Source of the DNA: Pseudanabaena mucicola str. Chao 1806
Lineage (GTDB): Bacteria; Cyanobacteriota; Cyanobacteriia; Pseudanabaenales; Pseudanabaenaceae
Assembly: GCF_030323025.1 (NCBI RefSeq)
Contig: NZ_CP097329.1
Coordinates: 62,001 to 126,000, forward strand
Reading direction: 5' to 3'
Length of the DNA: 64,000 nt
Shown piece after piece: positions 1 through 64,000 of this stretch. The notes beneath the pieces were generated by a model, which was given only the letters and a program-made list of their open reading frames with translations, did no database searches and was not told where the DNA came from. A program made the position numbers and the translations under genes. The first letter of the stretch is position 1. Each line of letters starts with the position of its first letter.

Positions 1-9
1 TTTGACAAC

Positions 10-1431
10 ATGCCCTTGAAAACAAAAAACCTGATCACCGCGATCGCATCAGGGGTGGTGGCAATAGTGGCAGCTGGTTTGGTAACTAACTTTGCAATCA
101 GCTCGATTAAAGACAATGGAACCCGTGAGCAGTTAAGGAATACGGGTTGGATGATGGCTACTGCAGCAGCGATCGCGAGTGGCTCGATGGCATGGGGATT
201 GGGTAAACGCTCGTCGCGAATGATCGAACAAGCAACCGAAAACCTACAGTCTCAATTTGATTCGGTCATCCGTGGAGATATGACTCCAAGAGCTTCTATT
301 TATAGTGAGGATGAGTTTGGTAGACTCGCAGCTAGTTTTAACCAAATGATTCAGTCCATCGTGTCTAACACGAATGAAGCACAGCGCAAAGCCGCCGAAC
401 AAGAACAGGCAAAAGAAGATCTCCAACGTCAGGTAATCCGTTTACTCGATGACGTAGAGGGAGCAGCACGTGGTGACTTGACGGTACAGGCGGAGGTAAC
501 AGCCGATGTCCTCGGTGCAGTTGCTGATTCCTTTAATCTCACCATTCAAAACCTCCGTGAAATTGTTAACCAAGTAAAAATTGCGGCGCGTCAGGTAAAC
601 GAAAGCTCTCTCGAAAACGAGGCTTTTGCCCGCAGCTTATCTTCAGACGCATTGCGTCAAGCAGAAGAACTGAGCGTTACCTTAAATTCGGTGCAAATGA
701 TGACGGAATCGATTCAGCGAGTGGCTGAAAGCGCTCGCGAGGCGGATCAAGTCGCAAAACTTGCATCGGAAACCGCGATCAAGGGTGGCGAAGCGGTAGA
801 ACGCACTGTATCTGGTATTCTCGACATTCGTGAAACGGTTGCGGAAACTACTCGGAAGGTAAAACGACTAGGTGAGTCGTCTCAAGAAATTTCTAAGATA
901 GTTGGTTTGATTTCCCAGATTGCTTCGCGTACTAACTTACTCGCATTGAACGCTAGTATTGAAGCTGCAAGAGCAGGAGATGCAGGGCGTGGTTTTGCGA
1001 TCGTTGCTGACGAAGTTCGCCAGCTAGCTGATCGCGCTGCCAAAGCGTCGAAGGAAATTGAACAAATCGTATTGCAAATTCAGAGTGAAACTAGTAATGT
1101 GCAACAAGCGATGGAAATTGGTACTCAACAGGTTATCGATGGTACTAAACGTGCAGAGCAAGCTCGTCAGTCCCTAACCGACATTATCCAAGTGTCCCAC
1201 CGAATTGAAACTCTGGTGCTATCCATTACCGAAGATACTGTCAAACAAACCGAGACTTCACGCACCGTATCACAGGTTATGCAGTCAGTTGAGTTAACCG
1301 CTCAAGAAACTTCGCAAGAATCCCAACGAGTATCCGCCTCACTACAAAACCTTGTAGGCGTTGCCCGTAGTCTCCAAGATTCTGTGGAACGATTCCGCGT
1401 TGACTCAGGTGATAAAGCGGGAGGTCGTTAG
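10..1431 (+). CDS. Methyl-accepting chemotaxis (PilJ/PixJ-type) protein, possibly 5'-truncated by the window
   Basis: This is a chemoreceptor that passes signals to the CheA-like kinase encoded just downstream, through a CheW-type adaptor, probably for type IV pilus taxis. Two hydrophobic segments (about residues 7-30 and 45-65) anchor it in the membrane. HAMP-like helices follow (about 65-190), then a long MCP signalling coiled coil (about 200-460). The conserved hairpin tip reads [21 protein letters not shown]. The frame is open upstream to base 1 (codons for F, D, N before the ATG), so the true start may lie outside the window. At 473 residues it is short for a PilJ and lacks a clear periplasmic sensor domain. 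The stop is 63 bases before the kinase gene, consistent with one operon. The receptor class is secure; the exact name is not. Confidence 0.85.
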
Positions 1432-1494
1432 TCATGTCATATTATATTGCCTTTAGCTAGCTACTCATATCCTAATCTTTGAGAGGATTCAGTC

Positions 1495-3396
1495 ATGAAC
1501 TCGGAACAACAACAGCAGCGCATCATGGGTTATTTCATTGAAGAAGCCCGTGAACATCTCCAAACAATCGAGCAAGGTGTATTAAACTTGCATAACATCT
1601 TAGACGAACCCGAATCCATTAATGAGCTTTTTCGTGCGGCTCACTCAATTAAAGGTGGCGCAGCCATGCTAGGCGTAGGGAGCATTCAGCATGTTGCTCA
1701 TCGATTAGAAGACTTTTTTAAAATTCTCAAAGAGAATCCTCAAATAAATGTTGATGAACGGTTAAAAAGTCTTTTATTAGCTGGTTTTGATCCTCTAGCT
1801 GAATTGCTTGATGAGTTACAAATTGGTTTTCGTATATCCGACGAACTAACACAAGAAATTAGTAACCGTGTCAAGCCTGTCTTTACAGAATTGGAATCCC
1901 ATATTAATCAATTAACTTCTAATTCTAATGAACAAGTAGTTTCTCCTATTCTTGTTGATCAAAAAGTTGTTCAACAAGAACAGCTTATTGTCCAACCTAA
2001 AACATTTACTTCTCAAAGAGCAATCTTCCAAGAAGAAATTACTAATAAAATGCGTGATATGCTACAAATATTTCGTGGCGTAGATTCACAGGAAAGCCGA
2101 TCGCAACTACTGGAAATTTGTAACTACTTTCAAGAAGTTGGTAATAGACTTGAACTTAGCAACTGGACGAATTTAGCTAATCAGATCAAAAATTTGATCG
2201 CTTATCCCATTAACTCATATCAGATTCTTGCGCCTATTGTAATTCGTGAACTAAAAGATGCTCAAGACTTAGTTTTAGCAAATCGAGAAGCCGAAATCGC
2301 CACATCACAACAAATTCAAACCCTCTTATCCAATCGTTTCTCTGAGGAAAAGGATGATGACGTTAGCACAATCTTTACCACCACAACTAGTTTTCCCTCA
2401 GAAGCGGCAAGTATAGAAGAAGACCTAAAAATTATTGATGATTTAGAGTCTGGAGAATATGAAGCTTTAGAATTGGATTCTATAAACCCAGTTACTCAAC
2501 AGTCTCATCACGCTGATGAGATTAATCTATTTAGTAACCAAGAAAAACAAGAAGAAGTCTTTGATCTATCAGAAATACATCAAGAACAAATCGATCAAAT
2601 GAGCTGGATGGACAGTGAGTATGAAATCACTGAGAATCAACATATTGATGGTCCTAAAGTTGGAGCTTCAGAGTTAAAGACTCTAGCCACATTATTTGAA
2701 AATGATGATATTGATTTTGATGTTGCTTGGCAAGATATCGAATCTAACGAGATTAATCTGGCAAAGCATGGCAATGACCAAAACTTTCATAACAATAATA
2801 ACAATCATGATGAATTTGCTGATTTACTCGATAATACCTCCACAGATCTCAACATTCCTGTAAGTAATCGTGGATTAGAGGATGCTAATCTAGAGGAATT
2901 ATTTGGTGACTTGGCTACTGACGAGCAAACTAGTACTATTCAAGATTCTCAAGATTTATGTCCAAAAGATCAGGAATCACTAGGGTTATTCCCAGAAGAT
3001 ATGGATATTATATCCAATCCAACGCATCAATCGATTTCAAAGAATTCTCCAGATAGTCTTGAAGATTTAGTGATTAGTGATTTGGCTACAGAGAAATCCG
3101 TTGATATAGAATTTGACGATTTTGATCTAGGAATCAATATTATTGATCAAATAAGTGATATCAATACTGAAAATGCTGAAGTCATTAATACTGACGATGA
3201 AGATTTTGATGCCAATGATACTTCGGGACTAAATATATTTGATGAGCTAGGTTTTGATAATGATGATTTTGATCAGGAAGCAGAATCACTAGTAATTGAT
3301 CACGATGATGATAAAGTTGAAGAGCCAGTATTTCTCGATCAGAATGAATTTGGTGAAATAGCTGTATCTATTAGTAGCGATGATCTGATTGACTGA
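1495..3396 (+). CDS. 5' fragment of an IS-split CheA-like hybrid histidine kinase (Hpt part)
   Basis: This is the N-terminal part of a PilL/PixL-type CheA. An Hpt domain occupies about residues 1-110, with the phospho-acceptor His50 in AAHSIKGGAAM. From about residue 300 a very long Asp/Asn/Glu-rich linker begins. A purine-rich GAGAGGATT upstream of the ATG is a good ribosome-binding site. Host codons run to 3384 (630 codons); the last few residues and the TGA come from the inverted repeat of the inserted IS. Removing the IS and one 9-bp duplication joins codon GAT (3382-3384) in frame to ACA at 4694. The restored protein would have about 1741 residues. The fragment could still be made as a free Hpt protein, since Hpt and kinase domains can work in trans in CheA, but this is inference. 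Confidence 0.9.
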   Translation: MNSEQQQQRIMGYFIEEAREHLQTIEQGVLNLHNILDEPESINELFRAAHSIKGGAAMLGVGSIQHVAHRLEDFFKILKENPQINVDERLKSLLLAGFDPLAELLDELQIGFRISDELTQEISNRVKPVFTELESHINQLTSNSNEQVVSPILVDQKVVQQEQLIVQPKTFTSQRAIFQEEITNKMRDMLQIFRGVDSQESRSQLLEICNYFQEVGNRLELSNWTNLANQIKNLIAYPINSYQILAPIVIRELKDAQDLVLANREAEIATSQQIQTLLSNRFSEEKDDDVSTIFTTTTSFPSEAASIEEDLKIIDDLESGEYEALELDSINPVTQQSHHADEINLFSNQEKQEEVFDLSEIHQEQIDQMSWMDSEYEITENQHIDGPKVGASELKTLATLFENDDIDFDVAWQDIESNEINLAKHGNDQNFHNNNNNHDEFADLLDNTSTDLNIPVSNRGLEDANLEELFGDLATDEQTSTIQDSQDLCPKDQESLGLFPEDMDIISNPTHQSISKNSPDSLEDLVISDLATEKSVDIEFDDFDLGINIIDQISDINTENAEVINTDDEDFDANDTSGLNIFDELGFDNDDFDQEAESLVIDHDDDKVEEPVFLDQNEFGEIAVSISSDDLID

Positions 3397-4684
3397 CAAA
3401 AGTCTAGGAAGAGTAGTCGAGAATAGAAGCATAGAACTCAATACGGAAGAATTTCTGGCGATGTTTTCGATGAGAAGCCATAGCAGGCTCAGAGTCAAGA
3501 TAAGAAGTAAAAGGTTCAGAAGGGAAAAAAGTCCAGTTTTTAGTAAGAGCAGTGTGAATCCAGTTCCAGCCAATTTTAAGATAACTAAGCCCACGAAACC
3601 AATGAGGATCAACCAAACGACGATAGCCAGAATCAGCAACCGCTAGCCCTTGGGCAGTCAGAAACAAAGTAGTCATAGCAACAACAAAACAAAGGCGGGA
3701 AATAGCAGGAGCCGAACGTAAACGCGAAGATTCCAAGTCAAAGCCATTGGATTTGTCATCCAAGAAGTTTTCCTCAATATCGAACCTAAGCCCATACTCC
3801 CAGAAAGTCTTGATGGTGGTGGGTTCAGTGCTGAGAATATACCAATACTCGCGGCTATGAGATTCCCAAGCCGCCGCAATATGTACATTAGTAAGACGCT
3901 TAGACTCAGTTTTATGGACTAGGACATTGTGGAGCAACTTGGCTTCACCAAGACGAAGATGTAATTGGTTGACAGTTTGCCAGCGATTCTTGGGATGATG
4001 TATCCAGAAATTTCCCTTGATCCTAATCCGACATTGCCACTTTAATTGACGGACATAGTGCACCAATTCTGGATTAGCAAATCCTCGGTCGGCTAATAAA
4101 ATCACTTTGATATTCATGGGTAATAGTTTCGATGCTCGTTGAAACATGTCCCGATAGCTACTCATCTCCACACTGCTACTGCGATGTTCGATGACACGCC
4201 AACATAAGGGCAAAGCTCTTCCCCGATGCACTACACACAATCGAATGATGCAGTATTTTTTCCACAGTTGGCTCGTATCAAAGCTTAGATAGATTTCTCG
4301 CTCTTTCCAGTTTGACAATAACTCTTTGATCACTGGACTGTACAGCTTGGCGGGATTGATCCTTGGATTATTTAGCCATCTTGACAGTTGCCTTTGGGTA
4401 CTTTGGGCAATTAATGCTTTGGTGTTGATGTGGCTTAGCCATTTGGTTAAATTTACACTCCCTGTAGCGATCATTCCTACCATCATCCATACCATTACTC
4501 CTAAATGGCGCACATCTGACCAGTCACTGTATTGACTCCCGAATTTTGTTAGTTCATTATAGATACGTGAGGCGTTTTGGGTCATTTGTCCTATGCTCCT
4601 TTTTCTTCAAAAAACAGCATACGCCTCTTTTTTACTCAAATTCAATCTCTGTATACTTTCTTGCTACTTTTGTCAGTCAATCAG
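3385..4684 (-). mobile_element. IS4-family insertion sequence, copy A, intact (1300 bp)
   Basis: The ends are inverted repeats CTGATTGACTGACAAAAGT and its complement. A perfect 9-bp target duplication AGCGATGAT flanks the element (3376-3384 and 4685-4693). Length and sequence match copy C at 16062-17361. Transposase reads leftward. Inserted in the cheA-like gene, opposite to its direction of transcription. Confidence 0.97.
3404..4585 (-). CDS. IS4-family DDE transposase (copy A)
   Basis: This 393-residue transposase catalyses cut-and-paste movement of its IS. Catalytic residues can be placed: Asp in LSFDTSQLW, Asp in LADRGF, and the IS4-family signature Y-x2-R-x3-E-x6-K, seen exactly in YGLRFDIEENFLDDK. 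The start is preceded by AAAAAGGAGCATAGGACAA, a strong ribosome-binding site. The frame is complete, so copies A and C are the likely source of active enzyme for the defective copies B and D. It differs from the copy B/D product at residue 2 (MTQNAS here, MPQNAS there). Confidence 0.95.
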   Translation of the reverse strand: MTQNASRIYNELTKFGSQYSDWSDVRHLGVMVWMMVGMIATGSVNLTKWLSHINTKALIAQSTQRQLSRWLNNPRINPAKLYSPVIKELLSNWKEREIYLSFDTSQLWKKYCIIRLCVVHRGRALPLCWRVIEHRSSSVEMSSYRDMFQRASKLLPMNIKVILLADRGFANPELVHYVRQLKWQCRIRIKGNFWIHHPKNRWQTVNQLHLRLGEAKLLHNVLVHKTESKRLTNVHIAAAWESHSREYWYILSTEPTTIKTFWEYGLRFDIEENFLDDKSNGFDLESSRLRSAPAISRLCFVVAMTTLFLTAQGLAVADSGYRRLVDPHWFRGLSYLKIGWNWIHTALTKNWTFFPSEPFTSYLDSEPAMASHRKHRQKFFRIEFYASILDYSS

Positions 4685-7600
4685 AGCGATGATACATCTG
4701 AATTTAATACATTTCTAGAGTCTTCTAGAACAAACGAATTAGATGTTGATGAGTTTAGTGATATTGATGACATCAATATTGATGATAATTATAAGATTAA
4801 TGATCAACCTGTTAATGAGCCTATTGATCAGATTGATGTTCAGACAGATGTGATTAGTCGGTTGTCTGATGATACTTCAAAGACGAATTCTGTTTCTCAA
4901 ACAATTGACAGTTCTGAAGATCTACATTTTTTTGATACAGATAGTTCTAATGCAAATAGAACTGAACAGGAAATTATTACCACAGATGATTTAGGTGATT
5001 TCTTTGCTGATGTAGAATCGCTGAATTTGAGCTTGTCTAATACTGTTTCGAATAGTGTCACTAGTGATATTACTGACAATTCATTTCAAAATATAATTGA
5101 TCGGGAATTTAGTAATACGAATGCATTAGGAGATTTCTTTGATGATGTGGAAGATCCTGAACTTGATTCTATTTATAGTGATAATGAATTAGATGTTTTA
5201 GATAAAGATGATGAAGTTTCTGATGTATCAGTAGATCTCTCCGAAAACTTTATTGATGATAACTGGAGTGATTTGGGTGTTAGCGACAAGATAAATATCA
5301 ATAGAGATGTCGTAGATGAGAGTACTGAAGAACTTGAATCAGCAATCGAATCTAACAATTTAGTCAATTCATTTGCTAGTGCTAACGAAGATGATCTGAC
5401 TATATTAGAGAATAAATTTAATGATTTTGGTAATGATCTAGACTATGAATTTGACTTTAATGAAGAGCGATCGCTTACACAAAGTGACGTGATTAGTTTA
5501 GCAGATGATTCTGAGGAGAATATTTTATTTGACGACGTTGATGATGTGCAATCAGATTCTCTGCAATCAGACAATAATCCTCTAACGAATATCCAACAAG
5601 ATGACGTAAACATTGATGACAATCAAGAGGATATTTCAGCTAGTAGTACGTTCAATAGTCTAGATAATTTTTCCCAAGGTGATAATGATGTAGAGGAGAT
5701 AAATGGAATTGATGATAATTTTGATTTTGATGATTTAGAAGCCATGATTGGTGAGCCAGGTAGTTTATCAGATAATTTCATTACCTCTAATAAAGACGAA
5801 ATTGCTAGCTTTAATAATCATATCAATCAGGATAATGGACAGCAGTCTATTAATTCTGATGATATGAATTTTGACGAATTAGAAGCTCTAATAGATGATA
5901 CTGAGGGGGGTGAGATACCTCTAGATGCAAAACTAAAAGAACAAGAAACTACTACTCTCAAAACTGCCTCACCAACACTACCGAAGGATGACTTTGACGA
6001 GTTGGAAAGTATGCTTCAGTCGAGATTTGCTCCCGATGTTGGACCGCTCAAGACTAAAACATCTGTGCGTCCTCCTGTCACTACCCGAAAGCCTAAGTTG
6101 TCCGATTCAACGATGCGAGTAGATGTCAAATACCTTGATAGTCTAAATAACTTAGTTGGGGAACTTGTTGTTAACCGCAACTTGTTAGAACAGGAGCAGG
6201 AAAGACTTCAACAGTTTATTACTAATCTATTACATCAAGTGCAGTTGCTAAGTGATGTATCCCAAAGAATGCGTGATCAGTATGATCGCTCTTTGCTAGA
6301 AGCGTCACTAACCGCAGGTCGTGGTCGTTTATTTAATAATAACTTTGAATCTGGTTATTCTGGTGATGGCGTAAGTACAACTAGTGCTGTTAGTAGTGAG
6401 TTTGAAGGGATTGAATTTGATCGCTACAATACCTTCCATGTTCTATCCCAGGAAATCATTGAGTTAATTGTCAAAGTTCGAGAATCAGCTTCAGATATTG
6501 AGTTTGTGGTGGGTGAAACCGATCAGGTAACTCGTCAGTTGGGAACAATTACCACTCAAGTGCAGGACGATCTGAAACAATCACGCATGGTTCCCTTTGC
6601 ACAAATTACGGATCGCTTGCCTAGAGGTGTTCGTGATCGAGCCATCAAGAGTGGTAAGCTAGCTGATTTAGAGGTATTTGGGCGCGAGACTCTCATTGAC
6701 AAAGCTATTATGGAGTCACTCATCGATCCATTGACACATTTAGTTAATAATGCGATCGATCATGGATTAGAAGATCCTAAGACCCGTCAAGCAGTTGGAA
6801 AACCTGCAACTGGTAAACTTACAGTCCGAGCCTATCACCAAGGTAACCAAACTGTTATCTCAATTAGTGATGATGGGGCAGGTATTAGCACCGAGAAAGT
6901 GAAGAAAAGTGCAGTTGCTAAGGGTGTACGTTCGCAATCGGAAGTTGATCGCCTCAATGATACCGAGGTTTACTTACTCTTATTTGAAGCAGGATTTAGC
7001 ACCGCAGCAGAGGCTGATGAGTTTAAAGGACGCGGCGTTGGTCTGGATGTAGTCAAAACCTGTCTTGATGAAATTCGCGGTGTAATTATTGTGGAATCGG
7101 CAGTTGGTAAAGGAACCACCTTTACAATCCGCTTACCGCTTACGCTCAGTATTTCCAAGGCAATGTTCTGCATTAGTGATCGTGCTCGCATTGCCTTCCC
7201 CGTTGATGGCTTTGAAGATATGGTAGAGGTTCCGCAAAGTCAAATTGTACTAAACGAAAAGGGTCAGCCATGCCTACCTTGGCGAGATACGGTGTTGCCA
7301 TTCCAACATCTCTCCAATTTGCTTTCTTATAGCCGACATCTCAGTCGCAGCAATATTTATGGTAAGCAGGATAATGATGAACTTTGCATAATTATTCTGC
7401 GTAACGATAATAGCTATCTTGCCCTACAGGTGGATCAGTTTCTTGGCGAGTACGAAATCGTTATCAAACAGCTAGAGGGCCCAATTCCCAAACCTGCTGG
7501 TATTGCGGGAGCAACGGTGTTAGGTGATGGTCGTGTCATGGCGATCGCTAACGTTTTAGAACTATTTGACATCGCTAGTGGCAGGCTGCGTCCTTCTACT

Positions 7601-8029
7601 CGTGGAGTCACGCTGCAACCACCTATTGAAGAAGTTGTTGCCGTCGATCCAACAGTTTTGATTGTAGACGACTCGATTACGGTGCGCGAACTACTGTCAC
7701 TGACCTTCGCCAAGGTTGGCTATCGCGTCGAGCAAGCCAAAGACGGACAGGATGCATGGGAAAAACTGCGTGCGGGGCTACCTTGCGATATGATCTTCTG
7801 TGATATTGAAATGCCGAGGATGGATGGATTAGATCTCCTATCTAGATTACAAAAGGATTCGCGACTCAAAGACATACCTGTGGCGATGTTGACTTCTCGT
7901 GGAGCAGATCGCCATCGTCAAACCGCAATTCAACTTGGAGCAAAGGGATATTTTACTAAGCCCTATCTTGAAGAGGAGTTGTTGAGTGCCTCGAGGCGTC
8001 TCCTCAATGGAGAAACCCTGACGATTTAA
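4577..8029 (+). CDS. 3' fragment of the same IS-split CheA-like kinase (kinase, CheW and receiver domains)
   Basis: Host sequence starts at 4685; the first 36 or so codons of this open frame are read from the IS end and begin with TTG, so the true translation start is unknown. After more acidic linker come a P3 dimerisation helix with H-bundle (about residues 510-700), a HATPase domain (N box HLVNNAIDHGLEDP, G boxes DDGAGIS and FKGRGVGLDVVK), a CheW-like domain (about 850-990) and a C-terminal receiver domain. The receiver holds IVDDS, the phospho-acceptor Asp in FCDIEMPRMDG, and the lysine in FTKPY. The order Hpt-linker-P3-HATPase-CheW-REC is that of cyanobacterial motility kinases. Separation from its promoter and Hpt domain probably abolishes or strongly lowers signalling, unless the IS supplies transcription. 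Confidence 0.9.
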   Translation: MGHLSYAPFSSKNSIRLFFTQIQSLYTFLLLLSVNQSDDTSEFNTFLESSRTNELDVDEFSDIDDINIDDNYKINDQPVNEPIDQIDVQTDVISRLSDDTSKTNSVSQTIDSSEDLHFFDTDSSNANRTEQEIITTDDLGDFFADVESLNLSLSNTVSNSVTSDITDNSFQNIIDREFSNTNALGDFFDDVEDPELDSIYSDNELDVLDKDDEVSDVSVDLSENFIDDNWSDLGVSDKININRDVVDESTEELESAIESNNLVNSFASANEDDLTILENKFNDFGNDLDYEFDFNEERSLTQSDVISLADDSEENILFDDVDDVQSDSLQSDNNPLTNIQQDDVNIDDNQEDISASSTFNSLDNFSQGDNDVEEINGIDDNFDFDDLEAMIGEPGSLSDNFITSNKDEIASFNNHINQDNGQQSINSDDMNFDELEALIDDTEGGEIPLDAKLKEQETTTLKTASPTLPKDDFDELESMLQSRFAPDVGPLKTKTSVRPPVTTRKPKLSDSTMRVDVKYLDSLNNLVGELVVNRNLLEQEQERLQQFITNLLHQVQLLSDVSQRMRDQYDRSLLEASLTAGRGRLFNNNFESGYSGDGVSTTSAVSSEFEGIEFDRYNTFHVLSQEIIELIVKVRESASDIEFVVGETDQVTRQLGTITTQVQDDLKQSRMVPFAQITDRLPRGVRDRAIKSGKLADLEVFGRETLIDKAIMESLIDPLTHLVNNAIDHGLEDPKTRQAVGKPATGKLTVRAYHQGNQTVISISDDGAGISTEKVKKSAVAKGVRSQSEVDRLNDTEVYLLLFEAGFSTAAEADEFKGRGVGLDVVKTCLDEIRGVIIVESAVGKGTTFTIRLPLTLSISKAMFCISDRARIAFPVDGFEDMVEVPQSQIVLNEKGQPCLPWRDTVLPFQHLSNLLSYSRHLSRSNIYGKQDNDELCIIILRNDNSYLALQVDQFLGEYEIVIKQLEGPIPKPAGIAGATVLGDGRVMAIANVLELFDIASGRLRPSTRGVTLQPPIEEVVAVDPTVLIVDDSITVRELLSLTFAKVGYRVEQAKDGQDAWEKLRAGLPCDMIFCDIEMPRMDGLDLLSRLQKDSRLKDIPVAMLTSRGADRHRQTAIQLGAKGYFTKPYLEEELLSASRRLLNGETLTI

Positions 8030-8078
8030 TAAACAATTCAGGAATATGTAGTGCATATTCCTGAATCTCGAAAAAACT

Positions 8079-9881
8079 ATGCTGCTGAGTCTTAAAATTG
8101 AAAATTTTGCGCTGATTGATCGTTTAGAACTAGATCTTTATGCAGGGCTAAATATTCTGACAGGCGAAACTGGGGCAGGTAAATCGATTGTGTTGGATGC
8201 CCTTGATGCAGCGCTGGGAGGTAAGGTATCAGCGCGAGTGATTCGCAGTGGGGCAGATCGGGCTAATATTGAAGCAACTTTTTCCATAAATCAGGTGATT
8301 GCTCAATGGTTAGAATCCCAGGAAATTGATGCTATCGACGCAGAAACCTTGATTTGTAGTCGGGAGATTACCGTCAAGAGCAATCGCACCCGTGTTAATG
8401 GTGTAGTGGTAAACAAACAGCAAATTCAAGAATTACGCGATCACCTCGTTGAGATTACGGCTCAAGGTCAAACAATTTTATTGAGTCAATCTGCACAGCA
8501 GAGAGAACTGCTTGATAGTTTTGGTGATCAAGCCTTTAATCAAGCTATATCTTTACAACGACACAAGGTCGCAAAATTATTTGAGATCAAGGAGCGTTCG
8601 CGCAAGGCTCTGTTTGAGCGCCAACAGAATGAGCGTAACCGTTTGCAGCAATTAGATATGTTGCGCTATCAACTCAAGGAGCTTACCGCCGCCAACATTG
8701 AAGATCCCGATGAATTAGATCATCTCGAAAGTGATCGCAATCGCCTAGCCCATAGTGTCGAATTACAAAAGCAAGGCTATGCAGTGTATGAAGCGCTCTA
8801 TCAGAATGATAGTGGTAGTGCTTGTGCGGATCTTCTAGGACAGGCTGAATCAATTCTCACAGAGATGATAACATTTGATCGTGAAGTGGAAGGAATTCTC
8901 GAATTAGTATCTAGCGCTCTTGCTCAAGTCGAAGAAGCTGGTCGTCAGATTAATAATTATGCTAATCATCTTGATTCCGAGCCTGAACAGTTGGAGAGTA
9001 TTGAACAGAGAATTAATCAAATCAAGCAAATTTGTCGTAAATATGGGACTCTCCCCGAAGCGATCGCCTATATGGAAAAGTTGCAAAATGAACTTACGGA
9101 ACTGACCGATCAAAGTGTTTCCCTTGAAGACTTAGAACGCAAAGCTGAGGCGGACTTACAAAGCTTACTGAAGGCTTGCAAAAAACTGACAGAATTACGA
9201 CGGCAAACAGCGATCGCCCTTGAGAAAGCTCAAATCGAGGTGCTGAAAATGTTAGCTATGGAAAAAGTACGCTTTCAAGTTGGACTTTATCCCGTTGAGC
9301 CAACTGCTTTAGGTAGTGATCGCATTGAGTTTGAATTTAGCCCTAACCTTGGTGAGCCACTGCAACCATTGGCTGAAACCGCATCAGGTGGGGAAATGAG
9401 TCGCTTTTTATTAGCCTTAAAAACTTGCTTTGTGCAACAGAAGACTCAGCAGGAAATCCTAACCAATGTAGAATCCAGCCATGCTAAAGTTGGGACAATG
9501 GTATTTGATGAGATTGATACAGGGGTATCAGGACGAGTTGCTCAGGCGATCGCCACGCAACTTTGGCAATTAAGTCGTAGTTCCCAAATCCTCTGTGTAA
9601 CTCACCAACCCTTAATTGCGGCGATTGCGGATCGGCATTTTCATGTCAGCAAGAATGTCGTGGGCGATCGCACAAAAATACAAATTCGTTTGTTAGAACT
9701 AGAAGCTCGTAAACAGGAGTTGGCTCAAATTGCATCAGGGAAAAGTATTGATCAAGGAAAAAGGAAAAAGGAAAAAGGGAAAGATGTGCTTCAAGGGAAA
9801 GAGGATATTGCTTTGAGTCAGGCGATCGCTTTTGCAGAATCTTTACTAGAGCAAGCAGCAGCTATTAAAACCCAAAGCTAG
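8079..9881 (+). CDS. recN: DNA repair protein RecN
   Basis: RecN is an SMC-like ATPase that acts early in double-strand-break repair in the cytoplasm. The N terminus MLLSLKIENFALIDRLELDL and Walker A GETGAGKS (about residues 29-36) are typical. Coiled-coil arms fill about 150-370. The C-terminal ATPase half has the signature TASGGEMSRF and Walker B TMVFDEIDTGVSG. At 600 residues it is slightly long: a lysine-rich insert near residue 560 comes from three tandem copies of GGAAAAA at 9756-9776, after which the usual C-terminal helix resumes. It starts 49 bases after the kinase gene in the same direction and may be read from the same transcript. Confidence 0.96.
   Translation: MLLSLKIENFALIDRLELDLYAGLNILTGETGAGKSIVLDALDAALGGKVSARVIRSGADRANIEATFSINQVIAQWLESQEIDAIDAETLICSREITVKSNRTRVNGVVVNKQQIQELRDHLVEITAQGQTILLSQSAQQRELLDSFGDQAFNQAISLQRHKVAKLFEIKERSRKALFERQQNERNRLQQLDMLRYQLKELTAANIEDPDELDHLESDRNRLAHSVELQKQGYAVYEALYQNDSGSACADLLGQAESILTEMITFDREVEGILELVSSALAQVEEAGRQINNYANHLDSEPEQLESIEQRINQIKQICRKYGTLPEAIAYMEKLQNELTELTDQSVSLEDLERKAEADLQSLLKACKKLTELRRQTAIALEKAQIEVLKMLAMEKVRFQVGLYPVEPTALGSDRIEFEFSPNLGEPLQPLAETASGGEMSRFLLALKTCFVQQKTQQEILTNVESSHAKVGTMVFDEIDTGVSGRVAQAIATQLWQLSRSSQILCVTHQPLIAAIADRHFHVSKNVVGDRTKIQIRLLELEARKQELAQIASGKSIDQGKRKKEKGKDVLQGKEDIALSQAIAFAESLLEQAAAIKTQS
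9756..9776 (+). repeat. Three tandem GGAAAAA units inside recN
   Basis: Three exact 7-bp copies, followed by a degenerate GGGAAAG. They encode a Lys/Gly-rich insert near the RecN C terminus. Because 7 is not a multiple of 3, gain or loss of one unit would shift the frame of the last 35 or so codons. Confidence 0.85.
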
Positions 9882-10020
9882 TTGTCTCTTGGTGTTGACT
9901 AGCTTGTAAATACATACGCAAGTTGTCAATATCACGATCACTATATTCAAAACTCTGTTAAATCGCTAGAATCAAAGGGATATGATTGAATATTATTAAA
10001 TTATATTAATTTATATAAAT

Positions 10021-10596
10021 ATGAATTTTATAACCAGCAGTTTTTCCATCACCAATTTTGCCATTAGGAAACAATGGCGATCGCTAGTCCATATCTTTTT
10101 GATCTGTGTCCTTTGTTTGGCGACTACCTTTGCTAATTCTCTAAGCAACAATGCTTCCGCCGCCAGAGAACCAGACTCAAGCCAGATTATTGATCGCTTT
10201 GAAATCATTAAAAATAAAATGGCAAAACTGAGATTTTGTTACAACGAAAGCTGTTTCTATCGAAATGTCACCAGCAAAATTATTCCTCCCAATGACCAAA
10301 ATCCCCATTACACTGCTGAAATTTCGGCGGCTGTCGAGCGCCCATCCGCTAGCCCTGACCTAGCAGATTACCACTTTGTCTATGCTGATGATCATTGGCA
10401 ACTGTTCAAGGGTGAAGAGTTTACGGATGTTGCTGACTATGTATTTATTGGCGATCGCTATGAAATTTACAGTGTTCATAATAGCCATACTCTCAGTGGC
10501 AATTTAGACAAAGCCAAGGAAGATGGCGGCATTAAATCGGGATATTTGCCTCTTTATTATGAAGTACTAGATCGCGGTATTGAACGAATCAAGTAG
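10021..10596 (+). CDS. Exported protein of unknown function
   Basis: I do not recognise a family for this 191-residue protein. An N-terminal hydrophobic stretch (about residues 27-45, HIFLICVLCLATTFANSL) followed by NNASAA looks like a signal peptide with a long n-region, so export is likely. The mature part has one Cys pair (FCYNESCFYR) that could form a disulfide and is rich in aromatic and charged residues. The next gene follows after 64 bases in the same direction and is also exported, so the two may be co-transcribed. The start is the first ATG after an AT-rich leader; no strong ribosome-binding site is visible. Confidence 0.7.
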   Translation: MNFITSSFSITNFAIRKQWRSLVHIFLICVLCLATTFANSLSNNASAAREPDSSQIIDRFEIIKNKMAKLRFCYNESCFYRNVTSKIIPPNDQNPHYTAEISAAVERPSASPDLADYHFVYADDHWQLFKGEEFTDVADYVFIGDRYEIYSVHNSHTLSGNLDKAKEDGGIKSGYLPLYYEVLDRGIERIK

Positions 10597-10660
10597 TTAA
10601 GTGCACACTAAAGGGGGGGCACTTCCGCAAACTAGTTAGGTCAGTTATATAATGAAGTGA

Positions 10661-11140
10661 ATGCTGAAAGTCATATTACTGAGGTTCAGGATGCTTACCA
10701 GACTAACCATCAATCATGTTCTCTTTGGAGTTTTCGTCATTGCGATCGCTCCGATCACTACGCCCTTCTCCTCAGCATCCGCAGAAGAGAATATTAATAT
10801 TCCACAACAGCTAGTCGAACCCAGTCTCTGGTGGAAAACTCAACGATTGGAAGAAGGTTGGGTTGAGAAAATTACGATTGATCCTGAAACAAAAAAAGTG
10901 ATCGTCATGGTAAATACAACTAGATGGGCTGCATCCGATTATCTAACCAGATTTAGTTTTCTATTTAAGCTAGGGACAGAAGCTCAAAAACAAAACTTCA
11001 ATGTGTTGCTGCACAATCGTCGCGATCAAAAACTCGCAGAATATAGCACCCAGGAAGAGCGCTGGCGGATTGATCCCACTTCCTTAGGTGCAGAACCATT
11101 TCGTGTCAATGCTCCCACCATTTTTCAGCAACAGTTTTGA
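10661..11140 (+). CDS. Small exported protein of unknown function
   Basis: A 159-residue protein with an N-terminal hydrophobic segment (LFGVFVIAIAPITTPFSS) and a probable cleavage site at SASA-EE. The mature part of about 118 residues has a conserved-looking core, SLWWKTQRLEEGWVEKITIDPE. The start at 10661 gives a long n-region; a second Met ten codons later (10691) would give a more usual signal peptide of about 31 residues and is a fair alternative. Function unknown. A large palindrome about 70 bases downstream may end the transcript. Confidence 0.7.
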   Translation: MLKVILLRFRMLTRLTINHVLFGVFVIAIAPITTPFSSASAEENINIPQQLVEPSLWWKTQRLEEGWVEKITIDPETKKVIVMVNTTRWAASDYLTRFSFLFKLGTEAQKQNFNVLLHNRRDQKLAEYSTQEERWRIDPTSLGAEPFRVNAPTIFQQQF

Positions 11141-11208
11141 GGCTTTGTAGTGCGATTAAGCTGCTGTACAAAACAATTAATATAAGTAGTTAGACATAAG
11201 TAAACTAA

Positions 11209-11261
11209 AAACCGATAGTTTTGTTCCGCCCGCGTAGCGGGCGGAACAAAACTATCGGTTT
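11209..11261. repeat. Perfect palindrome, 25-bp arms, 3-nt loop
   Basis: Arms at 11209-11233 and 11237-11261 pair perfectly around GTA. It lies between two convergent genes and could end transcription from either side. The flanks are also imperfectly inverted: TAAGTAG-type sequence at about 11184 and TAAGTTGAGCTACTTA at 11272-11287. The latter recurs inverted at 27944-27959, so this is probably a dispersed MITE-like repeat rather than only a terminator. Confidence 0.8.
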
Positions 11262-11306
11262 GGGTTTTCATTAAGTTGAGCTACTTACAATTAACAATAT
11301 ATACTT

Positions 11307-12785
11307 CTAATTAACATTTTTACCTAAACTAATTCCGAAGATCGCATTCAGGCGATCGCGTACCCATGATAGAGCAACATGTTGCGATCTCTGCATTTCT
11401 TCTTCATTTAGCAAACCAAGACTAATTAGAACCTGCTGACGTTCAGATAGTTTCACTGCTATTTGCTCTCCTAACTCCTTATACTCACTCAGAAGTTTTT
11501 GCAATTGCTGACGCTCAACTACAAAGAGAACTGTATCTGAAGTCAAAGCCCGCACAGTGGCTGTCCGAGGTGTGCCCATTAAGAGCGAAATCTCACCAAA
11601 AAATTCTCCCTCTCGTAACGTGGCGATTACCTGATTATTGCGTTCTGAAAAAATCTCTACAACTCCAGACAAAATAATATAGAATTCCTCGCTAGGTTCA
11701 TTCTCTTGGCAAATTACTTCGCAAATATCAAAGTGCTTACGATATCCCCTTGCAATCAACGCAAATAGCTCTACATCTGTGCATCTTTCAAAGTAGGATA
11801 TTTTTCGTAATAAATCTCGCAAATTCTTAGTATTAGAATCACTAGAATTGGTAGTGATCGCACTAGATGATGATGCATTAATTTCTGATGCTAAATTTTG
11901 ATTAGGAAATGGAAAAGCATTGACAACAGAGGGAATCATTTCATAATCACGAAAAGCAATCTCATGGGTAGGTAACGGAACTTTTATGCCTCTTTCTTTA
12001 AATTCATAAGCGATCCGAAAATTCAAAGAGCTACGAATAGTTTCATTGGCATCGGGATCATTAATCCAAGCTAGCAACTCAAATTCAAGAGAATCCCGAT
12101 TAAATTTTTGGAATCTAACTTCTGATGATGGATTTTGTAATACATGGGGTTCGTGACGTGCTACGGTTAACAAGGCTTCTGTCAAGACTAGCAAATCAGT
12201 GTCTGTAGCCACTGTAATCGGAATATGTATGCGACATGTATGTCCTCGATAACTCCAATTAACAGTATTATGTTCAATGAGACGTTGATTCGGAACAATT
12301 ACAAAGAGATCATCATCTGTACGCAGAATCGTGGAACGAATGGAGATTTTTTCTATAACCCCCTTTAGTTCACCAATTTCAATATAATCACCAACTTTGA
12401 GAGTCTGCTCAAATAAGAGGACGACACCACTAATAAAGTTACTGGAAAGGTTTTGGAGTCCAAAGCCGATACCAATACCAATTACTCCTGCGACTACAGC
12501 TAAGGAACTGAGGTTAATGCCTGCCGTTTGCAAAATAATTGTGCAACTCAATGTAATCAATAAGTATTTTATAAATACAGTAATTGCTTCTTGTAGTCCT
12601 CGATTGATGCGAAATCGGGCTAGGAATGCACGTCTGATAATTTCACTAATTAATTTAGATAGGAAAAAGGCTAATACTAATAGTCCTAGTAATAGTGTGA
12701 TCGAAGCGATCGAAAATTTAGCTCCTCCGATATCTAAAATTTGAGCCGTGAAGATGTCATTAAACTTGGCTAACCAAACATCCAT
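11307..12785 (-). CDS. MscS-family mechanosensitive channel with C-terminal cyclic-nucleotide-binding domain
   Basis: This is a membrane channel of the MscS fold fused to a CAP_ED domain, the arrangement called bCNG. Three transmembrane helices lie at about residues 25-110. The pore helix TM3 is rich in Gly and Ala (SLAVVAGVIGIGIGFGLQNL), followed by the MscS beta domain (FISGVVLLFEQTLKVGDYIEI) and the alpha/beta vestibule to about 290. A Ser/Asn-rich linker leads to the cyclic-nucleotide domain (about 325-450), whose phosphate-binding cassette GEFFGEISLLMGTPRTATV keeps the Glu and Arg that contact the ligand. Cyclic nucleotide probably tunes gating. In the ancestral locus it lay just downstream of the beta-propeller gene; the 8.5-kb insertion now separates them. 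Confidence 0.92.
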   Translation of the reverse strand: MDVWLAKFNDIFTAQILDIGGAKFSIASITLLLGLLVLAFFLSKLISEIIRRAFLARFRINRGLQEAITVFIKYLLITLSCTIILQTAGINLSSLAVVAGVIGIGIGFGLQNLSSNFISGVVLLFEQTLKVGDYIEIGELKGVIEKISIRSTILRTDDDLFVIVPNQRLIEHNTVNWSYRGHTCRIHIPITVATDTDLLVLTEALLTVARHEPHVLQNPSSEVRFQKFNRDSLEFELLAWINDPDANETIRSSLNFRIAYEFKERGIKVPLPTHEIAFRDYEMIPSVVNAFPFPNQNLASEINASSSSAITTNSSDSNTKNLRDLLRKISYFERCTDVELFALIARGYRKHFDICEVICQENEPSEEFYIILSGVVEIFSERNNQVIATLREGEFFGEISLLMGTPRTATVRALTSDTVLFVVERQQLQKLLSEYKELGEQIAVKLSERQQVLISLGLLNEEEMQRSQHVALSWVRDRLNAIFGISLGKNVN

Positions 12786-12940
12786 CTAGTTTTTCTCTCC
12801 ACAACCCTATTGCAATTACAGCCTGTTGAGACTTCAAGCAGTACAGCAGAATTTTTGGAGGCGATACAAAGTACCACTCTCAAAATATAGGCTAGCAAAA
12901 TGCTTGAGCTTAGTATCTACTTCTGTATTGTATAAATTAC

Positions 12941-13982
12941 CTGATTGACTGACAAAAGTAGGAAGAAAGTATACAGAGATTGAATTTGAGTAAAAAAGAG
13001 GCGTATGCTGTTTTTTGAAGAAAAAGGAGCATAGGACAAATGCCCCAAAACGCCTCACGAATCTATAATGAACTAACAAAATTCGGGAGTCAATACAGTG
13101 ACTGGTCAGATGTGCGCCATTTAGGAGTAATGGTATGGATGATGGTAGGAATGATCGCTACAGGGAGTGTAAATTTAACGAAATGGCTAAGCCACATCAA
13201 CACCAAAGCATTAATTGCCCAAAGTACCCAAAGGCAACTGTCAAGATGGCTAAATAATCCAAGGATCAATCCCGCCAAGCTGTACAGTCCAGTGATCAAA
13301 GAGTTATTGTCAAACTAGAAAGAGGGAGAAATCTATCTAAGCTTTGATACGAGCCAACTGTGGAAAAAATACTGCATCATTCGATTGTGTGTAGTGCATC
13401 GGGGAAGAGCTTTGCCCCTATGTTGGCGTGTCATCGAACATCGCAGTAGCAGTGTGGAGATGAGTAGCTATCGGGACATGTTTCAACGAGCATCGAAACT
13501 GTTACCCGTGAATGTCAAAGTGATTTTATTAGCCGACCGAGGATTTGCTAATCCAGACTTTCTGGGAGTATGGGCTTAGGTTCGATATTGAGGAAAACTT
13601 CTTGGATGACAAATCCAATGGCTTTGACTTGGAATCTTCGCGTTTACGTTCGGCTCCTGCTATTTCCCGCCTTTGTTTTGTTGTTGCTATGACCACACTT
13701 TGTTTCTGACTGCCCAAGGGCTAGCGGTTGCTGATTCTGGCTATCGTCGTTTGGTTGATCCTCATTGGTTTCGTGGGCTTAGTTATCTTAAAATTGGCTG
13801 GAACTGGATTCACACTGCTCTTACTAAAAACTGGACTTTTTTCCCTTCTGAACCTTTTACTTCTTATCTTGACTCTGAGCCTGCTATGGCTTCTCATCGA
13901 AAACATCGCCAGAAATTCTTCCGTATTGAGTTCTATGCTTCTATTCTCGACTACTCTTCCTAGGCTTTTGTCAGTCAATCAG
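12941..13982 (+). mobile_element. IS4-family copy B, defective (1042 bp)
   Basis: Both terminal repeats are present. Compared with copy C it lacks 260 bp between two AGA trinucleotides (same deletion as copy D), has a TGG-to-TAG stop at 13317-13319 and a 2-bp insertion near 13694. It cannot encode active transposase but keeps the ends that an enzyme from copies A or C could use. Confidence 0.95.
13040..13963 (+). pseudogene. Degenerate IS4-family transposase (copy B)
   Basis: Translation starts like copies A and C (MPQNASRIYNEL) but ends after 92 residues at an in-frame TAG where the intact copies have Trp. Downstream, the shared 260-bp deletion shifts the frame (NPDFLGVWA then stop), removing the region between the DRGF aspartate and the YREK motif. 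A further 2-bp insertion breaks the remaining C-terminal frame. The normal C terminus can be followed in another frame to 13963. Confidence 0.93.
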
Positions 13983-14090
13983 ACCTGCAACACCAACAAT
14001 AGCGATCGCTTTAATGATGCTCATAGGTTTAACAGATATGGATAAAAGTATTCTCAAGCTTACATTGTTAGTTCCAATTCAATTCTCAAT

Positions 14091-15179
14091 CTATTTCCAA
14101 GTCCAGCCATCTTTTGAACAAGTTCCAATTGGCTGTCTTCTACTATTAGGACGGTTATTCCATCCCGCTACTTCTTTTGTGCAGTAGTATTGGCTGGGGT
14201 TTGGCTTAATAATTTTAGGATAATAAATGATTCCCGGAGCCACATATCTTATCCCTGATTCCGAAAAAGGTTTCCAAATCATCGGTCTACCCAAGTAGCC
14301 AGCCGCCGCATCATCACTGTATTGTTCGCCTTTAATAAATATTGCCGATGTCGCTTCACCATCCACGAAACCGTTATAGTAATCTCCATCAGCGATCTTG
14401 TTTGCAGGGCGCTTATAGGTGATGCCTTCAGAAACACAAAAAAATCCGTTCCCTGGTCTCTTAGGTCTTAGATCCTCATCTAATTTTTGGGCTTTGTCCG
14501 AACACAAATACTCATTTTTATAGTAAATTACGCCGTTACGCACATATTGAAGTTCAGACACAGGTTTCCAAGTTCTATCAAGTTGAGGCTGAGTTACATC
14601 AACCCAACGATATTGATCGCCCTTTACTTCGATAAAAACTTCTCCATATCCTTGACCGTCAGAATACTTACCATCAGAAATTTGATTGGAAGAGCTTGCT
14701 GACTTGAAGATGTAGCTAAAAGAACTTTGACGGCTGGGATGTCGTTGCAAAACAGCTAAATTGTCGCGAGTTTCTTGCAGATTGGCATGGTTAGCCGATT
14801 GGTAGATCTTAATAGCGCGTTGATAGAGCGCTTCAGCTTGGTCGAGGTCTCCTGATGTATGATAGAGAACGCCTAAAAAATTGAGTACATAAGCTACGCC
14901 AACATGGTCAGATCCTAAAAGGTTTTCTGTAATAGCGAGAGATCTTTTTGCTAGAGGAAAAGCTTCTGGAATGCGTCCTTGATTGTATAAATCTTTAGCC
15001 TGCCGCATAAGTTCAACGCTGTCCTGAATTGTCCCAACCTGAGACACATCGGCGATTTTCTGCCCAGAATTTGTAGATAAACTCTGAATATTGATACTTT
15101 GAGCAAACAAATCTCCAGTATTGCTAGTTAAAATGCTTAGTGCGGCGGCAGTAATTGATGCTGAGATGGTTGCTTTCAT
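14091..15179 (-). CDS. Exported TPR protein with repeated C-terminal modules, unknown function
   Basis: A 362-residue protein with a signal-peptide-like start (ISASITAAALSILTSNTGDLFAQS). Residues about 50-140 contain two or three tetratricopeptide repeats (LYNQGRIPEAFPLAKRSLAI, VLNFLGVLYHTSGDLDQAEALYQRAIKIY), suggesting protein-protein contact. The C-terminal half has two related modules that each begin IADGDYYNG / ISDGKYSDG, contain KGxQY, and end in a Tyr/Cys-rich stretch (VIYYKNEYLC, IIYYPKI...QYYC), probably small beta domains. It is last in a leftward row of four exported-protein genes. Function is unknown; an extracellular or periplasmic binding role is a guess. Confidence 0.75.
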   Translation of the reverse strand: MKATISASITAAALSILTSNTGDLFAQSINIQSLSTNSGQKIADVSQVGTIQDSVELMRQAKDLYNQGRIPEAFPLAKRSLAITENLLGSDHVGVAYVLNFLGVLYHTSGDLDQAEALYQRAIKIYQSANHANLQETRDNLAVLQRHPSRQSSFSYIFKSASSSNQISDGKYSDGQGYGEVFIEVKGDQYRWVDVTQPQLDRTWKPVSELQYVRNGVIYYKNEYLCSDKAQKLDEDLRPKRPGNGFFCVSEGITYKRPANKIADGDYYNGFVDGEATSAIFIKGEQYSDDAAAGYLGRPMIWKPFSESGIRYVAPGIIYYPKIIKPNPSQYYCTKEVAGWNNRPNSRRQPIGTCSKDGWTWK

Positions 15180-15255
15180 GCTGTTTACTCCATTTTTATG
15201 TAGATAAGTGAATTGTATTATCCTGAGTTATTCTTGTATCCGAATAACATGAAAT

Positions 15256-16032
15256 TCACTGAGCAAGGCAAGTATTGACAATCCGATCAAATTCCGATCT
15301 TTGTTCTGGAGTAGTTTTACGATCTTCTTTACCGACTAAATGGGCAAACTGTGTGGCTGTAAAACCTGCTGACATAGAATTACTGACAATACATGGACAT
15401 TTACCATAGATGCCCATCGTGAGGTTGCAGATCTGAAGCATTCCTCTGTTCAGATTTTGGGTGCTAGCTGATGTTACTGGCTTTTCTTCGTTGACACAGG
15501 CATTAAAAAACCATTCAAACTTCTGCCCTGGTGGACAAGTTTTGGCATTTTCGGGCTGCTGTGGTGATGCCGACTGAGGAGGATTTGGGAATGTAGATTG
15601 AGGAGATTGAGAGATGAATTGAGTTTCATCTACAAATATCATGGAACGAGTTAATAAAAGAGGCTTCTCACCAAGAACACTTAAGTTTCCTGTTACGGTC
15701 GTCGGACATCCAAACATATTGCATTGAATTAGGCGATCGCGAGTATCTTTACTAATTTCATCAATATTTACAAACAGAGTTTGACCACCAGCAAATACGA
15801 AACAAACTTGACCAATACAACGCGCATTTACATTAGAGACGGTGATACTTTGCCCTTGCATTTGTGTCCAACTTGTAAGAACTTTGGCAAGTGATTCTGA
15901 TGCTTGGGCGGCGTTGCGAAGTGCAAGTTCCGATGGTGGGGTTACCTGTGCGTTTGCGGTATTGGGAATGAGTGAAATACAGCCGATCACTATAAAAAAC
16001 GATGAAATCCCATGAGAGATTCTCTTGTACAT
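15256..16032 (-). CDS. Exported protein of unknown function
   Basis: I chose the ATG at 16032, giving MYKRISHGISSFFIVIGCISLIPNTANAQ: a standard signal peptide cleaved after ANA. The frame extends further upstream into IS copy C, but those codons belong to the IS. The mature protein (about 230 residues) has paired cysteines (CIGQVCFV, CNMFGCP, CPCIVS) that suggest disulfides, a Pro/Gln-rich middle (about 165-195), and ends CLAQ. No known family recognised. Copy C inserted only 29 bp upstream of the start, so it may have separated this gene and the next from their original promoter or operon leader. Confidence 0.75.
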   Translation of the reverse strand: MYKRISHGISSFFIVIGCISLIPNTANAQVTPPSELALRNAAQASESLAKVLTSWTQMQGQSITVSNVNARCIGQVCFVFAGGQTLFVNIDEISKDTRDRLIQCNMFGCPTTVTGNLSVLGEKPLLLTRSMIFVDETQFISQSPQSTFPNPPQSASPQQPENAKTCPPGQKFEWFFNACVNEEKPVTSASTQNLNRGMLQICNLTMGIYGKCPCIVSNSMSAGFTATQFAHLVGKEDRKTTPEQRSEFDRIVNTCLAQ

Positions 16033-16061
16033 TTGTTTTATCCGTATTGAATCTAAATAAG

Positions 16062-17361
16062 CTGATTGACTGACAAAAGTAGCAAGAAAGTATACAGAGA
16101 TTGAATTTGAGTAAAAAAGAGGCGTATGCTGTTTTTTGAAGAAAAAGGAGCATAGGACAAATGACCCAAAACGCCTCACGTATCTATAATGAACTAACAA
16201 AATTCGGGAGTCAATACAGTGACTGGTCAGATGTGCGCCATTTAGGAGTAATGGTATGGATGATGGTAGGAATGATCGCTACAGGGAGTGTAAATTTAAC
16301 CAAATGGCTAAGCCACATCAACACCAAAGCATTAATTGCCCAAAGTACCCAAAGGCAACTGTCAAGATGGCTAAATAATCCAAGGATCAATCCCGCCAAG
16401 CTGTACAGTCCAGTGATCAAAGAGTTATTGTCAAACTGGAAAGAGCGAGAAATCTATCTAAGCTTTGATACGAGCCAACTGTGGAAAAAATACTGCATCA
16501 TTCGATTGTGTGTAGTGCATCGGGGAAGAGCTTTGCCCTTATGTTGGCGTGTCATCGAACATCGCAGTAGCAGTGTGGAGATGAGTAGCTATCGGGACAT
16601 GTTTCAACGAGCATCGAAACTATTACCCATGAATATCAAAGTGATTTTATTAGCCGACCGAGGATTTGCTAATCCAGAATTGGTGCACTATGTCCGTCAA
16701 TTAAAGTGGCAATGTCGGATTAGGATCAAGGGAAATTTCTGGATACATCATCCCAAGAATCGCTGGCAAACTGTCAACCAATTACATCTTCGTCTTGGTG
16801 AAGCCAAGTTGCTCCACAATGTCCTAGTCCATAAAACTGAGTCTAAGCGTCTTACTAATGTACATATTGCGGCGGCTTGGGAATCTCATAGCCGCGAGTA
16901 TTGGTATATTCTCAGCACTGAACCCACCACCATCAAGACTTTCTGGGAGTATGGGCTTAGGTTCGATATTGAGGAAAACTTCTTGGATGACAAATCCAAT
17001 GGCTTTGACTTGGAATCTTCGCGTTTACGTTCGGCTCCTGCTATTTCCCGCCTTTGTTTTGTTGTTGCTATGACTACTTTGTTTCTGACTGCCCAAGGGC
17101 TAGCGGTTGCTGATTCTGGCTATCGTCGTTTGGTTGATCCTCATTGGTTTCGTGGGCTTAGTTATCTTAAAATTGGCTGGAACTGGATTCACACTGCTCT
17201 TACTAAAAACTGGACTTTTTTCCCTTCTGAACCTTTTACTTCTTATCTTGACTCTGAGCCTGCTATGGCTTCTCATCGAAAACATCGCCAGAAATTCTTC
17301 CGTATTGAGTTCTATGCTTCTATTCTCGACTACTCTTCCTAGACTTTTGTCAGTCAATCAG
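16062..17361 (+). mobile_element. IS4-family insertion sequence, copy C, intact (1300 bp)
   Basis: Same inverted terminal repeats as copy A and a perfect 9-bp target duplication CTAAATAAG at 16053-16061 and 17362-17370. It is nested inside the larger IS-bounded block and lies between two leftward exported-protein genes, opposing them. The intact ends and frame suggest recent insertion. Confidence 0.97.
16161..17342 (+). CDS. IS4-family DDE transposase (copy C)
   Basis: A complete 393-residue transposase with the same protein sequence as copy A. It has the Asp of SFDTSQ, the Asp of LADRGF and the Y-x2-R-x3-E-x6-K signature near residue 270. The ribosome-binding site AAAGGAGCATAGGACAA precedes the ATG. 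Near-identity of the two intact copies points to recent spread within this genome. Confidence 0.95.
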   Translation: MTQNASRIYNELTKFGSQYSDWSDVRHLGVMVWMMVGMIATGSVNLTKWLSHINTKALIAQSTQRQLSRWLNNPRINPAKLYSPVIKELLSNWKEREIYLSFDTSQLWKKYCIIRLCVVHRGRALPLCWRVIEHRSSSVEMSSYRDMFQRASKLLPMNIKVILLADRGFANPELVHYVRQLKWQCRIRIKGNFWIHHPKNRWQTVNQLHLRLGEAKLLHNVLVHKTESKRLTNVHIAAAWESHSREYWYILSTEPTTIKTFWEYGLRFDIEENFLDDKSNGFDLESSRLRSAPAISRLCFVVAMTTLFLTAQGLAVADSGYRRLVDPHWFRGLSYLKIGWNWIHTALTKNWTFFPSEPFTSYLDSEPAMASHRKHRQKFFRIEFYASILDYSS

Positions 17362-17377
17362 CTAAATAAGTGACTTG

Positions 17378-18118
17378 TTATTCAAAAGGTTTAGGATTGT
17401 AGTACCAGTTACAAAATTGGGAATCACCTCGACAATCAATGTATATTCTGGGATCGAGTTTGCCACGATCGCCTCCCAACCCAGGATAATCTTGAGAACA
17501 AGATGTATTTGGCTGATTGGGTCTACAGTATGGGCTTTCAGGTGTCTCGAATTGAAATTGAGATGGGATTCTGCCGTATTTACGAAATACAGTCATACCC
17601 CATTGTAAAGGTTCAACTCCCTTTGTATTAATTGTTAAATTCTCACGGGCAGCATATCTTTCACAAGACCATTCATAATATTCAGAGAGATATTTAGCTG
17701 ACTTTCTGACGATGTTGCAATTTGTACCAATGCCTGTCTTCTGGGGATTGAATAAAAAAGTGTTGTTGGCATCCTCAAGTTTGGTAAAACTCCTTCCCCT
17801 ATATTCATTGGGTAACTGTGCGTCATTAAAATAAATAGGACATCTGATTGGAACTGGTCCAGACTTGCAAGTGATTGTGGAAGTCATTATCCATTTTGCT
17901 TTGCGATCGCCATCCAAACAAATTAGCGTATGGGTTGAGCCGTAGCTAGTACTATTGCCACCAGTCCAAATATGTTCGATTTGTCGATTGGTAGAACATT
18001 CAAAAAGATTGTTAGATTTAACTTCACGATACATTACTGCGCCAGCAGCTAAAGCTGGCGTAGCGTTCAGAGAAATTGCTCCTAAAGCAAGAATCGTGAA
18101 AATTGGAAGATTTTTCAT
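17378..18118 (-). CDS. Exported Cys-rich protein of unknown function
   Basis: A 246-residue protein with a clear signal peptide (LPIFTILALGAISLNATPALA, cleaved before AGAV). The mature chain holds about ten cysteines spread along its length (FECST, LICLDG, TITCK, IRCPIY, CNIV, WSCERY, PYCRP, TSCSQ, IDCRG, FCNWYY), which implies a disulfide-stabilised extracellular or periplasmic fold. No known family recognised. It follows the next upstream gene by 22 bases, so they are probably co-transcribed. The stop is only 7 bases from the target duplication of IS copy C. Confidence 0.78.
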   Translation of the reverse strand: MKNLPIFTILALGAISLNATPALAAGAVMYREVKSNNLFECSTNRQIEHIWTGGNSTSYGSTHTLICLDGDRKAKWIMTSTITCKSGPVPIRCPIYFNDAQLPNEYRGRSFTKLEDANNTFLFNPQKTGIGTNCNIVRKSAKYLSEYYEWSCERYAARENLTINTKGVEPLQWGMTVFRKYGRIPSQFQFETPESPYCRPNQPNTSCSQDYPGLGGDRGKLDPRIYIDCRGDSQFCNWYYNPKPFE

Positions 18119-18140
18119 TTTTTTACTCTTCTCAAAGGTA

Positions 18141-18773
18141 CTATTTAAAACACCAGTAATATTGACTATCCTTAGCCTGAACCTGTTGAGCAGTCATTCC
18201 TTCCTTAATATTGATTGGCGCTCGACAACCCATTCTTTGCAATTTTAATGGCAGGTTTTGATCCTGTACAGATTGACTGCCGCAAACTGATTGAGATGAA
18301 CCACTCTTTCCAGTCACAATATTGGTTTTACGATCCATATAGACACATAAAACACTAGAACTGCAATTAGATTGTGCTACTTTGTCTCTAGCGTTAGACC
18401 AAACTTTGGATTCACATTTAGCAGCATCCTGACTGTAGCACATTGCTTGATTGCCATATACTTTTACAGATTGAATAGAGCCAGATCCAAGTGAAGAAGC
18501 AGTATCTAAGTACACATCAGCATAGGCGTAACGACCAGCAGGAGAACGCAAATAAAATGTAAAACTTTGAGGAACGGCGGCAGGATGAAATGGTGATAAT
18601 TCCGATGGGGCGAGTTGAGCAGATCGCTCATTCACACAAACAATTCTCTGTTTTTGCGTCTCAATAGTGTCATATCGTAGTGTTTGGGCAGTAGCGGGGA
18701 AATTAGCTACTAAAAGTGTGCTTGGAAATACCAAAGTACTAATTAACAAAATCTCCAATCGTCTGTTTTTCAT
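18141..18773 (-). CDS. Exported protein of unknown function, first of a four-gene row
   Basis: A 210-residue protein with a signal peptide (ILLISTLVFPSTLLVANFPATAQ, cleaved before TLRY). The mature part contains about nine cysteines (IVCVN, AMCYSQDAAKCES, SNCSSSVLCVYMD, SVCGS, GCRAP, YYWCFK), so disulfides are likely. No family recognised. It starts the leftward row 18773 to 14091 of four exported proteins; the AT-rich stretch upstream must hold the promoter. Shared export and cysteine content suggest a joint envelope function, but nothing shows which. Confidence 0.78.
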   Translation of the reverse strand: MKNRRLEILLISTLVFPSTLLVANFPATAQTLRYDTIETQKQRIVCVNERSAQLAPSELSPFHPAAVPQSFTFYLRSPAGRYAYADVYLDTASSLGSGSIQSVKVYGNQAMCYSQDAAKCESKVWSNARDKVAQSNCSSSVLCVYMDRKTNIVTGKSGSSQSVCGSQSVQDQNLPLKLQRMGCRAPINIKEGMTAQQVQAKDSQYYWCFK

Positions 18774-19192
18774 TTTACCTAACTACAATTTATAACTAAA
18801 TGCCAATGAAAAACAAGAATATTTTAGGATTAAAATCCCTTTACGCAGACTTATCTTGTAAAAATTTTAACAAAGCTTATAAAGCAACACTTCTAAAATT
18901 TTTATTTTTACTATGCAAAGACTCAATATTCTATTTTGGAGTTATAATTTAAGTCCAAGTATATAATTATAAAAATATTTGTCAAGAATTTAATTTACGT
19001 TTTTTCAAAGAATATCAAAATACAGGCAAATAGCTCACATCCTAAGTAAATTTTATTCTCATTTTTATGGTTAATATTTGATTTTTAAATACGAAAAATG
19101 ATTTAAGAAGAGTTTAAAAAACAATTTATTCTCAGATTATTAGAAAAAATTAATACAGCCTATAAATTCAGATTACGGAGATTTGCACCGCA
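18774..19192. other. AT-rich intergenic region between the exported-protein row and lpxD
   Basis: About 420 bp of strongly AT-rich sequence between divergent genes, without HIP1 octamers and without a convincing open frame. It should hold the promoters for both directions. No operator or RNA could be identified with confidence. Confidence 0.6.
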
Positions 19193-19224
19193 CCTTTAAT
19201 TTTGAGTGCCTTTAATTTTGAGTG
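19193..19224. repeat. Exact tandem duplication of a 16-mer upstream of lpxD
   Basis: CCTTTAATTTTGAGTG occurs twice in direct succession (19193-19208, 19209-19224), ending 37 bases before the lpxD start. It resembles an arm of the AAAATTAAAG palindromes found at 20369 and 22746. Confidence 0.85.
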
Positions 19225-19261
19225 TATGATCTTAAACGCGCCTTCTCGAATTGACAGAAAC

Positions 19262-20323
19262 ATGCCCCAAACAATTTCCTTCAAACTCTCAGACCTTGCG
19301 GCAGAATTTGCCGCGACTCTTCCCGACTGCCGCTTTGAATCTGATGGCGATGATCCTGTAATCTCAGGAGTTGCGGCGATCGATAAGGCGCAATCTGGCG
19401 AAATTACCTTTGTATCTTCATCGAAGTTTGTGGCGCGTCTCAAGGATACCCAAGCCAGTGCCGTCATTCTCGATCCGAAAACACCATCGCCTCTTCCCTG
19501 CATCCGTACTGCCCATCCAAGGATTCTCTTCGCGAAGGTTCTCGAAAAGTTCTATCAACCGCCCACTCCGCCCATTGGTATCCATCCCACTGCATTTTTG
19601 GGTGAAGATGTGGAGCTAGGGACTAATGTGGCGATCGCCCCCTATGTGGTGATTAGCGATCGCGTCAAAATTGGCGATAACGTCACGATTTATCCCCATG
19701 TCACAATTTATAACGATGTGGAAATCGGCGCAAATACGACGATTCACGCTAACTGTGTGATTGGCGATCGCACCCAGATCGGCGCAAATTGTCTATTCCA
19801 TCCCAGCACTGTACTTGGCGGCGATGGCTTTGGCTTTGAGATCTCCTCCAATGGCACATGGTACAAAGTGCCGCAAATTGGTCATGTGATTATCGAAGAT
19901 CATGTGGAACTAGGATGTTCCTGTGCCGTTGACCGTCCTGCGGTGGGCGTTACGGTCATTCGCAAAGGTTCTAAACTCGATAACTTCGTGCAGATTGGTC
20001 ATGGTGTAGAAGTGGGAGCGCATTCCGTTTTAGCTTCACAAGTGGGCTTAGCAGGTGGTGTCACCCTCGGTCATCATGTGGTAATGGCGGGACAGGTCGG
20101 TGCAGCTAATCACATTCACATTGGCGATGGTGCAATTATCGGCGCAAAGTCAGGCATTCCCAGTGATGTTCCCGCAGGTGTGACGGTGATGGGCTATCCC
20201 GTAGTTCCTGAAAAGGATTGGAAGCGAATTGTGATCTCTGAGCGACAACTTCCAGATTTGCTGCATACAGTTCGCAAATTAGAAAAGAGAATTGCTGAAC
20301 TAGAAGCAAAGCTTTCCCAATAA
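19262..20323 (+). CDS. lpxD: UDP-3-O-acylglucosamine N-acyltransferase LpxD
   Basis: LpxD adds the second acyl chain to UDP-acylglucosamine in lipid A synthesis. The N-terminal uridine-binding domain covers about residues 1-100 (SGVAAIDKAQSGEITFVSS). A left-handed beta helix follows, built of hexapeptide repeats such as IGDNVTIYPHVTIYNDVEIG. The catalytic His sits in LDNFVQIGHGVEVG, and the conserved IEDHVELGCSCAVDR precedes it. A short C-terminal helix closes the chain. I chose the ATG at 19262 (MPQTISFKLSDLA); the open frame extends upstream to 19202, but those codons overlap the tandem repeat. The gene is codon-normal, with HIP1 octamers, so it is native to this or a related genome although it now lies inside the IS-bounded block. 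Confidence 0.93.
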   Translation: MPQTISFKLSDLAAEFAATLPDCRFESDGDDPVISGVAAIDKAQSGEITFVSSSKFVARLKDTQASAVILDPKTPSPLPCIRTAHPRILFAKVLEKFYQPPTPPIGIHPTAFLGEDVELGTNVAIAPYVVISDRVKIGDNVTIYPHVTIYNDVEIGANTTIHANCVIGDRTQIGANCLFHPSTVLGGDGFGFEISSNGTWYKVPQIGHVIIEDHVELGCSCAVDRPAVGVTVIRKGSKLDNFVQIGHGVEVGAHSVLASQVGLAGGVTLGHHVVMAGQVGAANHIHIGDGAIIGAKSGIPSDVPAGVTVMGYPVVPEKDWKRIVISERQLPDLLHTVRKLEKRIAELEAKLSQ

Positions 20324-20368
20324 GAAAGCACCGAGCAATTACAGCAATGTAAGTTTTGCTTAAAGCTC

Positions 20369-20409
20369 AAAATTAAAGCGGTGGCGCAAAGCGCCGCCAC
20401 TTTAATTTT
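20369..20409. repeat. Palindrome (19-bp arms) downstream of lpxD
   Basis: Arms at 20369-20387 and 20391-20409 around AAA pair except for two G-T type positions. The outer AAAATTAAAG/CTTTAATTTT is shared with the palindrome at 22746-22786. It could act as the lpxD terminator and belongs to a dispersed repeat class. Confidence 0.75.
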
Positions 20410-20427
20410 GGGCTTTGTGTCTCTATC

Positions 20428-21479
20428 CTGATTGACTGACAAAAGTAGCAAGAGAAGTAGCAAGAAAGTATACAGAGATTGAATTTGAGTAAAAAAGAGG
20501 CGTATGCTGTTTTTTGAAGAAAAAGGAGCATAGGACAAATGCCCCAAAACGCCTCACGAATCTATAATGAACTAACAAAATTCGGGAGTCAATACAGTGA
20601 CTGGTCAGATGTGCGCCATTTAGGAGTAATGGTATGGATGATGGTAGGAATGATCGCTACAGGGAGTGTAAATTTAACGAAATGGCTAAGCCACATCAAC
20701 ACCAAAGCATTAATTGCCCAAAGTACCCAAAGGCAACTGTCAAGATGGCTAAATAATCCAAGGATCAATCCCGCCAAGCTGTACAGTCCAGTGATCAAAG
20801 AGTTATTGTCAAACTGGAAAGAGCGAGAAATCTATCTAAGCTTTGATACGAGCCAACTGTGGAAAAAATACTGCATCATTCGATTGTGTGTAGTGCATCG
20901 GGGAAGAGCTTTGCCCCTATGTTGGCGTGTCATCGAACATCGCAGTAGCAGTGTGGAGATGAGTAGCTATCGGGACATGTTTCAACGAGCATCGAAACTG
21001 TTACCCGTGAATGTCAAAGTGATTTTATTAGCCGACCGAGGATTTGCTAATCCAGACTTTCTGGGAGTATGGGCTTAGGTTCGATATTGAGGAAAACTTC
21101 TTGGATGACAAATCCAATGGCTTTGACTTGGAATCTTCGCGTTTACGTTCGGCTCCTGCTATTTCCCGCCTTTGTTTTGTTGTTGCTATGACCACTTTGT
21201 TTCTGACTGCCCAAGGGCTAGCGGTTGCTGATTCTGGCTATCGTCGTTTGGTTGATCCTCATTGGTTTCGTGGGCTTAGTTATCTTAAAATTGGCTGGAA
21301 CTGGATTCACACTGCTCTTACTAAAAACTGGACTTTTTTCCCTTCTGAACCTTTTACTTCTTATCTTGACTCTGAGCCTGCTATGGCTTCTCATCGAAAA
21401 CATCTCCAGAAATTCTTCCGTATTGAGTTCTATGCTTCTATTCTCGACTACTCTTCCTAGACTTTTGTCAGTCAATCAG
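20428..21479 (+). mobile_element. IS4-family copy D, defective (1052 bp)
   Basis: Both terminal repeats are present. It carries the same 260-bp internal deletion as copy B plus a 12-bp tandem duplication near the left end (AGTAGCAAGAGA). The left flank (GTCTCTATC) and right flank (ATAAATTAC) differ, so it has no target duplication of its own; the right flank matches the left flank of copy B. Confidence 0.95.
20539..21460 (+). pseudogene. Degenerate IS4-family transposase (copy D)
   Basis: The first 179-residue frame runs normally through the SFDTSQ and LADRGF aspartates, then shifts at the 260-bp deletion and stops (NPDFLGVWA). The C-terminal part, with YGLRFDIEENFLDDK, continues in another frame to 21460. 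One coding change, CLQ for CRQ near the end, separates it from the other copies. It lacks the early stop of copy B, so it could make a long N-terminal peptide but not an active enzyme. Confidence 0.93.
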
Positions 21480-22574
21480 ATAAATTACTGTCGCAGTTGC
21501 ATTTGGAATTTCTGATTTTTTCAGTTTGGTATTGATTTTTCCCAATCCTCTCATCGTGCCAATCCACAATTGCCGATCGCTAATGAGTAAATTGAGGACA
21601 GAACTATGGGGGAGGTTATTGATGAATGATTTAATTTCGCCATTGTAAGTATTGACAAGTACCAAACCATCCCTCATGCCAATCCACAATTCCCCAGTTT
21701 GATCACTAGCTAGAGCTACAATATCGCGACCTGTCACAGTGTTAATTCGCGCGATCGCTTTATTCGTTTTAGGATTAATTTCGATCACATTACGTGGTGT
21801 TCCTGCCCAAATTGTTCCCGATGGATCAATAGCTAGAGCCTGCACTATCTGTCCTGATACAAAGGGAATTCGTGCAGTAATTTTCGCTGTGCCAGGATTA
21901 ATCTTAAGCAATCCGTTTAATGTCCCGACCCAAATATTGCCAGCATTATCAATTTGCATCACATTAGCGGCTGTCCCAGGAATATTCGGCAATCGAGCAT
22001 AGGTCTCAGCATTGTAAGGGCTGATGCGGGTAATGTCTTGATCGGTTCCTACCCAAATAAATCCTGCCCGATCCATAGCGAGACTCAAAATACGACTAGA
22101 GGATAGTTGGATCGCAATATTTTCAATTTTACCTGAGCTAGGGCTGATTTGATATAGTCCTGAAGTTGTGCCAACCCAAAAGAAGCCCCTATTGTCTTCA
22201 AGTAAGGCTGTAACGGTGGAATTAGGTAAGGATATTGAAGAGATTGCTTTCCCTGTAAGTTGATCAATTTGAATTAAACCTTGCCAAGTACCGAGCCAAA
22301 GGCGATCGCGACTATCCAATAATGTTGCACTAATCCGACTATCAAAATTGGATGATGGTCTGACGGCAACTAGTTCCCTGCGGTCTCCTGTAGTTGCCTT
22401 ATGCAGAGTTATTGAGGAGTTAATATTGATAGCTTCGACCTTATTGATATTGAGTTCATAGCTAATCACAAATAAGCTGGCTATATTAGCTGTTATAGCT
22501 AATGTAGCTTTAGAGATCGCCTTTGAAGCATTTAATTGTGACATTTGGGTAGCTGCAAACATCTTGACCATCAT
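21468..22574 (-). CDS. Beta-propeller protein (two-component-regulator-propeller-like), 3' end altered by IS insertion
   Basis: A protein of about 368 residues made of some seven repeats of about 42 residues, each ending in a motif like WIGTxxGLxxI (LWLGTWQGLIQI, FWVGTTSGLYQI, IWVGTLNGLLKI, LWIGMRDGLVLV, LWIGTMRGLGKI). This is the propeller found in the sensor half of hybrid regulators. A hydrophobic segment at about residues 20-45 (ATLAITANIASLFVISYEL) suggests a membrane anchor or signal. The last three residues (LID) and the stop come from the IS end. Joined to the sequence left of 12941, the ancestral end would be VIYTIQK followed by TAG at 12917-12919. No output domain is present. Function unknown. 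Confidence 0.85.
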   Translation of the reverse strand: MMVKMFAATQMSQLNASKAISKATLAITANIASLFVISYELNINKVEAININSSITLHKATTGDRRELVAVRPSSNFDSRISATLLDSRDRLWLGTWQGLIQIDQLTGKAISSISLPNSTVTALLEDNRGFFWVGTTSGLYQISPSSGKIENIAIQLSSSRILSLAMDRAGFIWVGTDQDITRISPYNAETYARLPNIPGTAANVMQIDNAGNIWVGTLNGLLKINPGTAKITARIPFVSGQIVQALAIDPSGTIWAGTPRNVIEINPKTNKAIARINTVTGRDIVALASDQTGELWIGMRDGLVLVNTYNGEIKSFINNLPHSSVLNLLISDRQLWIGTMRGLGKINTKLKKSEIPNATATVIYLID

Positions 22575-22745
22575 CTTTAGACGCGAGACTGCGGTATAAA
22601 ACTCTTTTTGGCGTCAAATGTTAACACAAGAAGTTGTGATTAATGCATCCAAATTAGTAGAAATTGCTAGATTGTGTCATTTTAAACTTGAACCAGTAGA
22701 AAAAGCTATTCAGATCATCAACTAGAATCAGTAAATCGTAAGCCT

Positions 22746-22786
22746 AAAATTAAAGGGAAGGCGCAACGCGCCTTCTCTTTAATTTT
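22746..22786 (-). terminator. Hairpin overlapping the 3' end of the FecR-like gene
   Basis: Inverted arms of about 18 bp centred on GCGCAACGCGC, with outer AAAATTAAAG/CTTTAATTTT. The hairpin includes the stop codon of the leftward gene and is followed by a T-rich tract. It is probably a terminator recruited from a dispersed palindrome class, compare 20369-20409. Confidence 0.7.
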
Positions 22787-23915
22787 TTGGCTTAGGAGTG
22801 GTTGGTTGTGTTTGAGGTGCAGGAATTTCAGGCTGCACAGGTTGTGGTGGTGGCTCTAAAGGTGCTGGCTGTGGGGCAGGCTCTACAGGCTTGGGCAAAG
22901 GATTCGTGGTGATTGGCATAGGCTGAGTTGTAGTTGATGGTGTCGTAGGTGCAGTATTCGCTACAGAAGAAGGATCAGAGGTTGGTTTACTTGTGGTTAC
23001 TGTCTCAGAAGGTTTAGTGATGGGCGGATCGTCACGTCTGCGTTCAACTGGTTCATCGCGGCGATCCCTGTTGGCAGTACCTGAGGTATAGGTGATTTTA
23101 GCCCTATTAGAGACACTAGGCTTATTCGGTAAATCCGAACGACGGAACTGGATTGTACTAGCCTCCTTAACCGTTGCTGTAACCCCAAATTCCGATGTAA
23201 TTTGAGGCAAACTGGCAAGCTGAGTACTAAATCCAAAAATCAAAGAATTATTAGCAATTTTTTTATCAATACTGTCCTTGTCAATGCGCTTGGGAGCAGT
23301 AGCTTTGCCGTCAGCTTTAATTCTAATTTCTTCACCTTTGCCAAGGGTGACGATTTCAGAGGTACTTTTAAGTAAAACGGTAAGATTGCCATCAAGGGAA
23401 ATGATCCGTCGATCTTCCGATGCTTTCGCAGGAATTTCTAGGTATATCGTGCCATCATTGCTCGATATTTCACCAAAAGAAGTTTTTATTTGAGCAGGAG
23501 ATTTACTATCCTTGGCAGCCCATGCCACCAGCCGACCTGATTCAATTTCCACTTGATTTTGAGGTCTAAGGATAAGATTGGCCGCCCCCCCTATGCGAAA
23601 AATTGTCCCATTCCTCAACGTGATCTGGGCTGTTGAAGACTCATCAGTGCTCACACTTTCATTTACCTTCAGAGCTACTCCTACGGTAGCAGGTCTGGCG
23701 GTTGTGGAGTTAACATACTTAACTCGAACTGGATAGCTACGAATTTCGCTAATTTCAGCGATCGCCTCAGTTGGTAGAACCTCTGAGCTAAATGGTTTTT
23801 CGGGCTGACTGATCGAACAACTAGGCAGCATTGTGCCTAGTATAAATAAGACCAGAAGAGGTACATAATGTTTACAAAAGTACCTAGAAATTTTGAGTAA
23901 CTGCCAACGCTGCAT
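22779..23915 (-). CDS. FecR-domain lipoprotein with proline-rich tail
   Basis: The N terminus has a hydrophobic stretch ending in LPSC (about residue 32), a lipobox-like site, so the protein is probably anchored as a lipoprotein. Residues about 60-200 form a FecR-like domain (STAQITLRNGTIFRIGGAANLILRP then SSNDGTIYLEIPAK), the beta-sandwich seen in iron-dicitrate regulators and many cyanobacterial envelope proteins. From about residue 280 the chain is Pro/Thr/Gln-rich, with charged RRD clusters, typical of a cell-wall-spanning spacer. No partner sigma factor or transporter gene lies nearby, so a structural or signalling role cannot be decided. Confidence 0.82.
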   Translation of the reverse strand: MQRWQLLKISRYFCKHYVPLLVLFILGTMLPSCSISQPEKPFSSEVLPTEAIAEISEIRSYPVRVKYVNSTTARPATVGVALKVNESVSTDESSTAQITLRNGTIFRIGGAANLILRPQNQVEIESGRLVAWAAKDSKSPAQIKTSFGEISSNDGTIYLEIPAKASEDRRIISLDGNLTVLLKSTSEIVTLGKGEEIRIKADGKATAPKRIDKDSIDKKIANNSLIFGFSTQLASLPQITSEFGVTATVKEASTIQFRRSDLPNKPSVSNRAKITYTSGTANRDRRDEPVERRRDDPPITKPSETVTTSKPTSDPSSVANTAPTTPSTTTQPMPITTNPLPKPVEPAPQPAPLEPPPQPVQPEIPAPQTQPTTPKPKN

Positions 23916-24131
23916 CGTAAATTTTTTGTAGAGTCTACAAAGCCAGTTTTTTCGCTATACTAGGAAGTCTGGTTAAAACCATAAATCCTAATGTATCTAT
24001 ATTAGGTCTAACATTGTTGTTTGACCATAGTTAGCCGCAATTCTCATTATTATCTATGACGGATTGTACCTAAGGGTGCACACCCCTATAGATGTAAATC
24101 TATCTTTAAAACGAGTAAGAGTCAAAAGCAC

Positions 24132-24593
24132 ATGGCAAAGAGTAATTTGCAGGTCATGCTGACCAAAAATGTTACAAAATTAGGTAAACTCGGCGACTTA
24201 GTAGCTGTAAAGCCTGGTTATGCTCAAAACTTCCTCATACCTCAAGGTTTAGCTATTCGCGCAACCGCAGGTGTTGTCAAAGAAGTTGAAAGACGCAAAG
24301 AAGTTGAGCGTCAACGTTTAATCGCTATTCGCGAAGAAGCTGAAAGCCGTAAGACTGCCCTTGCAACTATTGGCGGTTTTATTATTAAGAAAAAAGTTGG
24401 TGAAGGGAATGCAATTTTCGGGACGGTCACCGATCGCGAAGTTGCTCAATTGATTACTGCAAAGTCGCTACTAGAAATCGATCACCGCGACATTACAATT
24501 CCTGAAATTAATCAAACAGGTAATTACGAAGTTTCGATTAAGCTTCATGCTGAAGTTACGGCAACCATTAAAATCCAAGTTGTCCCTGAATAA
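24132..24593 (+). CDS. rplI: 50S ribosomal protein L9
   Basis: L9 binds 23S rRNA and extends from the large subunit. The N-terminal domain (LTKNVTKLGKLGDLVAVKPGYAQNFLIPQGLA) is a textbook match. A long central helix rich in Lys and Glu (about 45-75) connects to the C-terminal RNA-binding domain. The length of 153 residues is normal. The upstream ATTGTACCTAAGGGTGCACACC region probably holds the promoter. Confidence 0.97.
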   Translation: MAKSNLQVMLTKNVTKLGKLGDLVAVKPGYAQNFLIPQGLAIRATAGVVKEVERRKEVERQRLIAIREEAESRKTALATIGGFIIKKKVGEGNAIFGTVTDREVAQLITAKSLLEIDHRDITIPEINQTGNYEVSIKLHAEVTATIKIQVVPE

Positions 24594-24632
24594 AAATCTG
24601 AAGACATTGCAAAGCAACGCTTTTGTGAAATA

Positions 24633-24650
24633 AGGGGCTTAAGCCCCTTG
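24633..24650. terminator. Bidirectional terminator between rplI and pdxA
   Basis: Perfect palindrome AAGGGGCTTAAGCCCCTT, followed by TGTTTGTTTTTA on the plus strand. It overlaps the last codons of the convergent pdxA. Confidence 0.75.
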
Positions 24651-25712
24651 TTTGTTTTTATGTCTGATTTGTGCTAGTTCGATCGCGAGGGTAATTGCCT
24701 CAATCGTACTAGCGGGATCAGCGATCCCCTTGCCTGCAATATCAAAGGCAGTCCCATGATCGGGTGAAGTTCGCACAAAGGGTAATCCAATTGTCGTATT
24801 CACGGCTCGGTCAAAAGCTAAAAGCTTTACTGGGATTAACCCTTGATCGTGATACATAGCAAGATATGCATCGTAGCCAAGCCCAACCTGAGCGCGATCG
24901 CGCCAAGCTTTGGCAGGATTGACCCACATCGTGTCGGGTGGGATCGGATTAGAGATTTGGACATTAGGGTGTTGTTGGCGATAGCGATCAATTAATGGTT
25001 GTAACCACTCACACTCTTCGATCCCCAGTTGTCCCTGTTCACCACTGTGGGGATTGATCCCCGCGATCGCAATCCTTGGATCTGAGATCCCAAAGTCCAG
25101 CAATAATGATCGGCGTAATAATTCTAATTTTTGCTCGATCAGTGTAGGTGTAAGCTGTCGAGTAACTTCCCTCAAAGGAATATGTACCGTCGCTAGCAAA
25201 GCTCGCAAAACCCAGTCCGTATGTGGTGATTTGCCAACAAATAGCATTCCAAAATCATCGATATGACTACGCTCAGCCAATAACTCAGTTTGCCCTGCAT
25301 AGTTATGTCCTGCTTGTTTCCAAGCTGATTTGGCAATTGGTGCAGTGACGATCGCATCGAATTTACCCGCTAGGGTTTGGGCGATCGCCTCATCTAAGTA
25401 GGCAAAACTTGCTGCCCCACTTTTACGATTCCCAAATCCTAGTGTAATTTCCCCATCACTGCGGATATCAAATACCTTTAGGTCAGCAGGATCAGCAATT
25501 TGGATATTGGTAGTTTTTAAATTTTTTAGTAATTGATAATTTTCCTCAAGATATCGTTGATCGCCAAAGATGGTGAACTCAGCATCTAGAGTTAGTAAAT
25601 TGTCATCGGCAAGAGATTTTAGAATGATTTCCGTTCCTATTCCTGCGGGATCCCCTATAGTGAGAGCTATTCGAGGTTTAGATTGCCAAGATGAATGCTG
25701 CAGAATGTTCAT
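24639..25712 (-). CDS. pdxA: 4-hydroxythreonine-4-phosphate dehydrogenase PdxA
   Basis: PdxA oxidises 4-phosphohydroxy-L-threonine in pyridoxal phosphate synthesis. The family start IALTIGDPAGIGTEIILK is clear. Metal-binding histidines are visible in ATVHIPLREV, GINPHSGEQGQLG and MYHDQGLIPVK. The C-terminal FVRTSPDHGTAFDIAGKG is also diagnostic. Length 357 is slightly longer than the E. coli enzyme. It is divergent from dnaA, 76 bases away, so the two share a short promoter region. Confidence 0.97.
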   Translation of the reverse strand: MNILQHSSWQSKPRIALTIGDPAGIGTEIILKSLADDNLLTLDAEFTIFGDQRYLEENYQLLKNLKTTNIQIADPADLKVFDIRSDGEITLGFGNRKSGAASFAYLDEAIAQTLAGKFDAIVTAPIAKSAWKQAGHNYAGQTELLAERSHIDDFGMLFVGKSPHTDWVLRALLATVHIPLREVTRQLTPTLIEQKLELLRRSLLLDFGISDPRIAIAGINPHSGEQGQLGIEECEWLQPLIDRYRQQHPNVQISNPIPPDTMWVNPAKAWRDRAQVGLGYDAYLAMYHDQGLIPVKLLAFDRAVNTTIGLPFVRTSPDHGTAFDIAGKGIADPASTIEAITLAIELAQIRHKNKQGA

Positions 25713-25788
25713 TTAAGTAATTCTCCAAAAATTTAGTACACACGATAAGATCGTAATTCGCTGTTAGCCCTCTTGACCACCACCAACA

Positions 25789-27252
25789 ATGTCTGTTGAT
25801 ATTTCCTTAGAAACCCTCTGGAATCAAGTCCTTGAACTTCTTGAAAGCCAACTGAGCCGCCCTACCTACGAAGGATGGATTAAGACTGTTGTGGCTGACG
25901 AGTTGACAGCCGATCGCTTAACGATTCGTACCCCATCACTTTTTGCTAAGAATTGGTTACATAAATATTATTTTCAAAACATTACCGATGCTGTTACCGA
26001 AATTTTAGGTTATCCTGTCGAAGTTTATATTGTGGCGGCTCCCAGTGGCGAATCTCCCAATAGTCAACCTGATGAGGATCCTAATGAAAGCGAAGGTAGT
26101 CAAGAGGGACTTTTTGAAACAGCGATCGCCAATGAGTCTGTGCAGGCAATGGCTGCTTCTCTCCCCTCTACGAATGTACAAAGCGACCTTCAGGTTGAGA
26201 ATGGCCATAGTTCTCCAAGGCATAACAATCTCAATCCTAAGTACAATTTCAATCGTTTTGTGGTTGGAGCAACCAATCGGATGGCTCATGCCGCCGCGTT
26301 AGCGGTTTCAGAGTCCCCAGGACGTGAATTTAATCCTTTATTTCTCTGCGGTGGTGTGGGCTTAGGCAAAACTCACCTGATGCAAGCGATCGCCCATTAC
26401 CATCTGGAAATCGAACCGAGGGCTCGCATAGCCTATGTGTCCACAGAGCAATTCACTAATGACCTGATTGCCGCAATTCGCAAGGATAGTATGCAGAGGT
26501 TTCGGGAGTTATACCGCGAGATCGATATGCTGATTGTTGATGATATTCAATTCATCGAGGGCAAGGAATATACCCAAGAGGAATTTTTCCATACATTTAA
26601 TACCCTCTATGAAGCAGGTAAACAAATTGTGCTGGCAAGCGATCGCCCACCTGCTCAGATTCCTCGTTTACAAGAGCGTTTATGTTCGCGATTCTCGATG
26701 GGGTTAATTGCCGATATTCAGGTTCCTGATTTAGAAACCCGTATGGCAATTTTGCAGAAAAAAGCTGAATACGATAATCTCAAAATTCCTGCTGATGTAC
26801 TACATTACATTGCTGCTAGCTATACCTCTAATATCCGCGAATTGGAGGGAGCTTTAGTCAGAACCGTTGCCTATATTTCCATTTCAGGCTTGCCAATGAC
26901 GGTAGAAAATGTTGCGCCCGTTCTCAATCCTCCCAAGGAGCCTGTAGAAGTCTCCGCCGAGATGGTTTTGAGTGTGGTGACGGAAATGCTAAATATTGAT
27001 CTCGCTGATCTCTTAGGTAATTCCCGTCGCCGTGAAATTAGTCAAGCGCGTCAATATGTGATGTACTTAATGCGTCAACATACTAATCTAAGCCTTCCCA
27101 AAATCGGTGAAGCTGTCGGTGGTAAAGACCATACAACCGTGATGTATAGCTGCGAAAAGGTGGCGCAATTACAATCTACCGATGGCGATATTGCCCAGTT
27201 GTTGCGGCAGTTAAGCGATCGCATTTACTTCATAGCCCAATCTAAAAATTAA
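25789..27252 (+). CDS. dnaA: Chromosomal replication initiator DnaA
   Basis: DnaA binds origin DNA and melts it in an ATP-dependent way. Domain I (about 1-80) has the usual [22 protein letters not shown]. Domain II (about 85-140) is a variable acidic linker. Domain III is the AAA+ ATPase, starting [22 protein letters not shown], with Walker [10 protein letters not shown] and Walker [10 protein letters not shown]. Domain IV carries the DnaA signature [16 protein letters not shown]. No cluster of consensus DnaA boxes was seen around the gene, in line with the unconventional or loosely used origins of many cyanobacteria. Confidence 0.98.
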
Positions 27253-27253
27253 T

Positions 27254-27775
27254 ATGTCTTCTCTCCCCGTCGGCTTTCCCGCACCCACACCTAATGGCAT
27301 CATCGAAGTCAAGCAATATCCTGCCTATCGCTCAGGGACATATACCTATGAGGGTAATCTGCGTGAAGCAACTGGTTATGCTTTCAATCCACTATTTCGG
27401 CATATCAGTAGTAACAATATTGCGATGACCACGCCTGTAGAAGCTCGCTATCCCAGTGAGACCATCGATCAGCCAGTGCAAAGGGGCAAAGCAAAAGTAT
27501 CTTTTCTATACAACAATAATGGTATTAGTCCCCAACAAATATCGCCAGATATTCAAGTGGAAGATCATCCGCCGATGTTGGTGGTGAGTTTGGGTGTGCA
27601 GGGAGCCTATGGTTATGAGAGCTATCAAGGACATATTGCTAAGTTAAAGGAATGGCTAGCCCATCATTCCGAATATGCGATCGCAGGGGAACCAAGGGAA
27701 TTTCTCTATGATTCTCCCTATACGCCAGCACCACTCAAGCGCCGCGAAGTCCAAATTCCCATTCGCTGCATTTAA
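27254..27775 (+). CDS. SOUL family heme-binding protein
   Basis: A 173-residue protein that starts one base after the dnaA stop, so translation is probably coupled. The SOUL fold is recognised from IIEVKQYPAYRSGTYTYEG, AFNPLFRHISSNNIAMTTPVEARY and the C-terminal VQIPIRCI. Family members bind heme or related tetrapyrroles. In plants, algae and cyanobacteria they are linked to tetrapyrrole traffic, but the role here is not known. Confidence 0.88.
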   Translation: MSSLPVGFPAPTPNGIIEVKQYPAYRSGTYTYEGNLREATGYAFNPLFRHISSNNIAMTTPVEARYPSETIDQPVQRGKAKVSFLYNNNGISPQQISPDIQVEDHPPMLVVSLGVQGAYGYESYQGHIAKLKEWLAHHSEYAIAGEPREFLYDSPYTPAPLKRREVQIPIRCI

Positions 27776-27826
27776 AATAATAGGACTTACGCAAGCCTAA
27801 CTCTTAAATACGTTACATCAAGATAC

Positions 27827-28013
27827 TTAGCTTCCCCAAATATAGATGGAACCATTTTCCATTTTAAAAATTCTCGCACTTTCACCATTGGTATCTTCTT
27901 CGCCACGCTGTTGGTAGACTAGACCACCACGCTCATCGGTATATAAGTAGCTCAACTTAGGACGAACTTCTCACGGAGTACACCGACATGATCCAAAACT
28001 AACCAATCGTTTG
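27827..28013 (-). pseudogene. Remnant of an unidentified gene (C-terminal part, frameshifted)
   Basis: Reading leftward, codons give IVRIANDWLVLDHVGVLREKF; a +1 shift then gives LSYLYTDERGGLVYQQRGEE and on to IFKMENGSIYIWGS and TAA. Both stretches look like real protein, which non-coding DNA rarely does, but no start codon or long frame remains. The family is not recognised. The 3' neighbourhood contains solo MITE-end sequence (TAGGACTTACGCAA at 27781) and a repeat (27944-27959), which may have helped to break the gene. Confidence 0.5.
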
Positions 28014-28029
28014 CAATGCGAACAATTGA

Positions 28030-30087
28030 TTAGGGAGATTGATTTCTCATCCATTTAAGCCATTGCACCATAGAACTCCAACCATTGAGATGATGTAACT
28101 GGGGTGCGCGAGCTTTGACTAAACTATCAACAGATCGCAAAGCAGCAAACTGCAAACCCAAGAAACTATCAACAGCCGCATGTGGTCCCCCCAAAGTGGC
28201 TGCTCCTGAAGCATATACCCTTCCCTCATGATTACGCAGTTCTGGAATTTCAAAATCATTCGTTACACTCAATCGACCTAACGCATTTGTAGGAATGTTA
28301 TAGCAATCTAGCAAATCAGCGAATAGCGGATTCGTCTGCACCTTCGCATCTAAACCTGTCGCATCAATAATGAAATCTGCAGTTAATTGCAAGACTCCTT
28401 CCATTTGTCGCGGACGAATATAGGTGGCTGTGCGGCGATCGCTCAATTGTTCCACCTTCTCCACATCACCAAAAGTAATCTGATACCAGCCCTCATTTAG
28501 TCCCGTTTGCACAATCCTTTTCCAATCATAGCGATCGGCTGTCGTCGTGCCACCCCAATCCTTTAACAAAGCTTGCCTTGTCTGCGGATCTGCTTCTTCC
28601 AATACTGCGCGTAAATCCCCACCCCAACAAGCCTTAGGCCAGTTAAAAGGTTGAAACTCATAATGATTTTCCACGGTGCGCTGGGCGCGTCCATAGCGAT
28701 TGCCTTGGGCTTTAGGAGATCGCATTAAATGCAAGAGATTAATTTTTTGCTGTGGTGATCGCTGTCGCACTTCATAAATACGTTGTACAATCCGCGAAGC
28801 GACTATGCCACGTCCACGAATTAACACTGTACCACCATGATTTTGTAAATGTTCGTAAATGTGCTCATGTTCCTCATAGCCATTCACCACTGCTCGAAAG
28901 TCCTCAGTTTCACTGCGATATGCTTGAAGATCTGGCAAAAACTGAATTGCCGCATAACCCATAGCCAAATGCAGGTACTTGGCAATTAAAAAAGCATGAT
29001 TCCCACGTCCCAGAGAATAGGCGATCGCATAACGCCCGTCAGTAGTTTTACGAATGGAACGTACTCTTCCATAGCGATAGATCTTGTCCCATCCAATACG
29101 GCTAGCTTCGCGATCGATAGAATCAAACACATGCCCTGATCGCGGTGTATAGGTTTCGGCGAAGTCAGGCTCAGCAAAGACTTGCCAGAGATATCGCCAA
29201 GCTTTGTCAATCTTACCGTGAGTGAAGTCATGCCATGACTCGCGCCATGCGTAACTCGGAAACCCCCAAATATTGTCAGGACAGGAATCAGAATTAGAGC
29301 GCAGTCTTTCATGTAACGGAATTTGCGAATTTAGACATAGGCGCTTGTATCGTGCATAGGGTTGTGGCTCTAAACCAATGGCAACGATCTGATCCATTGT
29401 CACGCCAAAAATCCGTAGATAGTCAGCCCAAATATAACTTCCAAGTCCACCACCGATTGCTCCGTAGGTTGTCTGATGCACTTGTAATCCCAACCCATAC
29501 AAAGATTGAACTTCTACATTCGGTAATTGAAAGAAATCTGGAGGGAATGTTTGATTAGTTTCTGAGCTTTGTCCTCTATTTACAGGCTGTGAAATTGCTG
29601 GATTCGTTTGGGACTGGATTAATCCTGTTTCAGGATTAAAGAGAATTGTGGGATCAGAAGCAGAGAGTTTATTACCTGAGTTACTTGATGAATTCAGTGG
29701 CGATCCTGTAATAATAGTTTGATTCGTTGATGGCAAATCAAAGGTGATCGCAACTTCATAGCGCCCAATCGTTAAGCGATCGCCACTCGCTAGCGTACTC
29801 CGCAATCCCAATCCATTCTCCAGTAAAGCCCCATTTAACAAAACTCCATTAGTACTATTTTGGTCAATTACTACCACATTACCCTGCTCGAATACCAGCA
29901 AAGCGTGGTATCGCGACACCGAGCGATCGCTTAATACTAAAGGCGATACCTGATTGCCATCTAAGTCATTGGGTAAAGTATTTTGGTCTTTGCCAATCGC
30001 GATCGGTAATCTTAACTGCAAGCTCTGCTGCTGATTCGTATTAATTTCCAGCCAACTTAACTGAACCAAAATTTGCATATTTTCCAA
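28030..30087 (-). CDS. FHA domain fused to a Rossmann-type flavin/NAD(P) oxidoreductase-like protein
   Basis: Residues about 1-125 form a forkhead-associated domain, which binds phosphothreonine (VLSDRSVSRYHALLVF, DQNSTNGVLLNG). After a Ser/Asn-rich linker, residues about 195-680 resemble an FAD/NAD(P)-dependent oxidoreductase. The dinucleotide-binding loop is GAIGGGLGSYIWADYL, a second Gly-rich region is TVLIRGRGIVASRIVQ, and DFIIDATGLDA and VYASGAATLGGPHAAVDSF are the usual FAD-contact motifs. The substrate is unknown. The next gene upstream, 22 bases away, encodes another FHA protein, so both are probably one operon responding to protein phosphorylation. Confidence 0.8.
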   Translation of the reverse strand: MENMQILVQLSWLEINTNQQQSLQLRLPIAIGKDQNTLPNDLDGNQVSPLVLSDRSVSRYHALLVFEQGNVVVIDQNSTNGVLLNGALLENGLGLRSTLASGDRLTIGRYEVAITFDLPSTNQTIITGSPLNSSSNSGNKLSASDPTILFNPETGLIQSQTNPAISQPVNRGQSSETNQTFPPDFFQLPNVEVQSLYGLGLQVHQTTYGAIGGGLGSYIWADYLRIFGVTMDQIVAIGLEPQPYARYKRLCLNSQIPLHERLRSNSDSCPDNIWGFPSYAWRESWHDFTHGKIDKAWRYLWQVFAEPDFAETYTPRSGHVFDSIDREASRIGWDKIYRYGRVRSIRKTTDGRYAIAYSLGRGNHAFLIAKYLHLAMGYAAIQFLPDLQAYRSETEDFRAVVNGYEEHEHIYEHLQNHGGTVLIRGRGIVASRIVQRIYEVRQRSPQQKINLLHLMRSPKAQGNRYGRAQRTVENHYEFQPFNWPKACWGGDLRAVLEEADPQTRQALLKDWGGTTTADRYDWKRIVQTGLNEGWYQITFGDVEKVEQLSDRRTATYIRPRQMEGVLQLTADFIIDATGLDAKVQTNPLFADLLDCYNIPTNALGRLSVTNDFEIPELRNHEGRVYASGAATLGGPHAAVDSFLGLQFAALRSVDSLVKARAPQLHHLNGWSSMVQWLKWMRNQSP

Positions 30088-30109
30088 TGGGTTAAGAGAA
30101 TTGAATTAC

Positions 30110-30595
30110 TTAAGGTAGGGGCAAAATACTACTAGCGGCTCCAGCCAAGGAAGTACCACACCAAGGACATACCAAGGTTATCTTTTCATAGCTAGAAATC
30201 TTGGCGCACTTAGGATTTGGGCATTGCAATCCATAGACCTGATTAGGATTGTTATGAGGAGTTGATATAGATCTTGTGGCAGATTGAGTAACAATTTCAG
30301 TAATTTGCAAAACTTGATGTCCCAATGCTATCTCACTATTTTGCTGAAGCTCAATTTCCTGCTGCACTAACCTCTTACCGTCAACAACTGGCGGATTCGA
30401 TTCACGCATATTTCTTAGACAAAATTTTTGTTTCTGTGGGTCAAAATAAATCACCACATGCAATCCTGACACAGTGGGATCGGATAACACTAAATCACAC
30501 CTTGCAGGGTCGCGCCCAATCCGCACCATCGTTAGACCAATCCTATAGTGTTTCGTAAAGCCAGTTTCCACCCACACCAGTGTTAATTCAGACAT
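30110..30595 (-). CDS. FHA domain protein with C-terminal zinc ribbon
   Basis: A 161-residue protein. The FHA domain (about 8-105) shows VRIGRDPARCDLVLSDPTVSGLHVVIYF, with the Arg and Ser that bind phosphothreonine. The C-terminal part has two CxxC knuckles (CPNPKCAKI, CPWCGTS), a zinc ribbon. It is the first gene of a two-gene leftward operon with the FHA-oxidoreductase fusion, and could be the adaptor that recruits it to a phosphorylated partner. That is inference from domains and order. Confidence 0.82.
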   Translation of the reverse strand: MSELTLVWVETGFTKHYRIGLTMVRIGRDPARCDLVLSDPTVSGLHVVIYFDPQKQKFCLRNMRESNPPVVDGKRLVQQEIELQQNSEIALGHQVLQITEIVTQSATRSISTPHNNPNQVYGLQCPNPKCAKISSYEKITLVCPWCGTSLAGAASSILPLP

Positions 30596-30684
30596 AATAG
30601 CCCTTAATGCTTGATCCTAAATATAGCGTTTTCCTGTCTTTTCGATAATATGTTTGTACAGCGCTTTGCGCTTACTCAAAACCC

Positions 30685-30733
30685 AGAAATATTTTTGAAA
30701 GTGGCGCTTTGCGCCACTTTCAAAAATATTTCT
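30685..30733. repeat. Dispersed palindrome, 23-bp perfect arms, TTT loop
   Basis: Arms 30685-30707 and 30711-30733 pair perfectly; the core is GAAAGTGGCGCTTTGCGCC. The same palindrome with the same loop occurs at 46811-46859, and one half at about 37625-37645. Flanking ACTACTCAAAGCCT is also shared with the other sites. Confidence 0.9.
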
Positions 30734-30750
30734 TTACTACTCAAAGCCTA

Positions 30751-30793
30751 AATATGTTTGTATTCTCATCTACGATGAGAATACAAACATATT
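30751..30793. repeat. Perfect palindrome, 20-bp arms, abutting a MITE
   Basis: Arms 30751-30770 and 30774-30793 around TAC. The right arm ends at the first base of the MITE terminal repeat. Stable hairpin; could end transcription of the leftward genes poorly, having no T tract. Confidence 0.85.
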
Positions 30794-30943
30794 TAGGACT
30801 TACGCAATATCCCTGTAATAAATTACGGGCTGAAAGCTTAACCCCTTTAAAACGGTTTGATTACAGACTTTCTTGAGTCCGCTTTAGCTGACTTTAGCTT
30901 TGAGCCAAGAACTTGAGTTCTTGGTTATTTTGCGTAAGTCCTA
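30794..30943. mobile_element. 150-bp MITE with 14-bp terminal inverted repeats
   Basis: The ends are TAGGACTTACGCAA (30794-30807) and its exact complement (30930-30943). ATATT flanks both sides (30789-30793 and 30944-30948), a likely 5-bp target duplication. It has no coding capacity. A lone copy of the terminal sequence is at 27781-27794. The parent transposon is not in the window. Confidence 0.85.
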
Positions 30944-30986
30944 ATATTATGATTTCATCCTACAAAAAGTCCTAACATTAATTTCT

Positions 30987-31415
30987 ATGACACCGACATT
31001 ACTGGGAAGATGGCAAACTCGCCTCTTACTTTTTGGAACATTGGGAATACTGATTACCATTCCCTTTAGCCTAATCAATAGCGATGCAATCTACTTCCAA
31101 GTTTTACTAAGTATTGCTGTTCTAGGATTTATTTGGGATATTGTCTACAATCTACTTCAGCAATTACGTTGGGATCATGATTGGTCAGCACTGTGGCAGT
31201 TAGTCGCAGGAATTTGGGAAGCTTTTTTCTTTTATTTTCCATTTAAATTTCTACTCGGTAATGTCTTGAAATTACCTTGGTTAAGTTCAGAGATTCCCTT
31301 CGACAAGTTTTTACTACATTACATATGCATATGGCTAGTCATTTTTACAGCCTCTCAAACGATCATGCGAGTAATCTTTCCCCGTTGGCGATTTCATGGA
31401 GGTGAGTGGCTCTAA
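30987..31415 (+). CDS. Small membrane protein of unknown function
   Basis: A 142-residue protein with about four hydrophobic segments (about residues 12-30, 37-57, 68-90, 108-128). The second reads IYFQVLLSIAVLGFIWDIVYNLL. The loop LRWDHDWSALWQLVAGIWEA is rich in Trp and looks conserved. I do not recognise a named family. It sits between the MITE and an IS605-type remnant, with no obvious operon partner. Confidence 0.65.
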   Translation: MTPTLLGRWQTRLLLFGTLGILITIPFSLINSDAIYFQVLLSIAVLGFIWDIVYNLLQQLRWDHDWSALWQLVAGIWEAFFFYFPFKFLLGNVLKLPWLSSEIPFDKFLLHYICIWLVIFTASQTIMRVIFPRWRFHGGEWL

Positions 31416-31533
31416 AGCGAACGGGGGTATCCATACATGCCCTGCTTTTAGATAAGCTATTTTTCTGAATTATCTATAGATGTTTCGTTAAACCATTTTG
31501 CAGCGAAATTTAATCTAAAAAGCTTTATCCTTA

Positions 31534-32395
31534 ATTTCCCACGCTTTATCGGGAAATTGGGTCTAAAACCCCGTCCTTCTAGGACGGCTTTGTATTAATC
31601 TATGCTATAATATACAGCATAAGATTCTATAAATCGATGTTAGTCCTCGAAGCAAAACTAAAAGGCAAAACAGGACAGTACAACCTCATCGATGAGGCAA
31701 TTCGTACTGCTCTGTTTGTGCGGAATAAAGCTTTGAAGCTATGGATGGATGTAGAGGATAGCGACAAGTACGATCTCAATAAGTATTGTGCTGTACTTGC
31801 CAAAGAGTTTGAGTTTGCAAAAAAGCTAAACTCACAGGCAAGGCAAGCCAGTGCGGAGAGGGCTTGGTCAGCAATTAATCGGTTCTTTGAGAACTGTAAA
31901 AAGAAGATATCGGGGAAGAAAGGTTTTCCCAGATTCAAGAAGCGTGGTCATTCTGTGGAATACAAAACTTCAGGATGGAAGCTTAGTGAAGATCGGAAAC
32001 ATCTAACTTTGACTGATGGCTTTAAGATTGGCAGACTCAAATTAATCGGTTCACGTGACCTTAATTTCTACCAGATAGAGCAGATAAAACGAATCAGACT
32101 GGTAAGACGGGCTGATGGTTACTATGCTCAATTCTGTGTAGATGTGGATCGGCGTGAAGAAATAGAACCATCAAAAACTACGTACACATCACTGTGGGCA
32201 TTGTGGCACTGTATTAGACCGTGACCACAATGCGGCTCTGAATATCTTAGCTATTGGTCTAAATAGGGTAGGGCATACCCAAATTAACGCCTGTGGAGAG
32301 CTCGACCTCTGCCAAATAGATGCAAGTCTATCTGGCAAGTTGTCTCGCTGAATCAGGAATCCCCGTCACTTCAGTGCGGGGAGTGTCAATTTAGG
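31534..32395 (+). mobile_element. IS200/IS605-family remnant (tnpB only, internally deleted)
   Basis: Left-end hairpins lie at about 31534-31559 (AATTTCCC...GGGAAATT) and 31570-31595 (CCGTCCTTCTAGGACGG). A broken tnpB follows, and then the right end with hairpin ATCCCCGTCACTTCAGTGCG GGGAG near 32360-32385. No tnpA is present. The right end, where TnpB guide RNAs normally finish, is also found alone at 51112-51163. The borders are approximate. Confidence 0.75.
31637..32351 (+). pseudogene. tnpB: Broken TnpB (RNA-guided nuclease of IS605-type elements)
   Basis: The first 188 or so codons give the TnpB N terminus and wedge region (LVLEAKLKGKTGQYNLIDEA, SAINRFFENCKKKISGKKGF, GYYAQFCVDVDR). The frame then shifts. 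The C terminus (HCGTVLDRDHNAALNILAIG, NACGELD) follows in another frame to TGA at 32349-32351. About 150 residues are missing between them, including the first RuvC Asp and Glu and half of the zinc finger, so it cannot cut DNA. Confidence 0.85.
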
Positions 32396-32514
32396 AATAT
32401 TAATTTACAATCAATGCCAATAATTTTTAAAACTGATAGAGTTTTAAAAATTATTTATTGTGACTCAGTACAGTAACATAAGTTGAGAGATTCGGTCAGA
32501 AAATTTTTGCTTCT

Positions 32515-33105
32515 ATGGATGCGACCCTTATTCGTCAACTTGTGTGGCTAGACTATAGATTAGCTCTGCTATTTGCTGTTTTTTTCCCTTTTGGATTGTT
32601 GTGCTGGGCTTTTCGCAGTAGCAGTGAGGCAGTCAAGAGATCGCTACTTTTGTATTGGCGTGTAGCTAGCCTCTTTTTAATTACGATCTACCTAGCAATT
32701 GGTAGTTTACCTATATCCTTTATTTCAGGTATTGTTGCGGAGATTCTCATGGTCTTGGCACTATGGTTTTGGCAAGACCTAAATGAAGATATTGAAGCTT
32801 CTCGCCAAAGTTTGGGACCAGTATATCTAGGATGGCGTTGGGCTACCACTATTTATTGTGGTGTAAGCGTTATATTGCGAACATTATTTGCTAACTGTGC
32901 CTTTGTCAAAATTGAGCAGCTTAGTGATAATTGCAAAATTTGGTTCGAGCCACCTCTAAGTTTTAGCAACACATTTCATCATGGTGTACCTGTTGAGAAC
33001 TTGGCATTTTTTGGAGCAGTGGGTGGCATTGTCTATGGCTTATACCTATTTTCATTCTTAGCCTTTAGTTTGCCCAAAACAGGTCGAATTGCATTTCGAG
33101 ACTAA
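32515..33105 (+). CDS. DUF3177-like integral membrane protein
   Basis: A 196-residue protein with about five hydrophobic helices (first LALLFAVFFPFGLLCWAF, last FFGAVGGIVYGLYLFSFLAF). The N terminus LIRQLVWLDYRLALLF and the segment LYWRVASLFLITIYLAIG are as I remember from cyanobacterial DUF3177 proteins; no function is established. It is followed at once by a strong terminator shared with convergent nadK. Confidence 0.65.
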   Translation: MDATLIRQLVWLDYRLALLFAVFFPFGLLCWAFRSSSEAVKRSLLLYWRVASLFLITIYLAIGSLPISFISGIVAEILMVLALWFWQDLNEDIEASRQSLGPVYLGWRWATTIYCGVSVILRTLFANCAFVKIEQLSDNCKIWFEPPLSFSNTFHHGVPVENLAFFGAVGGIVYGLYLFSFLAFSLPKTGRIAFRD

Positions 33106-33139
33106 ATAAGAAAGCCTCGCATTGCGAGGCTTTCTTATT
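33105..33139. terminator. Bidirectional terminator between the DUF3177-like gene and nadK
   Basis: Perfect 16-bp arms (33105-33120 and 33124-33139) around ATT, with AAAGCCTCGC stem and A/T-rich ends on both strands. It overlaps the ends of both convergent genes. Confidence 0.88.
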
Positions 33140-34064
33140 GTCTGTATTGATTGGGATAACGCACCCTTGCTCCTGTCCATAAAAGCTTTTGACGTAATGC
33201 TTGATAATAAGAATACTCTTCGCGTAAAACGATAAACTGAGCCTGACAATCTGACATCCGAATATCTACTCTTTGTCCAGGAAATACCGAAGAAGCAATT
33301 ACTCCATCTGTCCATAGTTTCAAACTAAAGTCATCGGTAGCTAGTGACCAAATGCTAACCGTTAGCTTTGGTGGAATCACAATAGCCCTACTCGATAGGC
33401 TCAATGGACAAATCGGTGTAATGGCGATCGCATGCATTCCTGAATGCACAATGGGACCATTGGCTGCAACTGTGTAGGAGGTCGAACCAGTTGGTGTCGC
33501 CACAATCAGTCCATCACCATGATATTGATCGACCACTTCACCATCGATCTCTAACTCTAAAGAAGCTGTCACCATGCGATCAGGAGAGGCAGGCTTAACA
33601 CACATTTCATTGAGGCACAAAAAAGGACCACAGGACTGCCCCATTCTGCTGCCTAAACCTTCATCAACATTGATTACTCGAGCTTCGAGCATCATTCGCC
33701 TTTCGATCGCAAAGCGATCAGATAATAGCCTTTCCCAGATCTCCTTAGTATTGCCACATTCCTCGATCGAATGAGTCAAAAAGCCCAAATGTCCACCGAC
33801 ATTAACAGCTAAAATCGGCACTGCTAATCTTGCCAAATATCTCGCCGCCCCCAAAGTAGCACCATCGCCACCTAAGACAACGGCTAGATCAATTTCTTGA
33901 TGCATAGATTCCAGAAAAACAGGATAGGGATTATCGTTAGCGCCCGTTGGACCTATTAAGACTTTGACTCCAAGTTCTTCTAGCTCACAACTACATCGCT
34001 CCGCCCACATTTTGCCAATTTGACTACCCGACTTATAGGCGATTATTGCTTTACAAATCTTCAC
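33135..34064 (-). CDS. nadK: NAD kinase
   Basis: Phosphorylates NAD to NADP with ATP. The GGDG motif is at residues 65-68 (VVLGGDGATLG). The NAD-binding loop is NVGGHLGFLTH, and the conserved YHGDGLIVATPTGSTSYTVAANGP and ITPICPLSLSSRAIVIP follow. At 309 residues it is of normal length. Cyanobacteria commonly carry two NAD kinases; which one this is cannot be told here. Confidence 0.95.
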   Translation of the reverse strand: MKICKAIIAYKSGSQIGKMWAERCSCELEELGVKVLIGPTGANDNPYPVFLESMHQEIDLAVVLGGDGATLGAARYLARLAVPILAVNVGGHLGFLTHSIEECGNTKEIWERLLSDRFAIERRMMLEARVINVDEGLGSRMGQSCGPFLCLNEMCVKPASPDRMVTASLELEIDGEVVDQYHGDGLIVATPTGSTSYTVAANGPIVHSGMHAIAITPICPLSLSSRAIVIPPKLTVSIWSLATDDFSLKLWTDGVIASSVFPGQRVDIRMSDCQAQFIVLREEYSYYQALRQKLLWTGARVRYPNQYRQ

Positions 34065-34536
34065 GAATATCTCTCAGGTGGAAACGGAATGATTAGCAAG
34101 ATAGGCAGCACTGAGCGCTGTAAATATCTAGATGGAATGCCTTCATGTTATATCAATTATCATTTTTAATGATGGGACAAAGAATACATTGGTATTTTTT
34201 TTTCTCAACTACAGCTTCGCTCGACCAACGTTGGCTGAGCGAAGTCGAAGCCGTAGGTACTTTGATTAATCGCAAGTGCCCTTGATGCGTATAAGGAGTA
34301 AGAAGAAATTTTTGCAAGCCCAAATTCATCGCACTTCCCAAAACCTTTCTAAATTTTTGTTAGAGCGCCTACTACATCTTGCTTTAGATGTAAATGGCAG
34401 AATTTGTCTTGTTTTTGCTGGTTCTTACTGCTATTGTCAGAGCCTTTGTTTAATTAATAAAAATTAATGATACAAAAAACAAATTTTTAAGATAGAATTT
34501 ACTACTAAGTAAAGTTCTTTGTGTGAAGGGTAGGTC
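34065..34536. other. Intergenic region between nadK and the coiled-coil gene
   Basis: About 470 bp between divergent genes. It holds a hairpin at 34215-34244 (CTTCGCTC ... CCAACGTTGG ... GAGCGAAG), a run of ten T at about 34194, and no convincing gene; the frames of 60 or so codons there show no protein-like composition. Promoters for both neighbours must lie here. Confidence 0.55.
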
Positions 34537-35616
34537 ATGAGTCAGGCAGGATTTAGCGATTCATCATCACAAGAGATCATCAATCCATTGATATCGGAAC
34601 CGCAATCCCAGTCTCAGAGTTTGAATTCCAACATGCTCGGAGATGAGTCTATTCTGCTGAATACCTTGCCTCGTCAAGTTTTAGAGCAAGAGCTGCATCT
34701 TTGTAATGAGCGCAGTCAGCAGGCTCATGTCTTATTGCGTCAGGCTCATGAACAATTACAACTTTCACAATTAGTAATCCAACGCCAAGAAACTTTAACT
34801 CAAACTCTTCAAGCAAGGATTGATCAGTTAGAGAGTGAGTTACAAGATGTGCATAATAATTGCGATGAGTTGCGCGATCGCCTCAAACGTCAGCAGCATC
34901 ATACATCACAATTAAAGGCTGCTCTCGAACGTTGTCTCGATACATCAACTCCTGCACCCAAGGACATGGCTTTATCGGCGCTAGAATCATGGTCGATCGC
35001 TAAAATGGCTGATGAAAAGATTACCCCTGTAAAAGTTGCTAGTAATACACCTTTGCAAAATGTAGTCAAAATTGCGCCTGCGCCTCAACCAATAGATATA
35101 CCTGAAACTCCAGAAGTTAATCCAATTAAGCAATCTAAAGAACCTGAAGCCATCGAAGAACCACTTAGATTATCCATCCCTGCAAAAAATCAACCAATCT
35201 CACCTCTCATTATTAAGCCGCACAAAGCTTCCCAAGGTTCACCGATCGCCCCAAATTTACCCAAGTGGCAACCAAGTATCATTCCTGATCTAAAATCTGA
35301 AGCTAAAAAGATAGTTGATCACTCACTTAACATAGCCACTAGTACCACCAGCTATCAACCAGATCCAGAAAAATCCTTAAATGAAGATAATGGTAGTGTT
35401 GTCAATGACGCGCCAATTTTTTCAGCCCCAACTATCAAAACTTCATCGGTATCTACTGTAACTGCGCCTAAATTTATGCATGCTTTATACGGCAATGCTA
35501 ACTACGATGAGGAAGATTCACCTCAACTAGCGATCGCTAATTCCGCACCTCGGAAAGCAGTGACATCATTAGCTGCGGTGCAGCTTCCTCAGTTCCCACC
35601 ATTGCCCCGCCAATGA
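34537..35616 (+). CDS. Coiled-coil protein of unknown function upstream of ruvA
   Basis: A 359-residue protein. After a Ser/Gln-rich start, residues about 45-130 form a coiled coil with heptad Leu/Gln spacing (LEQELHLCNERSQQAHVLLRQ, LQARIDQLESELQDV). The rest is low-complexity, Pro/Ser/Lys-rich and probably disordered. It overlaps ruvA by 4 bases (ATGA), so translation is coupled. No catalytic motif. Function unknown; a partner role with RuvA is only suggested by the coupling. Confidence 0.75.
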   Translation: MSQAGFSDSSSQEIINPLISEPQSQSQSLNSNMLGDESILLNTLPRQVLEQELHLCNERSQQAHVLLRQAHEQLQLSQLVIQRQETLTQTLQARIDQLESELQDVHNNCDELRDRLKRQQHHTSQLKAALERCLDTSTPAPKDMALSALESWSIAKMADEKITPVKVASNTPLQNVVKIAPAPQPIDIPETPEVNPIKQSKEPEAIEEPLRLSIPAKNQPISPLIIKPHKASQGSPIAPNLPKWQPSIIPDLKSEAKKIVDHSLNIATSTTSYQPDPEKSLNEDNGSVVNDAPIFSAPTIKTSSVSTVTAPKFMHALYGNANYDEEDSPQLAIANSAPRKAVTSLAAVQLPQFPPLPRQ

Positions 35617-36257
35617 TTGGTTTTTTACGTGGCATGATCGCTGCTTGCAAAGCTGCTGACAGTTCTCGCAAAAATACGCCTACCTATTGGCTCACCCTCG
35701 ATGTGCATGGTGTTGGTTACGATATTCAAATTACGGCTAGTGCTGCGGGTAAGTTGCCTTCTGTAGGCGAAGAAGCACAGTTATTTACACATTTGATTGT
35801 CCGTGAAGATCAAATGGTGCTGTTTGGATTTCCCACTGTTGCCGAACGTGAGCTATTTCGGCAATTAATCAGCGTTTCAGGAATTGGACCTCAAGTGGGC
35901 TTAGCTTTATTAAACAGTTTAGGAATTCAAGATCTAGTTAAAGCAATAGTTTCGGGCAATACTAGGGTATTAAGTTTAACTCCAGGGGTGGGGACAAAAA
36001 CGGCGGAGAGATTGGCACTAGAACTAAAAACAAAACTGGCGGATGGGCGCTTGGCTCAGGTTGGTCTAATGCGATCGCCAAGCAGTATCTTAAGTGACTC
36101 TCTCCAAGAAGAATTAGAGATGACTTTATTAGCTCTTGGCTATACACCTACAGAAATTAGTAATGCCATTAATGGGATCATCAGTTTGCCAATCCTCGCG
36201 AAAACTCAAGACATCGAAGCTTGGATTAAAGAAGCGATCGCATGGCTATCTCGCTAA
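35613..36257 (+). CDS. ruvA: Holliday junction helicase subunit RuvA
   Basis: RuvA tetramers bind four-way junctions and load the RuvB motor. The N-terminal OB domain starts MIGFLRGMI, with a short insertion (AACKAADSSRKNTPTY) before the conserved VHGVGYDI. Two helix-hairpin-helix motifs follow (LISVSGIGPQVGLALLN, VLSLTPGVGTKTAERLALELK). Domain III at the C terminus (ELEMTLLALGYTPTEI) contacts RuvB. Length 214 is usual. The start overlaps the upstream stop by ATGA. Confidence 0.96.
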   Translation: MIGFLRGMIAACKAADSSRKNTPTYWLTLDVHGVGYDIQITASAAGKLPSVGEEAQLFTHLIVREDQMVLFGFPTVAERELFRQLISVSGIGPQVGLALLNSLGIQDLVKAIVSGNTRVLSLTPGVGTKTAERLALELKTKLADGRLAQVGLMRSPSSILSDSLQEELEMTLLALGYTPTEISNAINGIISLPILAKTQDIEAWIKEAIAWLSR

Positions 36258-36276
36258 ATTGACATTTTAAGATTGG

Positions 36277-37545
36277 CTACGATTTATAAAATTTAAAAGT
36301 TTTGCACTCTAGAATTGATTGTACAAAAGTGATTGCCTCTGCTTTAGAACTGATCTTGCCCTCTACCTGAGCAATTTTGACACTTTCGAGAAATTCGCCA
36401 ATTTTGGGACTAGGTGTCATGCCTAACTCCTTACGCAGATCATCACCTGTAATTAATGTAATTGGATAGACGATCAAATCATTTGGATTGAGCCAACGCT
36501 CTAACCAAGGGCTAATCTGCTTTATCGTATAGCCACTGGCAAGAGCTAAAGTTGCTATTGCAGGGAAAAACTCTAGAGTTGATTGAAAAAATTTATATTG
36601 CCCCTTAGGGGTAGCATGATCGAGCAGGCTAATAAATTGAGGCAAGTATCTCAAAATACCAATTAACCATCGCTGCTCAGCACGACTTAATCCCAGAAAC
36701 TCAAGTGCAGTTGCACTATTGCTCAAAGCCGCTAATTTGACAATTACAATTGCTAAGCGATCACCTGCCAAATGTTTACTAAAAAATAATTCTAAATTAG
36801 GAAATAGGGATAACAAAATAGAGATAACTCCCTCAATCTCAGCAAATCTTGGCAAATTTAAATGCTGACTTGGTAGCCAATCCTCAAAAATATGATCGTC
36901 GATAGCTTCCAGCATATATCGACTACCATTGTTAATTGACAATAGATGCCCTAATTCTGTACATACCCGTTCTGCAGCCACTGATTTTAATCTTGGTGCA
37001 AGTTTGATCAAAACCTGACGCGTTAAAGCTTCGATCATAAAACCCAATTGTGCTGATTGCCGATATCCCCGCAAAATCCGTAAAGGATCTTCCGCCAAGT
37101 TCTCAGGAGCAACCATCCTAATTCTCTTTGCTGTTAAATCCCCAATTCCATCAAAAGGATCAATAAAATCTCCGCCCGCAAATAAACCATCACCAATCCC
37201 CAATGACCGATTACCAATTAATTGATGACATTCCATCGCGATCGCATTCATACAGAAATCACGCCGTCCTAAATCTTGCTCTAAACTACTTCCCATCTGT
37301 TGAGCAAAATCTGCCGTTCCATTCTTAAAAACAACCCTCGCAATTTTGCGCTCAGCATCTAGAACCACAAAGCCTGCTTTATATTTATGCGCGATCGCTT
37401 GAGCAACTTCCAAAGCACTCTCAGGTAATACAAAATCCAAATCAAGATATTTACCTTGACGATTCAATAGGCGATCGCGCACCCATCCCCCCACAAGATA
37501 TGTTGGTGTAGGCAAATCATCAAAATCAAAAGGAAACTGCTGCAA
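36277..37545 (-). CDS. cca: CCA tRNA nucleotidyltransferase / poly(A) polymerase family
   Basis: A class II nucleotidyltransferase that adds or repairs the 3' CCA of tRNA, or part of it. The N-terminal catalytic head has YLVGGWVRDRLLN and the metal-binding LDLDFVL; next comes RRDFCMNAIAMEC, then the base-selecting EDPLRILRGYRQSAQLGF. The C-terminal helical body (about 200-420) is less conserved. Whether it adds C, A or all three cannot be judged from sequence, as some bacteria split these activities. Confidence 0.92.
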   Translation of the reverse strand: MQQFPFDFDDLPTPTYLVGGWVRDRLLNRQGKYLDLDFVLPESALEVAQAIAHKYKAGFVVLDAERKIARVVFKNGTADFAQQMGSSLEQDLGRRDFCMNAIAMECHQLIGNRSLGIGDGLFAGGDFIDPFDGIGDLTAKRIRMVAPENLAEDPLRILRGYRQSAQLGFMIEALTRQVLIKLAPRLKSVAAERVCTELGHLLSINNGSRYMLEAIDDHIFEDWLPSQHLNLPRFAEIEGVISILLSLFPNLELFFSKHLAGDRLAIVIVKLAALSNSATALEFLGLSRAEQRWLIGILRYLPQFISLLDHATPKGQYKFFQSTLEFFPAIATLALASGYTIKQISPWLERWLNPNDLIVYPITLITGDDLRKELGMTPSPKIGEFLESVKIAQVEGKISSKAEAITFVQSILECKTFKFYKS

Positions 37546-37814
37546 AATTAATTTTTATTCCGCTTTGTATAGGGTTTTGATGGCTTAAGCTATGTTATCC
37601 GATAGCTATAATGTCTGGTATAGCTTTGCGCTTTCAAAAATATTTCTGTACTACTCAAAGCCTCAACAGGCTGTAAGTCAAGTCCCTAAAAACTACAGAA
37701 ACTATCTGATAGGAAGCCCAAAGTAACTAAGCCTCCCAGATTTTAAAAAGCACATTCGCAATAACTTCTGAAGCCCATCTTGAAAGCTGTAGATTCTTCA
37801 AACTCAAATTTCCC
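37546..37814. repeat. Intergenic region with a half copy of the dispersed palindrome
   Basis: GCGCTTTCAAAAATATTTCT (about 37628-37647) followed by GTACTACTCAAAGCCTCAACA is one arm and flank of the repeat seen whole at 30685 and 46811; the other arm is missing. The rest is the promoter side of cca and the 3' side of minE, with no gene seen. Confidence 0.65.
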
Positions 37815-38405
37815 TCACTCTGAGACTTGGTTAGAGGCTTCTGAAGATTCCTCAGAGTCCGTCATATCGAATGATAGCTCTAGTTGATCGTTTACTTGTT
37901 GCTCTAGTTGTTCCGTCTCATTACTAATAGAATTTTCTACGGACTCACTGGAAGTACTTGAAACTTCATCCTCAATGACATCAGCACTCGAATGCTCTGA
38001 GGTAGTTTTTGGACTTTCTTTTGCCGCGATCGCATCAAGTGCCTCGTCTGCAAATTGAGCCATCTCTAAAGCTGATGGGTCTGTTTGCTCAGGATTAGTT
38101 ACCTCGCTCGGCTCATCAAAAAGTGCCACTAGATCAGGTAGTTCTTCGCGCACCATCCTAATGGGTAAATTGGCAATTAATGCAGTCATCCGTTTATCGG
38201 ACTCTAGACGAATATCGAGAGAACCCTCATCAAGCTCGACATATTTAGAGACAACACGCATAATTTCGTCACGCATGTTATCGAACACCTGTGGCTCGAT
38301 CGCAGCTCGATCATGGGCGAGGATAAACTTTAAACGCTGTTTGACTTGCGTTCCGCTAGTAACATTTTGGCGTTGAAAAAGGCGATCAAGCAGTGCTGAA
38401 ATCAT
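37815..38405 (-). CDS. minE: Cell division topological factor MinE with long acidic C-terminal tail
   Basis: MinE drives MinD oscillation and keeps the division ring at mid-cell. Residues about 1-90 are MinE: an N-terminal amphipathic helix (ISALLDRLFQR), the MinD-contact region (VKQRLKFILAHDR) and the dimerisation beta strands (DIRLESDKRMTALIANLPI). A tail of about 100 residues, very rich in Glu, Ser and Asp and probably disordered, follows; most MinE proteins end near residue 100. It is the last gene of minC-minD-minE, 8 bases after minD. Confidence 0.93.
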   Translation of the reverse strand: MISALLDRLFQRQNVTSGTQVKQRLKFILAHDRAAIEPQVFDNMRDEIMRVVSKYVELDEGSLDIRLESDKRMTALIANLPIRMVREELPDLVALFDEPSEVTNPEQTDPSALEMAQFADEALDAIAAKESPKTTSEHSSADVIEDEVSSTSSESVENSISNETEQLEQQVNDQLELSFDMTDSEESSEASNQVSE

Positions 38406-38413
38406 CTCAAACC

Positions 38414-39217
38414 TCAGTAATTCCCACTAATCCAGCTTGACAGACGAGCAAAGATTCCTTTGGGTGGAGATTCGAGTTGTAAAAACTCAACCTCATTACC
38501 TTCAAGTCGTTTTGCCACATTCATATAGGCAGTGCCTGCGAGTGAAGCTTTGTCTGACAACACCAATGGTTCCCCTTTATTAGTAGAAACAATCACCTGT
38601 TCGTCATCGGGTATTACGCCAATTAATTTAACTGACAAAATATCCAGCACATCTTCAACACTCATCATGTCGTTATTTTTTACCATAGATGGGCGAATTC
38701 GGTTTAAAATTAATTTAATATCCGTAATTCGATTGGCTTCTAAAAGTCCAACTACCCGATCTGCATCACGTACAGCCGAAATTTCAGGAGTCGTGACAAT
38801 AATGGCTTCTTTTGCCCCAGCGATCGCATTTTGAAAGCCTGACTCAATTCCTGCGGGACAATCGATCAAGACATAATCAAAATAGCGGCTTAAAACTTCC
38901 ACCAAAGCCTTCATATGCGCGGCTGTAATCGCCGTTTTATTACGAGTTTGTGGTGCTGCTAATAAGGACAGATTCGGCTGGCGCTTATCTTTGACTAGGG
39001 CTTGATCGAGTTTGCATTCTCGCGCAATCACCTCTAGGGCTGTATACACAATGCGATTTTCTAATCCCAATAGCAGATCGAGATTTCGCAAGCCAAAGTC
39101 AGCATCCACTAAAACCACTTTACGCCCAAGCTTAGCGATCGCCATGCCGAGATTTGCAGAAGATGTGGTCTTGCCGACACCACCTTTACCAGAGGTAACA
39201 ACGATAATGCGACTCAT
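38414..39217 (-). CDS. minD: Septum site-determining ATPase MinD
   Basis: A membrane-cycling ATPase that recruits MinC. It has the deviant Walker A GKGGVGKTTSSANLG, Walker A' VVLVDADFGLRNLD, and Walker B YVLIDCPAGIE. The C-terminal amphipathic helix (GIFARLSSWI) is the membrane-targeting sequence. Length 267 is standard. It lies between minC and minE in one leftward operon. Confidence 0.97.
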   Translation of the reverse strand: MSRIIVVTSGKGGVGKTTSSANLGMAIAKLGRKVVLVDADFGLRNLDLLLGLENRIVYTALEVIARECKLDQALVKDKRQPNLSLLAAPQTRNKTAITAAHMKALVEVLSRYFDYVLIDCPAGIESGFQNAIAGAKEAIIVTTPEISAVRDADRVVGLLEANRITDIKLILNRIRPSMVKNNDMMSVEDVLDILSVKLIGVIPDDEQVIVSTNKGEPLVLSDKASLAGTAYMNVAKRLEGNEVEFLQLESPPKGIFARLSSWISGNY

Positions 39218-39277
39218 GTTTACAGATTACGATAGGTTACTATTTGATGGTTAATAGCGCTTTACGCGACTAAATAC

Positions 39278-40321
39278 TTATTTTTTAGAATAATCAACAG
39301 CTTGGACAATTTGGATCGCGGGTACTCCTTGTGTATTTACAAAAGCAACTTCAGGACAAAAATAAGTACTCGGACTCTCAACACGGGCAATCAAATTAGC
39401 GATTCTAATTTGGGTAGCCTCGAGGTGCAAAGCCATTACTACCGCTTGAGCATTGCCTTTAAGCCCTGCATGAGCCATACCTTTGAGTTTGCCCCATACA
39501 ATAATGTCACCTTCAGAAATTATCTCTGCACCAGCATTGACATCACCGAAGATAATAATACTGCCAGAATGACGAATTTCTGTACCAGATCTTACGGTCG
39601 CCTTAATGTAGAGGGGGTCATCTAGAGGAGCATCAGGAATCGGATTGAATCCTAATATTTCTCCGAAGATAGTTCCCTGCTCTACACAGAAGCCCATGCT
39701 TGCAGCATTAATTGCTGTCTGGCGGCGATTTGTCACCACACAATGTAGCAGCAATTGATGATTTTGTAATGACTCGGATAGTTCTTGGAGTTGGCGCGTA
39801 TCTAATAAGCGATCGCCTGCTTGCAAATACACCTGTGTGCGGGGCTTCCAGTCATGTCCACTTGCCGCCATTCTTTGTTCTAGCTGGGCAAGTAGCTCTT
39901 GCCAAGTTAAAACAAAGAATGGTGTTGCCGAAGTAATATCATTGCCATCTTTACTAGCACTTGTAACTGCTTGATCTGCATTAGTAACTTTATCAAGCGT
40001 GATACTTGTCTTGTTTTCGTTCGGAAATAACAGATTTAGCTTACCATCGAGGGTCTTAAATCTGACTTGAAAAATCTCTGGATCTCTATTCGACTCAGGT
40101 TGCGATTGCTTAGATGGTTTGATCGGAATAGGCTTAAGCTCCCCACCCTCGACATCCGCAAGAGTTAAAGGTGCAGGAATGTTGCCAATAGGTTCCTGAA
40201 AATCAGGAACAACAATCACTTCAGGCATCTCCGCAGATGACAAATCCCCTGCACCTGACTGGAGTTTGCTAGGCGACAGAGGATTAGTTCTCACGGCTAT
40301 ATTACGCTCATTTACATTCAT
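39278..40321 (-). CDS. minC: Septum site-determining protein MinC
   Basis: Inhibits FtsZ assembly away from mid-cell. The C-terminal domain (about 240-340) is the MinC beta-helix that binds MinD: TVRSGTEIRHSGSIIIFGDVNAGAEIISEGDIIVWGKLKGMAHAG. The N-terminal half (about 80-210) holds the FtsZ-binding domain and is preceded by about 80 residues of Pro/Ser-rich linker, longer than in enterobacteria. First gene of the min operon, 60 bases before minD. Confidence 0.94.
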   Translation of the reverse strand: MNVNERNIAVRTNPLSPSKLQSGAGDLSSAEMPEVIVVPDFQEPIGNIPAPLTLADVEGGELKPIPIKPSKQSQPESNRDPEIFQVRFKTLDGKLNLLFPNENKTSITLDKVTNADQAVTSASKDGNDITSATPFFVLTWQELLAQLEQRMAASGHDWKPRTQVYLQAGDRLLDTRQLQELSESLQNHQLLLHCVVTNRRQTAINAASMGFCVEQGTIFGEILGFNPIPDAPLDDPLYIKATVRSGTEIRHSGSIIIFGDVNAGAEIISEGDIIVWGKLKGMAHAGLKGNAQAVVMALHLEATQIRIANLIARVESPSTYFCPEVAFVNTQGVPAIQIVQAVDYSKK

Positions 40322-40358
40322 GAAGCTTTGGTAAAGCTAAAAATCTAAAGATCACGAA

Positions 40359-40380
40359 ACAAGGGGTCTAAGCCCCTTGT
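40359..40380 (-). terminator. Terminator after clpC
   Basis: Stem ACAAGGGG / CCCCTTGT with loop TCTAAG, just downstream of the clpC stop on the minus strand, followed by a moderately T-rich stretch. Similar in sequence to the rplI/pdxA terminator. Confidence 0.65.
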
Positions 40381-40385
40381 CGATT

Positions 40386-42875
40386 CTAAGCTGAAGGCAA
40401 TAGCTGGAGGTTGATATCAGAACCACTTAAAGCTTCTTGTTCAATGACTTTGACCTTGCCATCATCATCAACATCTACCTGTACCGATGCACCCTCACGG
40501 ACTTTACCCGTCAAGATCTCTTCAGCAAGAGAATCTTCGAGCAAGCGCATGATCGCTCGACGTAGTGGACGTGCGCCATAGCTGGGATTATAGCCTTCTT
40601 GGACTAACAGATCCTTGAAGCGCTCAGTCACGGTCAGAACAATGTTCTTGTCAAGCATCCGCTTGAAGAACTCGTTGAGCATGAGATCAGCGATCTCCTT
40701 GACTTCGGGCTTGGTCAACTGACGGAAGACAATGATTTCATCAAGACGGTTGAGGAACTCTGGACGGAAGTACTGCTTCAGTTCTTCGTTAACTAGGGAG
40801 CGAATGCGGGTATAAAGCGCATCCTCTTGGCTAGCCGCGAAGTCAAAGCCGAGTCCACCACCTCCCTTTTCAATGACCTTAGAACCAACGTTAGAGGTCA
40901 TGATCAGCAGGGTGTTCTTGAAGTCAACGGTGCGCCCCTTCGAGTCAGTTAGGCGACCATCTTCAAGGACTTGCAACAGCAAGTTGAAGACATCGGGGTG
41001 AGCCTTTTCGATTTCGTCGAACAGTACGACGGTGTAGGGACGACGACGGACGGCTTCGGTAAGCTGACCACCTTCGTTGTAGCCGACATATCCAGGAGGT
41101 GAACCGATCAGCTTGGATACGGTGTGACGCTCCATATATTCGGACATGTCAAGGCGGATCATTGCCTCTTCAGAACCGAAGAAATAGGATGCAAGTGCCT
41201 TGGTTAGCTCAGTCTTACCAACGCCTGTTGGACCAGAGAAGATAAAGCTAGCGATCGGGCGGTTCGGACTCTTCAGACCGACACGGGCGCGACGGATTGC
41301 ACGGGAAATTGCTTTAACTGCTTCATCCTGACCGATGACACGGCTATGCAGGGTTTCTTCCATCTGCATGAGCTTGACGGACTCTGATTCGGTGATCTTG
41401 AGGACGGGTACGCCAGTCCAAGAACTGACGATATAAGCGATGTCCTCTTCGGTGACACGAATTTCAGGAGCATCTTCGGTAGGAGTTTCGGTTTTCTTAG
41501 TTTGGCTAAGGGCGCGAATTTGTTGCTTGAGGTCGATTTCCTTATCACGCAATTCTGCTGCTTTGTCAAAGTCTTGCTTGCGAACGGCATCATCCTTATC
41601 TTTGAGGGTTTGACGCAATTCTTTATCAAGGTCTTTGGCGGCAGGAGGCAACTGCGAGTTAATCAGGCGTACGCGAGAACCCGCTTCGTCGATCAAGTCG
41701 ATCGCTTTGTCAGGTAAGAAGCGATCACTGATGTAGCGATCAGACAATCTTGCGGCGGCAACAAGGGCTTCGTCGTCGATCTTGAGCTTGTGGTGTTCTT
41801 CGTAACGCTGACGCAAACCGATTAAGATTTCGATGGTTTCTTCAACGCTAGGCTCACCGACCATGACGGGTTGGAATCGGCGTTCAAGGGCGGCATCACG
41901 CTCAATGTGCTTACGATATTCGTCAAGGGTGGTTGCGCCGATGCATTGCAATTCGCCACGAGCGAGAGCAGGCTTCAAGATATTGGCGGCATCGATCGCG
42001 CCTTCGGCAGCACCAGCACCGATCAAGGTATGGACTTCATCAATTACCAAGATCACATTGCCAGCCGTGCGGATTTCTTCCATGATTTTCTTGAGGCGTT
42101 CCTCAAATTCACCACGGTATTTTGTACCCGCAACGAGCAAGCCGATATCGAGGGTGACAACCCGCTTTTCTTGCAAAATATCGGGGATGTCACTGTTGGA
42201 GATGCGCTGTGCCAAACCTTCAGCGATCGCGGTTTTACCCACACCTGGTTCACCGATCAAAACAGGATTGTTTTTGGTGCGGCGACCGAGGATCTGGATT
42301 ACTCGTTCAATTTCTTTTTCACGACCCACAACAGGATCGAGTTTGCCATCTTGGGCTAGCTGAGTCAGATTCGAGCCAAATTCGTCAAGGGTAGGCGTTT
42401 TGGTTCGCCCCGATGATCCGCCACCTGCGGATACTTCGGCAGTCTCACCGAGCATTCTGATGACTTGGGTGCGAACCTTGGAGAGATCCACCCCGAGATT
42501 TTCTAAAACTCTCGCGGCAACACCTTCGCCTTCGCGAATCAGTCCTAGCAATAAATGCTCAGTACCGATATAGTTGTGTCCTAACTGGCGGGCTTCTTCT
42601 AACGACAACTCTAGGACTCTTTTGGCGCGAGGCGTGAAAGGTATTTCAACTGCGACAAAACCAGAGCCGCGTCCGATGATTTTCTCAACCTCGATGCGGG
42701 CATCTTTGAGGTTGACACCCATGGACTTAAGTACTTTGGCGGCAACGCCAGTTCCTTCTCCGATTAGACCCAATAGGATTTGCTCTGTGCCGACAAAGTT
42801 ATGACCGAGGCGGCGAGCTTCCTCTTGAGCCAGCATGATGACTTTAATTGCTTTTTCTGTAAAGCGTTCAAACAT
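40386..42875 (-). CDS. clpC: ATP-dependent Clp protease ATP-binding subunit ClpC
   Basis: A class I HSP100 unfoldase that feeds substrates to ClpP. The N-terminal double Clp-N domain ([32 protein letters not shown] and repeat) spans about 1-150. D1 ATPase: Walker [10 protein letters not shown], Walker [13 protein letters not shown] middle domain with UVR motif ([17 protein letters not shown]) marks it as ClpC rather than ClpB. D2 ATPase: [10 protein letters not shown]. The ClpP-binding region GLGFD is near 680. Length 829 is typical of the essential cyanobacterial ClpC. Confidence 0.97.
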
Positions 42876-42991
42876 GGCGTTTCCCCATACTTTGCTGCGT
42901 TCTGGTTAAAGTTAATACTAGCACAGCATTAGCAGCATTCTGTGTGTACGGCTTTCACTCCTTTTTACCCAAATTGTTAAGATCCCTCTTA

Positions 42992-43500
42992 AGAGACTGT
43001 CAAGCAAAGTGTGTAAAGTCTAGAAGCTAGAGATGAAGGCGATCCTCGAAGAGGATAGCAAATCGATCGAGAGCATGTTTCCAGTCACGAATGGGCATAG
43101 TCCATTTCTTAGAAATATTCCGCATTGCCAAATAAACTAGCTTGAAAGCAGCCTCGTCGGAAGGAAAAATCTGCTGAGATTTAATCACCTTACGCAAACT
43201 GCTATTCATCGACTCAATCGCATTGGTGGTGTAAATTGCTCTGCGAATCTCGGACGGAAAAGCAAAGAATGGGATAATATGTGCCCAATGATTGCGCCAA
43301 GACTTGGAGATCGAGGGATATTGTTTGTCCCATTTTTCAGCAAACAACTCAAGGTTAAACTCTGCCTCCGATGCGGTCGCCGCAGCATAAATTGCGTAGA
43401 GATCAGCACAAACTCGGGGGACTGCAATTTCAGCTACGCCAAAGTTGCCTTGGAGCTTTTTCTGGCTATAGCCGTTGCGACTGTTGGTTTGTCCTTCTGG
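42992..43500 (-). mobile_element. IS256-family remnant
   Basis: Starts with an IS256-like end, GAGACTGTCAAGCAAAGTG, near 42993 and continues to the junction with the next remnant at about 43490. The other end is missing. Confidence 0.7.
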
Positions 43501-43524
43501 TCTCAGTTCAGAAGGAATTGACAC
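43027..43524 (-). pseudogene. IS256-family (mutator-type) transposase fragment
   Basis: The C-terminal third of the transposase is clear: IYAAATASEAEFNLELFAEKW, IPFFAFPSEIRRAIYTTNAIESMNSSLRK with the catalytic Glu, then NISKKWTMPIRDWKHALDRF. It is joined directly to a short N-terminal piece (NSRNGYSQKKLQGNFGVAEIAVPR). The middle with both catalytic Asp residues is deleted in frame. The first dozen codons belong to the adjoining IS5-like remnant. Confidence 0.85.
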
Positions 43525-43909
43525 TGAAATCGCTCAAGTTTCCGCAGATGGAGCCTATGACCATCGCCATTGTTATGATGAGATTGCTCAACATGGTGCT
43601 AAAGCCGTGATTCCTCCCCGCAAAGATGCCAAAATCTGGCAGCATGGCAATACCAGTGCACCACCCCATCCCCGTGACCAAAATCTCCGCTATATCCGCA
43701 AACATGGGCGTAAAAAATGGAAACGTGACTCAGTTTATCATCGACGGTCTTTGGCAGAAACTACGATGTTTCGTTTCAAAAAAATCTTTGGTGGTACTCT
43801 ATGTTCTCGTAAATTTGACAATCAGGCGGTTGAGTTGTTCATCAAGTGTACTACGCTCAATCGCATGATTCAACTCGCTAAACCTCTCTCTTATCCTGTT
43901 GATCCTTAA
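43475..43909 (+). pseudogene. IS5-like transposase, C-terminal fragment
   Basis: About 140 residues of a DDE transposase of IS5/IS1031 type: VSADGAYDHRHCYDEIAQHGAKAVIPPRKDAK, then RKWKRDSVYHRRSLAETTMFRFKKIFGG with the catalytic Glu, and LNRMIQLAKP. The N-terminal half is missing, cut at the junction with the IS256 remnant. Family assignment by motif memory. Confidence 0.75.
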
Positions 43910-43959
43910 TTATCTATCCTAATATTCCCTATCTTTTCTCTTCTTTTTATTCACGCAAC

Positions 43960-44144
43960 AAAGCCCTTCACAAACCCAAAATCAGCTATCTGTTTTATCC
44001 CGACTTTGAGCGAGATCCCCATCCAAAGATGCAAGCTTCAATGCAAATCGACCTGAGAGATTTGCAGGTTCGTTATCGTGACTATCTAAACTCCGATAAT
44101 CCCCCGTACTTCATTGTAAAGATGCTTATATTCTTCCTGACTAA
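43960..44144 (+). pseudogene. Fragment resembling the C terminus of a DNA phosphorothioation-associated methyltransferase
   Basis: Codons give KALHKPKISYLFYPDFERDP, then HPKMQASMQIDLRDL and YRDYLNSDNPP; after a frameshift they continue LHCKDAYILPD and stop. The pattern YLFYPDF...RDY..S.NPP-LHRK is what I recall from the Dnd-associated putative methyltransferases of cyanobacteria. No start or upstream part remains, and IS remnants adjoin it. It is a decayed remnant; the family call is tentative. Confidence 0.45.
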
Positions 44145-44236
44145 TAACTGTACGCAAACAAACAAATTTATTAGGTTTGATGTAGATATAGTGATGGCGA
44201 AGCCATCGCTATATCTACTCGACGCTTAAGTCCCAT

Positions 44237-46450
44237 TTATTGTTTAGCAACTTTAATGGCAGTTACTTCTGAATCTGGTTCAAGATCTTCTTCATGTCCT
44301 TTGGGATTGAGATAATACTGATCATAATATCCATAGTGGTATTCACTATCCGAAGAACCAATCATATTAATCAATAAACCAGACACATTTGCTCTTGCGA
44401 TTCCCAAGACTTCTAAAGCACGAGCGATACCTCCTCTCGTAGAACGATTAATTGCAGCAACTAGAATAAATGTATCCACCTTAGAAGTTAAACATTGAGC
44501 ATCAGTTATCCCAATCACAGGTGGAGTGTCTACTAATACATAGTCATAGGCTTGTCGCCATTCCTGCAAAAGTGCAGTCATCTTTGTTGATTCCAATAAC
44601 AACATGGGATTTGGCGGTAGTGAGCCTGATGCTAAAATATGCAAATTACCCTTATCATCTGCAATCTGGACTAGATCCTGCCAAGGGCTTGGTGTCGCGA
44701 GAGCCGTTGATAAACCAAACTTATTACTTAACTTGGATAATTTATGAACAGTCGGCTTCCGCATATCTGCATCCACTAAGAGCACCTTATATCCTAGCGC
44801 TGCTAAAATTGTTGCTAAATTATAGGTCAATGTACTCTTACCCTCAGATGGTACTGATGAGGTAAAAGCTATTACCTTCATCGTATTATCAGTACCTAAA
44901 TAGCGAAGATTTAAAGCTAGTGAACTCAATGCTTCTTTAAAAGCATAGTAACTGCTAGTTGGCAAAATTCCCTGACTTACCATTGCACTTAAAGAAGCTA
45001 CTTCAGTCAAAGGAACTGAAGCCAGCAAGGGAATATCAATGATTTCCTTGACTTCCTCAACCTCACGAATCCTTTGATCGAGGCGATTAAATAGCAATGC
45101 ACACAAGATGCCTAAGGTTAATCCAATGAAAGTGCCAGCAATTAAACTTTTCTCAATATCAGGTGATGATGGTCGGGTAGGAATCAGAGGTGGTTCTAAA
45201 ATTCTCCATGAGGAGATCTCTTGAGCTTCGGAAATCCTCAATTCCTCCAATTTTTCAGTTAATTTTTGATAAGTAGACGTATCTAAAGCTAATTTTCTTT
45301 GGATTTCTATATACTTTTGTTGTATTTGGGGAATTTGTGAAAAAGCCTTAGCAACTTCAGCCTGAGCACCTCTAATACTTTCTAACTGAGCCTGATTCAC
45401 TGCCAGAGATGTCTGGGCTTCAAATAACTGAGTGGCTAAAGTTTGTTGTATGGGACTATTCGGCTCATTGGTAATGTTGGTACCTCTAGTGCCAACTACT
45501 GACTGAGCACGAATTTCCAATAGTTTATAGAGTTCATCACGACGATCCTTGAGAGCTTGAACCGTAGGATGATCTTCACGAAATCTTGTCCGCTCTAGAA
45601 AATAGTTAGTTTCAACTTCTCGGAATTGCTTAACTAGTGACTGATAGGGAGTATCTTGTTGTAAAATCACGCCACTAATTGCAGCATCTGGGGATTTACC
45701 AACTTGGCGGCTAAGAGATTTATATTGTTGTTGGGTTTGTGCAATCTTAATTTGCAGTTCTTGAGCTTGAACCTCTAAAGCCTCACGCATTTTAAAAACT
45801 GCAGCCGCATAGGTTTCAGGATCGACAATGTTATAGGTTTTACGAAATCGGGTGACAGCAAGGGCGGACTTGTCAAGTTGCTGTTTGACTTGCGGTAATT
45901 TATCCTGAATAAACTTAATCGCAGTACTGGATTTAGTCCGTCGATCTTTTAAGCTATATTCGACATAGGTTTGAGCTAAAGCATTGAGAACTTCACGTGC
46001 ACGTTTTGGATCGCTATCAGTATAGTTAAGCCGCAAAATCAAAGCGTCTTTTTCAGGACGAATTTCTAAGCCGCTCATAATCGTCCCAGCATCGATATCT
46101 TTGACTGTGCTACTAGCAGAGGACTGTTTTATCTTGGTAACAGCGACTTCGATTAGAGGTCGGCTTCGGAGAATACCAATTTCTGTACCAAGATTAATTA
46201 ATGAGCTACCCGGTAAACCAGGAACTTGAATATCAGATATAGAGATCGTAGAGTTATTAATTAGAAGAGATGCACTGGATCGATATTGGGGAGTTCTGGT
46301 AAATGTATAGTAAGCATTGCCAACAAATACACTGGCAGAAACAGCTACGATGACAATCCAACGTTTGCGTAGTACTCGGAAGAATTTGGCAAGTTTAAAC
46401 GAATCATCGACATACTTGCCTGCGTAGGTCGCTTTAGGATATTCAGTCAT
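44237..46450 (-). CDS. Polysaccharide co-polymerase / tyrosine autokinase (Wzc-type BY-kinase)
   Basis: Controls chain length and export of capsular or exopolysaccharide at the inner membrane. Wzz domain with TM1 (IVIVAVSASVFVGNAYYTF, about residue 32) and TM2 (LIAGTFIGLTLGILCALLF, about 440), between them long coiled coils. The cytoplasmic kinase domain (about 510-720) has Walker A SVPSEGKST, A' LLVDADMRKP and Walker B YVLVDTPPV. The C-terminal tyrosine cluster YHYGYYDQYYLNP is the autophosphorylation site. No other polysaccharide gene is nearby. Confidence 0.93.
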   Translation of the reverse strand: MTEYPKATYAGKYVDDSFKLAKFFRVLRKRWIVIVAVSASVFVGNAYYTFTRTPQYRSSASLLINNSTISISDIQVPGLPGSSLINLGTEIGILRSRPLIEVAVTKIKQSSASSTVKDIDAGTIMSGLEIRPEKDALILRLNYTDSDPKRAREVLNALAQTYVEYSLKDRRTKSSTAIKFIQDKLPQVKQQLDKSALAVTRFRKTYNIVDPETYAAAVFKMREALEVQAQELQIKIAQTQQQYKSLSRQVGKSPDAAISGVILQQDTPYQSLVKQFREVETNYFLERTRFREDHPTVQALKDRRDELYKLLEIRAQSVVGTRGTNITNEPNSPIQQTLATQLFEAQTSLAVNQAQLESIRGAQAEVAKAFSQIPQIQQKYIEIQRKLALDTSTYQKLTEKLEELRISEAQEISSWRILEPPLIPTRPSSPDIEKSLIAGTFIGLTLGILCALLFNRLDQRIREVEEVKEIIDIPLLASVPLTEVASLSAMVSQGILPTSSYYAFKEALSSLALNLRYLGTDNTMKVIAFTSSVPSEGKSTLTYNLATILAALGYKVLLVDADMRKPTVHKLSKLSNKFGLSTALATPSPWQDLVQIADDKGNLHILASGSLPPNPMLLLESTKMTALLQEWRQAYDYVLVDTPPVIGITDAQCLTSKVDTFILVAAINRSTRGGIARALEVLGIARANVSGLLINMIGSSDSEYHYGYYDQYYLNPKGHEEDLEPDSEVTAIKVAKQ

Positions 46451-46984
46451 CGTTTTATTTTTACCTAAGTAGCTCTAATCATCACAGGCTGAACAGCTAA
46501 TGTTTATATCAAAACCGAGCCAATATAGCAATCAAGTATAGTTTGTAGATGTTTAAGAATTATGAGAGGTAACTTTTTGGGCTAGCGATCGCATAAGTTG
46601 AATTTTTCTAGGAAAAACTAGATTTGTGATTAGATCACAGGAATAGATATCAAATTCAAGTTCAAGATGTGAAAGCTGTTTAATTTCTAGATTTACCCTA
46701 GATTTGGTATTTATAATAGACAGTTATAGCAGCTTTCATTTTGCCGTATGTAAAATGAGACCTCCAAAACCTCTGCTGTAATTACAGCCTATTGAGGATT
46801 TGAGTAGTACAGAAACATTTTTGAAAGTGGCGCTTTGCGCCACTTTCAAAAATGTTTCTGGGTTTTAAGTAAGCGCAAAGCGCTGTAAAGTTTTGATTTT
46901 GCAAATGAGTATATATGCATTGACAAAACGCTATAACAAAAGTAATGAACAGATTGTACCCAAACCTATAAAATTTCAGTCCGA
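46451..46984. other. Intergenic region with a dispersed palindrome
   Basis: About 530 bp between divergent genes. It contains the 23-bp-arm palindrome (46811-46859) and its flanking sequence ATTACAGCCTATTGAGGATT, related to 12811-12850 and 37655-37680. Nothing else gene-like was seen. Confidence 0.6.
46811..46859. repeat. Dispersed palindrome, second full copy (23-bp perfect arms)
   Basis: Arms 46811-46833 and 46837-46859 around TTT. It differs from the copy at 30685 by one base pair in each arm (ACATTT for ATATTT), and the change is compensated in both arms, so pairing is kept. Confidence 0.9.
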
Positions 46985-47503
46985 ATGCCTGTCACTATTC
47001 CTACAATATATTCCACACTCCTCTTAACAATTCTACTGTTTTTGGGATTGATTTCTTTCTTACGAGGTTCGATTCGTGATCGCACTACCGATGTGCTTTT
47101 TAATGTTGTTCAACTTACGGATGATCGCCTATTAATGCAAGTCCGTGATCATTTCCAGCAAAGAGCTTATAAAGTTGTGGAGATCGATCCAGAACGGGAT
47201 GTGGCGATTTTGTTGGGTCAAGTTAGACCGAGTATTTTCCTAGCCGTATTTTTGACAATATTGGCAGCAATTGGTTTAACTTGTTTCGGCTTAGTTTTGG
47301 GGGTTTTAATTCCTGATTTAGAAAATCTCTGGTTGTGGTTGATCATTGCATCACCGATCGCAGGTTGGTTTTATTGGCGTGGTGTTCCCCGTGAGCAGAA
47401 GGTGAGCTTGCAACTTCTAGCTGATGGCAAACTAAAAGTACGTGCTCATAAGGACGAGATTGCCGAGTTACAGCGATCGCTCAATCTCGAAAAAATCGAA
47501 TAG
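46985..47503 (+). CDS. Cofactor assembly of complex C subunit B (CCB2/CCB4-like)
   Basis: A 172-residue membrane protein with TM segments at about 10-28 and 85-130 (FLAVFLTILAAIGLTCFGLVLG, LWLWLIIASPIAGWFYW). The order of a first helix, a soluble segment with LLMQVRDHFQQRAYKVVE, two more helices and a basic tail with HKDEIAELQRSL resembles CCB2/CCB4 proteins, which attach heme c-i to cytochrome b6. The call is by overall resemblance, not by a catalytic motif. Confidence 0.65.
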   Translation: MPVTIPTIYSTLLLTILLFLGLISFLRGSIRDRTTDVLFNVVQLTDDRLLMQVRDHFQQRAYKVVEIDPERDVAILLGQVRPSIFLAVFLTILAAIGLTCFGLVLGVLIPDLENLWLWLIIASPIAGWFYWRGVPREQKVSLQLLADGKLKVRAHKDEIAELQRSLNLEKIE

Positions 47504-47623
47504 AAATTGAAGCAGGCTATAAGCAAGTGCAAAATGCTTGCTTCTATGTTTATAAAACAAAAATGCCTATATTTTTTATAATAGATATTTAGATAAAGAT
47601 TTACAACAAATTATTGGTGCTTC

Positions 47624-49042
47624 ATGACTACTATTTTAAATAGTCTAAGACGCGAGACTGTTGCGTCAAATTCACTACAAAGTAACGCTTTGAGTTTAAA
47701 TAGCTTGTCGCCCAATCAACAACTGTTACCACTAACGGCTGTAGTTAATGCCGATGATCATTTAGAAATTGGTGGTTGCGATGTAGTGGAGTTAGTCCGC
47801 CAATATGGTTCGCCACTATATATTTTGGATGAAGTCAGTTTGCGAACTGCTTGTCAGCAATATCGCGATGCTTTGGTCAAGCATTATCAAGGAACCTCTC
47901 AAGTTTTATATGCTTCTAAAGCTTGGAGTTGCCTCGCCGTTTGTGCGATTGTTGCATCGGAGGGCTTAGGTATTGATGTGGTTTCTTCTGGTGAAATCCT
48001 GACGGCAGTCCGCGCAGGTGTTTCTCCGAGTTTGATTTATTTTCATGGCAACAATAAATCCCTCGATGAACTCAGCTATGCTCTAGAGGTTGGCTGCACA
48101 ATCGTAGTGGACAATTGGCATGAGTTGAAAACCCTAGCCAGCCTTGCCAAAGAGCAATCGATCTCGATCGCCTTTACCGCCCCAAGGATCATGTTACGCT
48201 TAACCCCTGGAATTGAATGTCATACCCATGAATATATCCGAACAGGGCATATTGACAGTAAGTTTGGCTTTGATCCCAATGAAATTGAAGTAGTCTTTGC
48301 CTTTGTAGCAGGCTCAAATCTCAACTGCATTGGTATTCATGCCCATATTGGCTCTCAGATTTTTGAATTGCAGCCTCACCAAGATATTGGCAGTGTGATG
48401 GTGCAGTGGTTTAAACTTGCGGGCGAAAAGTATGGATTGAATTTCTCCGAGCTAAATATTGGCGGTGGTTTAGGTATTCGTTATGTCGAATCTGATGATC
48501 CTCCCAGTATTGAGGAATGGATCAAAGCGGTCAGCGCAGGAGTCACAGATGCTTTTGCTGAAGCAGGCTTAGCCTTGCCGAAATTGCTCTGTGAACCAGG
48601 TCGCTCTCTAGTTGGTGCGACCTGTGCCACTGCTTACACAATCGGTGGTAGCAAGACTGTACCTGAGATTCGCACCTATTTGACTATTGATGGTGGAATG
48701 TCTGACAATCCTCGTCCGATTACCTATCAGTCCAAATATCGAGCTGTCGTGGCAAACCAGATGAGCGCTCCTCTATCGCAAACTGTGACGATCGCAGGTA
48801 AGCATTGCGAATCAGGTGATATTTTAATTAAAGATATTCAGTTGCCTGAAACCAAGGCAGGCGATACTCTAGTTGTATTTGGAACAGGCGCATACAATTA
48901 CAGCATGGCTTCTAATTACAACCGCTTGCCTAAACCTGCGGCTATAGTTGTCCAAGGCGGCGAATCTAGTTTGATCATCAAGCGTGAAACTCGTGATGAT
49001 CTATTGCGTCAAGATTGTTTGCCAGAAAGACTACGCAAGTAA
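47624..49042 (+). CDS. lysA: Diaminopimelate decarboxylase
   Basis: Converts meso-diaminopimelate to lysine with PLP. The PLP-binding lysine is in QVLYASKAWSC; HAHIGSQI, NIGGGLGI and CEPGRSLVG are the fold III decarboxylase signatures; the catalytic Cys region is GKHCESGDIL. The C terminus GAYNYSMASNYNRLPKPAAI is typical. Length 472, with about 45 extra N-terminal residues. It leads a lysA-cdaA-uppS cluster; the gap to cdaA is 57 bases. Confidence 0.96.
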   Translation: MTTILNSLRRETVASNSLQSNALSLNSLSPNQQLLPLTAVVNADDHLEIGGCDVVELVRQYGSPLYILDEVSLRTACQQYRDALVKHYQGTSQVLYASKAWSCLAVCAIVASEGLGIDVVSSGEILTAVRAGVSPSLIYFHGNNKSLDELSYALEVGCTIVVDNWHELKTLASLAKEQSISIAFTAPRIMLRLTPGIECHTHEYIRTGHIDSKFGFDPNEIEVVFAFVAGSNLNCIGIHAHIGSQIFELQPHQDIGSVMVQWFKLAGEKYGLNFSELNIGGGLGIRYVESDDPPSIEEWIKAVSAGVTDAFAEAGLALPKLLCEPGRSLVGATCATAYTIGGSKTVPEIRTYLTIDGGMSDNPRPITYQSKYRAVVANQMSAPLSQTVTIAGKHCESGDILIKDIQLPETKAGDTLVVFGTGAYNYSMASNYNRLPKPAAIVVQGGESSLIIKRETRDDLLRQDCLPERLRK

Positions 49043-49099
49043 TTGCAAAATGAGTTATCAAAGTAATTGCGAAATTAGTTATGAATGAGAGGGTTATGA

Positions 49100-49990
49100 A
49101 TGCAGTGGTTTGCCAATATCAACTCAATTGCATTCATCATGAGGGCGATCGATATCCTTGCACTGTTTGGGTTGATCTATCTCATGCTGTCCCTCAGCAA
49201 CGATCGGCGCACTTTATTGATGGTGCGGGGCATTATCTTTTTACTGATTGCTAGTGTTGTTAGTGATCGCCTTGGTTTACGATTCCTGAATTTTGTTCTT
49301 GATAAATTATTAATTGGCTCTGCTGTAGCCATGGCAGTGATCTTGCAGCCAGAACTGCGGCGGTTTCTCGAACGTCTTGGACGAGGAGATGTGCTTTCCT
49401 TACTACAACCAACCACCTATCGACGTACACCTACTGAAGCTGATTCAGTGATTGAGGAAATTATCGAAGCAGTAATCGAGCTATCTCAAAATCGGACAGG
49501 TGCATTGATGATTATTGAAACTGGTGAACCGATTGATGATCGCGATTTTTCTGTCCCTGGTGTTAAACTTAATGCCCTATTATCAAAAGAGCTACTGCAT
49601 ACCATTTTTCAAACATCTACACTTTTGCATGATGGGGCAATCTTAATTCGCGAAGATCGGATTGTAGCAGCTGGTGTGATTTTGCCTATTTCAGATCGGG
49701 CTGCTTCACGGGAAATTGGCACAAGACACCGAGCCGCTATGGGCATTACTGATCGTGTCAGAAATTGTTTTTGTGTTGTAGTTTCCGAAGAAACAGGTTC
49801 GATAGCGATCGCCGAAAATGGCATATTAGATCGTCCTCTCGCCAGCAGTCGGCTCCGAGAAATATTAGAAACTAAACTCGGTAATTATCGTCCAACTCCT
49901 TTAGGAAGAACAGTGCCCAAGTTTAATTGGCTCTGGTCAAGTGTGAATATCAAAAATATGGTAAGTCGAAAATCGTCAGAAAAGAAATGA
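49100..49990 (+). CDS. cdaA: Diadenylate cyclase CdaA
   Basis: Makes c-di-AMP from two ATP. Three N-terminal TM helices (about 12-32, 40-52, 68-85) anchor it. The DAC domain holds DGA at residues 178-180 (LLHDGAILI) and RHR at 209-211 (GTRHRAAMG), both needed for activity. The protein is 296 residues. Its stop overlaps the uppS start by ATGA. Cyanobacteria use c-di-AMP in osmotic, carbon and night-time control; the linkage to lysine and cell-wall genes resembles Firmicute arrangements with peptidoglycan genes. Confidence 0.95.
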
Positions 49991-50730
49991 CTGCTAAGCT
50001 ATTGCAAACTTTGCCACTAGATCTAGATCGTCAGCGATTGCCTAAACATGTTGCCGTAATTATGGACGGGAATGGGCGTTGGGCTAAGCAAAAAGGAATG
50101 CCCAGAATTGCTGGGCATAGACAGGGGGTTGATGCTCTCAAGGACTTGCTACGCTGTTGCAAAGACTGGGGAATTGAAGCGCTGACAGTCTACGCTTTTT
50201 CTACGGAAAATTGGAGTAGACCTGCACAGGAAGTTGATTTCTTGATGGTTTTATTTGAGCGGATGTTGCGCCGTGAATTAGATGAAATGTGTCGTGAAGG
50301 GGTGCGGATTTCCTTTGTGGGTGATCTGGATTCTCTGTCCCATTCCTTACGTGCAGAAATCGAGCGATCGCAATTTGCTACGGCAAATAATCAAGCAATT
50401 CATTTTACGGTAGCGATTAATTACGGCAGTCGCCGCGAAATCGTGAAAGTCTGTCGCCAAATTGCGGAAGCGACCCAATCAGGGGAAATCAAACCTGAAG
50501 ATATTGATGAAAATCTATTTGAGCAGCATCTCTATACTGCGGGAACCCATAATCCTGACTTGCTGATTCGCACTAGTGGCGAGATGCGCTTAAGTAATTT
50601 CTTGCTCTGGCAAATGGCTTATACCGAGATGTATTTTACCAATACCCTTTGGCCAGATTTCGATCGCCGTGAGTTTCATCGCGCATTGATGGATTATCAA
50701 GAGCGGGATCGGCGCTTTGGCAAAGTATAA
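49987..50730 (+). CDS. uppS: Isoprenyl (undecaprenyl) diphosphate synthase
   Basis: A cis-prenyltransferase that makes the lipid carrier for peptidoglycan. I chose the ATG at 49987, giving 247 residues and an ATGA overlap with cdaA; the frame extends upstream but only inside cdaA. Catalytic Asp27 lies in [12 protein letters not shown]. Other signatures: [19 protein letters not shown] and [18 protein letters not shown] strong terminator follows at once. Confidence 0.97.
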
Positions 50731-50755
50731 AAAAAGGCGCGAAGCGCCTTTTTTT
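50729..50755 (+). terminator. Rho-independent terminator after uppS
   Basis: Stem AAAAAAAGGCGC / GCGCCTTTTTTT with loop GAA, ending in a run of seven T. It overlaps the stop codon and ends the lysA-cdaA-uppS unit. Confidence 0.92.
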
Positions 50756-50768
50756 ATCGCATATTAGA

Positions 50769-51089
50769 TTAGAACAGCTTCCTAAATGACAGCGTACCAG
50801 CGTAGCAAAACGCAATTAGAGAAGCAAAAAACGCGATTGTGCTAATAGGTGGTGTGAACAAGCCGCTTATTAGGAGTGAGACGATTAGTCCAACAATAAA
50901 ACCTAGACACCCTAGAGTAAATTTTGCCGATGCTAGCTTTACTTCATCGGTGTTTTCTTGTTGTTGGATGCCTTTAGCTATAGATGCTGATAGGCGATCT
51001 CGACCGTCGAGCCATTCGCCACAGTGCTTACATTTTTTTGCTGTGGATTGGATTTCTTCGGAGCAGTGGGGGCATTGGATTAAGGGCAT
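50769..51089 (-). CDS. Zinc-ribbon membrane protein of unknown function
   Basis: A 106-residue protein. The N terminus has a double CxxC zinc ribbon (IQCPHCSEEIQSTAKKCKHCG), followed by a polar linker and two hydrophobic segments (about 55-75 and 80-98, LGCLGFIVGLIVSLLISGLF). Such proteins are common and undescribed. No operon partner. Confidence 0.72.
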   Translation of the reverse strand: MPLIQCPHCSEEIQSTAKKCKHCGEWLDGRDRLSASIAKGIQQQENTDEVKLASAKFTLGCLGFIVGLIVSLLISGLFTPPISTIAFFASLIAFCYAGTLSFRKLF

Positions 51090-51107
51090 GGGTTACTAAG
51101 TCTAGTT

Positions 51108-51163
51108 GGTAAGTTGTCTCAGTGAATCAGGAATCCCAGTCACTTTAGTGCGGAGAGTGTCAA
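51108..51163 (-). mobile_element. Orphan right end of an IS605/tnpB element
   Basis: AAGTTGTCTCAGTGAATCAG and the rest, through GTGCGGAGAGTGTCAA, match 32337-32391 with few changes, including the terminal hairpin. There is no tnpB beside it. It lies directly against the 3' end of the HPP gene, whose stop codon falls within the repeat. Confidence 0.75.
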
Positions 51164-51588
51164 AGCCAATGTTTTGGGTAAGTACGTTCTTCCGCAAGAT
51201 TATTAAAAATAACTGCACAGAGCACCAAAATTACTGATCCTTCAAAGGTTGGTGTCACCAAAAACTGCCAGTCGGGTTTAGTCATCATCACAACAAGCGC
51301 AACAGCTCCCGATGGTGGATGCACGGTATGGGTAATTTGCATGGCAGCGATCGCAGTTGCAACGGCTAAACCCATTGTCCAAGGAGAAGAGCCAAACAGG
51401 TGCAAAATTGTTAAGGCAATCAGCGCTGATAAGAGATTTCCCCCGATAACATTGCGCGGTTGGGCTAAGGGACTTTCGGGGACACCAAAAATGAGGACAC
51501 TCGTCGCGCCGAAGGGAGCCATGATCAAAGGTGAGTTGGTGATTGTTGAGAGATAGGCTGTCATCGCGATCGCAATACAACTTCCCAA
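51160..51588 (-). CDS. HPP family membrane protein, 5' end probably frameshifted
   Basis: The open frame gives 142 residues with about four TM helices and the family signature THTVHPPSGAVAL. Its first Met is inside what looks like TM1. Upstream codons in the same frame still read like protein (WQSYWFKLFGRWQ, CPIDRPHHKHVVWSWLGS) back to about 51690, and an ATG at 51697 (ATGATCAAGG) would join them if one G in AAGGTGG were removed. So either a 1-bp insertion broke the gene or translation starts at a rare codon. HPP proteins are thought to move nitrite or similar ions in some cyanobacteria. Confidence 0.8.
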   Translation of the reverse strand: MGSCIAIAMTAYLSTITNSPLIMAPFGATSVLIFGVPESPLAQPRNVIGGNLLSALIALTILHLFGSSPWTMGLAVATAIAAMQITHTVHPPSGAVALVVMMTKPDWQFLVTPTFEGSVILVLCAVIFNNLAEERTYPKHWL

Positions 51589-51735
51589 CCAACTCCAAAC
51601 AACGTGTTTATGATGTGGTCGATCAATGGGACAGGTTAAGGGACAGGATTGCCATCTACCAAAGAGTTTAAACCAATAACTTTGCCACCTTGATCATGCT
51701 TTTTGAAAATTCAACATGAACGAAAACAAATAAAA

Positions 51736-51777
51736 TTGGGAGTAAAATGTCATGAGTTCTTGACATTTTACTCCCAA
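51736..51777 (-). terminator. Terminator after the flavodiiron gene
   Basis: Perfect 17-bp arms (51736-51752, 51761-51777) around an 8-nt loop. On the minus strand the stem is followed by TTTTATTTG. It lies 96 bases beyond the flavodiiron stop and may insulate the HPP gene. Confidence 0.8.
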
Positions 51778-51872
51778 AAAAGAGAGTTTGGTTTTTAAAA
51801 TGTAACTAATTTTACAGATATTTTGTCTCTTACTCATACAAAAAAGATAGAGCGCTTTGTGCACCATCTTTT

Positions 51873-53621
51873 TTAGTAATGGTTGCCAATTTTGCGATGG
51901 TGCGCGGCAGTAAGGGCATCGGGTTTAGAAACACGTCCTTCTTCGGCGATCGCATAAATAATCCAGTGATCGGCACATTCCATCCGACTCATAACTTCAC
52001 ATTCCATAAAGGCAAGTGCCTCAGTGAGAATCGGTGCACCAGAGTTAGATATTTGCGTCTTCACTCCCTCGAAACGATCTGCCCCAGGAGCAAATCGCTT
52101 GAGGAAATGCTGCATCAATTTGGAATAGTTTCCTTCTTCGAGAACGTTCAAAACAAAACGATCACCTACCTGCATAAACGACTCGATCGCCCGATCCTTC
52201 GCCACAGCAACGGTAAAGCCAAGCGGCTTAAAGCTTGCCTGCGCGACCCAAGAGGCTAACATTGCACTACGAGCACCACCCTTAGCTGCGGAAATAATAT
52301 ATAAACCACCTGCTAAGCGCCCCAAAGCTTTATCGAGATCAGCATCGATCGCCTTGAGTTGCTTGATATTTTGTTTACGAGTGAGCAACTGTCCTAAGTC
52401 AGTTCCCGCTTCGTCACAAACCTGATAGGTAGACTCATTAGGATTTTCTCGCACTCGAATAGGTGGAAAAGCATTAACCACACCGAGATCCTTAAAGCGA
52501 TTATTCAATAAATCGATGGAAAAATCTTCGTTACCATGTGGCTCGTACAACCCAATTACTTGCTTTTCGGTTGCGGCTGCTAAGATTGCGCCGATCGCTG
52601 TTTCCACGCGACTATTGGATGCGGGAGGTGTGCATACGACTAAGCCCGAAGCATGACCCACTAGTTCGCGCAATTCCTGCAAATCAATCACCTTGAGATC
52701 TGCCATTTCCACGGCGACACCCGTTTTGGCTATCCCACGACCGATTGCTTGCGACAGGCGATCACAATAGCCATAGTCCGACACATAGCATACCACCACA
52801 TTAGTTTCGCCCTTAGTTTGTGCTTGACTCCATTGGCGGTAGTTTTCAGTCAATTCCTTAACGTTGTAGCGCAGCAGGGGACCATGTCCATTAGCAACAA
52901 TCTCTACTTGAGGCAACTCATCCATTCGCTTCATCGCCGAGATGACTGATCGCGCATTGGGAGCCATCAGGCATTCATAGTAAAAGCGGTAGTCGGGCGT
53001 AATCTTTTGTAAGTCCTCGTCGTAGGTTGCCTCGCTGCAATAGTGCATTCCAAAAATATCGCAAGTATACAAAATTGAGGTGGCATGGTCAAAGGTCATC
53101 ATCGTATCTGGCCAGTGCAGATTCGGTGCATTCACAAACTGTAAAATGTGACCTTTACCGAGATCCACTTGATCGCCATTTTTGACCACTTGCTGTTTAA
53201 AAGGTCGGTTGATCAATTCACTCAGAAACTGTAATGCGACTTTGGTGGCTACGACGGTGACATTGGGGGCAAGTTCTAAAATTTCCTTAACCAGTCCGCT
53301 ATGGTCTGGCTCCGTATGACTGATCACTAAGTAATCAATCTGAGAGGGATCGATCTGTTCCTTAAGAGTTTTAAGGTATAGTTCGCGAAACTTTGCGTGG
53401 GACGTGTCGACTAGGGCTAATTTTTCGCCACGAATGATATAGGAGTTATAAGTTGTCCCATTTTGTAAGCCAAACTCAATATCAAAGCGATCACGATCCC
53501 AATCTAGCGATCGAATGGTAGTCGTGTCCGCCGCAATTTCTGAAACCTGCAGGGTCAAGCGACGCTCAATAGGCTTCTCTAATATTTTGCTAATAGATGG
53601 AATGTCCGTAACAGCTACCAC
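51873..53621 (-). CDS. Diflavin flavodiiron protein (Flv3/Flv4-type)
   Basis: Reduces O2 to water with NAD(P)H to protect photosystems. A metallo-beta-lactamase-like diiron domain (about 30-260) carries all canonical ligands: His102, Glu104, Asp106 and His107 (SHTEPDH), His169 (NLHWPD), Asp188 (YTCDIFG) and His246 (NGHGPLL). A flavodoxin domain (about 270-410) and a flavin-reductase domain (about 430-580, SAAKGGARSAMLASWVAQASF) follow. The intact ligand set argues for an Flv3- or Flv4-type subunit, not Flv1/Flv2. No second flv gene is in the window. Confidence 0.92.
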   Translation of the reverse strand: MVAVTDIPSISKILEKPIERRLTLQVSEIAADTTTIRSLDWDRDRFDIEFGLQNGTTYNSYIIRGEKLALVDTSHAKFRELYLKTLKEQIDPSQIDYLVISHTEPDHSGLVKEILELAPNVTVVATKVALQFLSELINRPFKQQVVKNGDQVDLGKGHILQFVNAPNLHWPDTMMTFDHATSILYTCDIFGMHYCSEATYDEDLQKITPDYRFYYECLMAPNARSVISAMKRMDELPQVEIVANGHGPLLRYNVKELTENYRQWSQAQTKGETNVVVCYVSDYGYCDRLSQAIGRGIAKTGVAVEMADLKVIDLQELRELVGHASGLVVCTPPASNSRVETAIGAILAAATEKQVIGLYEPHGNEDFSIDLLNNRFKDLGVVNAFPPIRVRENPNESTYQVCDEAGTDLGQLLTRKQNIKQLKAIDADLDKALGRLAGGLYIISAAKGGARSAMLASWVAQASFKPLGFTVAVAKDRAIESFMQVGDRFVLNVLEEGNYSKLMQHFLKRFAPGADRFEGVKTQISNSGAPILTEALAFMECEVMSRMECADHWIIYAIAEEGRVSKPDALTAAHHRKIGNHY

Positions 53622-53764
53622 GCTTTTGCCTCCCTATCTCATTTTTTCTTCCTCTAGTCTAATCCCTACTTTTGGACAAGTCCAATTGAATGTACTAATT
53701 GATACTATAAGGACAGCGCAAAATTTGGATATTTGCTGGAGATTTATTTATCAAAGCTGCCACT

Positions 53765-54259
53765 ATGTCTGATTTATATGTTTCTTGGGATGAATATCAC
53801 GCCAAAATCGAAGGACTGGCAGCCCAAATTTATCAGTCACAATGGGAGTTTGACCAAATTCTCTGTCTGGCAAGGGGGGGCTTACGCATTGGCGATATCT
53901 TGTCGCGGATTTTTGATAAGCCTTTAGCAATTCTCTCGACTTCTTCCTATGGGGGCAAAAATTTTCAAGAACGTGGTGATCTAAAAATTGCCCATAGTAT
54001 CACCATGACTACAGATACCCTCGGTAAGCGGATCTTGTTAGTGGATGATTTGGTGGATTCAGGTGTCACGTTGGCACAAATTCTTGAATGGCTTAAGCAA
54101 CATCCAGAGTTTGCGATTACAGAAGTGCGATCGGCGGTTCTTTGGTTTAAGGCTTGTTCTATAGCTAAGCCCGATTATTATATCGACTTTTTATCCGACA
54201 ATCCTTGGATTCATCAGCCTTTTGAGAAATATGAAAAGATTAATCCTAGCGATTTATAA
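53765..54259 (+). CDS. Phosphoribosyltransferase domain protein (xanthine/hypoxanthine-type)
   Basis: A 164-residue type I phosphoribosyltransferase. The PRPP-binding loop is RILLVDDLVDSGVTLAQ, and the loop near ILCLARGGLRIGDILSR binds pyrophosphate. The C-terminal part (YYIDFLSDNPWIHQPFEKYE) resembles Gpt/xanthine-type enzymes. A purine salvage role is probable but the base is not known. It overlaps the convergent helicase gene by 14 bases. Confidence 0.82.
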   Translation: MSDLYVSWDEYHAKIEGLAAQIYQSQWEFDQILCLARGGLRIGDILSRIFDKPLAILSTSSYGGKNFQERGDLKIAHSITMTTDTLGKRILLVDDLVDSGVTLAQILEWLKQHPEFAITEVRSAVLWFKACSIAKPDYYIDFLSDNPWIHQPFEKYEKINPSDL

Positions 54260-57200
54260 AATCCCCATTTTTAGTTTGATAATTACTCAAAGCATGAATA
54301 TATAGCATTCCTAAATCATTGGAATGTTTACAGGAATTAAGTTTTTTGAGCGTTTCAGTGACATCTTGGCGCGATATACCTTGCGGAAAGCTAGATAACA
54401 GGGCAACTCGCTTTTTAATCTTGCTGAGTCGTTCAGAATCGACATTGATATTGGCGAAGGTATCGACTTGGGCTAAGTCAGTTGATAGATGCTGCTTGAG
54501 TTGTACTAGTTGTTTGTAAAGGTTGTTTGCTGAGGTGAGTAAATGATTAGCGGCAATTACTTCGCTAACTTCAGGCGTATTAAAGGCAGTGGCGATCGCT
54601 ACCCCATAGGCATCACGATCACCTGTGTGATCGTTCCAGAAAATATGCTGTTCTTGTTCGGCAATTACTGCGCCATTGGGGTCAAAATATTTGACTGTTA
54701 AACCTGTTAAAGCCTGTGGTTCAGTTTTTTTATCGCTACTTTGCCCTAATGTGATCGCATTAGCTTGATAGTCTTGACCTAGCTCAGCAATTCGTTTACT
54801 TAAGTCCTCCGCATACAAAATTTCTTGATGGGTATACAGGTCATGGGAATTTTCTTGCTGGCGATAGACTTCTTCTTGCAGATTTACATGCTCCATGTTT
54901 CGAGACTTGGCAAGACTTTGAATGAAGTCTACATACCCTGGCAAGATGGGATCGTCAAAAAGAGTGTCACCATAAACTGAAGCGCCCAGAGTATTTGCAT
55001 CGGTGACATTAGCAATCTCACCGTCTGGATTTGCCAGATCGCCAACAAGTTTTTTGTTGAGATTTTTGAGGCGGCTTGCTTGTCTTAATAGCTGACTTTC
55101 ACTGTTGGCATAGTAAATGACAATGTTTTCGGCTTTGTGCTGCTTAGGTCTGTCAATCCGTCCGATACGTTGCTCTAGAGTCATGGGATTCCAAGGCAAG
55201 TCGATATTAATTAAATAGTCAGCATCTTGGAGGTTTTGACCGACTGAGAGGGTTTCTGACCCGATTAGTACCATGACCTCATCGGATGGACTGGGGCGAT
55301 CGCTAGGATTTTTGCAAGTGGCAACAGGGGCAAAGAGTCGAAATAGCTGTTGACGCTTAATACCGTTAGTTGGGCGATTGTATTTGATGAAGTTATGGGG
55401 GGCAAATTGAAGGGGACGAGTTGCGTTTTCGGGAAAGTAGGTTTTTGTGGAACCGATCGCCATACCGATACCTTGACTAGCGATCGCACTGTCCCTAGAC
55501 ATATGCAGATAGTAATCAAGGACAGTATCGGAAAAGGTGGAAATTAGTAATACTTTTTTGCCTTGGCTAATTAAGTTTTTGACTTGCTGCGTTACCTGTT
55601 CGCGTTTGTGGTCTTTGAGAAACTCATCAGCAAGCAAATTTTGGATCTGCTCCATCTGCTTTAAATCCTGTTCACAGGCGGCGAGCATCAGGTCATAGAT
55701 TTGTTTAGCTTTTTCAGGATGATCGATGAGAGCATCAGTTGCTCTATCAATTTGGTTGCAAAGCTGTTGACGCTTAGTTTCTTTGCTAGTTTCAGGATCG
55801 TTATTTTCCTCCTCCTCCTCTTCTTCATAGTCTTCATCTTCCATGAAGAAATCTGCCTCATAGTTGAGTTGATAATCAAGTTCTATCTTTGTTTGTTTGC
55901 TAAAGCCGTAATGTTCAAGGAGAAAGTTATTTAACCCTTCAGCAGTGGGAGCATCAGCAATTTTTGCTAAGCGATCGCTCATTAATTTAATTCGCATCCT
56001 GAAATTAACAATGGTGCGGCGAAGAGCATACATACTTGATTCAGCACGTTGTAGGAAAAAACGCCTTTGGTTTTTTAGTAGCGATCGCTGTTCGGCTGTA
56101 CCTGTGAAATAGCGCAATGGATCAGCAAAGGGGATATAGAGACTCGTCTCAAACTGAGTGAAGATCTGCTCTAGGGCTTTCTCGGTACTTGGTTCAAACT
56201 GAACAGGTAGCCACTCAGCAAGACGTTTAGCATAGACATTCATTTCGGGCATTGCCTCGCGCAACATTTGGCGAGTCCGTTGCAAAAAGAGTTGTTTATA
56301 GACGCGGCGAAATAGGTCAGTGCGATCGGTGAAATTTTCGACACCACTTTCGCGACTTTCAAACCATTGCGAAACTTCAGCAGGAAAGCCAACTTCTTTA
56401 AAGCCTTCAAGACGGGTTAAGAATGGACTGAGAATGTTGTAAATATCCTCGCGGCGATTATTCCAAGGCGTAGCAGTTAGTAATAGAAATTGTCTCTGTT
56501 TGCCATTGCGTTGATCTTGCTCACGGATTTGTAAACAGGTCTTATGGATGCGGTTGTTAAAGTTACGGATGCCTTCGTGAGCCTCATCAATGATTACCAA
56601 ATCTGCGCCTTCAAAGCGATTGAACTCCTCTACAAATTTGCTTCCCTTTCGGCTCATTAGGTTTTTGTTAAATAGTTCATAGTCCTTACGGCGAAAACCT
56701 AGCTCAGACATTTCTCGTTCCCAGTTTGACCAGAGCTTTTGAGCCGCCACGATCGCAATTTTTGCTTGTCCGCATTGTTGTTCTTTTTGCTCTCGATAGA
56801 GATAGGCAACAGCCGCCGCTAAGCGAGTTTTGCCAAGTCCGACGGCATCGGCACAGACCGCAACCCCAAAGTCTTGCATTACCCTCAGACAATGCTGTGC
56901 GCCTGACTTTTGATGTTCATAGAGAATACTTTGGTTGATTAACTCATCGAGATAACTGTCCTGCTTGACCCGAAATTGGTTGGGGCGTTGTTTTGCCATC
57001 CAATAGAGAAAGTCATTAGGTGTGCCATATTCACCTGCGAGGATTTTTTCAATTGCCTCTTTAAAGCCAAGGATTTCAGGAAACTCAGGAACTTTAACAA
57101 TATTGCTAACTTTGGGCGCGATCGCAGGATTAACTTTGTACTCTTCGCCTTTTTTATCCCTGACTCGAAAATCATTAAGAGTCTGAGGGGGATGATCTGC

Positions 57201-58409
57201 CGAGACTGCAACATCTGCTTTGATTAAGTCCTGAGTTTGGTCTGTAATCTTGACTTTGACTAGCGGATCGTCAATGACCGTAACTTGGGTAACTTGATCG
57301 AGGTTATCGCCAGTAATCTCGACTTTGGTAGTTTCACCAGAGGGCAACTGATCGGGGCTAATGGTTTTAATATTGGGCTTTTGGAATTGGGCGCGGCGAT
57401 CGCGTTCGGCTCGGACTTGTTGCAAAAATTCCAAACTGATGTCAAAAGCTAGATCTTGACGATGCCATTCTTGATCGAATTGTTGGATGCTTTGAGCGAT
57501 CGCCTCACGATCTAAATCATCCCAAGAATATAAAAAGGTGACGCTCTCAGCATTGCGAGAATGGGCAGCACGGGTGAAGTTGTCTGAGCCTTCATGGAGA
57601 ATGTGGTTATCAAGGGAATCGCTAAAGATACCTGTTTTTTTGTGATAAACGGTGAAAGCTTGATCCATTTTGATCAGCTTAATTTGCAAAAACTCTAAAC
57701 GGACAAGCTCCGCCAAAATCTCAGTATGGCTAAAGATGCTATCAGCAAGTCCTTTTAAAAATTCTTGGATTGTCCGTTGAGCAAATTTGGCTCGATAGTC
57801 GGGGTCTTGTAATTTTTCAAGTTCATTGAGATCAGACTTTTTAGAAAAGCCTTGCCAATCCATTAGTAATAGGATTTTGCCATCGGTTTGAATGATTGAT
57901 TGTAGTGGCTCTTCATAAAATTTGAGGATACCACTGTCAAAGTTATAGGTGGATCGTCGATAAATAACGCTGCGCTCTAACATCTGGGCGATCGCAATAT
58001 TATATTTTGCTAATTCATCGGGTAAGTTATAGCGGCGTTGAATGCCTTTGATCGCTCTGAGGCTACCTTCTAGTAATGCTGGTTCTTTGGTAACGCGATC
58101 GCGATTTAGGAACTTCTCAATGCTTTTGATATTGCCAATTCTTAGTAAGCTCGTGCTAGGGATATCCCCTTGTTTTTTGGGGAGATAGTAATAAATTTTT
58201 GCGTCTTGTAGGTCAATGCGAACGACAATATGGGTGTCTTTTTTGCTGCCTAGCCCGAAGAATGAGGCGATGTTTTTGAGTAGGCTATCAGCGTCACGGT
58301 GTTTGAAAACTAGCCAATATTGGTTATCTAGCCCTTTGATCGGATTGCCTTGGGGCGAATAGTAGGGGCGTTCTTTGCGTATTAGCTCGGCAATAACGTT
58401 TTCTAGCAC
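54246..58409 (-). CDS. PLD-like / TIG / SNF2-family helicase (candidate defence protein)
   Basis: A 1387-residue protein. Residues about 130-310 contain a phospholipase-D-like nuclease motif (YHKKTGIFSD and HEGSDNFTRAA at about 255-282). Residues about 345-435 look like an IPT/TIG beta sandwich (IKTISPDQLPSGETTKVEITG). The SNF2/DEAH ATPase follows: Walker A ADAVGLGKTRL (about 520-530), IIDEAHEG (about 607-613), TATPWNN, and the C-terminal LSVGQNLQDADYLINIDLPW with RIGRIDR. An acidic run DYEEEEEEENNDPE interrupts the two RecA-like lobes. PLD plus SNF2 joins nuclease and motor, as in several anti-phage systems. Adjacent genes are ImmA/PIN and a restriction-modification locus. Function is inferred, not shown. 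Confidence 0.85.
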   Translation of the reverse strand: MLENVIAELIRKERPYYSPQGNPIKGLDNQYWLVFKHRDADSLLKNIASFFGLGSKKDTHIVVRIDLQDAKIYYYLPKKQGDIPSTSLLRIGNIKSIEKFLNRDRVTKEPALLEGSLRAIKGIQRRYNLPDELAKYNIAIAQMLERSVIYRRSTYNFDSGILKFYEEPLQSIIQTDGKILLLMDWQGFSKKSDLNELEKLQDPDYRAKFAQRTIQEFLKGLADSIFSHTEILAELVRLEFLQIKLIKMDQAFTVYHKKTGIFSDSLDNHILHEGSDNFTRAAHSRNAESVTFLYSWDDLDREAIAQSIQQFDQEWHRQDLAFDISLEFLQQVRAERDRRAQFQKPNIKTISPDQLPSGETTKVEITGDNLDQVTQVTVIDDPLVKVKITDQTQDLIKADVAVSADHPPQTLNDFRVRDKKGEEYKVNPAIAPKVSNIVKVPEFPEILGFKEAIEKILAGEYGTPNDFLYWMAKQRPNQFRVKQDSYLDELINQSILYEHQKSGAQHCLRVMQDFGVAVCADAVGLGKTRLAAAVAYLYREQKEQQCGQAKIAIVAAQKLWSNWEREMSELGFRRKDYELFNKNLMSRKGSKFVEEFNRFEGADLVIIDEAHEGIRNFNNRIHKTCLQIREQDQRNGKQRQFLLLTATPWNNRREDIYNILSPFLTRLEGFKEVGFPAEVSQWFESRESGVENFTDRTDLFRRVYKQLFLQRTRQMLREAMPEMNVYAKRLAEWLPVQFEPSTEKALEQIFTQFETSLYIPFADPLRYFTGTAEQRSLLKNQRRFFLQRAESSMYALRRTIVNFRMRIKLMSDRLAKIADAPTAEGLNNFLLEHYGFSKQTKIELDYQLNYEADFFMEDEDYEEEEEEENNDPETSKETKRQQLCNQIDRATDALIDHPEKAKQIYDLMLAACEQDLKQMEQIQNLLADEFLKDHKREQVTQQVKNLISQGKKVLLISTFSDTVLDYYLHMSRDSAIASQGIGMAIGSTKTYFPENATRPLQFAPHNFIKYNRPTNGIKRQQLFRLFAPVATCKNPSDRPSPSDEVMVLIGSETLSVGQNLQDADYLINIDLPWNPMTLEQRIGRIDRPKQHKAENIVIYYANSESQLLRQASRLKNLNKKLVGDLANPDGEIANVTDANTLGASVYGDTLFDDPILPGYVDFIQSLAKSRNMEHVNLQEEVYRQQENSHDLYTHQEILYAEDLSKRIAELGQDYQANAITLGQSSDKKTEPQALTGLTVKYFDPNGAVIAEQEQHIFWNDHTGDRDAYGVAIATAFNTPEVSEVIAANHLLTSANNLYKQLVQLKQHLSTDLAQVDTFANINVDSERLSKIKKRVALLSSFPQGISRQDVTETLKKLNSCKHSNDLGMLYIHALSNYQTKNGDFINR

Positions 58410-58691
58410 TGGGGACTGGGGACTAGGTATAGACCCTTCTAATTTACTTTATATTTCAGGATATTTCAGGAATTGATTCATACCTTTTGAATGTTCAGTA
58501 AAAAGTAGTAGTGAGATCCTCTTCTTTGTATCTAGTGTCCCAAGATTGTTTTTTGACCTAAAAACAACTATATATATGGCTTTCCAACTCTTGATATAAG
58601 TGCGATCATAGTAACTGACGATAAAAATATATAAAAGTATTAACTCAAGAAAAAAGTTAGAACTTTATGTAAGTACTAAGGAGGGTATGTT
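58410..58691. promoter_or_regulatory. Divergent promoter region of the helicase and ImmA/IrrE genes
   Basis: About 280 bp, AT-rich, with no gene. It should carry promoters in both directions. A good ribosome-binding site (AAGGAGGGTATGTT) precedes the ImmA/IrrE start. An ImmA/IrrE regulator could act here, but no clear operator was recognised. Confidence 0.5.
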
Positions 58692-59762
58692 ATGACCCAA
58701 ACTAAAGTTAAGCCTAACTACGTTGACCTCAAGACTTTATACGATCGCCTAAAGCAAATTGGCTTTAATCGGGACTTTGTAAAGAAAAAGTTATTGCCAG
58801 ACTGGTGGGATAGCGATTTTGAAGCTACGCAAAGCGCAGTGGTAGAGGCTGCTGCCTATGTATCTCGCCGCACAAATTTAGATATGAGATCTTTGCTATA
58901 TGCAGACTCAGAGCCTTTTTTTCAGGAATCAGGACACCATGAATTTAAGGTTAAACAAGGAACTCTCAAGAATGAACTACAAGTAGCTCAAAATCTGTGC
59001 GATCGCGTTGCTGAAATTGTTTCCTATGCTTGCACTACAGATAAAGCTAGTCTAGTTAATTTGAGCGCTCAAGAGGTAAGGAAACAAATCCTTAGCTCAT
59101 TTCCAACAGTCACGATGGAAGGGCTATTAGACTTCTGTTGGAAAAATGGTATACCTACTGTCCATGTAAATAAATTTCCTAAGAATCAGAAAAAATTTGA
59201 TGGTATGGTTGGCTACTTTTATGAGCGACCTGTAATTACAATTTGTCAAAAACGTAAATCTGCTGCATGGCTATCTTTTACCATTGCCCATGAGCTAGGA
59301 CATATTCTCAAAGGGCATATTACAGAATATGCAATTGTCGATGAGAAAATAAGACCTAATGAAAGTGAAGTTAATGAAAGAGAGGGAATTGATGATCGAG
59401 AAATTGAAGCCAATGAGTTTGCCCTAGAGGTTTTATTTGGACAAAAAGACGCAAATTATTATTTGTCAGCAAATCTCTCTAGTAGTGATTTGATTGAGTA
59501 TGCAAAACAATGCTCTTTAGAAGAATCTGCAAATCCTAGTGCTGTAGTGCTTAACTATGCTTGGTATAAAGAAAAAGTTGCTATTACAAAGAAGGAAAAG
59601 GAAATAACTTGGGCTGTTGCACAAACTGCACTACATCATTTTGAACCTAATAGTAATGCTCCAGTTGCGATCAATGACTACTTACAGCAATATTTAGATC
59701 TGGAGAATCTTAGTTATGACAATCGAGATTATCTCGAACAAATGACTGCTGAAGAGGTCTAG
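58692..59762 (+). CDS. ImmA/IrrE-family zinc metallopeptidase
   Basis: A 356-residue protein. The zinc site is H200-E-x-x-H204 in TIAHELGHILKGH, with a third ligand expected at Glu in REIEANEFALEV (about 239). The N-terminal 80 or so residues (NRDFVKKKLLPDWWDSDFEA) form a helical DNA-binding-like region seen in relatives that act on or as regulators. ImmA peptidases cleave repressors to switch on mobile elements; relatives are also proposed antitoxins. The next gene starts two bases after the stop, so the two are translationally coupled. Confidence 0.88.
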   Translation: MTQTKVKPNYVDLKTLYDRLKQIGFNRDFVKKKLLPDWWDSDFEATQSAVVEAAAYVSRRTNLDMRSLLYADSEPFFQESGHHEFKVKQGTLKNELQVAQNLCDRVAEIVSYACTTDKASLVNLSAQEVRKQILSSFPTVTMEGLLDFCWKNGIPTVHVNKFPKNQKKFDGMVGYFYERPVITICQKRKSAAWLSFTIAHELGHILKGHITEYAIVDEKIRPNESEVNEREGIDDREIEANEFALEVLFGQKDANYYLSANLSSSDLIEYAKQCSLEESANPSAVVLNYAWYKEKVAITKKEKEITWAVAQTALHHFEPNSNAPVAINDYLQQYLDLENLSYDNRDYLEQMTAEEV

Positions 59763-59764
59763 GC

Positions 59765-60385
59765 TTGGCTATCACCTGTTTTATTGATATTGATGCGATT
59801 GGTAAGTTAGTAGCTTTTAACCTTTTCTGGGAAGTTCTTTCTGTTCTGGATATAAATATATCTGATCTCAGAGTATTGGAGAGTGCTAAGCCTAGATTCA
59901 AGAAAAATAAGGATATGCGAAAGCTTTACGGTGCAGAGGTTTGTGATACTGCGATCGATATTCTAGAGGCTTGTCAAACTGTTCCTGCGGAAGAGATAGA
60001 AGAGTTTCATAATATTAAGTTGGAAAAACTTGACCCAGGCGAACGTTTTCTGATATCGGCGGCTATTCAGGAGGGAGCTTTTTTATTTACGACTGGTGAT
60101 AAAAACTGCTTACAGGCACTTGCAAATGAACCAAGTCTAGAGAATATCGCTAAGCAATTGCAAGGACGAACAATTTGCGTAGAACAGTTTATATATAAGC
60201 TGATTGAGCTTCAAGGATTTGCTTGGGTACAGTCGAGAATTTTGGCGGCTCCAGAATGTGACAAGGCAATCAAGATTGCTTTCGGTTGGTCAGAGCCAGT
60301 GAGTGAGTCAGTAGCTTTAGAAAATTTACAAAGCTATATCAATGATGTGCAGTTGCGATCGCAAGGTTTATTAGCAGATTTATAA
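59765..60385 (+). CDS. PIN-like domain protein coupled to the ImmA/IrrE gene
   Basis: A 206-residue protein starting at TTG two bases after the upstream stop; no ATG is better placed. The start CFIDIDAIGKLV, the middle DPGERFLISAAIQEGAFLFT and TGDKNCLQAL give the acidic pattern of PIN-like RNases (Asp near 8-10, Glu/Asp mid-chain, Asp in TGDKN). The rest is helical. A toxin-like RNase with the peptidase as its regulator is a reasonable guess. It ends two bases from the convergent restriction gene fragment. Confidence 0.6.
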   Translation: MAITCFIDIDAIGKLVAFNLFWEVLSVLDINISDLRVLESAKPRFKKNKDMRKLYGAEVCDTAIDILEACQTVPAEEIEEFHNIKLEKLDPGERFLISAAIQEGAFLFTTGDKNCLQALANEPSLENIAKQLQGRTICVEQFIYKLIELQGFAWVQSRILAAPECDKAIKIAFGWSEPVSESVALENLQSYINDVQLRSQGLLADL

Positions 60386-60387
60386 AT

Positions 60388-61707
60388 TTACTCAATGGGA
60401 AAGCTGGGAATAGCAGCATCGATCGCATTCATAATCTGCATGGTTTCAGAGAGTGCGACGATGATTTTTTGATAGTGGTTGAGGTCTGCGGGGCTGAGTT
60501 GCCGACCTTTGCGGTCTTTGAGCCATTTGTGACAAACTTGATAGCCACCGACATAAAATTCCCAAACGCTTTGGGGTACTCCTGTAAATCTGTCGCCTTT
60601 TTTGTTAATGATGACTTCGCCGCCCTCACCCCCTGCCCCTCTCCCAGTGGGCGAGGGGAGAAATTTGGGATGTCCTGCATCAACGATAAATTCGCCGCCT
60701 TTATCGATGATTTGCAGATCCCCCCTGCCCCCCTTAGTAAGGGGGGTGTCCGATAGGACGGGGGGATCGAGTTTGGGTGATTTCATCAGGTGCAATGCAA
60801 CCAATTCTTCGCCATATCCGCCAAGTTTGCGGAATAGCTGATCGCTGCTGGTGAGGGGGACGCGGGGAAAGTCGATTTTTAGAAATTCGGCGTAACGGGT
60901 GCGATAGGTTGGGGAATGGAAGATTGCATAAATGTAATAGAAGATTGCTTCTGGGGTTGGGGTATAGCCAAGTTTGTTGGTTATTTCTGTTAGAAATTCA
61001 TCAGAGAAATTTGGGCGGCGTTGTTGTTCTGTTGTAGATGTTTGAGGATTGTTTTTGTCAGGATAGAGATAAAGAGGAAAATTATAATTACCTTCTCTTG
61101 TTTTATTGGATAAAGTACAACTTTCAGCTACAGTGCTTGATACACCAGTATGCTGCCATTCTGATGTTCCGATTTGTCTAGGAACTAATAAACAAAGATT
61201 TTCTCTTTCAGCAACATGATCTACAAGCTCACGCCTAGGATAGTCCATCATTACTGTACTAAAGTAACAATATCTTTGATCGAATGGACGATAATCACAC
61301 TTAATTAACCATTGCTCCCAGTCAATATCCTTTTGTATTTGCTTTCTAGCATCTTTAAGATGCCAATCTCGATTATCTTTTACGTCATATTTTTCTTGAA
61401 TTTCTTGATCTGATATGTCTGGATTTCTAAGGTCATCTAATCTTTGCTGAATTGCTGCTAAATCAAAATCAATTGCAAAATTATCTCTATGAGTTTGAAA
61501 GCCTAAAACATTGACAGTCATAGCTTCCGTGATTTTCCAATATGACTGAAACTCACCTAATAAATCATTATCTTGTGGAATAAACAAATGAAAAGGCTTT
61601 TGAAGTTCTACTTCTTTCCAATCTGTAGAATTAACATCATGAGTCGATAGCCAATCATACTTAGCCTCTCTCATCCCATACAAATGCGCGTGTTGAATAT
61701 CAGACAT
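60388..61707 (-). CDS. C-terminal part of a split type ISP-like restriction-modification protein
   Basis: A 439-residue frame beginning ATG TCT GAT (MSDIQHAHLYGMREAKYDWL), whose ATG is formed at the edge of an inserted toxin-antitoxin pair. It matches the target-recognition end of large single-chain R-M enzymes (IKCDYRPFDQRYCYFS, ENLCLLVPRQIG, SPTYRTRYAEFLKIDFPRVPL, LSPADLNHYQKIIVALSETMQIM). Residues about 315-365 are low-complexity and come from two dispersed repeats inserted in frame. It overlaps the upstream toxin gene by 8 bases, so it could be translated as a separate subunit. Confidence 0.82.
   Translation of the reverse strand: MSDIQHAHLYGMREAKYDWLSTHDVNSTDWKEVELQKPFHLFIPQDNDLLGEFQSYWKITEAMTVNVLGFQTHRDNFAIDFDLAAIQQRLDDLRNPDISDQEIQEKYDVKDNRDWHLKDARKQIQKDIDWEQWLIKCDYRPFDQRYCYFSTVMMDYPRRELVDHVAERENLCLLVPRQIGTSEWQHTGVSSTVAESCTLSNKTREGNYNFPLYLYPDKNNPQTSTTEQQRRPNFSDEFLTEITNKLGYTPTPEAIFYYIYAIFHSPTYRTRYAEFLKIDFPRVPLTSSDQLFRKLGGYGEELVALHLMKSPKLDPPVLSDTPLTKGGRGDLQIIDKGGEFIVDAGHPKFLPSPTGRGAGGEGGEVIINKKGDRFTGVPQSVWEFYVGGYQVCHKWLKDRKGRQLSPADLNHYQKIIVALSETMQIMNAIDAAIPSFPIE
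60623..60660. repeat. Dispersed C-rich palindrome inside coding sequence
   Basis: CCCTCACCCCCTGCCCCTCT...GGGGAG type repeat, a common dispersed element in cyanobacteria. Here it is read in frame as SPTGRGAGGEGG. Confidence 0.75.
60718..60769. repeat. Second dispersed C/G-rich repeat inside coding sequence
   Basis: Inverted GATCCCCCC...GGGGGGATC type repeat with CCCCTTAGTAAGGGGG core, also common in cyanobacterial genomes. Read in frame as PPVLSDTPLTKGGRGD. Confidence 0.75.
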
Positions 61708-62071
61708 TACTTTTTAGATAGTTGCTTAAAAAAATCATTTGATTAACCATATTTTCTGCTGTGAGTGAGGCCATAACCACAGACAAACCGTACAATCTCT
61801 CACCAATCGAAAAATCCTGATGCATTAACAATATTCCAGCATGAACTTTACCCTCGGCTAAAAATTGCTTATGGATCTTGCTAAAGTCGCGAATGTTATA
61901 GGTGCAAATGACTCGATTGTTTTGACCAGCCCATAACAACTGTTCCTCATCTGAAAAACCTTCGCGTTTAACCTCACTGACTGTCGTTACATCTATCTCC
62001 CTCTGACGTAGCGCCATCAACAAAGCCCGATTCATACTGTCTTCATCTAGATAGAAGCGAATATTACTCAT
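61700..62071 (-). CDS. DUF5615 PIN-like toxin
   Basis: A 123-residue PIN-like (Mut7-C type) putative RNase. The start SNIRFYLDEDSMNRAL and the later VICTYNIRDFSKIHKQF carry the conserved acidic residues (Asp/Glu in LDED, Asp in YNIRDF). The start overlaps the antitoxin stop by one base, and its stop overlaps the start of the next R-M piece. With DUF433 this is a standard cyanobacterial toxin-antitoxin pair. Confidence 0.85.
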   Translation of the reverse strand: MSNIRFYLDEDSMNRALLMALRQREIDVTTVSEVKREGFSDEEQLLWAGQNNRVICTYNIRDFSKIHKQFLAEGKVHAGILLMHQDFSIGERLYGLSVVMASLTAENMVNQMIFLSNYLKSNV

Positions 62072-62370
62072 TAGTAACTTCCCTTCGCCGCCTGATGTTC
62101 AGCATATAAGCGATCGTAATCCTCTCGATCTTGACGCAAGGATTGATCAATCTCCTCTCGATTCGCATGATAGTAAGTCAGCGCCGCATAAACTTGAGCC
62201 ATACTCAGATAACCCCAATTATCCGCAATTTCCTCAGGCGTTAAACCTTGTTTCCATAATGTCGCAATGCGTCCAACCGTAATGCGTGTATTCGCAATAC
62301 GCGGACGATTTCCGCAAATATCAGGATCGCAAACGATAAGCGTACCAATATTAAAAATAGTTGCTGTCAT
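62071..62370 (-). CDS. DUF433 antitoxin
   Basis: A 99-residue protein with the DUF433 pattern: CDPDICGNRPRIANTRITVGRIATLWKQGLTPEEIADNWGYLSMAQVYAALTYY, a winged-helix-like DNA-binding fold. The C-terminal helix (about 70-99) would bind the toxin. It starts 4 bases after the stop that ends the methyltransferase piece. The pair with DUF5615 probably regulates itself, although here it would also be read from the R-M promoter. Confidence 0.87.
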   Translation of the reverse strand: MTATIFNIGTLIVCDPDICGNRPRIANTRITVGRIATLWKQGLTPEEIADNWGYLSMAQVYAALTYYHANREEIDQSLRQDREDYDRLYAEHQAAKGSY

Positions 62371-62374
62371 AGGT

Positions 62375-63211
62375 TTAGGCTCCCTGCTCTTTAATCATTA
62401 TACAAACCGCCACGCCCTGCTGAATATCAAACACATTTTCATCCTTTGTGCCATCCACAGCCGTTTCCTTCTTCTTAGAATTACCATGTAAATCCAAAAT
62501 TCTAATCCAATTAAAACTCTTCGCCAAACTCTGACGCATTCCCCGAAAAGTCGGATTATCTAAATAACCATGATTCGTCACAAACGCCAAAATCCCTGTC
62601 CCCGTCTTATCAATGCGCCATTGTGAAAAGCGAATAAACTTCACATAGTCATCCTGTAACCATTTCGGATTCTTCTCTCCCAAAGGCAACCCATCCACAA
62701 AATAATAATCCTTGACTAAGCCGCCCACCCACTCGCTCTTATTTTCAGAATGTCCAGAATAAGGAGGATTGCCAATTACCACCATGATTTCAGATTGCTT
62801 TTTAACTACTGCCCCCTGCTTTGCTTCTGCGGCGATCGCCTCCTCCATTTCAGGGATATTTATCTTTAACTGTTGAGTTTCAGTTGTTATCTTCACATCA
62901 TCCAAAGTATTAATCAGATAAACTCCCAACCTTTGCGAACTATCAAACCGATAACCCGACTCCTCCAAAAACAAACCTAACTTCAAATGACAAATCGCAT
63001 AGGGAGCCATCAACAACTCAAACCCAAACACACGCGGCAACAAATGATCGCGCACATAGTCCGACCATGAAATATCACCAAGCTTTTGTTTAATTAGCGA
63101 TCGCGCCTCACCATCATTCTCAAAGCGATCGTGAATCAACTTAAAAATCCATAACAAAAACGTCCCCGTTCCACAGGCAGGATCGAGAATCATCACCTCT
63201 GGATCAGCCAA
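62375..63211 (-). CDS. Methyltransferase part of the split type ISP-like restriction-modification protein
   Basis: An adenine N6 methyltransferase core: motif I DPACGTGTFLL (near residue 10) and motif IV VVIGNPPYSGH (near 150), then NHGYLDNPTFRGMRQSLAKSF and FDIQQGVAVCIMIK. The frame continues upstream without break to an in-frame TAG at 63233-63235, so the listed start (TTG at 63211) is not natural. The 3' stop (TAA at 62375-62377) comes from the inserted toxin-antitoxin pair; the reading frame would continue in the fragment from 61704. Confidence 0.85.
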   Translation of the reverse strand: MADPEVMILDPACGTGTFLLWIFKLIHDRFENDGEARSLIKQKLGDISWSDYVRDHLLPRVFGFELLMAPYAICHLKLGLFLEESGYRFDSSQRLGVYLINTLDDVKITTETQQLKINIPEMEEAIAAEAKQGAVVKKQSEIMVVIGNPPYSGHSENKSEWVGGLVKDYYFVDGLPLGEKNPKWLQDDYVKFIRFSQWRIDKTGTGILAFVTNHGYLDNPTFRGMRQSLAKSFNWIRILDLHGNSKKKETAVDGTKDENVFDIQQGVAVCIMIKEQGA

Positions 63212-63232
63212 CCCAAGCGGCTTATTAAACTT

Positions 63233-64000
63233 CTACTTAATTAAAATATCAACCGATCGCACCATATAGGAAACCACAGGCTCAGGCGTATAGTAAACCC
63301 CCCGCCGTTCTCGCATCTTCGGCTTATACGCCGCCAAAAAGTCCTCATAAAAGCGAATTACAATATCCTCACGATTCATCTTCTCCCGAAAATCCGAGAG
63401 AATTGCATCCATCTTCGCCGCCCGCAAAATCCCAAACACCTCCGCAATGCAACCGATTAAATCATCACCCAACTCATTCGGCTTCTGCTCCGACACATCC
63501 TTAAATAACTGACGCAAAAATGGATTAGTCTCAGGCAACTGTTGCCAAGCATCGCGCCGATTAAAATCAAACAACGGGTCGCGCACATGGCTAAACACTC
63601 GCGCCGTAAACAAACCATAGGCGATCGTCTGAGCATAAATATCCGCAAAACTATAATCCTTCTCACTCTCCGCCGCCAACTTCAGACTAGGCAACAACTC
63701 ACGCTGAAAGCTCAACAGCAACCTGTGTAAATAGCCATCATTCCCCTCAGCCCCATATACCAAGGGCAAAACCTGCTCAATCCGTCGCGTCACCTCCGCC
63801 AACAATTGCGCCAACTCCTTCGCAGTCTGAGCCGTCTTATAAAAAGCCCACTCCACCGACGGAATCGAGAAAAAGTCACTGTCAGCATCGGCAAACTTAA
63901 ACCGATTCGTTAGCACCAAATTCTCTTGATTGAGTCGCACCAAACGCGATCGCAGATCCTCACTATTCCAAGCAAAAGTCTCAATCTGCCTCTGACGTAA
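63233..64000 (-). CDS. N-terminal part of the split type ISP-like restriction-modification protein (5' end outside window)
   Basis: The frame is open from base 64000 leftward and ends at TAG 63233-63235. It includes the helical domain before the methyltransferase and the family signature MRERRGVYYTPEPVVSYMVRSVD (written here in part), which normally runs straight into motif I. Codons beyond the TAG (KFNKPLGLADPEV) continue the family pattern in the same frame, so a single GAG-to-TAG-like change would explain the break. A helicase and nuclease part, if present, lies upstream of the window. Confidence 0.82.
   Translation of the reverse strand, partial: LRQRQIETFAWNSEDLRSRLVRLNQENLVLTNRFKFADADSDFFSIPSVEWAFYKTAQTAKELAQLLAEVTRRIEQVLPLVYGAEGNDGYLHRLLLSFQRELLPSLKLAAESEKDYSFADIYAQTIAYGLFTARVFSHVRDPLFDFNRRDAWQQLPETNPFLRQLFKDVSEQKPNELGDDLIGCIAEVFGILRAAKMDAILSDFREKMNREDIVIRFYEDFLAAYKPKMRERRGVYYTPEPVVSYMVRSVDILIK

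Follow-up and report, generated by a model that had tools for sequence, protein, structure and literature searches.

A conserved cyanobacterial gene set suggests a membrane redox step under protein-kinase control

We analysed a stretch of 64,000 nucleotides from Pseudanabaena mucicola str. Chao 1806 (hereafter the window, whose positions are used throughout) and studied three of its genes: F, encoding an FHA domain fused to a predicted flavoprotein; U, directly upstream of F and encoding an FHA-zinc ribbon protein; and M, divergent from both and encoding a small predicted membrane protein. Their features are as follows.

28030..30078, minus strand: F, FHA-flavoprotein, 682 aa, with ATG 30078 as start
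29764..29949, minus strand: FHA domain of F, Pfam match, residues 44-105, SxxH and NG present
29491..29730, minus strand: linker of F, residues 117-196, mostly of low model confidence
28033..29490, minus strand: flavoprotein core of F, residues 197-682, ~490 aa, with a two-dinucleotide-binding flavoenzyme fold in the model
29437..29454, minus strand: first glycine motif of F, GGGLGS, expected FAD site
28795..28815, minus strand: second glycine motif of F, GRGIVAS, expected NAD(P) site
28351..28371, minus strand: IIDATGL motif of F, conserved in the alignment
28150..28212, minus strand: C-terminal motif of F, ASGAATLGGPHAAVDSFLGLQ, from the alignment
30110..30595, minus strand: U, FHA-zinc ribbon protein, 161 aa
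30320..30526, minus strand: FHA domain of U, residues 24-92
30158..30223, minus strand: four-cysteine zinc ribbon of U, CPNPKC...CPWC, residues 125-146, predicted metal site
30987..31415, plus strand: M, predicted four-helix membrane protein, 142 aa

F occupies a single open frame (28030-30087, minus strand) that would encode 685 aa from TTG 30087, 3 aa more than from ATG 30078; we consider the ATG the likelier start because relatives start at or near its position. U lies on the same strand, 22 bp from the TTG and 31 bp from the ATG. Both proteins matched the Pfam FHA family (PF00498), F with an E-value of 1.6e-13 (51.3 bits) and U with 9.4e-15 (55.2 bits), for a curated cut-off of 20.7. Conservation in F was assessed on an alignment of 127 rows, Nonomuraea included, of which 126 have the FHA domain. 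In these 126, G29 is invariant, position 30 is R in 116 rows and K in the other 10 (the window has GK here, N-terminal of the Pfam-matched stretch), S55 and N77 are kept in 125, H58 in 126 and G78 in 124. The domain was detected in 30/30 scanned F proteins (Pfam, E<=1) and occurs twice in F of three genomes (L164, L165 and L166). In the 108 aligned rows of U, G27, R28, S43 and N67 are invariant, the residue after N67 being P instead of G, and H46 is kept in 106, with Q in L113 and L164. The ribbon cysteines C125 and C143 are present in all 108 rows, C130 in 103 (absent from L039, L041, L042, L043 and L167) and C146 in 107 (D in L054). The phosphothreonine-site residues of both FHA domains are thus mostly intact, which makes both domains putative phosphothreonine binders. 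A conserved short motif near TILFNPxT was also seen within the linker of F.

In the core of F, G209, G211 and G213 of GGGLGS were found in 127/127 rows and S214 in 125/127, and G422, G424, A427 and S428 of GRGIVAS in all 127. D572, T574 and G575 of IIDATGL are each present in 125/127 rows, the exceptions being truncated L052 and L089; these two copies, the former fused to M, have no C-terminal cofactor motifs. The Nonomuraea core shows no loss of the cofactor motifs in this alignment. We take IIDATGL to resemble the ATG motif of flavin monooxygenases, and ASGAATLGGPHAAVDSFLGLQ presumably resembles the C-terminal FAD-site motif of the two-dinucleotide-binding flavoprotein fold. The structure model of F (mean pLDDT 80.3) has this fold, known from PvdA/SidA, FMO, Bdr/YpdA and TrxR, with predicted cofactor sites. 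Its best Foldseek matches were PvdA, SidA and KtzI (3s5w, E 6.0e-16, TMt 0.68). VIA-align gave its highest score to Bdr/YpdA (Z 23.0, 311 aligned, rmsd 3.0), with the FMO 4a9w at Z 21.0, PvdA 3s61 at Z 21.0 (374 aligned, rmsd 3.8) and other flavoprotein classes at Z 20-21, some over more residues than Bdr/YpdA, so that the two programs ranked different enzyme classes first.

Sequence searches returned no significant Pfam or NCBIfam model for the C-terminal part of F, no Pfam family for the Nonomuraea core at E<=5, and no match between the core profile and PDB sequences at E<=10. Weak matches to FAD_oxidored (12 of 30 F proteins), Trp_halogenase (7), a SLOG family (6) and Pyr_redox_2 (4), with best E-values of 0.01-0.045, were discarded as family evidence. 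As no sequence family ties the core to a known enzyme, its chemistry is not readable from family membership, and the putative flavin/NAD(P) assignment rests on the motifs and the structure model. Domain content, the conservation of cofactor and FHA residues and the fold of the model are directly established. The model makes a flavoprotein fold of F itself well supported; F would then bind FAD and NAD(P)H and turn over, in a reaction that may be monooxygenase- or reductase-like and would use no CxxC redox disulfide. A thioredoxin-reductase type was ruled out, since CxxC is absent from 127/127 F rows; Bdr/YpdA-like chemistry is unaffected by this.

The original prediction, made from the sequence alone, had proposed an FHA domain fused to a flavin/NAD(P)-type enzyme and a neighbouring gene with a second FHA domain and a zinc ribbon. 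The Pfam matches, the cofactor motifs, the modelled fold and the CPNPKC...CPWC ribbon bear out both. Loss of FAD/NAD(P)-binding residues in homologues, which it had named as counting against the proposal, was absent (glycine motifs in 125-127 of 127 rows), and the structure prediction that it suggested returned a two-dinucleotide-binding flavoprotein fold. It was incomplete in having missed M, the closest-tracking partner of F.

This small, previously unnamed membrane protein, which almost always accompanies F, is what is new here. M carries the conserved motifs GRWQTR, RWDxDW and R..F..WR..GG and has no Pfam or NCBIfam match above cut-off, nor any structural match to the PDB with Foldseek (best E 4.5). 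Among 292 cyanobacterial genomes, the F core was found in 47 and M in 46, all 46 of them F-bearing; the one F genome without a detected M, G278, is an assembly of 170 contigs. Within the Pseudanabaena family (35 genomes), the same 17 carry both genes, and neither occurs in the rest. Both genes are also present where they are distant or on separate contigs (G308, G316 and G319), and in G308 the displaced M is adjoined by U on the same contig (C4). The sample genomes with two F genes, G174, G255 and G284, each have two M genes. As a control, the neighbouring SOUL gene was found in 15/292 genomes, only 6 of them with F. F and M overlap by 4 bp in L033, L072 and the Nonomuraea locus L163. M was not detected in the fetched stretch of 7/41 wide loci or within the stored flank of 39/80 named loci. 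We dropped the F::M fusion of L052 (G255) as Rosetta-stone evidence, its F having no C-terminal motifs and being maybe a decayed copy. Taken together, an F-M partnership is well supported; M would span the membrane with its four helices and may contact F physically.

U follows F less closely. It lies upstream of F on the same strand in 32/41 wide loci (window counted), at <=370 bp except in L038 (1.1 kb), and in 77/80 best named loci, at <=520 bp except in L153 (5.1 kb). Full-length U occurs in 40/292 cyanobacterial genomes, all 40 F-bearing, leaving 7 of the 47 F genomes without it; in the Pseudanabaena family a U match, full-length or partial, accompanies F in 16/17 genomes (G303 has none, and G319 has only a weak partial match). 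With F core matches in 47/292 genomes across the phylum, the F-U arrangement is not a matter of chance. U was ruled out as a universal part, as 9/41 wide loci (L044-L052) have no U. In the F tree these nine form one clade (support 100/98) nested within U-bearing lineages, so that one loss or replacement is the simplest explanation; L166 and L168 were labelled U-bearing in this tree, their U lying outside the fetched stretch, elsewhere in the genome (full-length in G308, partial in G319). A YHS-type gene lies downstream in 8/9 loci of the U-less clade (one member scanned). Conservation of the U-F pair, a check suggested with the original prediction, holds for most loci and fails in this clade.

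Outside cyanobacteria, an F core without FHA, its gene sharing 4 bp with M, was observed directly in Nonomuraea (Actinomycetota), the only F-M record in the plasmid collection; in the tree this pair is the sole outgroup, and its branch is long. A pattern scan of viral contigs found no relative. The core of the system looks like a flavoenzyme-membrane pair, to which FHA and U would be a cyanobacterial signalling layer. The FHA-centred view of the original prediction stands for the fusion and the conserved second FHA gene, and does not extend to the FHA-less Nonomuraea pair or the U-less clade. The titles and abstract openings of the best-ranked open-licence literature matches describe no FHA-flavoprotein fusion with a membrane partner.

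Kinase genes lie close to F in a minority of loci only. With a catalytic-loop pattern, the kinase midpoint was found <=4 kb from F in L033, L043, L048, L052, L054 and L072, and in L033 and L072 the U, F, M and kinase genes follow on one strand, in genomes whose Pkinase matches (E<=1e-10) number just 10 and 13. Kinase-gene linkage was dropped as a statistic, being patchy and confounded by relatedness. The intact FHA sites and these few nearby kinase genes are consistent with redox chemistry that may be governed by Ser/Thr kinases, as the original prediction suggested. Promoter-like sites in the region (5, versus a shuffle mean of 9.0) were fewer than in shuffles and were not used. PMC6985446 describes the substrates of cyanobacterial Hanks kinases as poorly known; PMC2176072, PMC7291507, PMC6584798 and PMC7880944 contain passages on FHA domains.

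The F-M and F-U associations are direct observations, like the residues and the fold of the model; substrate, reaction, FHA ligand and kinase control of F are inferred. Our main reading, to which we give a probability of about 0.5, is that F is a membrane-docked NAD(P)H-dependent FAD enzyme complexed with M and under phosphothreonine control in cyanobacteria. M would keep F, or a lipid- or quinone-like substrate of F, on the membrane's cytoplasmic surface; Hanks kinases would write phosphothreonine sites that the FHA domains of F and U bind; and this binding would bring F to M or free it, or open or close the active site. OdhI and GarA are FHA proteins that work as such phospho-switches. A more specific version is possible, though we hold it only tentatively: F and M would be the halves of an undescribed membrane flavoenzyme of two phyla, wired by cyanobacteria to Hanks kinases. 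One phosphothreonine reader would be built into F and another supplied by U, and docking would take place at a phosphorylated threonine of M or of the F linker. As candidate dock we name Thr2 of M, which belongs to the conserved N-terminal sequence MTPTL, by consensus taken to be a pTxxL-type FHA site. It is T in 73/74 distinct cyanobacterial M and I in the FHA-less Nonomuraea M. Thr2 has the weakness of becoming the N-terminal residue once Met is removed.

The first alternative is that F is a non-catalytic flavin/NAD(P)H redox sensor gating M, a small channel or transporter, with FHA as a second, kinase-derived input; the gating would resemble that of potassium channels by their NAD-binding RCK/KTN domains. 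The near-perfect tracking of F by M and the absence of CxxC from the core agree with it, as does the only Pfam match of the window's M, to the ion-antiporter subunit MrpF/PhaF (E 0.025). However, this match is below cut-off, the sub-threshold Pfam and NCBIfam matches of the Nonomuraea M are to other families, M has no channel fold match, and the two dinucleotide motifs, like the C-terminal one, are near letter-perfect, as in active enzymes; we regard a sensor as unlikely. Less probable still is a soluble PvdA/SidA-type hydroxylase of a small amine or amino acid whose product M exports, FHA setting level or localisation only. Ornithine N-hydroxylases do top the Foldseek list, but the 30 scanned F proteins had 13 Pfam families listed at E<=1, of which none is an N-hydroxylase family, the core profile has no PDB sequence match, and the 25 neighbour clusters that recur most often across the 41 wide loci show no siderophore or peptide-synthesis set. 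Most of these clusters have provisional names; the biosynthetic genes recognised in them are LpxA-, LpxB- and FabZ-like and lie 5-9 kb off in 4-5 related loci. That the N-terminal FHA has decayed, or was added incidentally, and plays no part in regulation, F-M being the sole functional unit, would fit the FHA-less Nonomuraea core but is very improbable given G29, R/K30, S55, H58, N77 and G78 kept in 124-126 of 126 rows, FHA in every scanned F, its doubling in three genomes and the conservation of U.

Under the main reading, a membrane-docked enzyme, this gene set would give cyanobacterial Hanks kinases a direct route to a membrane redox step. Bacterial FHA domains are mostly known from adaptors that target separate enzymes in trans, and from kinases, cyclases and transporters that contain them; in this set the FHA reader sits on the probable redox enzyme itself, which goes with a membrane protein of its own. 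Both the flavoenzyme and the membrane protein are orphan families, and their joint presence and absence opens their function to simple knock-outs.

Among known systems, F has the two-dinucleotide fold in common with class B monooxygenases, that is, the PvdA/SidA/KtzI N-hydroxylases and the flavin-containing monooxygenases, with which we take it to share, in the same order, the first glycine motif, a second motif of the GxGxxA type and one like ATG. It differs from them in having no profile match, an FHA N-terminus and a near-constant membrane partner. Among the bacillithiol disulfide reductase Bdr/YpdA and thioredoxin reductase-like flavoproteins, Bdr gave the best VIA-align score (Z 23.0). 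Differences are the absence of CxxC from F, its longer core (~490 residues versus 323-326 in the compared Bdr chains) and the added FHA and M. The F profile matches OdhI and GarA within the FHA part only, with phosphothreonine-site residues intact; unlike these proteins, which act in trans, F has its FHA domain fused to the flavoenzyme itself. FHA and effector are joined in one protein in the ABC transporter Rv1747, paired with PknF (PMC3908365), and in the FHA-GGDEF protein DgcB (PMC6733907). In contrast to both, the effector here is a flavoprotein, accompanied by the separate four-helix M and the FHA-zinc ribbon protein U.

The set comprises three genes: U (FHA-zinc ribbon protein), F (FHA-flavoprotein) and M (four-helix membrane protein). 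In the window they lie as follows:

30110-30595, minus strand: U, an FHA domain and a C-terminal four-cysteine zinc ribbon
ATG 30078 to 28030, minus strand: F, 31 bp after U
30987-31415, plus strand: M, a membrane protein of 142 aa, divergent from U

The genome (4.53 Mb, one contig) is Pseudanabaena-like, and the closest named record among the matches listed is Pseudanabaena sp. M53BS1SP1A06MG (core identity 100%). The FHA domains of F and U both exceed the Pfam cut-off, and in F this domain is followed by a largely low-confidence linker and a core of about 490 residues.

For the F core, no Pfam or NCBIfam model was significant, and a search of its profile against PDB sequences yielded zero matches at E<=10. 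We built a structure model of F from a 30-row alignment (mean pLDDT 80.3), for which Foldseek placed the PvdA, SidA and KtzI hydroxylases on top (E 6e-16, TMt about 0.68) and VIA-align gave Z scores of 23.0 for Bdr/YpdA, 21.0 for a flavin monooxygenase and 21.0 for PvdA (374 residues aligned). By its predicted fold the core is a flavoprotein, as the original prediction of an FHA-oxidoreductase fusion supposed when it called for a structure model; because these scores are close together, the fold leaves several enzyme classes possible. That prediction hung on FAD/NAD(P)-binding residues being kept across homologues, and they were: in an alignment of 127 rows (125 distinct proteins from fetched loci, including the window protein from TTG and with some genomes represented by two records, plus the window protein from ATG and a Nonomuraea protein), the glycines of both cofactor motifs (G209xG211xG213 and G422xG424IVA427S428, each invariant throughout) were retained, and D572, T574 and G575 were each found in 125, all but the truncated L052 and L089. 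E402, H404 and Y408, just ahead of the second motif, were also invariant, and CxxC occurred in the core of 0 of the 127 rows.

The FHA domains look functional, judging from their conserved residues. Among the 126 F rows with this domain, G29 and H58 were invariant, S55 and N77 were present in 125, G78 in 124 and R56 in 123; the GR position carried R (116 rows) or K (10 rows, including the window copy). The 108 U rows all had G27, R28 and S43, and 106 had H46, with Q instead in L113 and L164. Three genomes (G316, G317 and G319; L164-L166) encode F with a tandem double FHA. Some genomes lacking the F core contain frames of about 190-240 aa that match the F profile in its FHA part only, with E down to 3e-29 (for example G027:C1:3279923-3280267), and these may be related to the FHA domain of F.

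To assess gene neighborhoods, we used 41 wide loci (the window and 40 fetched loci, comprising the 20 matches that lacked their own locus and 20 of the remaining 29) and the best 80 named loci of 295 relatives. The proposed pairing with U proved conserved: in 32 of the 41 wide loci U preceded F on the same strand, no more than 370 bp away save in L038 (1.1 kb), and among the best 80 named loci it was upstream on that strand in 77 (5.1 kb away in L153), downstream in one and not seen in two. The prediction was right about the FHA pair and missed M, the third recurrent part of the set, which was near F in 34 of the 41 wide loci (once as a fusion to a truncated F). The stored flanks of 41 of the best 80 named loci also contained M. 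An endonuclease V-like gene (an identity presumed from its sequence) lay upstream on the same strand, mostly adjoining U, in 18 of the 41 loci (e.g. L066:12047-12826).

U was absent from nine wide loci (L044-L052), where it was probably lost or replaced, since they form a single clade (support 100/98) nested among lineages with U. In eight of the nine (L044-L050 and L052), F and M are followed downstream by a YHS-type gene, which in L052 comes after the F::M fusion; the L049 protein matched NCBIfam YHS_seleno_dom with E 6e-49.

F and M are linked by their distribution among genomes. A sample of 292 cyanobacterial genomes contained F in 47 cases and M in 46, each M genome also having F; the sole F genome without detected M (G278) is a draft assembly (170 contigs). 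U at full length was found in 40 genomes, all with F, and three more matches to the U search at E<=1e-15 (G085, G087 and G241) covered the FHA part only. Fisher tests gave p values of 4e-53 (F-M) and 2e-42 (F-U), which are overstated, the genomes being related. As a control, the neighboring SOUL-domain gene was found in 15 of the 292 genomes, of which 6 had F. The three genes are variably present in the Pseudanabaena family: of 35 genomes searched for F as well as M, the identical 17 carried them. Sixteen of these 17 had U (15 strong matches, and a weak, partial one in G319), with no match in G303, where F is on a small contig; in the other 18, the U search gave FHA-part matches only, in G295 and G305. 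F and M are distant or on separate contigs in G308, G316 and G319, yet both are present; in G308, M neighbors U, and F is on another contig. In G174, G255 and G284, F and M are present as two copies each.

The M model consists of four long helices (pLDDT 79.8), with no structural match in the PDB. An alignment of 74 distinct cyanobacterial M proteins and that of Nonomuraea was most strongly conserved at MTPTLxGRWQTR, WD..Y, W62D63xD65W66, E78 and R128..F131..WR..GG, motifs that we infer from the positive-inside rule to face the cytoplasm.

A tblastn search of the plasmid collection retrieved one record, an 11.85-Mb replicon of Nonomuraea gerenzanensis encoding a 505-aa F core without FHA (37% pairwise identity over 491 aligned positions, E 5e-100) and an M homologue (35% pairwise identity, E 5e-25). 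Its F core end overlaps the M start by 4 bp, as in L033 and L072. On the simplest view, taken from a single long-branched outgroup locus, the F core predates or escapes FHA, and in cyanobacteria a two-part flavoenzyme-membrane core has received a control layer made of FHA and U.

Several features surround the window locus. Between U and M, a perfect 20-bp hairpin (30688-30730) is a dispersed palindromic repeat: its core, GAAAGTGGCGC-N3-GCGCCACTTTC, occurs at 26 genome places with at most 2 mismatches (0 for a reversed-pattern control), and several copies carry paired compensatory changes. Just downstream of M, a 195-aa ORF (31637-32224, plus strand) matches the N-terminal half of TnpB (guided_TnpB, E 1e-22, below the model cut-off) and is apparently truncated. 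Directly beside the F locus (25789-27775, plus strand), an ORF judged DnaA-like by its translation adjoins the gene for the SOUL heme-binding protein (E 1.5e-14 in Pfam), and the cumulative GC skew maximum within the window is in the 20-24 kb bin.

Sequence and model together show the flavoprotein fold, the intact cofactor motifs and FHA sites, and the near-perfect co-occurrence with M. In the mechanism we propose, NAD(P)H would reduce the FAD of F, which, docked on M, would act on, or hand electrons to, a substrate that is membrane-bound or membrane-delivered, while the FHA domains would recruit F, U and kinases via phosphothreonine. In L033 and L072, whose genomes have 10 and 13 Pkinase matches, respectively, U, F, M and a kinase gene follow each other on a single strand, and kinase genes are also near F in L043, L048, L052 and L054. 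Two sequence leads are candidate FHA ligands: Thr2 of M, found in 73 of 74 distinct cyanobacterial proteins (Ile in the FHA-less Nonomuraea) within a start, MTPTL, that resembles a pTxxL-type FHA site, and a conserved motif around TILFNPxT in the F linker (T151 in 120 of 126 rows).

Among the top titles and abstract starts of the open-licence literature, we found no description of an FHA-flavoprotein fusion or its membrane partner. PMC2176072 describes cyanobacterial kinases with fused FHA domains and cites a correlation between FHA proteins and Ser/Thr kinases. The combination and its membrane partner are not described in the literature searched; the known elements are the FHA switch and the flavoprotein fold.
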